A stretch of DNA of 64,000 bases from Phycomyces blakesleeanus NRRL 1555(-). Its lineage: Eukaryota > Mucoromycota > Mucoromycetes > Mucorales > Phycomycetaceae. A program made the translations under genes and the position numbers. Under the pieces are notes generated by a model. The model was not told where the DNA came from. It was given only the letters and a program-made list of their open reading frames with translations, and did no database searches. This document shows positions 1 to 64,000 of the stretch, piece after piece (position 1 is the first letter of the stretch; each line of letters begins with the position of its first letter). The stretch is taken from positions 162,912 to 226,911 of the forward strand of contig NW_017265165.1 of the NCBI RefSeq assembly GCF_001638985.1, written 5' to 3'.

Positions 1-652
1 GCTACACTCCTTCTTCCGCTCTCTCATTTCTTTCTCTATTTCTCAATTTCTTTCTTTCACTCCCCCTCTTTTTTTTTATTTGGTTTCTCCAAGACTCCTT
101 TTTGGTCAGTTTGACGGCTACCATGGTAGTAATGGTACTAGACAGCTGATTCATGTGGCTAAAAGACAATGAAATTGTAATATTTTAATCTATATATGTA
201 ATAAGGTAGCAAAATTTTGTCTTCTAAAATAAAAAATAAAATATATATATAAATTTATGACCGCCAAGGTTTATAACCGCGACATGTTTGTGCCTGCAAT
301 CTGGATTTTATTGTGCTGTATTTGCACCGTGTATCATTAAACAGATGAACATTCGCAGACGATCCGCTGAGTGCAACATCAATATGATGGTCTGGTAATC
401 TTTTTATTAGAGGTCTCTTTCTTTTATTTTATATCCTTACTACTTTTAGAACCCAAGTCTTCTCTATTCTCTATCTGTTTGAGTGTCCGAGCGCTTCTCT
501 ATCTTTAACTTTCTACAAATCTCTCTCTCTCTCTCTTTTATATATATAGATGTATTATACTTTATACTTTATACTTTATTTATATTATATTATATATTAT
601 ATATATATATATATATATTGTGTGTGTGCGCATGTCTGTGTGTTGTATAATT
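1..652. other. AT-rich non-coding flank with microsatellites
   Basis: No supportable gene. It holds pyrimidine-rich tracts at the start, a (CT)n run near 522-536 and an (AT)n tract near 585-618 followed by (TG)n. It lies downstream of the minus-strand carboxylase gene and so probably includes its 3' UTR and polyadenylation region. Confidence 0.6.
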
Positions 653-3600
653 TTATTCGCAAAACGTCACCAGACTCTTGTTCTCTTCAACTAAATCCCC
701 CACACTGTACAACACTTGGTCTACTACGCCTGCTGCTGGGGCCCTGATGACATGTTCCATCTTCATTGCCTCAAGTACCACCAGAACGCTATCTTTTTCA
801 ATCTTCTGTCCAGCCTGGACCAATACTTGGGAGATCTTACATGGCATGGGGGTCTTGACTGAACCAGCTGCACCATTTGCATCTTCACCACCTGTAACAT
901 ATGCTGGGACAGCCAATCGTACATCTGTTCTACCATACTTTTATATGATACATAAAACATATATTATTGAGTACACTTACAGCCTCACTTAACAATACAT
1001 GTAACTCATAACCTTCCTATCAACATTACCTCATTAAACACGGCAACCTTGTCATTGTGTACAACAACATTGGATTTTACTGATTTATTATCGATATTCG
1101 ATACCCACTGGCCATCTACGTCCCGAGAAATAACGACATCTGAATAGATCTTGAGTGTTTCTGAGCTCTGGCGCACCTCAAGATCCAGTGTGTTGGTCGA
1201 ATTGGGTGTAACAAGCACATCGTATTCTACATTGTCCACAATGAATACAGTCTTGGAACTATCTTTAGTGTTTAAACGGAAGCCATTGTGAAGATTAGAC
1301 CAAGGACTAAAAGGATCTATTTTAAAGAAGAAGAAGAAGAAGAAGATATAGAATTAATTTATCATTAGTACCATTCGAATACTTGCATTTGTATTCTTTA
1401 GTTTTATCAAATAAAGTAGAATAATAATAATAATCATAATCATAATCATAATCATAATCATAATCATAATCATAATAATAAAAAAAAAGACTTGTATAAT
1501 TGTATATTTATACCTTTGGCACTCGGTTTAATTGCTGTGGCCTCTTGGTGTCGGATCACACCCGCAGCCAGGGCAAGTGTGACAGGGTTAGGCGGGACAG
1601 GTACACCCAATAAGTCTTGTTCGAATTCCTAATACCATGCAAATGTTATACATTTTATATATATATAGATTTAGACGATAGCTGTATCTGCTGCTAATCT
1701 AATTAAGCTTACCTGAATAAAGCCAGTCTCTACTTCTCCTTTGATAAAGGCAGGGTGGCTGGCAACCTTTCTCAAAAAGTCAATATTGGTATTTAGTCCA
1801 ACAACCTATTATTTATTGATTATCGACATCAATTGTCCGCAGTTAGTATCAATAATCTAGCTTATCTTTCGAGACATTAGTTTAATTGCTTTACTTGATA
1901 TTGCTCCAATGCAAGGCGGAAACGGCGAAGAGCATCATCACGATTATCACCGCGTACGACAAGCTTAGAGATCATTGGATCATAGTATACACTGATCTGA
2001 TCACCTTCGATAAACCCAGTCTCTAATCGAACATCTCCAGAAGTAGGCGGGGTGCGAACACTGAAAAGCGGTCCTGTATCTGGCAAGAAATTGCTACATA
2101 AAATAAAACAAACCGTTATATATATATTATTTAGGGAATTAAGCCTCTTTTACTACTACTACTTCTTCTTCTTCTTCTTTTTATGCCTACTTTGTTGGGT
2201 TCTCAGCATAGACGCGTGCCTCAAATGCATGACCAGTCAAGGATAATTGACTTTGAGACATTGGAAGTGTGTTACCGGACGCAACCTAAATGTTTAATCA
2301 TAAGCTTCTTCCTCTTCTTCTTTAACTTCTTTGACTTCTTCTTGGTTTGTGTAAAGGTTGGATTGATGATCGCCTTTATTTATCTTACTTCTAGCTGCCA
2401 CTGAACCAAATCAGTGTTGGTGACCATTTCAGTGACAGGATGCTCAACCTAAAAATAACAGCAATTATGTCTCGTTTTCAAACTGCCAAAATGAGATGTA
2501 ACCAAGATGAGCACAACTAACCTGGAGGCGGGTGTTCATTTCCATAAAGTAGAATTTCTTGTCAATGTTGTCCATAATGAACTCGACCGTGCCTGCATTC
2601 TCATAACCAACTGCACGGGCTGCAGCTACTGCTTTTGCACCCAAATCAGCACGGATCTCTTCCGACAGGCCGGGAGCAGGGGCCTCCTCAATGACTTTCT
2701 GGTGACGACGCTGGACTGAGCAATCCCGCTCAAACAAATGAACCACGTTGTTGTGCTGATCTGCAAAAACTTGTACTTCCACATGGCGAGGGCGCTCGAG
2801 GTATCTTTCGATCAAAACCTTGTCATCACCAAAGGACTTGATTGACTCCTGCTTGGATGAAGACAGCATCTGTTCAAATTCATCCGGAGTACGAACAATT
2901 CGCATACCCTTTCCTCCTCCTCCCTTAATAGCCTTGATCAGCACAGGGTAGCCAATCAGAGAAGCCTGTTCCTTTAAGAATGCGACATCTTGGTTGTCTC
3001 CGTGATAACCAGGCACCACAGGAACACCAGCTCTCTCCATAATATACTTTGATTCACTGGATCCCAAGGCAGAAAACACAGCATAGGTTGAGTACAATTT
3101 TCTTTTTTCTTTCTTGCTTCACCATATACGGCTCACTTATCTTACTCACCTCTTTGATCCCATTGAACGCATCGCATCACCAGAAGGACCAATAAAAGCA
3201 AGTTTTTCTGCCTTTACACGGTCAGAAAAGTCGGCATTTTCTGACAAGAAACCATAGCCTGGATGAATAGCCTAAGTAAAGGTTGGCATGAGATTAAATT
3301 GAACGAGTGATCATTATTACTGCTGTTACAATTTATGTTAAACACATACATATATCTTATTCTTATTCTTGTTCTAATTTCACCACCAACAGAAAAAAAA
3401 TTACCCACCTGAGATCCACTCTTCTTGGCCACTTCAATGATCTTGTCAATCGAAAGGTAGCTCTCAGCCGATGCTGGCGGACCAATCCAATATGCCTCAT
3501 CGGCCTTTTTTATTATTATTTTATTTTACCACATACATTCATAATTAATTCATGGTATGCTTAATATAACATCCATAATATCATCCACTCACCATCTTCA

Positions 3601-4055
3601 CATGCTGGGCATGCACATCTGCGTCACTATAGACTGCTACGGTCTTTATGCCAAGCGACTTTGCTGTACGCATGACACGGCAAGCAATCTCACCTCTATA
3701 TTTCCATTCAATATCAATGAATAAAATGCCAATCACATCCTATATATTCCTCCTCTCCTTTTCTTTCATATTCTTCTCTTTTTGTCGGTTTGGAGAATAT
3801 ATCATCGGGATCTGATGTGTAGTTAAACTCACCTATTGGCGATCAAGATCTTATCAAAAAGAGATTTGCGTTCTATAGATCAAGATGTTAGCAGGGCATA
3901 TAACAGATCGTGGGAATATATTAATTAAATTGCGTACCAACTGAAGTACTGTACCAGGAACGAGTGACAGTAAGGGTGGCCGTGGTCCAGCGGTTCGGTA
4001 AGACCTTTGTAGACAATGCTACAGTAGTCTTACAAGCTCTCAAATGGGTAAACAT
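653..4055 (-). CDS. mccA: methylcrotonoyl-CoA carboxylase alpha (biotin-carboxylase/biotinyl) subunit, mitochondrial
   Basis: The protein carboxylates its own biotin with ATP and bicarbonate; the MCC holoenzyme then converts 3-methylcrotonyl-CoA to 3-methylglutaconyl-CoA in mitochondrial leucine breakdown. I read 13 exons (high to low): 4055-3938, 3872-3833, 3695-3593, 3504-3409, 3271-3150, 3056-2522, 2448-2389, 2285-2191, 2093-1895, 1805-1713, 1628-1514, 1316-1030, 937-653. They join in frame to about 715 aa, a normal length for the family. Visible are a basic, hydroxylated N-terminus (mitochondrial presequence), the biotin-carboxylase start [13 protein letters not shown], the ATP-grasp glycine loop [22 protein letters not shown], and the C-terminal biotinyl site [12 protein letters not shown], where K is biotinylated. 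The VIRAP ending favours MCC over propionyl-CoA or pyruvate carboxylase. The start is the ATG beginning the presequence. The beta subunit is not in the window. Confidence 0.93.
1420..1479. repeat. (AATCAT)n microsatellite in a carboxylase intron
   Basis: A run of AAT followed by repeated AATCAT units lies inside the intron 1317-1513. A short (AAG)n run also occurs near 1325-1345 in the same intron. It is probably a length polymorphism without function. Confidence 0.9.
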
Positions 4056-5379
4056 GATGCACTCTGACACACACAATAGAAAAAAAAAGAGGGGGAAGAA
4101 GGAGAGAAGAGTGTAAGTGGGGTAAGGGTTTGCAAAAAGGAAACCGAGAAACACAAATGCTTAAACGCGTGGGAAAAAAAGCACTCTGCCTTGCTATTGG
4201 GTTAGAAGAAAGAAAGAAGCAAGACATTAAATTCACGAGTCACATACAAGGTTGAGCTTGTGTGAAATCCACATACAAATTTACTCTATTTTACTTTTTT
4301 TGTGTACATGTGTGTGTGTGTGTGTGTGTGGGTATTATATGCATGGTGAATGCCTTTAATATATTGCCAAAGCAGATCAGCACAGAGCCATACAACATAT
4401 CACATACACATAGTCTTATTGGACTCAAGGTGATTTTTTTTGAACACATCATGTGAGAATCGAATTTAGTGAAATCGGAATTCAAAGCCAAGGTTGGACT
4501 ATGGAGTGGTAGGAAAGGCAACAAGGCAATAAGATCAAAGCAAAGCAAACCAAACCAAGGAGATTAGAATATGTATGCTCTAGGATTCAAATATGTTTTT
4601 CTTCTGTCTGTCTCTTTAAGCCTTGGGAATATATTTATTATATAGTGAGACCAAAAAAATATGTATTAAAATAGATGCAAGGTTATCAGAGCAGTTAAGG
4701 ATGATACATGATATCTTGAGGAAACTACTTGCTTATAATTTTACGACAGATATATATCTATTTAGTCCTTACACACACACACTAAATTGCCACTTATTCT
4801 CCTAAGCCAACGGTCGACTGATTAGACACTATAGAAAGTCAAGACATTTTTGTTAAAAAATAAATAAATAAAATAAAATCATACAGATCTTGATGGATTT
4901 GGATCGAGTTTATTACGATATCTTTCTACTTGAAATTTAAGATGATTCGTCTTTCCACTTCCACAACAAAAGTGAATATTCTGAGGTGTCTTGCTTATTT
5001 GGATGAGATCCTCAATAATAATAATAATAGCAGTAATCTAAAATGCCTCAATTTCATTAAAATAGCAAAGCATCATAGAAAAGATATATTGTGCACTAGT
5101 AAAATTGAACCAGAAAGAAAGGCAAGAGAGAGAGAGATAGAGAAGAGGTATAAATTACCGGGGAATAATAGCTGTAATTGGTCTGAGAACGCGTCAATCC
5201 TCTATGGACAGCTTTCCAACACAACGGGAACATCAACGAAATTAGAAAACTAACAAGAATTCGCATTCTATGCCCCCTTTTTCTTCTTCTCCCTGCTCTG
5301 TCCTGACCACTACAATTACACCAGTGTGTGTGTGTGTGCGTGTGTGTGTGTGTGTATGCGTGCGTGTGCGTCTATTTCG
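4056..5379. promoter_or_regulatory. divergent intergenic region between mccA and the 5.4-kb gene
   Basis: Both flanking genes point away from this 1.3-kb AT-rich stretch, so it should hold both promoters. It contains (TG)n microsatellites near 4311-4330 and immediately upstream of 5356, and purine-rich tracts. I see no defined operator or well-placed TATA box that I would defend. Confidence 0.45.
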
Positions 5380-6606
5380 ATGAACATCCCAGTCCCCCAA
5401 AACCAGGCAGAGATGCCAAAGTCTCAAGACATTCATCTTGATATGTCATTTTCTGTAGACAAAGCACGATACAGAAAGCCGTTACCTCTACCATATTCTG
5501 TCCAGATATCCAACAATAACTACCTTGATAACACCAGACCATCTACTTACTCTACGTCTAACAACAGTCGGGCCAATGTTATGTCTTCGCCGATATCTGT
5601 CAATATGGCAGGCAGCAGTATTTCCTTGCAAGGCTCGACAATTATATTTCCTCTTCAGACTCACAACAGTACAAAAGAACATCAACAATGGGAATCCTAT
5701 TTTGATCCACAATACTCGTTCGACATCCAGTCAAAATCCAAGCAGATGAGCAGAAGCACCAGTCGGTTCTATGTTCATACGACGTCGGATAATATTGATC
5801 AGATTCCTGAACAGACACGGCTTTCGAGCTCTGGGTTCTATCAATGTGGGGTCGCGCCGTGCTCTAGAATATTTTCTGCTGCACCCACGCCTACCTTGCC
5901 TAGCATCGGACATTTGGAGTTTGAAGTGACCCAGCATCATCATCATCATAATAACAACAACAACAATAACAATAATAATAATAATAATAATAGCAATCAT
6001 ACCTCAGCTGTTTTTAAACAGACGATGAATAATCAAATTGAGATCTTGCCTTGTCCGTCGACTTTCTTCAAGGAGCCAGAATACCGACCGATGACTTCTG
6101 AAGAGAAGAAACAGGTCGATAGGATGGAATTGCTCAATCTGATCCGACAACAAGGGTTTAAGGACGAGAATGATATTGTACGACACCCTGTAAAAGGGTT
6201 TATAAAAGCAGAGAAATGGCCGAAGCATTTGCGGGACCGGGCTGGGAAATGGAAAGACGAGGTACTGGTGTCTACTGAAGATTTATCAGAGAATGTTGCA
6301 CAAGGGCCGAGTAGAAGATGGTCACTTCCCTGTCGACCGTCATTTCTGTATTTCATCCTTGGGTTCTTCTGTCCGCTTGTCTGGGCCTTTGGGGCTGTTC
6401 ATACGCCGACTGCACATGCTGGTCAGACTTCGGTGGACAAGCGTGCGGACATGATGTGGAAGTACAGGTGTAGGAATGCGTTTATTCTGCTGTGTGTGAT
6501 ACTTGTTGTAGGCCTTATTCTTGGCATAATTCTCTGGCCAGGTACTATGGGATGGCGAACGAGCAGAGACAAGACATTAACTAGTATTCCTTCATTCTCT
6601 TCATAA
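5380..6606 (+). CDS. Ser/Asn-rich protein with C-terminal hydrophobic segments, function unknown
   Basis: Intronless reading frame of about 408 aa from the ATG at 5380. An in-frame ATG at 5356 would add eight residues, but everything upstream of that is translated (TG)n repeat and is unlikely to be protein. Roughly residues 1-180 are low-complexity and rich in Ser, Thr, Asn and Gln. A His/Asn homopolymer run follows near residues 187-206 (His codons, then AAC/AAT repeats at 5935-5995). A charged region comes next, and then two hydrophobic stretches, near residues 322-341 (FLYFILGFFCPLVWAF) and 366-387 (FILLCVILVVGLILGII). The layout suggests a tail-anchored or twice-spanning membrane protein with a disordered cytoplasmic head. 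I do not recognise the family. The long, coherent frame and conventional stop support a real gene. Confidence 0.7.
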   Translation: MNIPVPQNQAEMPKSQDIHLDMSFSVDKARYRKPLPLPYSVQISNNNYLDNTRPSTYSTSNNSRANVMSSPISVNMAGSSISLQGSTIIFPLQTHNSTKEHQQWESYFDPQYSFDIQSKSKQMSRSTSRFYVHTTSDNIDQIPEQTRLSSSGFYQCGVAPCSRIFSAAPTPTLPSIGHLEFEVTQHHHHHNNNNNNNNNNNNNNSNHTSAVFKQTMNNQIEILPCPSTFFKEPEYRPMTSEEKKQVDRMELLNLIRQQGFKDENDIVRHPVKGFIKAEKWPKHLRDRAGKWKDEVLVSTEDLSENVAQGPSRRWSLPCRPSFLYFILGFFCPLVWAFGAVHTPTAHAGQTSVDKRADMMWKYRCRNAFILLCVILVVGLILGIILWPGTMGWRTSRDKTLTSIPSFSS

Positions 6607-7413
6607 CCTTGTTTTTATATATTTTATTTTACTTTATTTTATTCTTTCATTATCAAAATGCGAGAAATAACAATCAACTCTATACATATTTGTTTACCAA
6701 ATAAGACAGAGTAACAGATGCTTATGAATTTTGTAGCCTTTTTGAATAAGCTCAATTTCCGAGGTTCCTGAAATAGCTCAATTTGGAATTGACATTTTTA
6801 TTTAATTATTTTATTATTATTATTATTATTAAATATAATAAGTTAATAATAAATAATAAGTAATAATAATAATTTTAATTATTTTTAATTATTTTTAATT
6901 ATTTTATTTATTTATTATTTATAATTAGATAAGTAAGTAATTTCCTGATTCATGTTGTTAAGCGTTATCATCTAAGCTGAGGTGACCAATACATAGATAA
7001 ATATATTAATTATATATTTATAATATATAAACTGTACATTTATACATTTTGTATGTATATAGTAACTAATAGCAATAATAATAAAACTCCCCTCATTCCC
7101 TCCTTGTTTCCCTCCTTGTTTTGTGTGTGTGTGTGTGTGTAATTTTGTGCGCCTCACAAATCAAAAATGTATATATGATTATTACAATCATCATGATCGT
7201 TTTGGAAAAATCCACGCCAGCCTATTCGCTTGTTGCTAACAATAACATGTTTAATATTTTATCCACCAAAACCAATGAAATCATTTTATTTAGTCCCAAA
7301 ATTATAAGTTCATACTCCGATAATAAATTATCGTATTGCATAAAACCAACCAAAGAAAAAAAAATATTAAATGTCATTGTTGGATCTCTTTTTTTTTACT
7401 TTAAACCTTCAAC
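6607..7413. other. AT-rich intergenic region
   Basis: No gene seen. It contains TTA/ATT-rich low-complexity sequence (about 6800-6920) and a (TG)n tract at about 7121-7140. It probably includes the 3' UTR of the gene to the left and the promoter of the gene at 7414. Confidence 0.6.
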
Positions 7414-8782
7414 ATGAACAATCAAATACAGCAGTCACCAGAAATATCTATAAACGAAAATAGGTCCGTAAACACGTCTCGCTCATACGCATCCAAGCAA
7501 GGAGAATTCAAGACATGGTGCGAAGGAAGATTCACTGACGATGCAAGCTATCTCGTCAGTGGCGAAAAACTTCTTATGTTTCTATCCGAAGCCGTAAGAA
7601 TCCACTCAACAAAACCCTTGCTCAAGTTATTCAATATCCTTTCTCTTTCTTCTAATCCCTAGGTTGTAGACCGTCAGAGTCGTCGTGGTAGAAAGGCAGT
7701 CGGATTGGATCGTAAAATCAAGACGTCCACTATGGAACTCTACGTTGCAGCAATCACCGATCTTTACCAAAAACAAGTTCGGCAGGGCATAAACTCTCAT
7801 TCACACCCTCGGATCCCAGCCATAAAGCAACTCTTGCGTAATATGCGCCGCGAAGACCAACGAAAACGAAGAGAGAATCTAACCGAAAAATCCCATTCAC
7901 CTACACTATCAAGCCAGTCTTTTGCTGATACACCACAGCCAGACCAGAACCAGTAAGAGAATGACACTATTTGTCCTACCTTGTACGATTAACCCTTGTT
8001 ATTTTTTTTATATATCAAAAAGGGTAGTGCAGGATGACGAGCCTATTCAGGAGACAAATGAAATGTTGAGAAAGGTAGTGCCTGAATTGAAAGAAGAAAT
8101 CAGGTCCCTCAAGAACACCCTGTCGTTGACTATCAGTAAAATGGACAGTCTGTTGTCCCACTTCTCGGCCATAACATCCGGTGCAGCAACTCTTAATCTC
8201 CAGATGTCCTGGCCTAACCAGACAGGCTTTAATTCGACAAACTCATCAGTCGCTCCTGCACAAGCACAAACCCCTCTATTCGCATTCAACCAACAAACCC
8301 AATCTCATCTCGAACCGCGAGACACACAAAAAACAGTCTCGTTAGGGGCACACAGAATACAGTCGCGGCACCAATCGCGACCAGAATCCGATCTCGAGTT
8401 AGGCTCAGAGTCAGAAGCAGACATCTACACATACTGGCCGACCCAAATACCATTATCGGGATATCCCGGAGAAGATCCCCACGTATACCGAATGAACCGT
8501 GATATATCAACAGTAACAGATCTCTGGAGAGAATGGAGCGAAGGCTTAGAAAACGGACCATCAGTAGCATGCCTGGAAGACAAATGCGGAACTTTATGGC
8601 GCAAAACAACTTCAGAATCAAAATTCTTTGGAAAACGAAAGATCATTATCGATAGCATCATTGATTATTCTGAGGCTCATGGTATATCGGGATCAAATGC
8701 AGCAGAAATAGCAGAAGAACGTAGACGTATTAAAGACAAATCATTAGATTGGCTGTCAAGGAATAGAGAAAGTATATTTTAA
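7414..8782 (+). CDS. GCR1_C-domain protein with Crypton-like N-terminal DNA-binding segment
   Basis: Three exons (7414-7593, 7663-7952, 8023-8782) with clean GT-AG introns of 69 and 70 bp join in frame to 409 aa. Residues 1-130 (SYASKQGEFKTWCE, a FLSEA-VVDR junction, then ELYVAAITDLYQKQ) resemble the helical N-terminal segment of Crypton-type tyrosine recombinases and their domesticated relatives in early-diverging fungi. A coiled coil follows (EMLRKVVPELKEEIRSLKN). The C-terminus (YRMNRDISTVTDLWREW, FFGKRKIIIDSI) matches the GCR1_C class of DNA-binding domain, named after the yeast glycolytic activator. No recombinase catalytic R-H-R-Y region is present between them. It is either a transposon-derived transcription factor or a shortened Crypton protein. 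A nuclear location is inferred. Confidence 0.7.
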
Positions 8783-8896
8783 GCTTTATTATCTCATTTT
8801 TATATGCCTATATGATTATATCATCATTATCATTATCATTATCATTAACATATACATATAACAATAGTAACAATGATAATAGTAATAATACATTTT

Positions 8897-8932
<36 letters not shown>

Positions 8933-9592
8933 GTACATTTATGAATTATATTGTATTGTCCAACCATTTGATTGAATATTACTGGCGTGATATGAATAGA
9001 TTATTATGATTAGTAGTATGGTTGATGTGATGTCCGTGCCGGACACTTGGATTGTTCGGCAAGATCCAAAGTAGTGTTGGGGAGGGATCGAAAGATTCTA
9101 TAATACAGAATAATTTAAAATAACTGCAGAGTCCAAAGCTGATATACCTACTTTCTAGCATTCAAAATAAAAGACAAACAAAGCAAAAACCTTTTTTATT
9201 ATTGTTTTACTACTCCTAGCTTTGTTTCAAAAACATATGTTGTCATGATCATCTATAATTGTTTCAATAAAAGTGATAAATTGCTTGGTTACTCTATTCT
9301 GTTTTGTTGTTGTGGTACTCATCCTCGCAGCTTCAACATCTACATTTAGAAATATAGTATGTACTTTCTCTCTCTCTCTTTATGGCGAACTTATATTTTC
9401 ATTACATAATATCATAATATATTACTTGCCTCTAATAGTTACGATATTATATATAAATTTCACAGCAACATGGATATTGTTAAATCTTATTCTTGTAGCT
9501 TATTAATTAAAGGACACATATTTTCAAAGTACCTTTATATATATACTCAAAAGAGTATTCTGGTATTATTTTCTAGGATAATTAATAAATAC

Positions 9593-10345
9593 AGTGTGCC
9601 CGCCATTTTACAAAGAGTCACACTCTATGTTACTTTTAGTTTCTTTGAGAGTATTATATACCCCCAATACAAATCAGTTACAAAATCGGGCTTTAAGATC
9701 CAAAGAACCCTCTCTCTCTCTCAATTCGTCTATTTTTTTTGAGTAACAATGGTTTTAATCTGGTTGGTGATAAAGAAAGCATCATAGAACTTTTGTTTAA
9801 AGTGAGCTTCCCAGATGGAACTTAATGTTCATCCCAAAACAGCGTATACGCTTATACCAGGATTTTCAAAACCTTGAGAATCAATGGAAAAGAGGAAAGA
9901 AGCTGATCAAACTAGAAAAGTGTATATAGCTTCCCAAAAAACCACCAATTGTGATTTGGTATAAAATTGGCTCCTTGAGAGGACATGCTCAGAGTAGGTG
10001 ATTCAGCGTCCAAAATTACCAAAAAGAGTACATTGTGAGGCCCTTGATAGGTTTTATCTTACAACTAAATAGTCTCTATCTAATAATTGAAACCTTGCTG
10101 TGCGTCAAGAGCCTCCAGCTTGTATATGTTTGGTGAAAAATATTTGACCCGTTAGAACATTGCTCGTATACTTTGTGACCCTTGTGTCAAAGGAGGCAGT
10201 ATTCGAGAAATAGCATATCGCAAGTGTTCACATATCACTTGGGCAAAGAGTTAATGTGTCTAGAGTATGACTGTTATTCTAAAGGAATGAGAACGTCGGA
10301 AATAACGAAGAATTGGACGTAAAGATGTCAATACCGAATCAATGT
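9593..10345 (+). mobile_element. possible decayed Tc1/mariner-type relic
   Basis: Position 9593 begins TACAGTGTGCCCGCC, which resembles the outer end of Tc1-type elements. At 10190-10330 a broken frame reads GGSIREIAYRKC, followed at a +1 shift by SEITKNWT. This resembles the helix-turn-helix N-terminus of a Tc1-family transposase. Stops and frameshifts are numerous and no matching far end was found, so this is a tentative relic call. Confidence 0.25.
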
Positions 10346-10635
10346 CTTGCCCTTCTTTTTTTTTAGCAGTAAAACTAGGACTATAAAAAATCACTCACAT
10401 AGATAGACTTGACAGTAATTTAGAATTTTAGACAGATTGAATACGAGGAACCTGGCTCGTCTTTGTTTGCATTCACGACATAGACATATACTTTCGATAG
10501 TATAGTCATATATGAAAGCATCACATACGCGTAATTTTCCACATGAAATAATAAAAATTGGCAAAGGTTAAGAAGGAACCAAAAGGGCTAGGAAAGGCAG
10601 ATTGTATGCCGCGACAGAATAAATAAGCTACCAAA

Positions 10636-10639
<4 letters not shown>

Positions 10640-10682
<43 letters not shown>

Positions 10683-10702
10683 TGTGTGTGTGCGTGCGTG
10701 CG
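10640..10702. repeat. (GA)n plus (TG)n microsatellite
   Basis: About 40 bp of perfect GA repeat is followed directly by about 20 bp of TG/TGCG repeat, in non-coding DNA. Confidence 0.95.
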
Positions 10703-12666
10703 TGGGGAATATATATTCATATCACAAATAATGATAGGCAATATACTGTATTTATTACTACGAGAGGACTGTAGTTCCGGAAAAACTACAGAGACAAATG
10801 GTTTACTCATATCACGATACTGTCAAAGGATATAGGAAAGCCTTTTCTTCCTACAGATGAGAGTGGAGCAATATAATTTAGCAAGGGATAGATCCATCAA
10901 GACTATATCAAGGTCTGTGATATATGTGTATTGTATACTACCGGCCCAGATTTTCCTTGTGAGCGGGCGTATGAGAAAAAACGAGTAAAATGGTATCGGT
11001 TGCGAGCCAAGGATTCTGTTACCTCTGAATGTAATCTACCCCAATTCTGGTAATATTGGCGGGGATAATGTGTATTATGTGCCATTATATAATATGCCCT
11101 ACCTTATCCTACTTTATCCTACCTTATTCTGCTCAGAAGAAATAAGTTTATTACCAATACTCAGAATAGAACCGATAAATTCCGTTGTGTTAAAAGTTGT
11201 GAGCAAGAGGGCAAAATGTGGTAACAATGACTTTAAAAGCGAAGGATAGCTGTACCTTAGAGCGAGTCAGAGAATAGCCAAAGTACGGTATCGGCTACGA
11301 ACTACAATTATCGGCTCAGGCCAGCATACTATTAGTCTGTGAATGAGTACACCATTCTGACTGCCCACGCCTAGATGGCCAGACCGTGAGACAGACAGTG
11401 CTTTATATTGATTTATCTAACCACTCAAAAAGTAACCTTAAACATGAACTTGATGGATATGACTGTAACACATAATTTAGGGCTTGATTTGATACTTATA
11501 GACCATAAATGCTATTATAGTTTCAAGTAAATTTATTCAAAAAGACTACAGCCGTAACTGTGTAGGAGAAGTGTCTTCCTTTTTAACCTGTCTCATAAAC
11601 AATTGAAAAACAATTCTCTATGATAGTACTTAATAGACCAGCATAAGAAGTACAGATAAAAGAAAACGCCTTGATGTACAAGCGCTTAATTTGATCCTTG
11701 TCTTTTTTTATATATATTATTATTATGTGCAATATTATAATATACTTACATACTGATGTCAAACCCAGATCTATATTGTTAATGGTTACCTTTAGTAAAA
11801 TTAACCGAGAGTGAAAGAGAAAGATAGAGAGAGGTGATAAAGTAATAAGTATTTCAAAAAAATAAGGCTTACGAAGGCGAAGCTTAATTACACTATAAAT
11901 GATACAAGTATATGTATTTAAGCAAATATTCACACACACACACCAAGAAAAATCAAAGAAAAAACAGAAAATAAAATAAACGCCCAAGATTTTAGATTTT
12001 GATTTTGATTTTTTTTTACTATAGAAGCATTATAAGTAATTTTATCATTCACAGTATTATTCGCTATAAATATTAGCAAAAAAATAATTGTCACAAATGA
12101 GACCAAGTATAGCTTTATAGATGTGCAAACTCGTAGTGTGAGTACTGGATAGCAAGATACATTGGTGTATAGCTACATGGTTTATATGGAACATTTAACA
12201 ACTGGAAACGAATAGGGTTGAGTTGAACTACCTTTTCAGTAAGCCGTATTTTTTTTAATAATTATTATAATTATTATACTTATACGGTTGCTGTAGATAA
12301 AACCAACAACAACGAAGACGAGTAACGATAAAATCATCATTAATTATTAATAGCTTTAAAAGTATATAAGTATCTCAAGAAATAAAAATAAAAATAAAAA
12401 GATTTATTTGGGCCTCTCTTTCTTCGTTACTACACCAGAATGGGGCACTATTCACTTGCGGGCAAGTTATTAATGTAAAAGTATATCATTATTCCCACAT
12501 AGCTAACATAATTGAATCATCTCTGTATTGTCTTTAATAAGAAGCCTCAAACAGACAGATCACTAATAATCAAAACTTTAGCACGAATTTTTCTCCCGAA
12601 TGTTATATTTTGTATTTACAAAGTGACAATGACTTATATCCAACTAGTTTGAGAACACAGCTCTGA

Positions 12667-13923
12667 CAAAATCCACAGACCTTATACATAAGCACGGTAA
12701 ATGATATAGTACAGCCACCAAGAAACAACTGGGAGAAAACACAGAAGCTAGAACATTGTCCTTGTATTGGCTGTTATCAATATATCAAAGACCCCCCAAA
12801 CCCGGAATTGTCGACATTAAATCCTCCAACAGTACCTTACCAATCTTGTTCACTTGATTCCAGCAACTACTCTGATAATTCTACTCATTATAATGAGCCA
12901 CCCAGAGACTATGCGCAATGTATAAAACACTACCGTTTTTCTCAACCTCCATCAGAAGCAGAAGGTAATGAAATCTCAAATGATCACGAGGAAATTAAAA
13001 CGCCTATAAAAGAGTTTCTTAACCAGCTTCCATATAACCATCCACCTGGAGCTATGGATACAGATGCACTCCTTGCTTACATTCAGACATAACCTCAAAA
13101 CCAAACCTATGATTTCTATAAAGAGTCAACCTCAAACCCAAAGTTAAATGAAAATAGCAACTGCCCCGTCTATCAAGTCAACCAAACTGGAGCACAGAGT
13201 TATTCTACACAGCTCAATCCATTAAAAACCCATGATTTTTCCGAGTATAAATGTCCTCCTTCTTGGATGGCGAATCCAGAAAAGGATCTTACTATAGCTC
13301 TGACCGGCCATAGTTCAATATATACACTTGAAACCATGCCTCAAAACACCCAGAACCAGCAATACCACCAACAACCTCCAACCAACGAGTCAGTATCTAG
13401 CTCTCAACCATGCAAAAGCAACGATTTTTTCCCTGAGGCTTACCCAAAGTTCCAAAAGGAAATCCCTTCAACAAGTAAACACATAAAAGGAGAAAATAAA
13501 GTACATAAACAGCCTAACATTCAAGACGCTTGTGCTTGCGTGCCTATTAATGGTAAAGAAGACAAAGGCAAAGGAAAATTCAAATTCAAATGCAAATGCA
13601 ACGCCGACGAAGGCAAAAGCGGATACGAGATCAGCCCAGGCTCTAAAACAGAAGTCCTAGATATCAAAGTCCTTTCATCTTCACTTCCACCTCCACCTTC
13701 TCAATTACTTGGAAAACCAAACAAGGGCCCGTTTCCTTGCTTACATATGTTATGTACTAAGATTTTTAAGCGTAACCATGACCTTACTAGACACTCGCGT
13801 GTACACACCAAAGAGAGACCCCATCATTGTCCTGAATGCAAAAAGTCATTTTCCAGATCTGATACGTTAAATACACATAAAAATACTTGTAAAGTATATA
13901 CACGGCAAGGATCCCTATATTAA
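12667..13923 (+). pseudogene. C2H2 zinc-finger gene interrupted by one in-frame stop
   Basis: A single frame is open from 12667 to the stop at 13921-13923 except for one TAA at 13090-13092. Composition on both sides is the same (Pro/Gln/Ser/Asn-rich), so the break looks like one nonsense change in an otherwise intact gene. No ATG occurs in frame before about 13054, so the true start is either in an unseen upstream exon or lost. The C-terminus carries two tandem C2H2 fingers (about 13738-13893): a first one ending in KRNHDLTRHSRVH, a TKERPH linker, then HHCPECKKSFSRSDTLNTH. This layout is typical of fungal transcription factors. The ATG at 13267 could still start a shorter 218-aa protein with both fingers, so function is not excluded. 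Confidence 0.6.
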
Positions 13924-14208
13924 ACCAAGCCCACATATAATTAGCTATATTATATTTATCTGTATTTATATACTTTCTCGTTTATATACCTTTCAACAAG
14001 ATAAGACACCAGCACATCCCCAGAAATTCACCTCTTTTTTTTTAGCATACCATAGCCTTCAATTTGTTTTGTTTTTGTAATCCTTCGGGACTTTTTTCTT
14101 TTTTCTTTTATCTTTTCTTTTTGTACCCGAGATGCTATATGATCTATAGATCGCCAGCACCATATAATAAAATGTGATTTTTCACCTGAAGATACCATAT
14201 TTCTTTGC
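13924..14208. other. intergenic, T-rich
   Basis: No gene seen. Poly-T tracts occur near 14033-14042 and 14092-14122. The left boundary of the neighbouring Tc1 relic may lie here, but I could not find a terminal inverted repeat. Confidence 0.5.
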
Positions 14209-15031
14209 TTGAGCGTGAGGTACAACCCTTTCGAGGGTTATGCATATCATCAAAGGAATATGGCAGCTGCTGGTATTATCATCTGTAGAGCCACAGTTCT
14301 CCAATATCTTCAGGCTAAAAGCTTTGGTTCCTACACCCCTGTTTCGAAGCCAAACTTAACCCGAGAACAGAAGAAGAATCGGCTGCGTTGGGCCAGAGCT
14401 AGAGCCAGCTTTGGGACTGAGGTCTAGAGTATGGTGGTGTGGTCAGATTAGCCGAGGTTTATGCTGAAGGCCCAATGATTATGATCCAGCCGTAATTCGT
14501 AAGCGAAGAGAGAGAAACATCAGGAGCATCATACACTAACAACAGAGAAGTATGGAAAAGGACCAATGATGTTGTGGGGGGTGTTTCTAGGCTGGTGGGT
14601 TTGGACCATTATCGTTTCTCGAAGGCTTTATAGACCAAGAAACATATGTCAATTATTTGCCTAAGGGCTTCAATCCCCGGTTTAAGAAATTGAATGATGA
14701 GCAGGACATTATGTTTGTATTTCAAGAAGATAGTGCTAGTTGCCATACTGGGACTTATATCACCTGGTAGAAAAACCGCTGGGAAATTAAACGCTTTGAC
14801 TACTGGTCATCGCAAAGCCCGGGTTTGAGCCCGATCGAGCACGTCTGGCATGCCCTAAAAGCCAATGTTCAAGAGAGAAAGGTTTCTATAAACAATTTTG
14901 AAGAGCTCAAGGCTTGCATTCTTCAGGAGGGGGAGAGACGTGATCCTGAGCTTCTTCGTACTCTTGTAGCGAGTATTCCAGATAGAGTCCGGGCAGTGAT
15001 AGAAGCTCCTGGTGACCACACCACATATTAG
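14209..15031 (+). mobile_element. Tc1/mariner transposase relic
   Basis: Fragments of a Tc1-type DDE transposase appear in order but in different frames. The first, RNMAAAGIIICRATVLQY then NLTREQKKNRLRWARA, lies near 14245-14405. Then comes GPMMLWGVF near 14560. The second catalytic-Asp block, FQEDSASCHT, lies near 14718. The final block SPIEHVWHALKANV (third acidic residue as Glu) lies near 14826-14870. Stops and frameshifts between blocks mean no functional protein. In the family this enzyme cuts and pastes the element at TA sites. The inverted repeats were not identified, so element boundaries are uncertain. Confidence 0.8.
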
Positions 15032-16251
15032 ACCCTATCTTATTTTTTATTTCTATAATATATATACTTATATCTATAACAAAACAAAGTTTCACTTTAT
15101 TCAGTCGAGTTCTTTAGAAGATATAGCATAAAGAAGTTGATATGTAGTTTATTCGGGACTAGAAATCAGGGAATCTGACTGTGATTTATTCGACACAAGT
15201 GTATTTATTTATATATATAATTCAACATGTTCCCACAGGATTACTTGGCATGAACCTGCCAAATTAATGTAGGTTTTTTTCTTAAAAACTCACAAAGTAT
15301 CTTCTACGTAACTCAATTTTGTTTTGTGGCCTGTATATTTTACTAGGAAAAAAAAAGAGTCGGTAATATCGTATACAGTCTCTCATTTTTACCTTAAAAG
15401 AAAAAGTGTTTATCAGCTATAATGTTACTGAATTGTACTTCATTTTTTTTAGTGTATGTACCACCTCAATATCAATACTTTCAAAAGGATACCGACAATA
15501 GTGTACAGCCTAGAAATATTCTATTGCATTGTATTACATATTAAGAGGAACATTGAGTGGCAGATATACTTTAGTAAGTAGCATGTTTTTCAAATGTCAA
15601 ATACTTGTTGTTTTAGTAGCACATATAAAAAAACATGTCAATTGTCAGCAAGGAGACAATCTAATGGCAAGAAACTATAAATAATGTAAAGTAATCTATT
15701 CAGGAGAAGGAGGAGGTGACAGATGTAGGGGATTAAGGAACCATATATAACAATCCAGAGATATAAGTAGTCGGTAAATAGAGTTCAACTCTATGGCATA
15801 GTCTAATATTTGACGTATTTATCTATACTTTGAATTACCTATGTTCTTGATTCCAGATCTTTGCTTATTTCTTGTCTTGCAGATATTAATTGAAAGCACA
15901 AATGTCTAGTAAATTCTAAAACAAGAACGCGTATAAAAGTATTATATTCAATTATATCTTGGAGCAGTAAATGAGGATGTCGGGTTCAAGAAAATTTTGT
16001 TATCAAAAGAAGCTTTTTATAAAAGTTAACCTCTTTGTTTGTTTGTTTGTTTGCTTGCTTGTTTGCTTGTTTGTTTGTGGAAAGCATTGCATTAAGCTTG
16101 GAAGATCTTGTGATACTCAAAAGTGGAGAATTGAGAGAATAACGACAGCATTTGTTTCAAGGATTTTCTAGTATTTGAACCTTTTGTTTTTTTTTAGTAA
16201 AACATGTACACTCAATTAAAAGGGAGGATTTAGGCTAGGTTCTTGTCAAAT
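15032..16251. other. AT-rich intergenic region
   Basis: No supportable gene. A (TTTG)n/(CTTG)n microsatellite lies at about 16031-16079. The short reading frame around it is translated repeat. Confidence 0.6.
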
Positions 16252-16560
16252 TCAAATCAAGATCTTGCAAAGAGTATCAATAACAGAATATGGGACAAGA
16301 TGAACCTCGTCAAATATGAAGGTCCAGTGAGGGCTCCAGATAGTAAGGGGTGTGCATCCAAAGAGCGCAAAAGGAGGAGGAATAGACGAATTCAGGGAAA
16401 AGCGAAAAGAAAAGGGTAATAAAACGTCGTAGAGCGTGTTCTGACCAGGGATGGTTTTTAAAGCACTACAGCTACACGCTAATTTACATAGCGCTTTTGA
16501 GAGGACAAGCGAAAAAGACGTACCCTTGGGAATCAGCCAAGAGAGAGCCAATGGAACAGA
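16252..16560 (-). mobile_element. 3' fragment of a LINE ORF2
   Basis: The minus-strand frame ends IWSPHWTFIFDEVHLVPYS, which aligns with the extreme C-terminus of the full LINE in this window (IWSAHWKFVFDDQPFLSG). The two copies differ clearly, so this is a different or older family member. Only the last 60-100 codons are recognisable. LINE copies are commonly 5' truncated, which fits a 3'-end fragment. No target duplication was identified. Confidence 0.6.
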
Positions 16561-17805
16561 GCTGGGATATTAAGACCTTGGTCAGATGTTTCATCCTTTC
16601 CAAAAGAGCAATAACCAGATTATATTTCTACTTGAATTTTTTTTTGTTTACTAAAAAAAAAGGGATCTTTCGAAATATTGATCACTTTGTCGTTTAATAA
16701 ATGAGTGACCAATCTTGCTGTTCATGTTATTTAAAGCTTTAGGTTATTGGCAGTAATATGGGAAATGAGTGTTTTCTTGTTTTTAGAGATTATAGTTCAT
16801 TTCTAAAGATGTAGCTTTAATTTAATAACAACAGAAAAGGAAAGGAGAGGAAACCCAAAAAAAAACCAAGAAATAATAACAATTAGATAATACATTGAAA
16901 TAAAAGCTTTATTTACTGTTTTTTGAGCAATTTTGTTTTCAAAGATATACTTTCTATATTTCTGAATGTTTCCAAGGAAAATCTTTTATTGGAAGTGTCC
17001 AAGAACTTGATATATTTGGAAAAATTGACCTACATAATTACTATACTCAATCCTTCTTTTCGTTTTATTTTCTGGAAACTCTGCCATGTATGGTTGATAT
17101 TTTAACCTATATTTGTGAATATAATGTATATATATGTATGAGTTAATGATCTGAAGTGCATAATGGATACACGCCATAGTGTAAAAAATCTACCTTTAAA
17201 AAGAATACAGTGCACCCCTATGCAACACATCGATCGGTGATATGAGAGAAAATGGCAGAATCTTAAAAGACCGAGATCCATTATGGGTACAAGAGTCTAT
17301 TGTACAGTGTCGCACGAGAAAAGAAAAAGATATATACTTTTGTATCTTAATACTTTGTATCATTCTTTATAGCTACCCTGGGTATCAATTTTTTGGAGCC
17401 TTTTGGATTATCTAAAATTCGAGCATCGTGTGGCAAACTTTATACCATATCTGTAATTCTAGTAATATGTATATATTTCTTTAATAAAATAATCTATATA
17501 CCTATAAGTATAGTCGTAGCTGTATTATAGTAATATGGGTCTTGCTAGCATAATAATATTGTAAATATCGGTTAAACTATTGTATAATCTTATAAGGAAG
17601 TCTTGACTATGGCCAAATAGCAAAAGAAGTTTATGTGTAAAAATATAACTGGTGTACAAAGATACTTGTATATCATGAGATTAAGGCTCATCATCAGATA
17701 CAGATCCGTTGGACGTTCATGCAAAATTAAAATAAATCTTCTTAGTGTACATTTTGTCAACGTGTGTGGGACAATCTAAGAAGAGTATAAATATTGAAAT
17801 AAAAT
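16561..17805. other. AT-rich intergenic region with a possible transposon end
   Basis: No gene seen. Near 17206 the sequence TACAGTGCACCCCTATGCAA looks like the outer terminus of a pogo/Tc1-type element, and a second TACAGTG occurs at 17303, but no partner in opposite orientation was found. The right part should contain the P450 promoter. Confidence 0.4.
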
Positions 17806-19924
17806 ATGTGGTTGCATATTATCACTTCTTTCGTTTGTCTTATGTCTATCCAGCAAAACTTTCCTACAATTAATTACCGGCACATTAGTCCCATTGTGGC
17901 TGCTTCTGCAGTGGCTGCTTCTGTGTGTTATTTCTTATTTTCAAAGAATACTAGCCATAAAGGCTTGAATAATATCCCATCACCAAAAAGAAACTATCCA
18001 ATATTTGGTACGAACGCTTTTAAATGATATTGTTCTCTTAAATATGCGAGATATAGGCCATATGTTTTCACTTGGTAAAGTACCTGCTGAACAAATAGAT
18101 GAATGGCATAAGGAGCTAGGTAATGTATCATAGTTAGTCGTACAAGTCAACCGTGTTTCATGTTCTGATTGTAAAGCTACTCAAATATGTACTTAGGCCC
18201 AATAATCCAACTTCAAGTTGGATCTCAAGTATGGGTAGTCGTTAGCAACCCCCATCTGGCTCATGAATTATTTACCCTTCGCGGGAGTGTCACATCTGCA
18301 CGCCCTTCTCATTTTTATTTTATGGATATTTACAGCCGAGGTGGAAAGTAAGGAGTCTAAGAGCAACTATATCCAAGTCACTCTAAAGTTTTACATCTTT
18401 ATATCAATAAGGGGCGTTGTTTTTGTATCAGCTACAAAGAGCTGGAAAATGGCGCGAGCTACAGGTAGAGACTTTGGCAGATAAAAAGAAATGAATTTCT
18501 TTTCGTTAACATGAATATCCTAGCTATGGGGCTTTTAAGTTTTGCGTCTGTGAAACGACTTTCTGGTGTATTTCAGAAAGAGGCAGATATAATGGTGGAT
18601 TATATGCTTAAAAGCACGAAGAAAGATGGAAGTGTCGACTCGCTCAAGAACCTTCAGCTTGTCGCCTTTAATGTAATAATGAGCACATGCTTTGGCAAGA
18701 GGTACAATTCGATCGAAGATCCCGAAGTGGTGTCCATGTTTGCTTTCATCAACCAGCACAATATCTATGCGAGAATAGAGGATGATCCCGGATCATTCTT
18801 TCCTTATCTTTCTTGGATATTGAATCTATCAAACAAAAAGAGAAAGATGGATCAGTTTGTGCGAGCGAATAGAGATAAACTCTTTTACGAACTAATCAAA
18901 GAAGCGCGCAATGGAACCTCTGACTGCTTTGTAAAAAGCTTGTATGAAACTGACGCAAAGCACAGTTTGAATGATCTTGATATCATGATAATGATGAGTA
19001 AGTTTATTAAAATATTATTTTGCTTCGATTTGACAGTCGGTTTGCTTATGCCTTTTTTATAATCTAGGTGATATTGTTATTGCCGGCTCAGAAACTACTG
19101 CAGTAGCTATGTCATGGTTGATTGCAGTCACATTAAACTATCCAGAAATACAAACCAAGATTCAGGCTGAGATAGATGCATTTACTTCAGAATATGGAAG
19201 ACTTCCAGAGTTTTCAGAAGCTCATAAGCTACCATATTTGTGTTCAACCCAAAAAGAAAGTTTGCGATACCGCAGCATAACTACATTTGGTCTCCCTCAT
19301 GAAGCAAGTGAAGACAGTAAGTATCCAGACATGTTTTCATTTTACATTTGCCACAAGTCATGAATCAGCTCATGAATGGAATTTTAGTTGACTTTAAGGG
19401 ATATCATATACCTAAGGGTGCAATGCTTATCGTTAGTATGAAGACTTTGCACATGAATTCCGACAAATACAAGGATCCCGAAAAGTTCATTCCAGAGAGA
19501 TTTATGGATAAATACACCACAATATCATCTGCTGCTAATGGTCCTATATTAGAACGAGATCAATACAACTTTGGATGGGGAAGGTATAGGCTAGAATAGA
19601 GATTTTTTTAAGCTATTGCTACGAACTATAAACTGATTTGCTTATTTGACAGACGAATCTGTCCAGGAATTCATCTGGTAAGTACACGGCAATAATCTTA
19701 AAACTTAATACCTCTAACCATATTATTATTGTTAGGCTGAAATGGAAATGTTTGAAGTATTCATACGTTTATTTTCGAGCTGTGATATTTCCCCAGCTTT
19801 GGATACCAATGGTAATCCAATAAAGGTCGATCTTGAAGGGTTTAGAGACTATGGGCTTGTGGATGCGCCTTTGCCATACGGATTCCGCATCACTGAGCGA
19901 GGTAAGAAATGGGGCTATTCTTGA
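17806..19924 (+). CDS. cytochrome P450 monooxygenase
   Basis: Nine exons (17806-18007, 18057-18119, 18197-18347, 18412-18464, 18524-18997, 19068-19316, 19388-19583, 19653-19677, 19736-19924) join in frame to 533 aa, a normal P450 length. An N-terminal hydrophobic segment (IVAASAVAASVCYFLF) suggests anchoring in the ER membrane. Landmarks in order: the proline-rich hinge NIPSPKRNYPIFG, the I-helix oxygen-binding motif AGSETT, the K-helix ExxR (ESLR), PERF, and the haem loop FGWGRRICPG whose Cys ligates haem. The haem Cys is encoded by a 25-nt exon. The enzyme should hydroxylate a hydrophobic substrate using electrons from a P450 reductase; the substrate cannot be read from sequence. Family assignment within CYP nomenclature was not attempted. 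All key residues are intact. Confidence 0.93.
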
Positions 19925-21153
19925 TTTGAAGTATATAAAGTATTAATAAGTATATGTCTTGCTCTTAGTAAAAAATATATAGTTAACTGTGGAGTAGGCA
20001 CTTAATATAAATTAAGAGTGGATTATACGTGACATTTGTATAGCTGCTGATTTGCTTTTCCAAGTTACTTGATTTTATACCAAATTGTACCTTTTAATAA
20101 TAAAAACAAATATCTACGTGAAATGGTGAGTTCTATTAATATTCATCTTTACAACTGTATTTTATTCAAACTCTTCAAATATCCATTAAACAACTTAAAA
20201 TTGTACTCTATGGATTTTTTTAGTGTATTTCGAAGCGCTATTTCCAAAGTTTATTTCTGATGTTCATTTTTACTCCCAATAAAACATGAGAAAATATCAT
20301 AATTACTTTAGTTTGTCTTTTATAAAGTATAGCTGTGTATAATAATACTGTTGGAGCTTAATGACCTCATTATCCTTCTATACTAGTGTTCCGAATTAAA
20401 ATTCTATGCTCAATGAAATATTAAGGGATTTAATATCTGCTGGTTTGTACCCGTGGTATACACATAGACCATATTAACAGTGTAGAATATTACGGGTAAA
20501 CTATATTAAAAGTCCCGAATATATTGAGTATCAGTGTTGGCTTCTGTGACCGACTGTAGAAAAAGAAGTATTTTTAAAAGACTTTGCTAAATTTTACTTT
20601 TCTGCATATTTAATTATAAGTCCAATATTGGATACAAATGGTATAGTGTTGTATATAGTGAGATACAACCAAGAAATATGGATATATTTCAAGTTTCAAT
20701 ATCTCCTCGTTGGTGTAAAGATTAAATAAATAAACTTTAATTTTATTATACTAAAGATTTGTTCAAGAAATGATATATATGAATTAATTATTGATTACAA
20801 GTGTCAAGCAAGAATTGATGGGTTCTCAAAGCGTATAAACTCAAAATTTTTCATTGGATAGAATATTACCAATGCATTATATTCATTTTGACGTCAATCG
20901 GATGAAACCGCCTATAGATTCATATTGTGCAAAATATGCTATACACACATATATAGTGGGTACATCTTATGTATAATACTTTGTAAAGTCCCATTAACTC
21001 AAGATCTTTTATATACATACTCTCAAGGCTTTGTTTTTTTTATTGCTTTCTACACAAAAGTATGGCAAAAGACACCTTTCTGGCATTCAACGTCTTTTCA
21101 CGCTCCAAGTTATTAACTCTCCGACATAGATATTTTCTTTTTAACCTTTGCCA
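19925..21153. other. AT-rich intergenic region
   Basis: No supportable gene. It probably contains the 3' UTR of the P450 and the promoter of the gene at 21154. Confidence 0.6.
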
Positions 21154-22110
21154 ATGCCACATTCACCTAACAATCCTAATGATCCAGAGAATGAATTAGA
21201 TATTCTCGAAGGCGTATTTGAGAATGTTCTCAACGGAACACTATCTATGCTTTTCAAGGGCCTTGTACCAAACGTTCAACAAAATGAATTGCCAAATGAA
21301 GCAATGATAGGCGAAGTTAATGGAGGAGAAGATTTTAAAAAACTAGCTCGCAAGTCTCGCATGAACAAAGAAAATGGTGGTTCGGAAACTAGAAATGACG
21401 AGAATGAGACTTATTCAAAAGACGATAATAAATCTCGAGAATTGGCTACTAGAGATCTACATCCACAACCAGAAATACCTAGTTTGGTAGGTTTACTACA
21501 GCATATGTTGGAAGGCCACCGAGAGGACAGAAATGCTACTATTTTTCAAGGACAGCAACAAGACAATATTCCAGAACTAAATCCACCGAGCCTTTTCCAA
21601 TTGTTCTTTCCAAATGTCCATGGTTCTGATGAGAGAGATTCTCGGCAAGTTGACTTTTCTTCTATTTACAGCAGATCAAACGATAGAGATGAACTTGGTA
21701 AGCGTCAATTGGTTCTGAAATCAAATAATGCATACACTCATCAACTTGACATTTATATGTATTTAGGAGCCACAAGATCGTCCGATATGACAGAGCCAGA
21801 GCCCTCGTCGGTAAATATTAAGTTACTTAATACAAAAGTGGCATCATGATATTTAATTACAAAGCAACAATATTTGTGTATATAGAATTATTCGTATTCG
21901 TATTCTTCCACACGTGTCATACATCTGCCAGACGGATCAGAGGAGGTTCAGACAACCACTAGACAAAATGGACACACGGTAATTACCAAACGTATAACAC
22001 ACCCAGATGGAACAGTGGATGAAGTGCGCGAAGAAAAGAAATCTTTGAAAGAAAAGATTGCTTCAATTCCACAAGAGGGAAAGAGTCTCTGGAAATCCCT
22101 CTTTGGATAA
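21154..22110 (+). CDS. unknown charged protein with C-terminal DG-rich beta-like segment
   Basis: Three exons (21154-21697, 21767-21810, 21886-22110) with GT-AG introns of 69 and 75 bp join in frame to 270 aa. The N-terminal third has an amphipathic helical stretch (ELDILEGVFENVLNGT). The middle is acidic, Asn/Glu-rich and probably disordered. The third exon encodes TRVIHLPDGSEEVQTTT followed by NGHTVITKRITHPDGTVDE, two short repeated DG-turn strands. These vaguely recall the Ser-rich C-termini of DnaJB6-like and myeloid leukaemia factor proteins, but the likeness is too weak for an assignment. No signal peptide or membrane segment is seen. The start is the first ATG of the coherent frame. 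Confidence 0.7.
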
Positions 22111-23856
22111 GCTATTGAACTCTTATGGTTAAAAAAAAATAAACGACGTAAAGAAGATACTTCTTTAATTATTGTCGTTCGTCTTTTGTATACAAGTAGA
22201 TATTATAGTAAAATACTATTATTTCTCAATAGTTAAAATGTGGATTTCTCGAATATATTAAAATATTCATCTGTCGTGTATATATATATATAATTGCTTA
22301 TAGGTACAATATTAAATTTTTAGGCAAGTATAAGGGTGTAAGATATCTTGTTGTCTTTGTCTTCAAACTATATTACCAGAGATTTAGATATAATGTAATT
22401 AAATTTACGGCCCTTATTAGACTATTTCTTCTCCTTTAAATACATAAAATCTTACTCTTGTTTTAAATCAACGTGGTTCATAATAAATCATAAAATTAAC
22501 TGTACGTGAACAGAATCTCTGTCTCTGCTTTGAAAGTGGCCAAGAGAGAAGAGGTTGGACAATATTATGCAAGTAATTAATGAGTATTAGAAGATTGGAA
22601 ATGGTACTTGGATTATGAAAAATCGGAGTGTATTATGTAGGTAGTTTGAAAAGTATTTTCAAAGATAATTCTTAAGTATATTTTGCGCAATACTTGCTAA
22701 TGTTCTTAACACCATATATAAATAAGCGATTACTGAATCATATTTTTAAGTGCTTGCGTGGATTTCTATTATTGTCAAAGACTGTTTGCATTCATAAGCA
22801 AGTATTGGATAATGTATCCCAGTTTAGAAATTACTAGCAGGATAAAGAAGAGTAGACCTTGATGTGCAAGATTGGGTATTAGAGCGGGCATTTAATCCAA
22901 ACAATATATGGAAAGTGTGTATGTGATTCAACAAATTATTGAGGTTGGTGCATCAACTATTTTTATCTCAAAGCCAAATTAAATATTATAAAGCAGAATT
23001 AACTGTCTGATCAGAGTACGTTGCAAGTTCATATACATTTATGTGCAAACATATTTAACTTTTTCCTTCGTACTACAGTAGAACATTTGTCGTAAATATA
23101 TGTACAAAATTAATGCAATCATTAAAATATTATTAAGGATCTAGTCTCTTAATAATAATGTGCACTTAATACGGGGTGTCTAATGAATACTTCCTTAGCT
23201 ATCTACGTTCAGAATACGAAAGATATCCTGGATGTATTTTAATCAAGTATAATAGGGGTTCATCAACTATAGCATTTATATTTTATTTTCCTTACATTTA
23301 ATAAATAGCCAATAAGAAATCAGCACTAAAAATTATCATTAAGTCTCCCTTTCTAATTTTTTGTGCACATCCTGTATAAAAGTAAAAGCACGGATATTTC
23401 ATATTATAGATAAATCATTAATAGCAATGTTTTAAATACGAACAATGTGGCATAAAAGCAAGTTGAAAAAAAAAACCTTTACAAAATCAAGCTATGTCTT
23501 AATAATATCTTTATCTTCTGTAAGATTTATACTAGCCAATCATTATTGCTTTTGCATGTCAGGAAAAATAAAATATAATATTGCAATCAGTGAAAACCCC
23601 CTAATATAACCAAACTAGTAAAGTATCAAATCCAAATTAAAATATACGACAAAGTGATGGTTTTCAGAAATCACTGGTAAACCTGTCATGTCTTTGAACA
23701 CAGACCTGTGCTCCTGTATGACGTGACTATCGCTGTTTGAGAAAGAGTACGCATAACCCTTTGTCCGCTCTCGTTTTATATACATATATATAAAAAAAAA
23801 GATATAAAAAGTATCCTGTTTTTGGATTTCTTTTTCAGCTATTCCTTTTCCTTAAT
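22111..23856. other. AT-rich intergenic region
   Basis: No supportable gene in about 1.7 kb. It contains an (AT)n tract near 22280-22292 and short A/T homopolymers. The right end should hold the epoxide hydrolase promoter. Confidence 0.6.
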
Positions 23857-25149
23857 ATGTTAGACAAGTACGACCCTTCTACCTGCAATAACCAGTTCTG
23901 CAATACCAATGGTATCAGAATGCATTATGTTGATGAAAACCCTTCTTCCAAGGAAGTATTGCTTCTCATCCATGGTTGGCCTGATCTGTAAGATATGCTA
24001 ATTAAATTATAACAATACTTATAATGAATTAATGGCTAATGAATCTTGAATTGTTTAGCTGGCTTGGTAAATACATTAAATTTTATTACATTAAACAGTC
24101 TACATTTTATGCCTATTTATTGACGCTGTGTAGGATGGAGAGAGCAGATTGGATTCCTTGTAAATCTTGGCTACCGTGTAGTAGTTCCTACTCTTCGGGG
24201 CTTCGGTGAAACGGTAATACATTCTATTCTACCTTGAATACGTACTAAACGTATAGCACACCCGTCTTTAGGAATCACCAGCCGATCCTTCTCTGTACGG
24301 ATTCAAAACAGCATGCAAAGATATTGTTGGTCTCTTGGATCACTTGGAGATCCCCACCGTCACTACAATTGGCCATGACTGGGGAGGGTTCGTTGTGTGG
24401 CGTTTCTCTCAGTTCTATCCCGAGCGCGTAAAGGCAATCGCAAGTTTCTGTACTCCTTACGGTCCTAGACCTCCCGTCAGACTGACTCTTGAGCAAGTCG
24501 TCCAAAACTTGCCCAATTTCAAATACCAGCTCTATCTTTGCACACCCGAAGCCGAACAAGAGATTAACGCTTACGTAAGTAAAATAAAATAAAAACACAA
24601 AACCTGGTTAACATTTTCTTTTGCTTTGATAGCCTCGAGAATTCTTTACCGCTTTGTTTAGAACCGTTAATGAGCAATCAGGCCGGAAATTATTAGACCT
24701 TAAAACAGGAAAATTGGTCGAAGGCCGTCCAGCCGTGAAAAAGAGTGATTTGGTTCCTCAGAAGGTGAGCCAGGGTTTATAATAAGATTAAAAAAAACAT
24801 TTTGATACAAATCTAGACCCTGCAATAGGTGTTGGATCATTATGTTGAAATGGTTAAAAAGCACGGCTCACGTGGAGGTTTGAACTGGTACAAGCAAGTC
24901 TTAAGAAATTGGGATGAATCCGAGGGATTAGATCCCATTATCACAAAGCCGTCCTTGATGGTACTCGCAGAGCGTGATGTCGCCTTACCTCCTTCAATGG
25001 CTGCAAACATGAAAAACTATGTTCCTAATTTAGAAACACATCTTGTTAAAGACGCTGGCCATTGGATCCTTTGGGAGAAACCAGAAGAGTGCAACCGTAT
25101 TCTTGCTCATTGGCTAAAGAGCTTAAATATTGTACCTTCCAAAATCTAA
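23857..25149 (+). CDS. epoxide hydrolase, alpha/beta-hydrolase fold
   Basis: Six exons (23857-23987, 24059-24066, 24134-24213, 24272-24574, 24633-24764, 24829-25149) join in frame to 324 aa. The second exon is only 8 nt but is required for the frame and restores the conserved segment after HGWPD. Family landmarks are all present: oxyanion motif HGWP, nucleophile Asp in GHDWGG, the two cap-domain tyrosines in YQLY and NWYKQVLRNW, the charge-relay Asp in LAERDVALPP and the His in AGHWILWE. This is the soluble epoxide hydrolase arrangement, which opens epoxides to vicinal diols by water addition. No targeting signal is seen, so cytosolic or peroxisomal location is open. The gene converges on the m-AAA protease gene with about 220 bp between stop codons. 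Confidence 0.92.
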
Positions 25150-25367
25150 TTATCACGCATAAATGTCGATACTTTCCTTTCATCCTTTTCTCGGTTATAT
25201 TGTGAATTCATGAATAAAGTACACTGAAACTATAAATCTGCGTGTTTTTTTTCTATAGGAAACAGTATATTTTCATTCTTTTATTTACTTAAATTACAGA
25301 GAGTTGATAGAGGTGATGGAGGAGGGAGTGGGGAGGGTTTGAAAGGGTTTGTTTTGTTTTGCTATTA

Positions 25368-27641
25368 TTAATTCACGTCATTTTCTCCCTTTTCTTCAGG
25401 GAAAGGTGGAGGGGCTTCAATCTATATATCAAATTAGTTTCAAGTATATATGCTTATGTATTGCAAAAGACTTACCCTCTTTGGGCGAACGTATTCATCA
25501 TATACAGAGTTTACTTCTTTAAAGGGACGTTTTCCAAGTAGGTTCTCCATATCTTCTCGTGTAAGTACTTCTTTTTCAAGCAATAAATTGGCTACTTTCT
25601 CGACCTCATCTTTCTTTCCTGACAGCAATTCAACTGTGCGCTCATATGCAGCCGAGACAATCTTTCGTGCTTCTTCGTCTATTAATGCTCCGGTCTGTTC
25701 TGAATAAGGCTTCTGGAATTGCTGTTCTTGCGATGGATCATGGAATGACAATGGTCCGACCTTTGAGTTCATGCCATAAGCTGTCACCTGAGCGTATGCA
25801 ATCTTGGTAACCTTTTGAAGATCGTCACTGGCTCCAGTTGTAATGGTATCAAAGAAAATCTGCTCAGATACACGCCCACCAAGTGTCATGCACATACGAT
25901 CTGCAAGCTGCTTTGTCGAGAAAAGATACTGATCTTTGGGCAAGTATTGTGCATATCCTAATGCAGCTGTACCTCTAGGAATAATTGATACCTTCAAGAG
26001 AGGATCTGCGTACTGTAGGTACCATCCAGCCACTGCATGACCTGCTTCATGGTAAGCCACAGTCTTCTTCTCTTCAGGCGACAACACACGCGACTTCTTT
26101 TCTAAACCGGCAATAACACGTTCGATCGCTTGTTCGAAATCAGATGTAGTCACTTCATCCTTGTGGTAACGAGCAGCAATAAGAGCGGCCTCATTACAGA
26201 CATTGTGAATATCAGCACCTGCAAAACCTGGTGTCAAGGCGGCTAATTTCTTGGAAAGCTTCTCTACATCTTCACTTGTCTTGATTGGCTTAAGGTGAAC
26301 TCTAAAGATTTGGGCACGACCAGAAATATCCGGACGATCAATAGAAATGTGACGATCAAAACGGCCAGGTCGCATCAAAGCAGGATCGAGCACGTCTGGA
26401 CGATTGGTGCCTGCCAACACCACAACATGCTCATTCGAGTCGAAACCATCCATCTCGACCAGTAGCTGGTTAAGAGTGCTCTCGCGCTCATCATTACCTC
26501 CCATTTGCCCACCTTTACCACGTGCCTTTCCGATAGCATCAATCTCATCAACAAATATGATGCAAGGGGCATTCTTCTTAGCAGTCGCGAACAGGTCTCT
26601 AACACGCGAAGGGCCGACACCGACAAACATCTCAACAAACTCAGAACCGGAAACGCTGAAGAAAGGAACACCGGCCTCACCCGCAGTTGCCTTGGCCAGC
26701 AAGGTCTTACCAGTACCAGGAGGACCAGAAAGGATTGCACCTTTGGGAATGGTTGCACCAAGTCGTTCGTACATTGCAGGATTTTTCAAGAACTTGACAA
26801 ATTCCATAATCTCTTCCTTGGCCTCGTCCGCACCAGCCACATCCTTGAAACTGATCTTAACATCCGTCTCTTGGTTGAACATCTTGGCTTTACTCTTTCC
26901 GACACCAAATATACCTCCTTGTGCGCCACCCGGGCCGCGTTTGGTCATATAGAACAGGACACCGATAATCAAGAGGGTGGGTGCAAAATGGAGTAGCGTA
27001 TTAAGCAGGCTGACCTCATCACGATAAGCAACGGGAATACGTTCATCACTTGGAATTCCGAGTTGATTCTGGGCTTCTTCTAGGTTGTGTTCAAAGCTGT
27101 CTACGGAACCAATGCTAAAGTAGAACACGGTATTAGGCGAGACGCCAAGAGAGCCAGCATCTGGTCGGAGATGAACACGGACACGGCTACGGTTCAATAC
27201 ATCCAGGCGGTCGACCATGCCTTTATCCATGAGCTGTGAACGGAAAGATTGCCACGTCAATTCACGACTATTTTCAGGCGGAGCGGTAGCCTTCCAGAGC
27301 ATGTAGGTTGCTGCTGCTGTAAGCATTATTGTGGGGGTATTCATTTGAAAGTCTGGTGGTTTGCTACCACCACTACCACCTGTTCCCTTGTTAGGTTTCT
27401 TCGGGTCTTCAGTTGGCCGCTTGTTATTTCCTCCTGGTTTCTTTCCAAAGAAATCCTCAAACCCTTTTGGGATATTGAAAGGCAATCCATCTTCGGTTTT
27501 TGGCTTCTTGTCTTTTTCGGAAGTATATTTGCGTCGAGTTAATAAGGCGTGTTCGTTTCTGAAAACACGCTGGCCCGCATTACGGATAGTGTGTCGCTGA
27601 ATCGCAGCCCGTGCACTTGTTAAGCCAAGTCTAGAAAGCAT
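25368..27641 (-). CDS. AFG3: mitochondrial m-AAA protease subunit (AFG3/YTA10-YTA12 family)
   Basis: Two exons: 27641-25476 and a 54-nt last exon 25421-25368 encoding [17 protein letters not shown]. The open frame that reads past the donor to 25440 is intron read-through. Total 739 aa. A basic N-terminus (mitochondrial presequence) precedes a Gly/Lys/Pro-rich stretch, a first hydrophobic segment ([13 protein letters not shown]), an intermembrane-space domain and a second membrane span ([15 protein letters not shown]). The AAA module follows, with Walker A GPPGTGKT, Walker [12 protein letters not shown] and the second region of homology [19 protein letters not shown]. The M41 metalloprotease motif HEAGH binds zinc, with a distal acidic ligand near TGASDDL. 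In the family it forms a hexamer in the inner membrane that degrades unassembled respiratory subunits and processes ribosomal protein bL32. Whether it is the Yta10-like or Yta12-like partner is not settled. Confidence 0.95.
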
Positions 27642-28654
27642 CGTAATGAGGGAAGAAAGACAGTGTACCTCTCTAGATAAACGACGACTTATTTAGGAAG
27701 AAAGTATACGTCACCAAACTCCGCTGTGAGTCTTGACTCAAAATTGGATGGTTCCGACTTGAGCCATAATTCTTGATGGAAAGAATTGTGTCTCAGCAAA
27801 AAGGGTAATAAAGATTATGGTATAAAAAGAAAAATTCTTTGATATGAATTATTCCAAGGCCATATAAACCTCTTTAGAAGGTATAGATATCTGGGTGGTC
27901 TGGTGGGTATATGTGTGATGCGAGGTACCTTAATTGATCAATTGCTGGCAAGTCTATTTGAAAAAAAACAACTCATATTTTTTTTTTAAAAAAAAAACGA
28001 ATTATCTGGTATTACACCTGTGTGTGTATGAACAATAACATCACCTCTTTACAAAGACTTGCATAAAATCCCAGCTACAAAGTATTAACCAATGTATATG
28101 TGTTTAATTTGTTGTATTTTTACCAGATATTTGTAAGATGTTGATATATTCCTCACATAGCAGTAAGCATATTAACTGTACAAAACAACTAGTAAAGAAA
28201 TATAGTAACTTGCAGGGTGCCTGTTAAACTTAATAAGAACAATCTACCAGTAATATAGGCATGTGCACAATGGAGTTTTGGAATGGCATGTTATTTATTT
28301 GTAAATGTTATGCATAGCCAATCATTGGCGCAATGATTGATTTGTAAAATGCTTTGAATAATTTGTACCTGTAATTTGGTACTTTTTTTTCGGTTTGTTA
28401 ATTATCATCACCACCTGAAGCAAAGCTGATTTACTTGTTGCTTCAAGAAAATAATAATATACTAGTACTCTAGCATAACTATATACACATGTTTGAGAGT
28501 TACACATCACCATGATAAAAGTCATACATCTCAAGCTTTTGCTTTTGCAAGGAAAAAAAATTTGGTTCATTAAGACTGATTGGTTTTCCGCTCAGAGTAA
28601 ATTGTATAATATTGGGATGTTTATAAAGGTGGCAGCAACTACCTCTGGTTGGCC
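27642..28654. other. intergenic region between AFG3 and COX6-like gene
   Basis: About 1 kb of AT-rich DNA with long A and T homopolymers near 27960-27999. It should hold the AFG3 promoter (right side of that gene) and the 3' UTR of the cytochrome oxidase gene. No gene seen. Confidence 0.6.
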
Positions 28655-29109
28655 TTAAAAGCCCAACTCTTCCTTGGTGAGAACACCCAACTCCTGTCTA
28701 ATAGGAGCAAGCTCTGCAAGGTACTCCTCGTACTGCTTCTCAGTCTCTACCTTTTCCTTCAAGCCCTCAAACACGCGGACGGCGGTTGCATAGTCGTTCA
28801 CGCGACGGGATGCCTTGAGAGCAGACTCGATGACAGAAGGTGCGGGAACAAGATCGTAGGCAAATGCATTGTTCAATCCACGCTGGAGCTCAAAAACGTC
28901 CTCAACACCATCGAAGAACTTGACATAACGTTCGGTGTAAGCCTCAAAGGTCTCATCTTCATGGCCGGAGTAAAAACGCTTGGCGACTGCAAGTTAATGA
29001 GTAAGATTGGCAACGATCCTCTTTATATTTTGGTCTTACCCACAACATTGCGGACCATTACAGAGCGCGAGGCAATAGCGCGGGCGGGGATGGCAAGAGA
29101 ACGCAACAT
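28655..29109 (-). CDS. COX6: cytochrome c oxidase subunit Va (yeast Cox6), mitochondrial
   Basis: Two exons, 29109-29040 and 28986-28655, join in frame to 133 aa. The N-terminus (MLRSLAIPARAIASRS) is a classic mitochondrial presequence. The mature part begins near FYSGHEDETFEAYTERYV and continues through FFDGVEDVFELQRGLNNAF and ALKASRRVNDYATAVRVFEG to EELGF, the recognised subunit Va/Cox6 pattern of helical repeats. It is a nuclear-encoded peripheral subunit of complex IV on the matrix side and takes part in assembly and allosteric control. It lies 198 bp downstream of the glutamate dehydrogenase stop, same strand. In yeast this gene is carbon-source and haem regulated; no such site was identified here. 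Confidence 0.92.
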
Positions 29110-29307
29110 GATGAGTGGGGAGGGTGGATAAATTAAAACATATACAAAGAAAACATATCCAGGATGTCAATGTTAATTGATTCCCCGCAGCAATAAGTTG
29201 ACGTCAGAGTGTGAATATGAAGTGGCGTGATAGCAAACGCGTATTTATTAACAAAAGGTGAACAGAGGATGAAGGATAAAAGAAAATAAGTGGTTTAGGA
29301 AAAATAT

Positions 29308-31424
29308 CTATTTCATGAAGAGCATTCCAGAGTCCTTGTAGACAACGGCAATCTTCTGGATAGCATTGATATAAGCAGCCGTTCTATAGTCTACGTTTTT
29401 CAGCTCTGCTGTCTGCTTGGTTTCTATTGAAAAGTATACTTAATATTTACAGAACTTCTAAAATGAAGGTTATATTGTCTTACCTTGACAAGCTTGAATC
29501 ATTGTATCTTCAAGTCCAGAGTAAATCAAGTCAGCTTCTTCTGCACCATGGACAATAGTCTTTCGTTCTAACTCTGTTAGTTCTCTACCAGCATTGGTCT
29601 CTACAAGATCTAAAAGTTTTCTACGACTGCTCTCATCAAACTTCTTATTCATTCGTCCAAATCGAACGTGGGAAAGGTTCTTCAACCACTCAAAGTACGA
29701 AACTGTAACACCGCCAGCATTTAACAAAAGATCAGGCACGACAACAATACCACGCTTCTCAAGGTATTCATGGGCAGCAGGAGTAACAGGTCCATTGGCA
29801 CCCTCACCGATAATCTTGGCCTTAATTTTGTCAGCATTTCGAAGACCGATCTGACGCTCAAGAGCGGCAGGAATCAAAATATCACACTCCTGCTCAAGAA
29901 TCTCGGTGGGTTCTTCAAGGATCTTGGACGTTGCAGAGAAGTTGCGGAAACTACTATGGGCTTTGTAGTGCTTCTGGAGCTCCTCGACATTGAGACCATT
30001 AGGATCGTAGATTGAACAATCTCTCTCTCCAATACCGACGATTTTTGCACTGCAACAGTGGCTGTATTAGATAAATAGTCCACAAGCACTCGTATTTTAT
30101 ACACGCGCGCATACACTCCCCCATAATACGGCGTATATATGCTTACCCATTGTTCTCAAAGAATTTTGCAGCGTAATATCCAACATTTCCGAAACCTTGG
30201 ACAATCACACTAACATCTTTGACCTTTCCACTAAGACCAGTACGTTTTTGTACTTGGGGATAACTCAGGAACTCGCGAAGACCATAATATACTCCCAAAC
30301 CAGTGGCCTCAGTACGACCTCTCACACCACCCTGGGAAAGTGGCTTTCCGGTAACACAGCCAGCTGCATTCACATCGTCCACGTTAAACTGTCTGTAGGT
30401 GTCCATTATCCATGACATCTCACGGGGACCAGTACCAACGTCAGGGGCAGGAACATCAATACTAAAGCAAAGACCAGTCAGAATGCGTAATTAAGGATGT
30501 GTATTAACATACCCAGGACCTATAAACTTCTTTTGGCAAAGCTCCATCGTATAACGACGGGTGATTCTTTCAAGCTGCTCAACGGTATACTTCTTGGGGT
30601 CAATCTTAATGCCACCTTTTGCGCCACCGACTACGCAAACAAACATATTAGGAAATGTGCTTCACATTCTCACGGTTTTATTAAAGTAACTTACAAGGCA
30701 CATCCACAACGGCACACTTATAAGTCATCAAAGAGGCCAAAGCTTTAAAAATAGGTTATATATATATATATATAATGAGTCAAAATTTTATCATCACGAT
30801 CATTTTCTTACCTTCAACCTCCTGAAGGTCTACCTCCTCAGAATAACGAATACCTCCCTTGACGGGCAATCTATGACGCGAGTGCTGAGCACGATATGCT
30901 GTACCAAAAGATCAGTATACAGATATATAAAATCTGGGTTTTGGACACTTTTCAAATCACAGTGTCTTGCTTACCTTCTATCACTTCGTATTTTCCATCT
31001 TCCAGCTCAATAGGAAATGTGACACGCAGAAGAGCATCCACAGCACGAAGATGGCTCAAGGTTCCTCCTGGAACACCACTAAGTTTCGCAGCACGATCAT
31101 AATATAGCTCGACTGATTTTAAGAAGGTGGGCTCATCAGGATTGGAGGCGGTTTGAGTGGCAGCTTAATAGAGATATTCGTGTTAGCAGAATATCCATCG
31201 GTATATTCCCGATGAGCTGTTCTTCTTATAAAAGAGTATTTACCTGTTGTCATGTAACGAAGCATGGCTGGCATTGTAACGCGGCTGATTGTGGCAGCAC
31301 CTGCTAATTTACGAGCAGAGATACTATAGACACGTATATATCAGTATGCTATTTGCTTGGTAAACATCTACAGGCTAGGATGAGTTTACCTAGCTACACC
31401 GAAGCGCTTGAGAAAAATGGACAT
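29308..31424 (-). CDS. glutamate dehydrogenase, mitochondrial hexameric type
   Basis: Nine exons (31424-31390, 31323-31244, 31163-30975, 30898-30812, 30742-30695, 30630-30513, 30461-30147, 30049-29484, 29423-29308) join in frame to 517 aa. It oxidises glutamate to 2-oxoglutarate and ammonia with NAD(P). Visible are a basic presequence, the substrate-binding PVKGGIRYS, the catalytic-lysine region [37 protein letters not shown], the Rossmann GFGNVG and [18 protein letters not shown]. The order matches the animal GLUD1 type rather than the large fungal NAD-GDH. The antenna region between [10 protein letters not shown] and LEDTM is about ten residues shorter than in mammals. Cofactor preference cannot be read with certainty. 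It is the first of three consecutive minus-strand genes for mitochondrial proteins. Confidence 0.93.
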
Positions 31425-33010
31425 TATGCACAAATAATGAGCAAAAGAGTAAAGGAAGAGTACTAGAAAGAGTGGAATTTTAGATCCATAAACCCTCCTT
31501 TTATAACAACCTTGGTATTAATTGATTTATTATAATTCTAATTATTATTCTGGCTCAGAATCAAGATTAAAATGATCTTTATATATATATAATATTCTTC
31601 TTGTTCCTGTCTTTCTGGTTTCATCCTATAAATGGTGCATATCCTGCGGCTAACTGACGCACCAGCACTCACAAACCCTATATTAACTTCTATACACACG
31701 CACACACGCACACACCCGCGCGTGTGCAAGCGTACATGTATATGTATTTATGTTTGTGTATGCATATGCATATGTATATTTATATAATACTTACCCCACC
31801 AACTGAACGTGGGAAAGTGGTGGACGGATACAGTAGTGAGCTACTTTGGATATAATTTGCTTTTTTAAGAGATGATGGCTAAATCTATCTTGTTATTGAA
31901 TACATATATATATATATATATTAGGTATTCAATCTTTTTGATTTTCGATGAGATTGGCCCTCGTTTATCCATTCTCAGAGCATGAACACATTAGGAATAT
32001 CGGAGAGATCATCTATATATATATATTTATAAAAAAAGTCATCATGATTTTATACCAAACGATATATTGTATCATAGATAGATAAATCAAAGTGTTTGCA
32101 TATAGTTTTAGAAGAGCTACTATCAAAATTTAATTCAAATGGTTTTTTGGCTATAGACTCTTGACGTGGTTCGGTTATTTGGTTTGCCTTATAAACTACA
32201 TGACTAAAGCATCAGAGTAACGGTTACTTATTTTGGAAAGTGTTTTTTAGTATATTTAAACCCAGTGGGTATTGGGCTCTACTGAGTAATCTCCACCGGA
32301 GACAAAAAGGATAAAAGGCATATTGTTAAAGGAGAAATACTATTGTCAAAAGGATATCAGATCGAGAAGATCGGATCCTTATTATCAGTAACAAATAGAA
32401 TCCCAAAAGAATTATAAGAAAGTTTTAATACAAAAGATCTTATCAAGATCAATCCAATTAAGATACCCAATTTTACTCCTTCTGAATGATTACAAAGTTT
32501 GACATGACAATCATCATGATAGCCGCGCCTCTGGTTACCAAGCATCGTACATGATGTGCACACATATAAATATAGGGCTAAGCATATTAAATTATAGGAT
32601 CTATACAGTCCTTGGAATCTGTTTCCCGGCTTTCTAGATCTTCCGCGTCTTTTTCTGTCTTTATTTGTATAGATTAGATGAATGGCAATATTGAAATAGA
32701 CCACCAAGAATTCCAATTGTCGGAAAGGGCGTACTCTCCAAGCGTATTAATTTATAATATCTCATCTATACTCAGTAAGAACCACATAGGAAAAACAAAC
32801 AAACAAAAAGAAAGAATTAGACAAGTGAGCTGACAGCATATGGTATCTAAAGCAACACTGCTTGGCAATAATATCAGTACCAGTTAATTGGATCTTACAC
32901 AAGTCATGACATAAGAAACCCAATTAATGTGATTAAAACTAGGACTATTTCAATTTAGCACATAAAGCTACACCTTTTTCTGTAGACCATAGAAAACACC
33001 ACACTGGCAA

Positions 33011-33050
<40 letters not shown>

Positions 33051-33489
33051 TATATGGTAAGATAGTAGCTATACACTTCTATTAAACTTATCCATGCTAT
33101 AGACATCTCTTTGAGTATAAAGCAATAATTACAACTCAGCATCAATTATAACTGATGTCTTGGTTAAGCTATAAGCGGAATAATACGGTATAGTTTAAAC
33201 TTATTCTTCAATTCTCTTTTATCTCATTTAGTCTTTGTTTTCGGTTGTTCATACTAAATAAACCACCCTTTTATTTATTTATTTTTTACAAGAGAATAGG
33301 AACCCACTATAAGTACATTAAAATACTCATAATAAACTCTTTACAAGCTTATTGAATTTCACGGTTGCCTTTTCAAAATTATCCAATGCACAGCCAAAAC
33401 CATATTATACTCTTCAATCCCAGATATTTTGTTACCTTTCTTATAAAATAAAAAGTGAGTAAGAGCATAATGTACCATAAAAGTGTGTC
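31425..33489. other. AT-rich intergenic region
   Basis: About 2 kb without a supportable gene. It contains (AT)n tracts near 31901-31920, 32011-32026 and 33016-33049. A 119-codon open frame at 32357-32716 on the minus strand has no ATG start and no recognisable motif. The left part should contain the glutamate dehydrogenase promoter. Confidence 0.6.
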
Positions 33490-33503
33490 TTACAACCATA
33501 TTT
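33490..33503. repeat. LINE target-site duplication, copy at the 3' (left) end
   Basis: TTACAACCATATTT is identical to the 14 bp at 38823-38836. It runs directly into a T run, which is the A-tail of the minus-strand LINE. Confidence 0.85.
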
Positions 33504-33671
33504 TTTTTTAGTATTTTATTGATCTGCTGTCACGCTCTGCGTGCAACTTTTAAAATGCCATCAAAGTGGACTTAATTGAACAGATAAGAGATAGAGAGAC
33601 AAGGGGGAGGAAATACGAAAATATAAGAAAAAAACGGAATGAAACAGGAGAGGAAATTAGACAGGAAATAC

Positions 33672-36600
33672 TTAAGCTAGTGTACCGATGTGTTTTTCTA
33701 TTACAGTGGACGCTTTTTGTGCCACAACACCTGACAGAAAGGGTTGGTCATCAAAAACAAATTTCCAATGAGCACTCCAAATCGCTTTAGCAGTGACAGC
33801 GGAAAGGATAATCCAAAGGCCTTGATGAGAGGAACGTGGTGGGAAGCTGCCTCTGGTAAGGAGAAGGCAGATTTCAGCAAGGTTCCAGGCCGGGCAAAAG
33901 CGAGAGAGAATGACGTTCCACACCTGCCGTTTGATAGAACAGCCAAAGAAAAAGTGATACTGATCTTCAGTAGCATCTTGACAAAAGATGCAAGATGAGC
34001 TGGGGAAGCGTCGAGGTATAAATAGATTGAGACGTTTTCGGGTTGGCGTTCTATCCCAAAGCATTTTCCACCAGACTGTGCGACAGTGGTGGGGGATAGA
34101 GACAGACCAGAATTTACGCCATTGGACAGACGAATTTAGAGATGAGGGCACTTGCGGGCGAAGATGGCGTCGAAGAGATCCGGTGCTAGCTTTACCCAAA
34201 CTAGTGTTGTCCAACCGTACCAAAGAAAGAAGTGAGGAAAGATCGGGGGAAGGGGTGTCAGTAGAAGGTCGATGTTCAAGGCAAGAGATAAACCAAGGAC
34301 AGAGGACCATCCTGCCAGAATCAATCTGTTGGAAGAAATGACCGATACGATTACGTGCCCGAGAAAATGTACCACAAACCTTGCGGACAAGACGGTCATC
34401 AGTCTCCAGAGAAAATGCGTCAGAAACCAGAATTGTTTTCAGGTTCAGAGAAGAGTCAACAAAGGGTGGCACGTTCATCCATATTGAAGTTAATGGGAAG
34501 TGTTAGACCACAGTTGGCGGCAATTGCAAGTTGGATGGGAGAGAAGCTGGAAGAAGTGAGGTACAAGCTCGATGCAGTGGAAGAAGTGAAGTCGGGCAAG
34601 TTGCACTACTACAGGGAAACAAAAGTGCAATACTGGCAGAAGGAGCGCGAAAGTTTAGAGGAAGTATAAATTCGAGGTATGGCAATATAAAGGAAGTAGA
34701 AGAAAAAGAGTGAGAATGCAAGATAGGGAGAATCCAGCGCAATTGAAGAGCTCGTTGTTGATGATCAGGATCAATCAGGCCCGAACCGCCTGATTTGCGT
34801 GGCAGACAGAGAAGCGGCCAGCCAGGGCTACCGAAACCCAGTCGCAGGAACGAGCGAATATGAGTGCGAATGGCAGCAAAGAAAGATAGCGGTGCAGGAG
34901 TCACGTATAGCATATGCCATACTGAGCTGAGAAGAAGTGAGTTTGCCACAATACTTTTACCACGAACGGACAAGCATCTTTGAGAAAGTAGCGTGCAATG
35001 GTTCCTAAGCTTGACCAGTAAAGCCGCACGGAAGGTCTCAAGCTGGGACGGATGTGAGCTCAATGGGAAGCCTAGGTAACGGATGGCAGTGGCGGAGTGA
35101 CGGTCATGTCGACTGTGAATATCAGCAGCATCCAATACAGGGCCCCAATCCGGATGAAATTGTCCAGACATAGCAACAGCAACTGTCTTATGGAGATTGA
35201 CTTTCGCGTTAGAGGCTAAGCCAAATATACGCAAAAGGTTGAGTAGACCACTCATCTCGGCAGGCAGAGAAAGAAAGACGAGAAGGTCATCGGCATAAGC
35301 AAGAAGTTTGAGTGGAGGTGGTGAGAGCTCAGGAGAGGATGATGAGAGAGATGGCGGAACCAGAAATCGGAAACCACGGATGGCAGGAGAAGCGAGAATG
35401 GATCTAAGCAAAGGTTCGAAGGCCAGGTTAAACAGCAAGGGGGAGAGAGGATCACCTTGACGTAGCCCCCGGCTTTGTAGAAAAGAAGAAGATATGTGCC
35501 CATTCACATTCACGTGGATTTGAGTAGAGAAGAAGAGACCACAGATGGAGTCAACAAAAATTGTGGGGAAACCGGCTCTGGCCAGGACAAGACGAAGATA
35601 CGCAGGGTGGACACGGTCATAGGCCTTCTCCTGATCCAAAAGAAGGGCAACACATGGGTCTTGGGTTATTTGTGCATGTGACATGGCAAGGCGTGTCAGC
35701 AAACCATTGTCAGCAATAAACCGATCTGCCATAAAACCCGTTTAGAATGGTGTTATGAGTGTGTCGATACCATATCGTAAACGGGACGTAAGCATTTTGG
35801 TGAACAACTTGGCGTCACAGTTTATAAGAGATATGGGTCGCCAGTTGCGGAGAGAGGTAGTGTCGCCGGCTTTTGGTAGGAGAACAAGTACGGTTTCCAG
35901 CCAAGATGGAGGAAAAACACCATGCAATGCATTATTATAGACTTGAACTGCAAGATTTTGGACCGTTGGGTGACAGAAGAGCCGAGCCTATAATGGGTAG
36001 GGCAAACCATCCATCCCAGGACTAGAGTTGATGGGGGTGGCTTTAAGGACAGACAGAATGTCATCCAAGGTGACATCAGCAATGAGGTAGGCAGAGTCAG
36101 TGGAAGACAGACGGGCAGAAGGTGGGAATTTGTCGATAAGAGAGTGTGCAGCAGGATAGTCAATGGGTTCCGGCGAGTAAAGAGATTGGTAGAAAGAGCG
36201 AGTATGGCCAAGCAAATCCGCGGGAGAGGTGTAGATCGCGCCAGTGACAGGGTCGACAAGAGAGGAGATAGTTTTTGCAGAGGCTCGCTGTTTGAGCACA
36301 CGAAAGAAATATTTCGAAGAAGTCTCGCCAGCTTCACACCATTTAGCACCAGATCTGGCAGCCAAGGTGGAGGCCCGAGACAATTGTATGGTGGCGAGCT
36401 CATGTTCAATGCGGAGAAGTTGAGGAGAACGAGTATGAATTGCAAGTTCATTTCGAGCACAATGAAGATGGCGTTCCTGATTTCGGAGTTGACGTTGAAC
36501 TCGTTTAAAGTACGTTAGGGCGAGCTGTTTGATAGCATGCTTAATATGATCCCACCGAGAACCGGGAGACATGTCAGGAGAGAGAAAAGAGTCGGCCTTA

Positions 36601-37385
36601 TCCAGAAAGTCGGTAATGAGAGCATCAAATTCATCATGCAGGAGATATTGCGTATTAAACCTCCAGACTCCAGGACCTGGTGGGCGAGAGAAAGGAATGG
36701 AGACCGCAAGAAGGCAGTGGTCAGTCCATAAAGGATTGATAAATGTTACATCAGGGCGTTCGGTAACAATGCTGTGTGGACGGAAAATGTAGTCGATGCG
36801 TGTGCGGGTGCGAGAGCTGTGGAAAGTGGGTAACGGGGGTGAAGAAGAATTAGTGATGGCATCCACGCAATTACCCTGTATGTATCCTTTCCAGTCCGGT
36901 GGATGGCTGCGACGATGGCTAAGATCACAGTTAAAGTCCCCCAGAATAAAGGCGGGCAGGGAAGGAATGACAGTAGGGAGAGTGCGTGCTAATGAGGAGA
37001 AGAAAGTACGCCGGTGGGAAGGAATGTTGGGTGCATAAATAACCACAACTACAAAAGGATTAACACGATGGTCGGTATGTGTAACCTTGACAACGAGTGC
37101 ACGGTTGTCAGGAGAAACATGCAGTTGAGATAATTGGAGGAGGGGATCGAAAGAGACGAGGCCGCAATGTGGGGTCCATAGGCTGGCCTGTGCTTGGAAT
37201 GTAAGGTGAATAGATGAGTGATGTATAGGGAGTAAATGAGTCTCTCGGAGAGCAAGTAATGAAAGGGAAGGGGAAAGGGTACGAAGGTGTCGGATGAAAA
37301 GAAGTTTTGGGGATTGCGGGTTATTGATGGTAGAGAGGAGACCTCGAACATTCAAGGTTCCTATGCGAAGATGTTGTACAGTCAT
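33672..37385 (-). pseudogene. LINE ORF2: APE endonuclease and reverse transcriptase, three in-frame stops
   Basis: One continuous frame of 1,238 codons from the ATG at 37385, interrupted at 35990-35988 (TAG), 35744-35742 (TAA) and 34505-34503 (TAA), with no frameshift. N-terminal endonuclease signatures: GTLNVRGL, LALRETHLL, ILGDFNCD, RIDYIF and WTDHCLL. The reverse transcriptase follows: NWRPISLINCDAK, DQEKAYDRVHP, the RGLRQGDPLSPLLFN motif and the active-site LAYADDLLVF. The C-terminus has a zf-RVT-like segment (CIFCQDATEDQYHFFFGCS). Protein of this kind nicks target DNA and copies the element RNA in place. As it stands, no full-length product can be made, so the copy is probably non-autonomous. 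Confidence 0.9.
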
Positions 37386-38732
37386 TTATGAACTTGGCTG
37401 ACCTGAGCGGTCAGACTTTTCAGTTCCATCAGTCATAGGTGTGTTGCCATCCAGATCAGTATACGGGAGTGCACCTTGGGCGCGAGTCCGGAGAGTGGCC
37501 TCAAAAAGAGACTGTCGAAGTTCGTCATCAGTGTAAATTGCTGGGTTAATGCCATCATCGCGACTATGTAGGCCTCGGGCGTCTGGTGAGTGCTTGCTGG
37601 CATTGAACCCACGGCCAGTCGGGTCATACATAGTTGTATCAAATGGAATTGGGGGATTGTCGTTGTGTGGGGTCCGGTTTCTGGTCGTCATGGCGCGAGT
37701 ATTCATCACTGATATGGAACGGCGACGTATTGTGTGTGTAGCAGGTGGGTTGAGAATGGGTGAAGCATGGGTAGGAGTCAAGGTTGATGAAGTGACTGGT
37801 GGTACGGGTGTCTCTATCATAGCGACCGAGTATTGGTGTGCTCGAAGGGACGCAGTATCGGCAAGTGCAATCTGCTGCTGCTCTTGGATAGCCCGCTCGG
37901 CTTCGATATTGTCTGGATGAGTGGGGCACTCGCGACTGTCTATGGCGTGACCAAGAACACCGCATCGTTGGCAGCGAGGTGCGCGGGGAGGACGTTTTGT
38001 GCAGGAGCGTAGATAATGCCCTTCCTCTCGGCAGTATCCACACACAGGTGTGATATCGGTGGAGCGGAGCTCAGCAAGGCAGGAAAGAGACCCACCAAGG
38101 TGGAGACGGCTTGGGAGACTGCGGACTTCATCTTGTCCAGAGGTGTCTAAATAGATAGTGGCTTCGCCACGGAAAGTACCACGGTGTGAGAGATAAGCTC
38201 TCAGCTGAACGATTTTGCCAAAAGGCCGGAATGCATTTTCGATGGGCTCGAGTAGATCTGTGCTAGGATCGCAGGCGTTAATACGGTAAAGATTAACCTT
38301 AACAATGTGGCTGTTAGAAGGCAATCTTGGTGTAGCAATGATTCGGGTGTTCTGATAGGTCAACCCGTCGGACGTTGCTTTGGTGCGGGAGGAAGGGTCA
38401 GTAAAGAAGGCTTCCGCCAGAAGGTCTTTTGAGCGAGTATAACGGAGAGTGAGAGAGGTCATCCGGCCTACACGGTCAGAGAGAACATCATCCACGTCCC
38501 TTGCGGGAACGAGTTTTCCGAGATTAAACAAAACACTCATTGGATGGATGGTACTAGCCCATGCAGCGGATGCAAGATCCACAATCATATTCTTGTCAAA
38601 GTTGGGAGCAGTGAAGATGTGCAAAGATTTGTTCTTTGGACGTAGTGTTGTAGACTGGGCACGGTTAGGTGGGTTACCTTGCCGTAACGTGTGTGCCCTG
38701 TCCTGTGGGTTCAATCCCTCAGGGGTACTCAT
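37386..38732 (-). CDS. LINE ORF1, gag-like nucleic-acid-binding protein
   Basis: Uninterrupted 448-aa frame with ATG at 38732. The middle contains an RRM-like region (residues about 150-215). Two zinc knuckles follow, CGYCREEGHYLRSC and CQRCGVLGHAIDSREC. The C-terminal third is Pro/Thr-rich and low in order. ORF1 proteins of LINEs bind the element RNA as a chaperone and form the ribonucleoprotein. Its TAA stop is directly followed by the ORF2 ATG (TAAATG), which suggests termination-reinitiation to produce ORF2. Unlike ORF2 this frame is intact. Confidence 0.9.
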   Translation of the reverse strand: MSTPEGLNPQDRAHTLRQGNPPNRAQSTTLRPKNKSLHIFTAPNFDKNMIVDLASAAWASTIHPMSVLFNLGKLVPARDVDDVLSDRVGRMTSLTLRYTRSKDLLAEAFFTDPSSRTKATSDGLTYQNTRIIATPRLPSNSHIVKVNLYRINACDPSTDLLEPIENAFRPFGKIVQLRAYLSHRGTFRGEATIYLDTSGQDEVRSLPSRLHLGGSLSCLAELRSTDITPVCGYCREEGHYLRSCTKRPPRAPRCQRCGVLGHAIDSRECPTHPDNIEAERAIQEQQQIALADTASLRAHQYSVAMIETPVPPVTSSTLTPTHASPILNPPATHTIRRRSISVMNTRAMTTRNRTPHNDNPPIPFDTTMYDPTGRGFNASKHSPDARGLHSRDDGINPAIYTDDELRQSLFEATLRTRAQGALPYTDLDGNTPMTDGTEKSDRSGQPSS

Positions 38733-38822
38733 GTCAGAAAACGTTAATTGGTATTAACTTGTATCGGTTATATGAATTTCCGTAAAACTATTCTTTAGCG
38801 GAGAAAAGGGGATAGATGGTGA

Positions 38823-38836
38823 TTACAACCATATTT
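38823..38836. repeat. LINE target-site duplication, copy at the 5' (right) end
   Basis: TTACAACCATATTT, identical to 33490-33503, marks the 5' junction of the minus-strand LINE. Confidence 0.85.
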
Positions 38837-39449
38837 ACGGAAACACCGTATAAAAACACTATCACACAAAATAGACTTGTATTTGTGGCTAATGCATGTT
38901 TATTCGCCTACAAAAGTTGGGTAGATATAATTTTAAATATATGCATGTGTAAAAGGTTTGAAGGGGTTTGATACTATGCCACAAATATAATTTGCTGACA
39001 AAGGGGAACGAAAAATACCATCTTGGCTTTCAAATATGAGCAATTTTGATTGTTTCTTGGTTAATACAAGAAAAACAGTAACCTATTCAACGTAACGTGC
39101 ATATATATATTGTCATTTATCTTTTTCAATGTTAACCAGAGAAATTGCTTGGATTCGACGTTATTTCTCAAGCTAACTTTATAAAATTCTTTATATGAAA
39201 CTCTTGTATTTATTCACAAGTATTTTTTTAATGCAAGACATGTAATGTTATATTTCTTGTTTTAAGAAAAATGAAGTGGTAATTGACTAGCCTATTTTGA
39301 ATCTTAAGTCATATATAATAATGAATATAGACAGGTATAATATATCAAACAGCATTTGCACGCATAATACTTTCTGATAAAAAAAAGTATACACTCACTA
39401 TTTAAAGGGTTTAAGCTCAAAATTCTGGCTTATATAATATAATTGGACA
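38837..39449. other. AT-rich intergenic region
   Basis: No gene seen. It is the native sequence on the right side of the LINE insertion and probably the 3' flank of the acyltransferase gene. Confidence 0.6.
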
Positions 39450-40908
39450 CTATGTAGACAAGGTTGTCAGTAAGCTTCCACACAGTCCATGCAAGGCTGG
39501 GGTCTGTCGTAAGAATTCGATGATTTGGGGACCCAGAATTGTGAAAGGAAGCCTGAACCGGAACCCACTGTAGGTAAAGGTTTCGAGAATTCGTGAAAAG
39601 ATTATGTAGGAAATGACCATGGCCCAGAGACGCTGGATGCACTGTACTGGGAAAGACTTAATAAAAGATAGTGGTAAACATCGGTATGATATGCTTCTCA
39701 GCGCTTTCTCAAATATGATCAGCGGGGCGTACAGCATAAACAATAGTTGCTGCTCTCCAAGAAAAATTTTAGAGTGAGTAGGCCACCCGAGGTTGCAGAA
39801 CGCAATGTATTCGTGCATTGCTCCAGAGAGCGTAAAGACGGCAAGTACAGAGAGACCCTGAGAGTATATAGCTGTATTGCGTGTGTACTTGGATAGCAGT
39901 TTTTGGCAGTAATAACTGACCGGTCTGTACACTAAAGCTAAGAACGTGGGTCTCATGATCTGTTGCCAGCGATGAGTCCAATAATCACTTATTGAAGTAG
40001 AAAACATTGGATTATTCATGAGATCTCGCCATTGTCCTATAAATTGATATTCTTAACTTTCCTTCTCCTTCTGTATGTCAAGATTACATCCACTTGTACT
40101 TGCCTGATGAATATGTTCCCCCCTCATAATAGAGTACATAAATCAATTGTCCAATGCACCCAATTACATTACCAGCATTATTCAAAATAACCAAAGTTAT
40201 GTAGTACACAATAAATGATACAAGCGACTTGTCTCTATTTATATTGTGGATATCATCTCTAGTAAATGTCGTGAGCCATGTCGCCAAGATATCCCAGCCA
40301 ACTATGTAGTACATCAGCATTGGGAGTATATTATAGAATTTCTTTTTTGGTTTTGATGATTATTAGTACTTGTATACGTTCAGAAAATGAGATCACACAA
40401 CTAACCTTATCCTTGACATACTCAATTTGGTTTTTCTTGAGAGATACATCGTGTTTCTTTGCTGGCTTTGGAAAATATCTGATACAGCTCCAAAACTCAG
40501 TGTGTAGAGAGCCTTTTGTTGTATAAGCCTCTCGACCGTATATTAAAGGGCCAGTCCATATAAGTTCCAAGAAACGACAGAATATAATAAAAGTGCATGC
40601 AGGCATCATAAAGTCAATTACTATTGTTGTAGACAATACATGATAAAGTTAATCCATAGTCCTATATACATCCAGGTGTACTCATATATGAACTTACATA
40701 TAAAGTCAGTCCTGAACAGTACTGTTGTAAGAATATCAACAACAAGAAGAGGGATTGACAATATCTGCTTTTTGTATGTTGACAGTGTTGTAGTAGGGAT
40801 TGTAGCTATATAGGCCAATCCTGCTCCTGGTGTGATCAAGAGAAGAATATATGCAGGGATGGATAGCGTAGATCTCCATTCGCCGCCAAGGATGCTTGGA
40901 CAAAACAT
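39450..40908 (-). CDS. wax-synthase-like MBOAT acyltransferase
   Basis: Four exons (40908-40698, 40620-40406, 40341-40104, 40036-39450) join in frame to 416 aa. The third intron (40103-40037) uses a GC donor (CAG/GCAAGT) with a normal AG acceptor; only this donor keeps the frame. The protein is strongly hydrophobic with about eight likely membrane spans. Near residues 227-240 it has DYWTHRWQQ, the signature of the wax synthase domain, and further on SGAMHEY with the conserved MBOAT-type His. Family members transfer acyl groups from acyl-CoA to alcohols or sterol-like acceptors in the ER; some fungal members act in secondary metabolism. The substrate is unknown. No neighbouring biosynthetic cluster is evident. 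Confidence 0.82.
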
Positions 40909-41705
40909 CTTTGACTATCGAAGCAAAGTAAAAGAGTAAAAAAAAAAAACAATAATGTATTTTTTTTCTTCCCAAGTTTTTATAGCCTGTGTTCAAGTGT
41001 CACATGACATGCTCAATCTTAAACTTTGTATCGTTGCTTTTTCGTTAGGTCGAATGTTTTTACAGAAGAAAGTACTGTGTTACTGCTGGCCAGGTATTGT
41101 GTTTTTTTTTGGTAAAGCTGGCATGAGCCCTTTCTTTATTGGAGGGAATAATAAATTCCTATATTAATTCCATCAGGAATATAGTATTCCCGTCGTGTCA
41201 TTTGAACTTTTAAAATATTAAATATATACAAATTGAAACTGATTAACACAACTTCAAGATTCAGTCAGACCCAACCTTTAACTTAAACAATACTCTAGTA
41301 TATGTATATATATATATATATATATTGACCTTTAACATTCGGTTATTAGATACTTTACCAAACGTATATTTCCATCGTTTATCATCAGAGTACAAAGTTG
41401 CTTATTATTTAAAGAAACAAACTATTGTACAATGTATAAATTACCCAAAAAAAATAAGAATAAGAATAAGAATAAGAAAAATGTCTTCCAATTCTTACCA
41501 TAATTTGGTTTCTTTTATTGGTGTATATATATATATGTATGTATGTATGTGTGTGTGTGTATGTTCTATGTATATGTGTATGTATTAGAGTCGTGTAATA
41601 ACGAAGTGTGTATGTTTGAAGTATTTGAATTTACATTTGTAAGTAAAGTAACGAAAATAAAGCAGGTTTTAAAAGTCTATAAATTAGTATGAGTTGTATG
41701 AGGTA
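40909..41705. other. AT-rich intergenic region with microsatellites
   Basis: No gene seen. It holds (AATAAG)n at about 41453-41476 and (AT)n/(GT)n near 41305-41325 and 41523-41580. It includes the acyltransferase promoter side and the 3' UTR of the next gene. Confidence 0.6.
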
Positions 41706-43893
41706 TTATCTTCGCCACAGTTTTGTTGCCCAGTCAACCCATCCTTCCTCTTCCACTGGCTCTTGATGATGTCTGGTAGTTGTTTCTTTAAAGGAAAGGG
41801 GAGCATTTTGTTCTCGCAAAGCTTCTAATGTGTTTTTGACTGGAATACGTGTCGCTGCTCCAGTATAATACTGATTTAGTGTATCTTCCAACTCTCTTTC
41901 TGAAATTCTCTGCTTTCCTTTGGCTGTCCAGTTTGTATTAACTATTGGAGCCTCTTCGCATACTCCCATAATTCCGGAGTCAATCCGGTCATCTTCTGTG
42001 TACTCGGCAGGTTGCTTGTAATAAATTATGTAAATTAGAAGAAAAAGAAATATGATGATAGCCCATCCACCAATAATAATACAGAGTACAGCAAGAGGAC
42101 CAAGACTTTGAGCTGCATTAGTATCACTGAGAATAGCCACCAAGACCGAGGCCCATAATATGCAACTAAAAGAGGCTGTTCGAAAGAAATTGATCTAGAT
42201 GGAAAGTGTGTAAGCTATTTGAGTTCAATATCAGACCTAATTTACCTTATCAACGTAACAAGGCTTTGATTTTATATTATAGCATATCATAGTCAAAAGA
42301 ATCGTAATAGACATGATAGCCCGCATTCTGTTCTTGTTTGTTGTAGACTCGACCAAGAGGAAAACAATGGCAAGCAAAAGGCCTTTTTTTTAGATTAAAA
42401 AAAATCAAAGGAAAATATACCATTAGGTCTATACATTCTATTAAACTTATTGTATTATATATTATATTTACCCATATTTTTAATAAAAGCGACACTGACA
42501 GATTTGAAAGCAATTTCGTTTTGTTGAGGTATTCTTTCATAACTTGTAAGAAAGACTGTCATCAGGAGATATGCGAGTACATATCCAATAAGCGACATCC
42601 ACAGATAGAGCTGTTGCGATATTTGAGAGGAATGACATCGAAGATTTTCTGAATATTCATGTGTGGGTATATTGAGAGATTGACAGGCGGCAGAACTTAC
42701 AAATGTTGTCTATGGAAAAGATCAGTCCGTGTGAATTTTTATTGAAATATATGTTCATGGTAAAGAATACGTACAAGAACTGGTATATAAAGAAGTGACT
42801 ATTAGAGTTTTTATTTGAAAAAAAAAAAAGTTAGTAAGGTGTGCGCCTGTTTACATAATATATTTTGTTGTGTAATTACCGCCACAGGAATGCACCACCG
42901 AACCCATCGAGTAGGAAGTTTGTAGGGCCGCCAAAGATTCACGCAATGAAACACAACTGCAACAATGAAGCTTACTATTGTGGCGGCAAAAGCAGTCCAG
43001 ACGGAATATGTGTACCATGTTGGAGTTCTCATATCTGGCATAAATCCTCCTGCATTCATGACAAGGGACACCAGATGAGTAAACTTGGTTTGCTCACCAC
43101 CGTGTCCTTCATCAAATGAATTTACGGTAATAAGATCTCGTAGTGGAAATGTCAGCAACTGAAAGAATTCGATTGTGAGAATGGCAATCTGGATCCAGTT
43201 TGATAACATCTTGGGGTTCCAGTCTTTAAATTGGGTCTTGTAAACGGCATTGATGTGAGCATCGTCTTCACCAAAGAGTTGTTTGCGATCCTTGTAGTAG
43301 AAACGCTGCCGTGTGATAAAAAACAAGTTGATGCAGACCACGAATACAAATAGACATGACTGTAGTACACTGGAGGTGTTTGAGGCCACAGGCGTGCTTA
43401 CTGTGCCAATGAGAATAGCTAACGCAATTGCCATAGCTGTCATAAACATGATGGAGAATAAATGTGTGAACCGATGAAAAAACACTTTGCGGTACTCGTG
43501 AGACATTGGAGCTTGTTGTTGCTGCTCTGACAGTGTCAATGTGTGTGCGTCTGGGGAGAACTGACTTGAATATAGAGAACTTTTCCATAATACGATTATG
43601 AGGGTGATGAAAGGTATCTTAAAGGTTGTCTTTGCTTGTTGCTTTAAATTCTCGACTAGAAGATCGACCTCTTTTTGATGCTCTAGCTCTTCTTCGTGCC
43701 TTTGTTGAGGAGGAATCTTGTGCCATTGAGTAAACCAAAAGTAGAATACAAAAGATACAAAAAGAAGAGCTATGATAGAAAAGAACAGGATTATCGAGGC
43801 CAGGTCATTAGCAGGAAATCCTGCTGTAGATGGGTACTTTTGCTGGTAAGAGGAATAACCAATCGAACCATTTGTGGCGTTGGATTCTGACAT
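41706..43893 (-). CDS. multipass membrane protein, function unknown
   Basis: Five exons (43893-42880, 42798-42775, 42709-42472, 42382-42246, 42194-41706) join in frame to 633 aa. The second exon is 24 nt (SLLYIPVL). There are about 11-12 hydrophobic spans. The first is near residues 31-53, a group of six lies in the rest of exon 1, and the remainder are in exons 3-5, ending with PLAVLCIIIGGWAIIIFLFL. The N-terminus is short with NxT/NxS sites and no cleavable signal. A charged loop with EEELEHQKEVDLLVENLKQQ follows span 1. The C-terminal about 100 residues are hydrophilic, acidic and probably cytosolic. I do not recognise a transporter or receptor motif. The number of spans and the large loops would fit a channel or receptor-like protein, but this is speculation. 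Confidence 0.8.
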
Positions 43894-44508
43894 GTTACAA
43901 TTGACGTCTCAAAGAAGAAGTTCTTTTTTTTAAGAAAAGAAATGAGACAAGACTATGTGAAGATCTTTTAAAGTTAAATAAAGCACGTTCGTGTATGTCT
44001 GTCTGTATGTATGTGCGTACGTGTGTGGATATATATTGTTGTTTTAAATAAATAATAAAAAGACAGATAGACGGGTGAAAGAAGTAATAAAAGTCAACTT
44101 AGTATCTTATTCTGCGAGCCAGACCAGATTATGATGATGGTAATGATTTAAAGGGGTTTTACAAAGGTCTTTAATGGGAGTTGTGCTTTGGAATTTCCTT
44201 TCTTGGATGAAAAGACAACATCTTCCGTTTGGATTGCACTAACGGAAGCTCGGTCTCTCGGCTATTTTAAGAATATAAGCCTTTTTTTCATATGGGTTTA
44301 ATTGCTCATGACGGCCTGTCTTTCTCGAAATTAGACAGTCTTTTCTCCTTTGTAAGGCCATCAAGAGAATGAATAATGAAAACGAGTGAACAAGAATTAT
44401 ATGATACTAAATGAGATGAGATCTACTCGGCTCAATAACCAGTCTTTCATGAAACAAGAAAGGTACCGATACCAGAAATATACAAGGGGGGAAAGGAGGG
44501 AATTACAG
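43894..44508. other. intergenic region
   Basis: About 0.6 kb between two minus-strand genes: promoter of the membrane-protein gene and 3' UTR of the condensin gene. No gene or defined site seen. Confidence 0.55.
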
Positions 44509-47434
44509 CTACAGATTCTGGAACACCGTCACCTCACTCAAGAGTGCTTCGTCTTTCATCCAGTCGCCTTCACCTAGTACAAAGCCATCGTCATCGTCGT
44601 CATTGTCGCTATCCTGATTTTGGGTTCCTTTCCCTCTCTTTGAACCTGAGATGGTTAGATTTTTCTCGTTGGCAAGATGAAGGAGGCAAATAAAACAGAA
44701 AGGAACAGATATATCTTTCATAGTCTTGGCTGTGTACATCTTTTTGAGATCCTGGACGACATCTGTAAAACGACGGACTTCTTGAAGTGTGTCAGGGATT
44801 TCTGGAGCACTAACAGATATATCCTGGAATGCAATACAATGTTAATGATCATATTATTCCGGTACCGGATATTTTTAAATAGTCGAAATAGATAAACTTA
44901 CTTTACTGGGTTTTGTGAGAGCTTTCCAGATATTATCTTTTAGCTTCTTGACATCTACCCTCTTTGCTGTTCTTGCATAGTTTACATAAAGTGGTTTTGC
45001 TTTTTTCAATCGATGGTTGGTAATAAGTTGATCGCCGTATAACTCTGATTCGTCGATATCTGCAACAGTGTCATAAAATGTGTCTTGATAAAAGGCTGCG
45101 TCGTCAAAGGTTGTCATTTGAGCTGTACACAAACAAGGTGAGTTAGAATTTAATTTATGGGATTCCCCAGTTATTAATTTAAACAACTTACTTTGATCGG
45201 CCTCGGGTATTCCCGATGGGACATCACCATTGTCAAAGTCGATATCTGGAACATCCTGATCCGCCCAGTACTGCACATCAGGTTCTGCAACATTGTCTGT
45301 ACCAAGTTGGGTAGACTCTTGTAGATCCTCTTGGTCGATTATGCGTTTACGTTGGCGCGCATTAACCTTACAACAGTAGTAAGTTAAGCATAATTATATG
45401 TATATATAATACTATTCAACTACAGACATCGCGCTTACAGTAAACATTGGTTTAAGAAAGAACTTGAGCAACTGTTTAGAAGAGAAATGCATATCATCTG
45501 GTAAAAGGTGTCGCATATCAACTGATTCTTTTGTGCCAGATATAGTTAGCTTGGCCTTTTTGTCTGTAGCAAACAGCGTATCTTCGTCTATGTCGTCTTC
45601 GCTGAAGAAATCTATCTGGAAGGTTTCCTTTGGCTTCTTTTTTGGCTGTCCTTCGGCTGACCCAGTTTCTTGGGCAGATTTAACTAAATTGAACTTGTTA
45701 AGCTTTGTATTTGTATGTATGTGTACCATTCTTACTTTGTATCACTGGTCGTCGTAGCTTCCAATGTTCTGGCCCAGCCCAATTCTTTGCTAAGCTCGTA
45801 TCAAAGTAGCTAAAGAGATCTTTGTCTTCGCTATCTAACATGCCCATCCCAAAATTCTGATTTAAAAAGTCGATAGGAGCCCCGTCCTTATCGGTCTGTT
45901 TATCATTGTCTTTCTCGATAGATTCATCTTGTGCTGGCTGCTCATCGTTACCCATCTCAAATGGATCCATATCAAGCCCTTCTCCGCCATCTTCCATAAT
46001 ATCATAGTCGTAGTCAATATCAAGCATATCCCCCATATCATCATCATTGGCTGGATTAGCATTCACATCCTCGATTGGCTCTAATGGCATATCTAAAGCG
46101 GCGTTACGAGGAAGCTCGTTTATGTTGTAGTCATCCAGATTTGGAATCTTATCGTTTGTTTCTGAGAAGAATCCATAGCCTTGTAATGTAGGACATATCT
46201 GTAGTTCGTTTAATGTATCCATTGAGGGTAGTCGTGCTGTTGTAGTTGTAGTAGCAATTGTTGTCATAGGTATTGATAATCAGGTCAGATGATGTTCATA
46301 TTACTCAATAAAAAGCTAACAAACCTCTTAACCGTGAAATATCAACCATGTCGTCGGGTGCGTCTGATTCATCTGTGTTAACAACAATAGTAGCAGGTTT
46401 TTCTACGTCGGCTTCCCCCATCACAGTATCTTCATCTATAGTTTTCGCTGGCTCTACTTCTTCAACTGTCTTTACCCTTGTTTTCTCAGGGTCCTGATCC
46501 GCACTTGCATCAGATGCATCAAAGATGATTTTGCAATTTCTATCGATTCCTAGGTGATTAAGTAGTAATCCTCTTGCACCACCTTCATCAAAGTCGGCCG
46601 AAGTCTTTTTAAATAAAGGATCCACTGAAAAATCAAGATCGAATTTCTTGAGCGCAATTGAAGAAAAGTCTTTGAGGAGGGTTGACTCTGATCGATTTGT
46701 CTAAATAAATATATAAATAAGATCCGTATATATATAAATATATAAATATAGATATATATGCATATTAGTCAAGGAGTGGGTTTTTGGGACGAGGCAGAAG
46801 CCTACCCGTCTTCGAGTTCTTTTCTCTCCTCCTTCTTCTCTCTGAATATCATCACCTTCATCAGGTGTGTTTCCTAAAATACAAGCCGCGAGTCAAGATA
46901 TATACATAAATACCAAACACCAAAAACAAAAGCAAAAATAAAATAAAAAAAAGCAATCTGGCTGAAAGTTCACTGCTTACTGGCACTATCTGTTAATCCA
47001 CTCAGAAGTTTTCCAGTCTCTGTTGCCACTGAGTCAACTCTGGAGGTGTAAATCTTTACACAACCATCAAGTGTGCAAGATGCTTTTTGAAAATTGATCG
47101 AATCGCCATCTCGAATAAATGTCATTTCATGAAAGTAATCGATCAATGCAAAGTTCCATGTATTTGTCGCGTTGATTTTCTAATGCATAAATGATTTGAG
47201 AAACTCCTTTTTTTTATTCTTCAAAAAACAAAACGAATGATTCCTTACATTGTCTGTGCACATCTTAATCCATTCTTCAAAGTTTGAATACATTTGTTCA
47301 GGTGTAAGGGCTGCGACAACAGGTGATTCAGTTGCTTTCCATTGGGAATTGTTTGTAGAGCCCACGTTTAATTGGTTCTTGAGAACTTCTCTCGCCAAGC
47401 GTTCTCGTTGGCCACGGTTATCGTTTATTCTCAT
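44509..47434 (-). CDS. BRN1: condensin complex subunit 2 (CAP-H/Barren/Brn1 kleisin)
   Basis: Nine exons (47434-47249, 47179-46981, 46873-46806, 46700-46325, 46236-45736, 45683-45439, 45366-45192, 45122-44902, 44823-44509) join in frame to 761 aa. This is the kleisin that bridges the SMC2-SMC4 heads and recruits the HEAT subunits, compacting mitotic chromosomes. Signatures include the N-terminal SMC-binding region (TNTWNFALIDYFHEM), DPLFKKTSADFDEGGARGLL, the central acidic segment, WAGPEHWKLRRP, FLKPMFTVNARQRKR, and the C-terminal winged-helix region with PFCFICLLHLANEKNL. The fourth intron ends after CAACAACAG, reached through a stretch that also reads open, so this acceptor is the least certain join. 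Many Ser/Asp/Glu-rich stretches would suit phosphorylation by mitotic kinases. Confidence 0.93.
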
Positions 47435-47858
47435 GTGCGTGTTAGTAGTTTATTAATTAGTTAAACAGATTATCAATGGATTTTATTTGAAAGGTACGAA
47501 AGTTTCATTTTGAAATGGAATTTGATTTTTAGTGTGACGGCGGTAAACTTGTCCTATTCAAAATGACTTTATATGTTTTATATTTTATTTTTATTGAAAA
47601 ATCACTAGCATGATCCATACACATGTATAAATATATAATTGGATACTGGTCAAGTCAAATAAATTTGGTCATTAGATATGTTTAAATAGCTTTATCGTTT
47701 ACATAAATCATAGTTAGTGTGGACAGACTAGAAGTTCAAAAAAAAAAAGTTCAAAAAAGGGTAAAACGAGTTCATCTTGAACTTATCCAACCAGGCTAAT
47801 TTATGACTGACAGCACCTTTCTTTAAAAAAAAACTCAAAATTAGTTCATATACAAATT
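47435..47858. other. intergenic: condensin promoter side and left flank of the palindrome
   Basis: AT-rich and gene-free. A segment near 47716-47765 (GTGTGGACAGACTA, then GTTCAAAAAA) has an inverted relative at about 60217-60262 on the other side of the palindrome, see findings. Confidence 0.55.
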
Positions 47859-48363
47859 AGGGGGTTTCAACAGTTTTGAGGGTTTGACTGTTGGATGTGA
47901 CGGTAGTCTAATTCGAAAAATGATTGGCTGTAATGAATCTCCAAAAAATGAAAATTGAGGATCCAAGCATCGAAAAAAAAAAGGTTAGATATTCCAATGC
48001 CGTGACTTGGCCAAAATTTACAAAATTTTGCTTTTATATGAACTTTGCCATCAATAATACATAAAGTACAAAGTCCAGAACAAGACATAATCAATCTATG
48101 TAAGAGTTTCTATCTTAATACAAAATTATAAAAGTCCAGCTTACTTGTGGGGAATTTGGGCATGGGCACTATAGTTATGAGTATTCTAATCAAGCGTATT
48201 GTACATATGAATTTTGACGTATATGAGAGAAAACATATCAACCAAGAGACATTAATGGTATTCAAAAGTTTTTTTTTTCGATATCGCTTGTTATTGAATA
48301 GTTCTTAAACTACCACTAAATTCAACAGTCAAGCATCTAAAGCTGGTGAAAACCCCTATAAGG
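47859..48363 (-). mobile_element. MITE-like element, left-arm copy, outer terminus broken
   Basis: Mirror of the element at 59544-60054. Its outer terminal repeat starts at AGGGGGTTTC, but the preceding CCTTAC found in the right copy is replaced by unrelated CAAATT, so the palindrome breakpoint falls inside the terminal repeat. Confidence 0.5.
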
Positions 48364-48532
48364 TAAGGTTCTTTGGATTGAGAATCTAACATATTATCAG
48401 ATAATGCTATAATAGTACATATTTTATGAGAGAAGCATAGTTTTACAATCTGGGCATATTTCATCTTATTTCTGAATCATTATTATTTACATTTGAAAAG
48501 GTGATACAGGCAGTATTGAGTTATATGGTGAA

Positions 48533-49000
48533 ATGGTCCAAACGGTTAAAAGAAAAAAGAGAATAGATATCGATCTCCTCTATCATATCCTTGGCCCAAA
48601 TCTTGGCATCTAGCAGCTTGTTCTCTCGAGAAAGATAAAAAAGAAAAAAAAAGTGCTGTGTAAGGATGGTCTTTATTGATTTAATCTTTCGATGTTTATG
48701 TGGATATTTTGATAATTAGTAAGACATTGCTAAGCTATTACCAAGCTGTTGGGATAAACTATGCTTCTTTGGATAATTAATGATGAATAAGAGAGAGAAA
48801 TAGAAATAGATGAATATTGTAGGGGCTGATTGTTACAATCTTTGTGTTTTTCAATTGGTTTCTTTACTAGCTATAAGAAATATATTCTTCTTGCGGCCAC
48901 GACTTGAGCAATCTGTTTACGTAATTGATACAAAAAAATATTTAGAAAGATATGATATGTTTGGGTCAGCTGGAAGTTCGAAGACACACGGAATTAATTA
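48533..49000 (+). repeat. dispersed repeat, left-arm copy
   Basis: This segment has a diverged direct relative at about 53885-54350 in the spacer and an exact mirror at 58907-59374. Shared blocks include CAGCTTGTTCTCT, GAGAAAGAT, TGTGTAAGGATG and GTTTACRTAATTGATAC. The short open frame at 48810-49001 is not supported as a gene. Confidence 0.75.
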
Positions 49001-49313
49001 ATGCACTAATGAAGATTCTTCTATTTATGTGAGCTCTCAATGAAGATAGAGACAGCGAATCTATTTGCTAAGAAGATAATGATCCCTGTCAAAAGTTTAA
49101 TGTTGGATAAGAGTGAAAGAAATGATATAATTTTATAGTAATAGTAAGGCTGCCAAGTAGTCCAGATTCTAGCTTTATGGAGATATCATAAGAATATTCC
49201 ATCAGAAGAGTGAAAAAGAAAAAAGAGGTTAATCTTCAAAAACTTTTAACGAGGTGGCGGTTATTACCTATATGGAATAAAACAATACTCGGACTGGTGT
49301 TTATAATATTAAG

Positions 49314-49390
49314 TGCATGTTAATGCCTAATTGCTTGTCAATGCCTAATTGCGTGGCAATGCCTAATTGAATGTCAATGCTTAATTGCAT
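49314..49390 (+). repeat. short tandem array of an about 18-bp unit
   Basis: Four to five degenerate copies of AATGCCTAATTGCNTGTC occur here and mirrored at 58517-58593. There are no CRISPR features (spacers are absent and the units are contiguous). Confidence 0.85.
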
Positions 49391-49716
49391 ACATGAGATG
49401 AGAAAGGTTAATGAAAGGTCATAAAACTATTGATTTTCTTTAAAGAAAAACTATACCTTTGTATTTATATGTTTTCAGGCATGAGTTGTCAAGTGAAAGA
49501 AGATCGGCTAAACCAAGAATGCTAAAGAAGTTGTATTATTGATTTATTAGAACTTAATAAGTATGATGCCCATTGTTGATACGTGTCTATACATATACAT
49601 ACCTTGCTTGTAAAAGAAAATTCGACCTGATTTTAATACTGAATATCGTATTAAAATATTAATTTATATACTTTTAAAGTATATCCGATAAATCCCAAAA
49701 GTAAAAATAAAGATTT

Positions 49717-50925
49717 TTTTGTCAAGACCTGCGCTTGAAGGCCGATCCACTCAAGTTTACACCCAAGCTTCTCAACAACCTTCATTCCTGCCTACTCGGC
49801 ATGGCATCAAATTTACCATGACGGCAAAGTATCGGTGAAATGCTTTAATGCCAAACTGCTCGGGACAGGTGTCTGAGACACCCAAGTGAACAGCATAGCA
49901 TTTACTTAGGCACCTTAACTTTGCTTCGGGTTCGTCCCTCATGTCCAGTTCTGTTTACCAGAGCGTGGGTTACAAGTATCAAAGTCTAAGCAATGAGGGA
50001 CTTGAAAAGCACAGGGATCATTTCAACAGGAAGCAGTAAAATACAGGCGATTGTACTGGGTAATCTGTCGATTCTGCTGGGAATCTACCTGTATTACCTC
50101 ACGTCCAGGTGCTCAACGAATTTAAAAAACTCTACGCATCCAGGTGATACACCCTTATACTTGCACCTTTCTGTGACAATCTTGACATGCCCCAAAGGAC
50201 AAAATCTGGAGAGCCAATATCCAACGTCCTAAGAAAATAGCATAAAGCTACCTCTGCGTTCCTCAGTCTTCTCCATGTTATGTGCCGCACAACACAGAAA
50301 AAACTGACGTGGATTTCATCCGGCTTTCGCCTTCATATGAGTGGCTCAGGAAGGTCTTTAACGTCCAGTATGCTCTACACTAAGAGCTACTTTCCCTTAC
50401 GGTACTTGTGTTCAGTTGGTTTTTTATAAGTATATTTAGCCTTCGATGAAACTTTTCACCAGGATTAGGGAGTTTGTAAAACAACCCGACTCATCGGAAG
50501 CTACTTAACACAAAGACAAGAACTCAAGACAAGGTGAGGGGATTGCACCCTCCAGTAACCTTTTCCAGGGAGTGAAGGCTACTGACTTGTTGGTATGTCT
50601 GGAAAAGCAGTTCACTAGTTCACAATCCAGAGCAGTCAAAAGACTACTCCGGTTCAAACATTGGAGCTTCTCCATCTCAAACAATAAAGTCCAAGACGGA
50701 ATCCCTTTTGGTTTCTTTTCCACTGCAGTAAATGCAGGTAGAATCGCTCAAAGTACGGACCAATTTTAGGCCATGGTACCTTGAGCGAACTCAATGACTA
50801 GACGCCAAAGAGTGCAGTGCGTTCAATAAAAAAACCAGCATCTCATATTAAGACAAGCCTTATAAATAAGGCGTCTACAATGAGCGAGTTGGAAAAGAGC
50901 CCGGAGACTCACTGTTAAAGACCAT
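49717..50925 (-). rRNA. divergent, truncated 5.8S-LSU rRNA-like gene, left-arm copy
   Basis: Exact mirror of 56982-58190; see that entry for the alignment blocks. Transcription would run leftwards, away from the palindrome centre. Short open frames inside (50505-50723, 49993-50232, 50572-50769) are by-products of rRNA sequence. Confidence 0.75.
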
Positions 50926-52101
50926 GATATACACATTTTGCATGAAAATGTTTACGTATATTCCTTTTGATATATCGTGACCGATAGAATACGAGGTACT
51001 CAGTGACCACTCCAAGAGTAGAGATATAAATAAAAATCGAGTATAAGGTTAATATACTTATTGTGTCAAAGTGTGTGCGCGTGTGCGCGTTTACTTACCT
51101 AGCTGTTAACTGCGAAGGGTGTAAAATACTGAGCTGGTTCTCGGTACACCTCTCCATAAGCATACTTTGAACACTATCAAGAGAATAAAGTAATATAAAA
51201 GTATAAAGTGAGTATGTTAATTGAGTCAAAGTATGTATATATTGACTTACCACTCAGTGGACCATACATGGTATGAAGGCACCATCAAAAGAATGGTGGT
51301 TAACAGCTAAACAGAACTAGAAACTGCAATAGAAAAAAAGAAAACATCAAATCATAGTTAGCGTGTTGATCGTGTCAAAGTATGTGTGTATGTACGCGTT
51401 TACTTACCTAGTAAACAGCAGCGGAGGGCTTGAAAAGTACTTGTGCTAAAAAGCAAGACGGGACGGGACACTGGACACTGTGATAAAATAAAAGAAATGT
51501 CGAATCATAGTTAGTGTATTGATCGTGTCAGAGCGTGTGTGTGTTTGCTTACCTAGCAGATAACTGCGTAGGGTTTAAAAAAGTACTTGTGCTTAAAAGC
51601 AAAACGGCACTGGACACTGGACACTGTGATGAAAGAAAGAAAACATCAAATCATAGTTAGTGTGGTGATCGTGTCAAAGCATCTGTGTGTGTGTATTTAC
51701 TTACCTGGTACATGAACTTGACGTGAAGGACCTCTCCGTGGCTACAGTGGAATGGAAGCTGGGCATAGAAGACAAAAAAAAACATACGCAAGAAAACACT
51801 GTACTGTAGTTAGTATATTGACCGTGTCAAAATTTGTATGTGTCTGTATAATACTTTACCTGCTATTAGACTGGACATCATTTTTGGAACTTAGCTAGAA
51901 ACCGTGTCTGGGGTGCGTTTTCATAATAAATATCAGTATGCACCTTATACGGATAGAAGGATATAGGCATTTAAAGACAATTTTCTTACCGTGTCGGAAA
52001 CCAAGGACCACCGAAAGGAAACCAGGAGGAAGAGGAGGGATAACAGGAAATTGAGAATTGTATCGATTCTTGTATGAAAAAAAATGGGGATGGCGCAGCA
52101 C
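50926..52101 (-). ncRNA. multi-intron non-coding leader, left-arm copy
   Basis: Mirror image of 55807-56981; intron boundaries are those listed there, reflected (first donor near 51989, last acceptor near 51011). Confidence 0.55.
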
Positions 52102-52736
52102 GGAAGGCGTAAAATGCCTATTTTGAATAAATCAAAACAAATTCATATGAAAATTAAATAGTTTCATGTTTTCAGTAAAAGCTCCATGTTTTTTATCGCA
52201 TATTTTTATTGCGTATTTTTTATCGCATATTTCTATCAAGGACCTATTGGTATTATCTAATAGATACATTGAATAGTACCAACACTGAATACATTTGAGT
52301 ATTATCTTGTTTTAGATAACATTTATATTTCTTTGGGGAATATATTTCTATATCTTTATGTTCACACTACTGATAATTATTATTATTATTATTATTATTT
52401 TAAAAAAAAATACCAAGTAAATAAAGAAATTCTCCTTAACATTATAATCACACTTTGTTTTCTTTCGCTTCACAAAGTATCCTGAAAGTCATATAAGTAG
52501 ATAAGAACTACTATTAAGAAAATAATAGCATGTATTTATTAAGCTATTTTTTTTCTATTTAGGCTATTCAGTTTTACATACATATGCAATATCTCTTGTG
52601 AACTACAAACATAATACTCTTTCTTACTCTTGATCAATAAAAACATTGTTATTATAATGTATATTCACATATCCTCGCTAGCATGACTTATTCTTTACAT
52701 AATTATGTCTAGAGCCAAAATTTTAATTATATAAAT

Positions 52737-55168
52737 TTCATGGCAATTGAGACTTGAGTGGTTTGTGTGATAGATTGCTCAAATGCGTAAGAAAAGATAA
52801 TATATACTGATCTACTATAATATCATGTTAGCCTATATATTGTGGATATCAGTCTATTCTCTTGAAAATAATAAGAAAATAAATAGAGAGATGTGTTAGG
52901 ATAGTCTATATTACTTTTATTTTTTTAATGGTTAAATATATATACATTAACAGATAATATAATAATACAGTCAGTAAGATCAACTTCAGCAGTTTACTGA
53001 AATATTTACATTTAAAGTTATCTTAAGATATTAAGACTTGGAGTATAGTATTTACATTTTAACAATATTTCAAGGCTTGTATAGATTATGTACTTTAAAT
53101 CAATTTAATATCTTATACTGATAGAGCCTAAGTATTTATAGACAAGCTTGTGGCACTGTTGGTTTCGGACAAGTACCCGTATTCAATTACCAATACAATT
53201 ATTATGATCGAAACTATTAAATTTTCTCAATAACCTGCTATTAGCATAACTCAGAAAAACTATATATTCCCAAATAAATCAACTCAATAAAAAGCAACTT
53301 TTACACACCTATATTTTCTTTTTCTTTCTTTTCTCTGAGTATTCATCTAAAGAACACTTTTATTTGCTACAAAGTCTATGAATGTTTATCTGATAATCCC
53401 CTTTTTCCTTTTCTAAATGTTTTTTTTACAAACTTCTTACGCCACACCAACATACATAGCACGTCCCACTACTTTCCTACTAATTTATCTGGAATCATTT
53501 GACATTATATTTCTGTGACCTCCGTTTCTCGCCAAATATTGACTACTATCATGTTTTTAATGGCGTTCTTTTTTCTGCTCAAAAGTCTTACTGGAGAACA
53601 ATTTCCAGCAATTTTTTGTTTGTTCTTGACAATATGTAAAATATATTAAGAATAGCATATAAATAGGGCAATAGTATTAAGTGCATCTGCAATATTCAAT
53701 ATATTTACAGCAACAAAGATAATATTTATATACAAGAAGTACAGACTATAAGAAAAGATAAGATAGTAGTTAAAAGATATACAGTTCTGTCTTTATTTCG
53801 CAGGAGTACTTAATATATTGAATCCATGTAAAATTTTGGCTAGAAATTATATTTCTCTTTCTCATGAGACGGGCTGTGTTGGATTGTGTAAAGAAGTGAC
53901 CCAAACAATTAATAGAAAAAAGGAATATGTATCAATCTCCTCTAACAACTCCTTAGCCCTAATATTGGCAATTGGCAGCTTGTTCTCTTGAGAAAGATCA
54001 AAAGAAAATAGAAGTGATGTGTAAGGATGTTCTTTATTGCTTTCATCTTTCAATGTTTATATAGATATTTCGATAATAAATAAAATAGTATAATTAGTAA
54101 GCTATTACTAAGAGATTGGGATAAACTATACTTCATAAAAAAATAAGAGAGAGAAATAGAGGTAGATAGTCATTGTTGGGGTTCATTGTTACAATCCTTA
54201 TGATTTTCAATTGATTGCTGCGCCAGTTGTAACAATCATGCTCTTCCCAAGATCATTACTTAATCAATTGGTTTACATAATTGATACGAAAAGATTTAGA
54301 GATATGGGATATGTTTGGGCCAGCCGAAAATGTGAATATACACGCAACGTGTCACTCACTCTATTTTACATTTTTATTTTGATTCTTCTCATTTATTGTT
54401 TATCATGAATCAAAGATTTAAATCAAAGTTCCAATTGTCTACTATTTTTTTTTCTCTTTCGTTCTCGTTTAACTTAAACTCGTTTAATTGAATATATGCA
54501 TTTCAGAAAAAAAATTAAGAAAATATTGGAAACTAATCAGAAGACTTGTTGATATTGGTGATTTAGTTGGTGCTGCTGCTGCTGTTCCTATTGATATTAT
54601 ATGATTAGTCTTGATGATTTATCAAGAAAAGTGCACAAAAGTAAAACAGCAAGTAAAAGACGAGAGAAGAATAATAAAAGTATATACATATGGAGATATG
54701 GAGGGATTCTTACCTGTTGTATTCTGTGCTTTGATCTTAGAAAACATATTATTGTTCTGATTTTATTAGATGGGCTATATCAGCATTAAATATAATTCAA
54801 AATATGTAGCTAGTTTGATAGGGTATAAGCATCATTACATTTTTTTTGTTAAAATAGTTATAGATATTGTACATTGAAAATAATGTAAAAGCAGAAGGGT
54901 CGAGTAAAGAAAAAAAAAGAACTCGCCAACTAGACTCTGTATCAAAGAGTAATGTCTTTATCAGAGAGAAAGAGAAAAGAAAGAGTATGAATGCATACTA
55001 TTAGAGATCTACAGTAGCTGTAAAATATCTACAATAATCCTTTAAATAATTTTTTTAATGATTTTAATATGATTTCAAAGCAATATAAACTGTAACAGTA
55101 TATACATACTACAGTGTCCGAAAGAAAGGTTTAACAGCTTTATTATTTATCTATAACTTTACTAATAC
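52737..55168. other. central spacer of the palindrome
   Basis: About 2.43 kb of AT-rich sequence present once. It contains the diverged dispersed repeat (about 53885-54350) and homopolymer tracts. No gene, telomere-like array or recognisable replication origin was found. Palindromic rDNAs often keep their origin near the centre, so a role cannot be excluded. Confidence 0.7.
53885..54350 (+). repeat. dispersed repeat, diverged spacer copy
   Basis: Runs in the same orientation as 48533-49000, with many substitutions and indels, showing that this repeat family predates the recent arm duplication or homogenisation. Confidence 0.7.
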
Positions 55169-55806
55169 ATTTATATAATTAAAATTTTGGCTCTAGACAT
55201 AATTATGTAAAGAATAAGTCATGCTAGCGAGGATATGTGAATATACATTATAATAACAATGTTTTTATTGATCAAGAGTAAGAAAGAGTATTATGTTTGT
55301 AGTTCACAAGAGATATTGCATATGTATGTAAAACTGAATAGCCTAAATAGAAAAAAAATAGCTTAATAAATACATGCTATTATTTTCTTAATAGTAGTTC
55401 TTATCTACTTATATGACTTTCAGGATACTTTGTGAAGCGAAAGAAAACAAAGTGTGATTATAATGTTAAGGAGAATTTCTTTATTTACTTGGTATTTTTT
55501 TTTAAAATAATAATAATAATAATAATAATAATTATCAGTAGTGTGAACATAAAGATATAGAAATATATTCCCCAAAGAAATATAAATGTTATCTAAAACA
55601 AGATAATACTCAAATGTATTCAGTGTTGGTACTATTCAATGTATCTATTAGATAATACCAATAGGTCCTTGATAGAAATATGCGATAAAAAATACGCAAT
55701 AAAAATATGCGATAAAAAACATGGAGCTTTTACTGAAAACATGAAACTATTTAATTTTCATATGAATTTGTTTTGATTTATTCAAAATAGGCATTTTACG
55801 CCTTCC

Positions 55807-56981
55807 GTGCTGCGCCATCCCCATTTTTTTTCATACAAGAATCGATACAATTCTCAATTTCCTGTTATCCCTCCTCTTCCTCCTGGTTTCCTTTCGGTGG
55901 TCCTTGGTTTCCGACACGGTAAGAAAATTGTCTTTAAATGCCTATATCCTTCTATCCGTATAAGGTGCATACTGATATTTATTATGAAAACGCACCCCAG
56001 ACACGGTTTCTAGCTAAGTTCCAAAAATGATGTCCAGTCTAATAGCAGGTAAAGTATTATACAGACACATACAAATTTTGACACGGTCAATATACTAACT
56101 ACAGTACAGTGTTTTCTTGCGTATGTTTTTTTTGTCTTCTATGCCCAGCTTCCATTCCACTGTAGCCACGGAGAGGTCCTTCACGTCAAGTTCATGTACC
56201 AGGTAAGTAAATACACACACACAGATGCTTTGACACGATCACCACACTAACTATGATTTGATGTTTTCTTTCTTTCATCACAGTGTCCAGTGTCCAGTGC
56301 CGTTTTGCTTTTAAGCACAAGTACTTTTTTAAACCCTACGCAGTTATCTGCTAGGTAAGCAAACACACACACGCTCTGACACGATCAATACACTAACTAT
56401 GATTCGACATTTCTTTTATTTTATCACAGTGTCCAGTGTCCCGTCCCGTCTTGCTTTTTAGCACAAGTACTTTTCAAGCCCTCCGCTGCTGTTTACTAGG
56501 TAAGTAAACGCGTACATACACACATACTTTGACACGATCAACACGCTAACTATGATTTGATGTTTTCTTTTTTTCTATTGCAGTTTCTAGTTCTGTTTAG
56601 CTGTTAACCACCATTCTTTTGATGGTGCCTTCATACCATGTATGGTCCACTGAGTGGTAAGTCAATATATACATACTTTGACTCAATTAACATACTCACT
56701 TTATACTTTTATATTACTTTATTCTCTTGATAGTGTTCAAAGTATGCTTATGGAGAGGTGTACCGAGAACCAGCTCAGTATTTTACACCCTTCGCAGTTA
56801 ACAGCTAGGTAAGTAAACGCGCACACGCGCACACACTTTGACACAATAAGTATATTAACCTTATACTCGATTTTTATTTATATCTCTACTCTTGGAGTGG
56901 TCACTGAGTACCTCGTATTCTATCGGTCACGATATATCAAAAGGAATATACGTAAACATTTTCATGCAAAATGTGTATATC
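55807..56981 (+). ncRNA. multi-intron non-coding leader upstream of the rRNA-like segment
   Basis: A chain of spliceosomal-type introns: 55919-56000, 56049-56147, 56203-56283, 56355-56429, 56500-56583, 56657-56733 and 56809 to about 56896. They separate exons of only 48-75 nt. Donors are mostly GTAAGT/GTAAGC. Most introns contain TTTGACACRATCA followed by an ACTAAC-type branch site and a pyrimidine-rich CAG end. The exons have stops in all frames and repeat parts of each other (TGTCCAGTGTCC; AGCACAAGTACTTTT). The introns resemble one another more than the exons do. The last exon would run into the rRNA-like segment. A coding alternative is unlikely. Whether it is transcribed is unknown. Confidence 0.55.
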
Positions 56982-58190
56982 ATGGTCTTTAACAGTGAGT
57001 CTCCGGGCTCTTTTCCAACTCGCTCATTGTAGACGCCTTATTTATAAGGCTTGTCTTAATATGAGATGCTGGTTTTTTTATTGAACGCACTGCACTCTTT
57101 GGCGTCTAGTCATTGAGTTCGCTCAAGGTACCATGGCCTAAAATTGGTCCGTACTTTGAGCGATTCTACCTGCATTTACTGCAGTGGAAAAGAAACCAAA
57201 AGGGATTCCGTCTTGGACTTTATTGTTTGAGATGGAGAAGCTCCAATGTTTGAACCGGAGTAGTCTTTTGACTGCTCTGGATTGTGAACTAGTGAACTGC
57301 TTTTCCAGACATACCAACAAGTCAGTAGCCTTCACTCCCTGGAAAAGGTTACTGGAGGGTGCAATCCCCTCACCTTGTCTTGAGTTCTTGTCTTTGTGTT
57401 AAGTAGCTTCCGATGAGTCGGGTTGTTTTACAAACTCCCTAATCCTGGTGAAAAGTTTCATCGAAGGCTAAATATACTTATAAAAAACCAACTGAACACA
57501 AGTACCGTAAGGGAAAGTAGCTCTTAGTGTAGAGCATACTGGACGTTAAAGACCTTCCTGAGCCACTCATATGAAGGCGAAAGCCGGATGAAATCCACGT
57601 CAGTTTTTTCTGTGTTGTGCGGCACATAACATGGAGAAGACTGAGGAACGCAGAGGTAGCTTTATGCTATTTTCTTAGGACGTTGGATATTGGCTCTCCA
57701 GATTTTGTCCTTTGGGGCATGTCAAGATTGTCACAGAAAGGTGCAAGTATAAGGGTGTATCACCTGGATGCGTAGAGTTTTTTAAATTCGTTGAGCACCT
57801 GGACGTGAGGTAATACAGGTAGATTCCCAGCAGAATCGACAGATTACCCAGTACAATCGCCTGTATTTTACTGCTTCCTGTTGAAATGATCCCTGTGCTT
57901 TTCAAGTCCCTCATTGCTTAGACTTTGATACTTGTAACCCACGCTCTGGTAAACAGAACTGGACATGAGGGACGAACCCGAAGCAAAGTTAAGGTGCCTA
58001 AGTAAATGCTATGCTGTTCACTTGGGTGTCTCAGACACCTGTCCCGAGCAGTTTGGCATTAAAGCATTTCACCGATACTTTGCCGTCATGGTAAATTTGA
58101 TGCCATGCCGAGTAGGCAGGAATGAAGGTTGTTGAGAAGCTTGGGTGTAAACTTGAGTGGATCGGCCTTCAAGCGCAGGTCTTGACAAAA
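56982..58190 (+). rRNA. divergent, truncated 5.8S-LSU rRNA-like gene, right-arm copy
   Basis: Blocks line up in order with nuclear 5.8S and 25S/28S rRNA. TCTTTAACAGTGAGTCTCC at the start corresponds to the 5.8S 5' end, and TTGAACGCAC at 57081 to its 3' half. GGAAAAGAAACCAAAAGGGA at 57185 matches the LSU 5' region. CATCGAAGGCTAAATA and ACAAGTACCGTAAGGGAAAG follow near 57461-57517. Domain II follows: GTAAACAGAACTGG and AGTTAAGGTGCC at 57950-58000, then GATGCCATGCCGAGTAGGCA near 58100 and GCGCAGGTCTTG at the end. Spacing leaves no room for ITS2, so 5.8S and LSU would be continuous, as known in Microsporidia. Homology stops near the domain II/III boundary. Several helices look shortened. It could be a functional ncRNA, a selfish element or a decayed paralogue. 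Confidence 0.75.
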
Positions 58191-58516
58191 AAATCTTTAT
58201 TTTTACTTTTGGGATTTATCGGATATACTTTAAAAGTATATAAATTAATATTTTAATACGATATTCAGTATTAAAATCAGGTCGAATTTTCTTTTACAAG
58301 CAAGGTATGTATATGTATAGACACGTATCAACAATGGGCATCATACTTATTAAGTTCTAATAAATCAATAATACAACTTCTTTAGCATTCTTGGTTTAGC
58401 CGATCTTCTTTCACTTGACAACTCATGCCTGAAAACATATAAATACAAAGGTATAGTTTTTCTTTAAAGAAAATCAATAGTTTTATGACCTTTCATTAAC
58501 CTTTCTCATCTCATGT

Positions 58517-58593
58517 ATGCAATTAAGCATTGACATTCAATTAGGCATTGCCACGCAATTAGGCATTGACAAGCAATTAGGCATTAACATGCA
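58517..58593 (-). repeat. short tandem array, mirror copy
   Basis: Mirror of 49314-49390: repeated AATTAGGCATTGNCANGC units. Confidence 0.85.
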
Positions 58594-58906
58594 CTTAATA
58601 TTATAAACACCAGTCCGAGTATTGTTTTATTCCATATAGGTAATAACCGCCACCTCGTTAAAAGTTTTTGAAGATTAACCTCTTTTTTCTTTTTCACTCT
58701 TCTGATGGAATATTCTTATGATATCTCCATAAAGCTAGAATCTGGACTACTTGGCAGCCTTACTATTACTATAAAATTATATCATTTCTTTCACTCTTAT
58801 CCAACATTAAACTTTTGACAGGGATCATTATCTTCTTAGCAAATAGATTCGCTGTCTCTATCTTCATTGAGAGCTCACATAAATAGAAGAATCTTCATTA
58901 GTGCAT

Positions 58907-59374
58907 TAATTAATTCCGTGTGTCTTCGAACTTCCAGCTGACCCAAACATATCATATCTTTCTAAATATTTTTTTGTATCAATTACGTAAACAGATTGCT
59001 CAAGTCGTGGCCGCAAGAAGAATATATTTCTTATAGCTAGTAAAGAAACCAATTGAAAAACACAAAGATTGTAACAATCAGCCCCTACAATATTCATCTA
59101 TTTCTATTTCTCTCTCTTATTCATCATTAATTATCCAAAGAAGCATAGTTTATCCCAACAGCTTGGTAATAGCTTAGCAATGTCCTACTAATTATCAAAA
59201 TATCCACATAAACATCGAAAGATTAAATCAATAAAGACCATCCTTACACAGCACTTTTTTTTTCTTTTTTATCTTTCTCGAGAGAACAAGCTGCTAGATG
59301 CCAAGATTTGGGCCAAGGATATGATAGAGGAGATCGATATCTATTCTCTTTTTTCTTTTAACCGTTTGGACCAT
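58907..59374 (-). repeat. dispersed repeat, right-arm mirror copy
   Basis: Exact mirror of 48533-49000. Confidence 0.75.
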
Positions 59375-59543
59375 TTCACCATATAACTCAATACTGCCTG
59401 TATCACCTTTTCAAATGTAAATAATAATGATTCAGAAATAAGATGAAATATGCCCAGATTGTAAAACTATGCTTCTCTCATAAAATATGTACTATTATAG
59501 CATTATCTGATAATATGTTAGATTCTCAATCCAAAGAACCTTA

Positions 59544-60054
59544 CCTTATAGGGGTTTTCACCAGCTTTAGATGCTTGACTGTTGAATTTAGTGGTAGTTT
59601 AAGAACTATTCAATAACAAGCGATATCGAAAAAAAAAACTTTTGAATACCATTAATGTCTCTTGGTTGATATGTTTTCTCTCATATACGTCAAAATTCAT
59701 ATGTACAATACGCTTGATTAGAATACTCATAACTATAGTGCCCATGCCCAAATTCCCCACAAGTAAGCTGGACTTTTATAATTTTGTATTAAGATAGAAA
59801 CTCTTACATAGATTGATTATGTCTTGTTCTGGACTTTGTACTTTATGTATTATTGATGGCAAAGTTCATATAAAAGCAAAATTTTGTAAATTTTGGCCAA
59901 GTCACGGCATTGGAATATCTAACCTTTTTTTTTTCGATGCTTGGATCCTCAATTTTCATTTTTTGGAGATTCATTACAGCCAATCATTTTTCGAATTAGA
60001 CTACCGTCACATCCAACAGTCAAACCCTCAAAACTGTTGAAACCCCCTGTAAGG
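59544..60054 (+). mobile_element. MITE-like element with about 54-bp terminal inverted repeats
   Basis: The left end reads CCTTATAGGGGTTTTCACC with GACTGTTGAATTTAGTGGTAG further in. The reverse complement of the right end reads CCTTACAGGGGGTTTCAAC with GACTGTTGGATGTGACGGTAG at the same distance. The 511-bp interior is AT-rich without transposase. Size and structure fit a non-autonomous DNA transposon, but no target-site duplication was recognised. Confidence 0.5.
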
Positions 60055-61087
60055 CAAAACTGTGCTTATAATGCCTTCCCTGTCATTAAGGGGGAACCTT
60101 TTATTGATAGTTTTTCTAGACCTTGCTTTCTATGATATCTATTTTCACTCAAAAACATGCTCTAATTTGCAATCCAAGTGGTAATGGAAGAAGACTAACC
60201 AATCAGAGCCGTTTAAAACATTTTGTCCTTTTTTTGAACTTTTTTAGTCTGTCCACACCAAATATATTCATTGTACTCATTAGCTTTCTACTTTGTCCCC
60301 ACACTTTGCGTGTTCATCAATCTCTCTCCAGCCTACCTCTTTTTTTTAGAGTGTATCACCTGGTTTTGGGAAATTTAATAATGAAACATTGTCTCATGTA
60401 AAAAACAAACCCGGCATATTCAATTAATAACCGTTTGCGCCCTAAATTTAGACTTGACAATAAGGAAAGAATAATGAGTCACAGATGTACTATATCAAGA
60501 GGCAGTTATGCAGTATATTATAAGGAGCTATTGCCGTTAAAGCGTGACGCAATCTTGTTGGAGATTTTACTACTTATTAGCCTTCTTACGGATAAGATTT
60601 CTTTCTTTTCCTTTCACCTATTGTACCTATACTACCTGAAAATTTCCCAAGGTTTGACATTAAAGTAAAAATCCAAACCCAGTGTGAAAGCACCGACTAG
60701 TAAGCGATCCCTGCTCACGCTTTAATTTTAATTTTTCCAAAGCACAAAAGAAGATTTCTATGATTATTTTGTATCCTAATGGGTATTAATTCTTATAATA
60801 ATAGTTGATCCTTAGGGGCCAGATAGAGCTATTCCATGCCGGCAAAAAAATACGATTTGTGGTCTGGTAGAATCAAAATGTCATATACCACCAGGAAACG
60901 TCGCCCACCTAAAATTACTGTTAATTTAACTCTGATAATCACCAATTAAGTTTTTGGTAAGTTTTGTCAAATTTATACCGAACTCCTGTTTACCCCGCTC
61001 AAGGTGGTTTTTATGTTCTTTATAATAAAGTCTTACTTCAACCGCAAGAATTGAATAATAGCCCCATTTGTCTCAATTTTGCTAGTT
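60049..61087. other. intergenic right flank of the palindrome
   Basis: No supportable gene. Short frames at 60123-60401 and 60435-60668 have no recognisable motif, splice structure or homologue that I know. A segment at 60217-60262 is an inverted relative of 47716-47765. Confidence 0.5.
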
Positions 61088-62656
61088 ATGGCAAGACCAA
61101 GAAGCTCTAAGGGCTTAAAGCTCGAAAACAATGACAAGTTTCTTCCAGAAGACACTCAATAGTACCTTTCAAATACATCAAGCTTCACAACCAAAAGATT
61201 TTACGGTGAATTTGGCCACAACTATAATTCAATGCAAAAAATCTCCAGAAGATACAAGAGTATCATTGATAATGAACTGAAGGGTGTTAAAAACATTACA
61301 AATATTAGAAAAGAGTACAGCCAGTGGATTAAGTCAAAGGGGAATACTAGATATTGGCTACATAAGATCGAAAAGGAGACTTTATCAACCTTCCACATTG
61401 AAGGTGCCGAATAGGTCCAGGATGTAATCAGATCAGAGGTTAACGAGATAAGAGCTATAGAGAACCGTCATAATAAAAATCTAAGCCAAGAAATGACTGG
61501 TGAGCCAGCTGATAATCACGAAGAGGAGTATCAAAACAAAGCCGGAGACGAAAGAAGCTGAAGAAGATACAACGGTAGTGCCTTGGGTTATTGAAAATTG
61601 TATTAACCTAACAACCCTGTTCGCTCAACATCGTCAAAGTATCAAGCATATTATTAAATGTGAAAGTTGGATTTCACTTGAGAGCCATACACAAGAGTTA
61701 GTTACCTTAAATAACATACATGTTCTGAAGCCTTTACAACCCAACCAAATGATGAGAATAATATTCACTAACGATCATATCGAGCATGTCCTCGATGAAC
61801 AAATACAAAGGTCAACCGACTTGTCTCTAGAGTTTACTCGTGGCGAGTTGATGCGGCTGAACCTAGTATTAAAGCAGCTGGCAAATAACAGTCAAAGTAT
61901 ATATAAAGTACCCACGGATCTCATGCTGCTATCCAGCTCTCTGACGTATGAAAAGCACAGAGTTATAATAGACATTTTATGCTATAAGTACTATTGATAG
62001 CTCTTATATATTGATTGATGCTAATGTTGATTTTCTTTCTGAAGGATTGACAAGCTACCAAGGAATCCTATCGCAGATAGTGCTGACATCTCCGAGTCAA
62101 AACTTTGGGACACGTATTTTGACTCTTTCTTGCCCGCCAATTTCTCTGACAATGAAAGAAGCACACTTTTACGATGGTTAAATAAACATGCCAAAGTCAA
62201 TCTTATCCAACTTGAAACATCAATAACGCTGATTGACCAACTGAATTTTGGTGCCAATCCCGGATTTGGTGAAGTGAAAAATTCCAAGCCAAAATGCGAT
62301 AAAGCAACCCTATGTGGGGATTTCTTGCGTCTGGCCCATTTGACAAAAGGATCCATAGACAATCCCCATTTGGAGGCCTCAATTAGCTTTCGTATTCATG
62401 GTATGCAGGTTTTGTTATGGCTCCTATAAATAATTTCCTATGTTGACCTTCTACAGGCTTTTCTATCACTTTCTATATGACTCGATTGGACTATCCCATC
62501 ATATACACAATGACTGAGCTTGGCAAGACAAAGTTTCCACAATCATTGAATGATATATCTACCTTTTGGTGCCTTCAAATCATGCGACTTACTAGTTCAG
62601 ATAACCAGTGCTTTCTGAGCTCACTGCAAGCTGAGCCTTTCTCCCTCGCTTGTTAA
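61088..62656 (+). pseudogene. decayed uncharacterised gene with possible PD-(D/E)XK-like motif
   Basis: The frame starts at ATG 61088 (MARPRSSKGLKLENN) and is cut by TAG at 61160 and 61412. It then shifts by one base between about 61500 and 61560 into a second coherent frame. Two intact introns follow (61988-62044 and 62401-62456) with frame-preserving joins, ending at TAA 62654-62656. The spliced 3' part reads SKLWDTYFDSFLPANF, then LIDQLNFGANPGFGEVK, then FSITFYMTRLDYPIIYTM. D-x(n)-E-x-K spacing in a hydrophobic context is reminiscent of PD-(D/E)XK nuclease-fold families, but this is a weak guess. The layout resembles uncharacterised proteins that I believe are common in Mucoromycota. Intact introns with broken codons indicate a once-real gene. 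Confidence 0.6.
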
Positions 62657-63401
62657 AGAAAGAGTAACCAAGTCTATTAGTATTAGCCTTCTGCATGTGT
62701 TTGTGGACTCACGAAAGAGTTGCAAACGAACGTATGGTTTCTTTGGAAATTAATTTACATACCTTATCTAATTTATGAGTAATAAAACAGTAGATATTTT
62801 AAAATAATTATGGCTTTGTTATAAGCTGGGTATCGTATAAGAGTTGAGGTCATGGTGTTTATATCTTTTTTAAACAAGAAGATGGAATAGATCTATGATC
62901 TAATCCATTCGGCGTGATAATTTAGAGTTAGTATTAAGTAACATTATGAATGTTCTATCAGTCTTTAACACAAAATTGTTAGCTAGCCTAAATGCTGCTT
63001 TCCGGGCTCTCGTAATTCAAATACATTATGTCTTTGTATAGCAAAACAATATACAATTAGGGTAATACTTACCACGCTAAATCCAACCATAATCCGATCA
63101 TTAATGTGTATCAATATAACATGCGGCCCAATTCCCTTTATAATCTCTCTCTCTCTTAGACCCTTATTTTCCCAAGATAATTTTTATCATCTTTCTCAGC
63201 ACACGTATACATGCACATATATCTGCTCCTAGTCATAGGTATACATATACGTATTGTGCTTAAAAAAAACAATACAATACAATGTGAATAAGATTACTGA
63301 TATTAAAAAAAAGACAGTGTTTATTATTTATTTACTTATACAGGTGGTGCAAAGTCATTAAAGTGCTTTATATTTTACAATTTGTTTTAATTAAAAACAA
63401 A
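62657..63401. other. AT-rich intergenic region
   Basis: No gene seen. It lies between the 3' ends of the decayed gene (plus) and the repeat-tail gene (minus). Confidence 0.6.
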
Positions 63402-64000
63402 CTACCAACTAGCCATGTACTCGGGAGAAGAACTAGTTTCAGATTGGGGGAGATCTTCAGATACTTGGCTAGGAAGCTCAGTGGAATCATCAGTAGAGCT
63501 GGTAGAGTCAGTGGAGTCAGCAGAGTCAGTGGAGTCAGCAGAGTCAGTGGAGTCAGCAAAGTCAGTGGAGTCAGCAGAGTCAGTGGAGTCAGCAGAGTCG
63601 GTAGAATCGGCAGAGTCGGTAGAATCGGCAGAGTCGGTAGAATCGGCAGAGTCAGTAGAATCGGCAGAGTCAGTAGAATCGGCAGAGTCAGTAGAATCGG
63701 CAGAGTCAGTAGAATCGGCAGAGTCAGTAGAATCGGCAGAGTCAGTAGAATCGGCAGAGTCAGTAGAGTCAGTAGAGTCAGTAGAGTCCTCCTGAGTTCC
63801 GTTCAAGCTGTCGATCTTCTCTCTAATGGCAGATGTGAAGAGCTTCCATTCGTCGGCAGTGGTGTAACTCTCAGTGATTTTCTTGAGGCCAGAAAGCTGT
63901 GCGACAGACTCAGGGTATTCTGCTGAAAGTTTATCGGTGAATGCAGCCCAATGAGCTTCAATGTCATTAAGATCGTATGTCTGGTTGTTTGCCAGCTGAG
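63402..64000 (-). CDS. Ser/Thr/Asp/Ala-repeat tail protein, 3' end only
   Basis: Minus-strand frame open from the window edge to TAG at 63404-63402, so the start is outside. The first visible part is a coherent, partly amphipathic domain (DIEAHWAAFTDKLSAEYPES, TADEWKLFTSAIREKI). Then comes a long hexapeptide repeat of the type STDSAD from 18-bp DNA units, ending in SSPEYMASW. Upstream domain plus serine-rich acidic tail resembles small secreted or wall-associated fungal proteins, but no hydrophobic GPI-type end is present. The minus frame is preferred because only it continues coherently beyond the repeat; the opposite frames in the repeat are mirror artefacts. Confidence 0.65.
   Translation of the reverse strand, partial: QLANNQTYDLNDIEAHWAAFTDKLSAEYPESVAQLSGLKKITESYTTADEWKLFTSAIREKIDSLNGTQEDSTDSTDSTDSADSTDSADSTDSADSTDSADSTDSADSTDSADSTDSADSTDSADSTDSADSTDSADSTDSADSTDFADSTDSADSTDSADSTDSTSSTDDSTELPSQVSEDLPQSETSSSPEYMASW
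63504..63789. repeat. 18-bp coding minisatellite
   Basis: Tandem units GAGTCAGTAGAATCGGCA and the variant GAGTCAGTGGAGTCAGCA, about 16 copies. On the minus strand they encode (S/T/D/S/A/D). Variants are grouped: GTGGAG types at the left and GTAGAATCGG types to the right, showing stepwise expansion. Confidence 0.95.

Follow-up and report, generated by a model that had tools for sequence, protein, structure and literature searches.

A dispersed family of LSU rRNA-derived noncoding sequences that keeps the fold of domains I and II in Phycomyces blakesleeanus

The window analysed here, a stretch of 64,000 nucleotides from contig NW_017265165.1 of Phycomyces blakesleeanus NRRL 1555(-), contains a 1.26-kb LSU-rRNA-like unit (56926..58188, + strand), which belongs to a dispersed family of LSU-derived noncoding sequences that have kept the fold of domains I and II, with some LSU tracts lost or capped. 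New noncoding RNAs have arisen from housekeeping RNAs before, for example from 7SL RNA and tRNA. We tentatively read the unit, hereafter the RNA body, as an exapted LSU-derived noncoding RNA that would mimic the domain I-II assembly intermediate of the large subunit (probability about 0.4), its transcription and its binding of partners being predicted from the DNA. No report of a dispersed RNA resembling LSU domains I-II was found in the literature searched.

When the region 56800-58600 was scanned alone with cmscan, the eukaryotic LSU rRNA family (RF02543) matched positions 57146-58187 on the + strand with 101.1 bits (gathering threshold 50, E = 1.8e-24), and no match was listed in an Rfam run of the whole window at the gathering threshold with the fast filters. 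The match starts at position 1 of the LSU model and stops at the closing helix of domain II, and the bases after it are unaligned. On this match and on the retention of base pairs described below, the segment 57146..58187 (+ strand) is assigned as a homologue of eukaryotic LSU rRNA domains I and II. It is identical to the RF02543 consensus at 373 of 627 displayed positions (59%). A preliminary description of this DNA had claimed an extremely divergent LSU-like segment with its blocks in LSU order and had proposed a search with Infernal and the Rfam LSU model; the search has now given a significant covariance-model match with conserved helix pairing, so the segment is real, the order of its blocks is borne out by an alignment in which helices are retained, and its extreme divergence is confirmed by the identity given above. 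What that description had missed is that the match covers LSU domains I-II only, that the unit is a member of a multi-copy family with an inverted twin nearby, and that an intron-like array lies upstream; the unit is better delimited as about 56926-58188 than as 56982-58190. Among seven further loci scanned, four matched RF02543 at E ≤ 0.01, namely L027 (169.5 bits, E = 7.9e-42), L029 (146.4 bits), L032 (78.1 bits) and L033 (69.1 bits), and the other three, L026, L028 and L031, gave no match to it. The matches of SNORD66, LhrC and SCARNA7 found in 56800-58600 were at chance level (E 5-8.5) and were rejected.

The search of the genome (53.5 Mb in 60 contigs) revealed at least 37 matches to the body, 33 of which extend across all 1209 query bases, with 87-100% identity, and these counts are lower bounds. 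Twenty of the 33 full-length copies are arranged as ten inverted pairs, in which the left copy is on the - strand and the right copy on the + strand with their 5' sides facing each other, and the starts of the two members are 6.8-17.7 kb apart. In the window, the inverted twin of the RNA body is located at 49717..50925 (- strand) and is 100% identical over 1209 bases, its own upstream intron-like array is located at 50982..52148 (- strand), and the left arm of a long inverted repeat (47859..51781) is 100% complementary to the right arm (56126..60048). The two members of the pair at L016 are unlike, having 99.84 and 99.75% identity to the query, and this slight difference speaks against an assembly fold-back at that locus. 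The body is homologous in all 20 of the 20 aligned copies and the flanks diverge; at the 3' end the body is followed by an A-run, beyond which the copies diverge. An ordinary 5.8S (161.6 bits) with spacer-like sequence on its flanks is also present in the same genome, and the host LSU downstream of it reads N in the assembly. Thus, the element is no substitute for the rDNA. Outside the genome, relatives of the element were sought by pattern in viral contigs and none was found there, and patterns for normal LSU likewise gave no match in them. About 494 bases at the palindrome centre of the window (53862-54354), with two further occurrences in L020 and one in L028, represent another repeat. Elsewhere in the window, an array of 9-base units (63454-63813) lies in an open frame with SVESAE-like repeats (stop-to-stop frame 63391-63795, + strand).

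The retention of the fold was measured in two ways. In the model-fitted alignment, 143 of the 167 displayed model pairs are standard pairs, compared with 67.7 (sd 5.8) after shuffling of the partners, and 49 of the displayed pairs differ from the consensus on both sides. Because this alignment is itself fitted to the structure, a sequence-only MAFFT alignment was used for mapping to two reference LSUs, L036 and L038, which are eukaryotic rDNA contigs from bacterial MAG records; a model pair was scored if the mapped columns of the reference LSU form a pair as well, and the null distributions came from 5000 runs of neutral decay down to the identity of the element with the reference LSUs (0.59-0.61). 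Against L036, 101 of 114 pairs are retained (null 71.0, sd 5.2, maximum 90), and against L038, 102 of 113 (null 70.9, sd 5.1, maximum 87), with the residual bias that the pair positions of the element are taken from the model-fitted alignment. The changes on both sides of a pair number 26 versus 8.4 in the null (maximum 21) for L036 and 28 versus 8.2 (maximum 19) for L038, the reference alignment being poor in variable stretches. A neutral rRNA pseudogene, whose helices would decay with divergence, was rejected, since the numbers of retained pairs exceed the maxima of both nulls. As both the pair retention and the double-sided changes lie above neutral decay, we conclude that selection for an LSU-like fold acted on the element while it diverged. 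The closing (root) helix of domain II, which is formed by GTCAAGA (57721..57727) and TCTTGAC (58180..58186, with the A-run next to it) on the + strand, is paired in 138 of 140 cells among the copies. The reference contigs L036 and L038, and likewise L037, which also carries eukaryotic rDNA, are probably contamination of the bacterial MAGs under which they are filed, and a long extra stretch, perhaps an intron, was seen by eye in the LSU of L036.

The preliminary description had further claimed that a 5.8S-like part runs into the LSU part with no ITS2. A spacer of ITS2 length is indeed absent, and the LSU-like 5' end is pairable with the segment just upstream (56984..57145, + strand), which is a candidate 5.8S-like segment holding the 5' strands of an H2-like and an H10-like helix. 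The H2-like helix of 10 bp, formed by GGTCTTTAAC (56984-56993) with GTTAAAGACC (57545..57554), stands at the place of H2 (in L036, CTCTTAACAAT with ATTGTTAAGGG) and is paired in 199 of 200 cells in 20 copies, one of its pairs being seen as G-C, G-U and A-U; it is a hint only, because a helix of equal length arises with p 0.21 when the two stretches are shuffled. The H10-like helix of 13 bp (57119-57131 with 57151-57163, + strand, a short capped loop lying between) stands at the place of H10 and is paired in 245 of 260 cells in the 20 copies. At the level of sequence, RF00002 (5.8S) found nothing in 321 bases even when E values up to 10 were allowed, nhmmer gave no hit between the segment and 5.8S in either direction, and local alignments to three 5.8S sequences were mostly at chance level against a shuffled control; the best of 15 such comparisons, that of L032, had p 0.002, with a register other than that of L028 and L030 (p 0.06-0.07). 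The H2-like and H10-like helices hint at a 5.8S-like part, and the sequence searches lend it no support.

In comparison with both reference LSUs, the stretch after GTACCGTGAGGGAAAG, the GGACCCGAAA region and the GAAAGACTAATCGA and TGATTAGAGG regions are absent from the element, and the CGCTAAG-AGTGTGTAA region, which is the GTPase-associated region, is replaced by a short hairpin (58023..58041, + strand). The sizes of such tracts in the cmscan alignment are 298, 63, 142, 158 and 131 positions in the consensus and 200, 2, 67, 46 and 53 bases in the element, respectively, the last of them being the tract of the hairpin. The shortening of helices that had been noticed from the sequence earlier is supported. 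Moreover, 65 of the 265 highly conserved consensus positions shown differ in the element; within the 5' part, 8 of 201 such positions are altered in the LSU of L036, an ordinary one, and 36 of 132 in the element. Of the parts of a full-length LSU (domains I-VI with the peptidyl transferase and sarcin-ricin regions), the alignment reaches only to the end of domain II. Since tracts of the reference LSUs, including the GTPase-associated region, are missing or replaced, the element by itself cannot function as an LSU rRNA, nor can it yield a 60S subunit. The former reading, an rRNA gene for 5.8S-LSU like that of Microsporidia, is not supported, given where the match stops, the missing tracts and the altered conserved positions. 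It could still be thought that a second ribosome exists, either fragmented or derived from a parasite and with a Microsporidia-like fused 5.8S-LSU, and that the element is one piece of it, which would translate together with other pieces elsewhere; a divergence that keeps structure, as in working rRNA, and the lack of ITS2 would agree with this; however, the same losses and altered positions, together with the intron-like units directly upstream, make it very improbable. The absence of the 14-base sarcin-ricin-loop motif from the whole assembly points in the same direction with weak weight, because the host's own LSU is given as N in that part of the assembly.

Directly upstream of the body there are seven intron-like units of 75-100 bases on the + strand with exons of 48-75 bases between them, and before them lies an upstream, promoter-side region with the first exon (55760..55918, + strand), which is common to other copies. 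The units start with GTAAG or GTAAAG, have CTAAC before the acceptor in four of the seven, and end with CAG in five and otherwise with TAG or GAG. They are located at 55919..56000 (unit 1, GTAAGA...CCCCAG), 56049..56148 (unit 2, GTAAAG...GCCCAG), 56203..56283 (unit 3, GTAAGT...TCACAG), 56355..56429 (unit 4, GTAAGC...TCACAG), 56500..56583 (unit 5, GTAAGT...TTGCAG), 56657..56733 (unit 6, GTAAGT...TGATAG) and 56809..56897 (unit 7, the acceptor of which is TTGGAG here and TTTGCAG in L027, L028 and L031). Each of the 44 matches to the array in the genome is no more than about 3.5 kb away from a match to the body (38 candidates were scored in this count), the promoter-side part sits kilobases upstream of the body at some loci, and the array is missing at the bodies of L032 and L033. 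The array is noncoding: neither the spliced array nor the last exon contains an ATG-started ORF longer than 56 amino acids. In L027, and apparently in L035, tandem units about 26 bases long (GATTTCATGTACAAGGACACCAG-like) stand in place of the middle exons; the window copy has no such units. Antisense to the array, SCARNA7 was matched at L028:6128-6272 (+) with 38.3 bits (E = 2.4e-05), below its gathering threshold of 65, and in the window (56800-56931, - strand) with 10.7 bits; these matches perhaps reflect the composition of the CA-rich introns.

These features also bear on the question of how the family spread. A selfish non-autonomous element, whose LSU-like fold would give its RNA entry to nucleoli or ribosomes and in this way aid its spread via other elements, might account for at least 33 full-length copies, some of them near-identical, and for the A-run at the 3' end, where the homology of L033 stops. 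Nevertheless, this is improbable, since neither a target-site duplication nor a common outer end was seen by eye at the edges of nine copies, the extents of pairwise homology differ among five copies, no ORF of 100 amino acids or more exists between 46701 and 61496, and the intron-like units are retained in seven of the nine copies inspected (they are absent in L032 and L033), so that these are not copies of a spliced RNA. A SINE or another retroposed copy, for which intron loss would be expected, is not supported by the same seven of nine copies.

The variation among the copies was analysed in an alignment of 20 of the 33 full-length copies. Eight of the 33, including the window copy, L003 and L010, were not among the 25 extracted, five of the latter were dropped as almost identical to others (L015, and copies that are the second of a pair), and the window copy is represented by its identical twin. 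In the 12 of these 20 copies that have the full array, with repeats masked, 91 of 1262 sites are variable in the body, 48 of 377 in the exons, 92 of 489 in the introns and 80 of 221 in the downstream stretch 58200-58422; the repeat-like sites set aside were variable at 3 of 13 in exons and 22 of 98 in introns. The body differs from the exons with p 0.0015. The exons are less variable than the introns (p 0.02), as would be expected of a spliced gene, yet the acceptor of intron 5 is lost (CAA) in three copies, L020, L026 and L030. Furthermore, among residues that match both reference LSUs, 57 of 412 are variable in the 20 copies, and 70.1 ± 4.8 were expected in a test stratified by place and nucleotide (p 0.004); without CpG, the numbers are 52 of 396 and 65.3 (p 0.003). 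By region, 57146-57600 shows this effect clearly (p 0.009) and 57640-58190 shows it weakly (p 0.07).

The plateau of low variation in the body was at first taken as a sign of selection, and this was dropped in view of two pairs of loci. L032 and L033 have 1.3 kb of upstream flank in common with 0.2-1.5% difference, and their bodies differ by 5.1%; L034 and L028 show a weaker version of the same pattern (bodies 1.7%, flanks 0.5-1.3%). Exchange between copies, apparently by gene conversion, is evident from these comparisons, and because of it the plateau alone does not prove selection. A gradient of gene conversion would hardly explain the contrast between exons and introns, because they alternate every 50-100 bases. 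The case for selection was instead built on this contrast and on the lower variability of residues shared with rRNA, both of which are less affected by exchange. For the model pairs, one both-sided change was found among the copies, with 0.6 expected by shuffles, and the changes that preserve pairing were in no excess over random pairs (p 0.35); for the predicted fold they were in weak excess over a matched random control (p 0.036). A strong first count of pair preservation, made against a simple expectation, was mostly removed by random pairs of the same letters.

The main rival explanation starts from these data. It assumes a functionless ancient LSU fragment, which was captured near a transcribed or intron-bearing region and spread by segmental duplication as inverted pairs, while gene conversion homogenised the copies, so that the low variation of the body would be due to recombination and not to selection. 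The copying at the DNA level with introns and ragged ends, the signs of exchange between copies and the lack of covariation among them beyond shuffles are all as this explanation would have it, whereas the compensatory changes on both sides of pairs, far more numerous than neutral decay from LSU would give, the lower variability of residues shared with rRNA and that of exons relative to introns are not. We regard it as rather unlikely, and the selfish element and the second ribosome are less likely than either this repeat or the exapted mimic. Selection and homogenisation probably both act on the copies.

That the exapted RNA would be a mimic of an assembly intermediate is what we infer from the extent of the element, its closing root helix and the loss of the parts needed for translation. 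A study in yeast (PMC10191850) describes a native particle consisting of 5.8S, ITS2 and 25S domains I-II, in which Noc1-Noc2 remodels the root helices 2, 25 and 26 and in which Mak16 and Rrp1 as well as Rrp5 are also present; it further describes that truncated pre-rRNA mimics of domain I and domain II form stable LSU precursors if helix 2 can form. In Phycomyces, a putative spliced transcript, probably made by Pol II, would be read from the upstream intron-like array, with the body as its functional product. This RNA would probably bind some of the early 60S assembly factors (Noc1-Noc2-Rrp5, Mak16, Rrp1) or the first LSU proteins, because 5.8S with domains I-II is the module that those factors and proteins recognise in yeast, and LSU assembly might be regulated or titrated through the factors so bound. 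The fuller proposal is a multi-copy, genome-encoded RNA, evolved from LSU rRNA and freed of the parts for translation, that would imitate the 5.8S-domain I-II intermediate by itself; by capturing proteins or early 60S assembly factors it would control ribosome production or parasitise it. We regard this as less likely than not. If true, a ribosomal domain would be able to live outside the ribosome with its fold kept and its translation parts lost, and the family would offer a natural test object for the co-transcriptional checkpoint of LSU assembly. The family is also a caution that another organism is not the only possible source of divergent LSU-like reads in data from fungi.

Several known systems can be compared with the element. 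It is like eukaryotic LSU domains I-II with 5.8S (RF02543, RF00002) in the order of blocks, in 143 of 167 pairs, in the closing helix and in the possible H2-like and H10-like helices, whereas it ends after domain II, lacks internal tracts, has 59% identity to the consensus and is present as dispersed copies. The yeast Noc1-Noc2 pre-60S particle and the mimics (PMC10191850) have an RNA extent of 5.8S and 25S domains I-II with the root helices, which the element matches with its domains I-II and its candidate 5.8S-like segment, but the yeast RNA is either a transient precursor or one designed for expression from a plasmid, and the element is genome-encoded, diverged, multi-copy and known from DNA. 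Fungal rRNA pseudogenes (PMC5555474) are likewise diverged rDNA paralogues beside normal rDNA; they carry C-to-T and G-to-A (RIP) changes, which could probably destroy helices, and have mean p-distances of 0.053-0.161 in 28S. Unlike the pseudogenes described there (PMC5555474), the element keeps its helices through double-sided changes at a divergence of about 40%. The rRNA-derived SINEs (5S-derived and others), in the descriptions available, are likewise repeated noncoding DNA of ribosomal RNA origin, whereas the element keeps its introns, shows no target-site duplication by eye and forms a 1.26-kb unit that ends at a domain boundary of the LSU.
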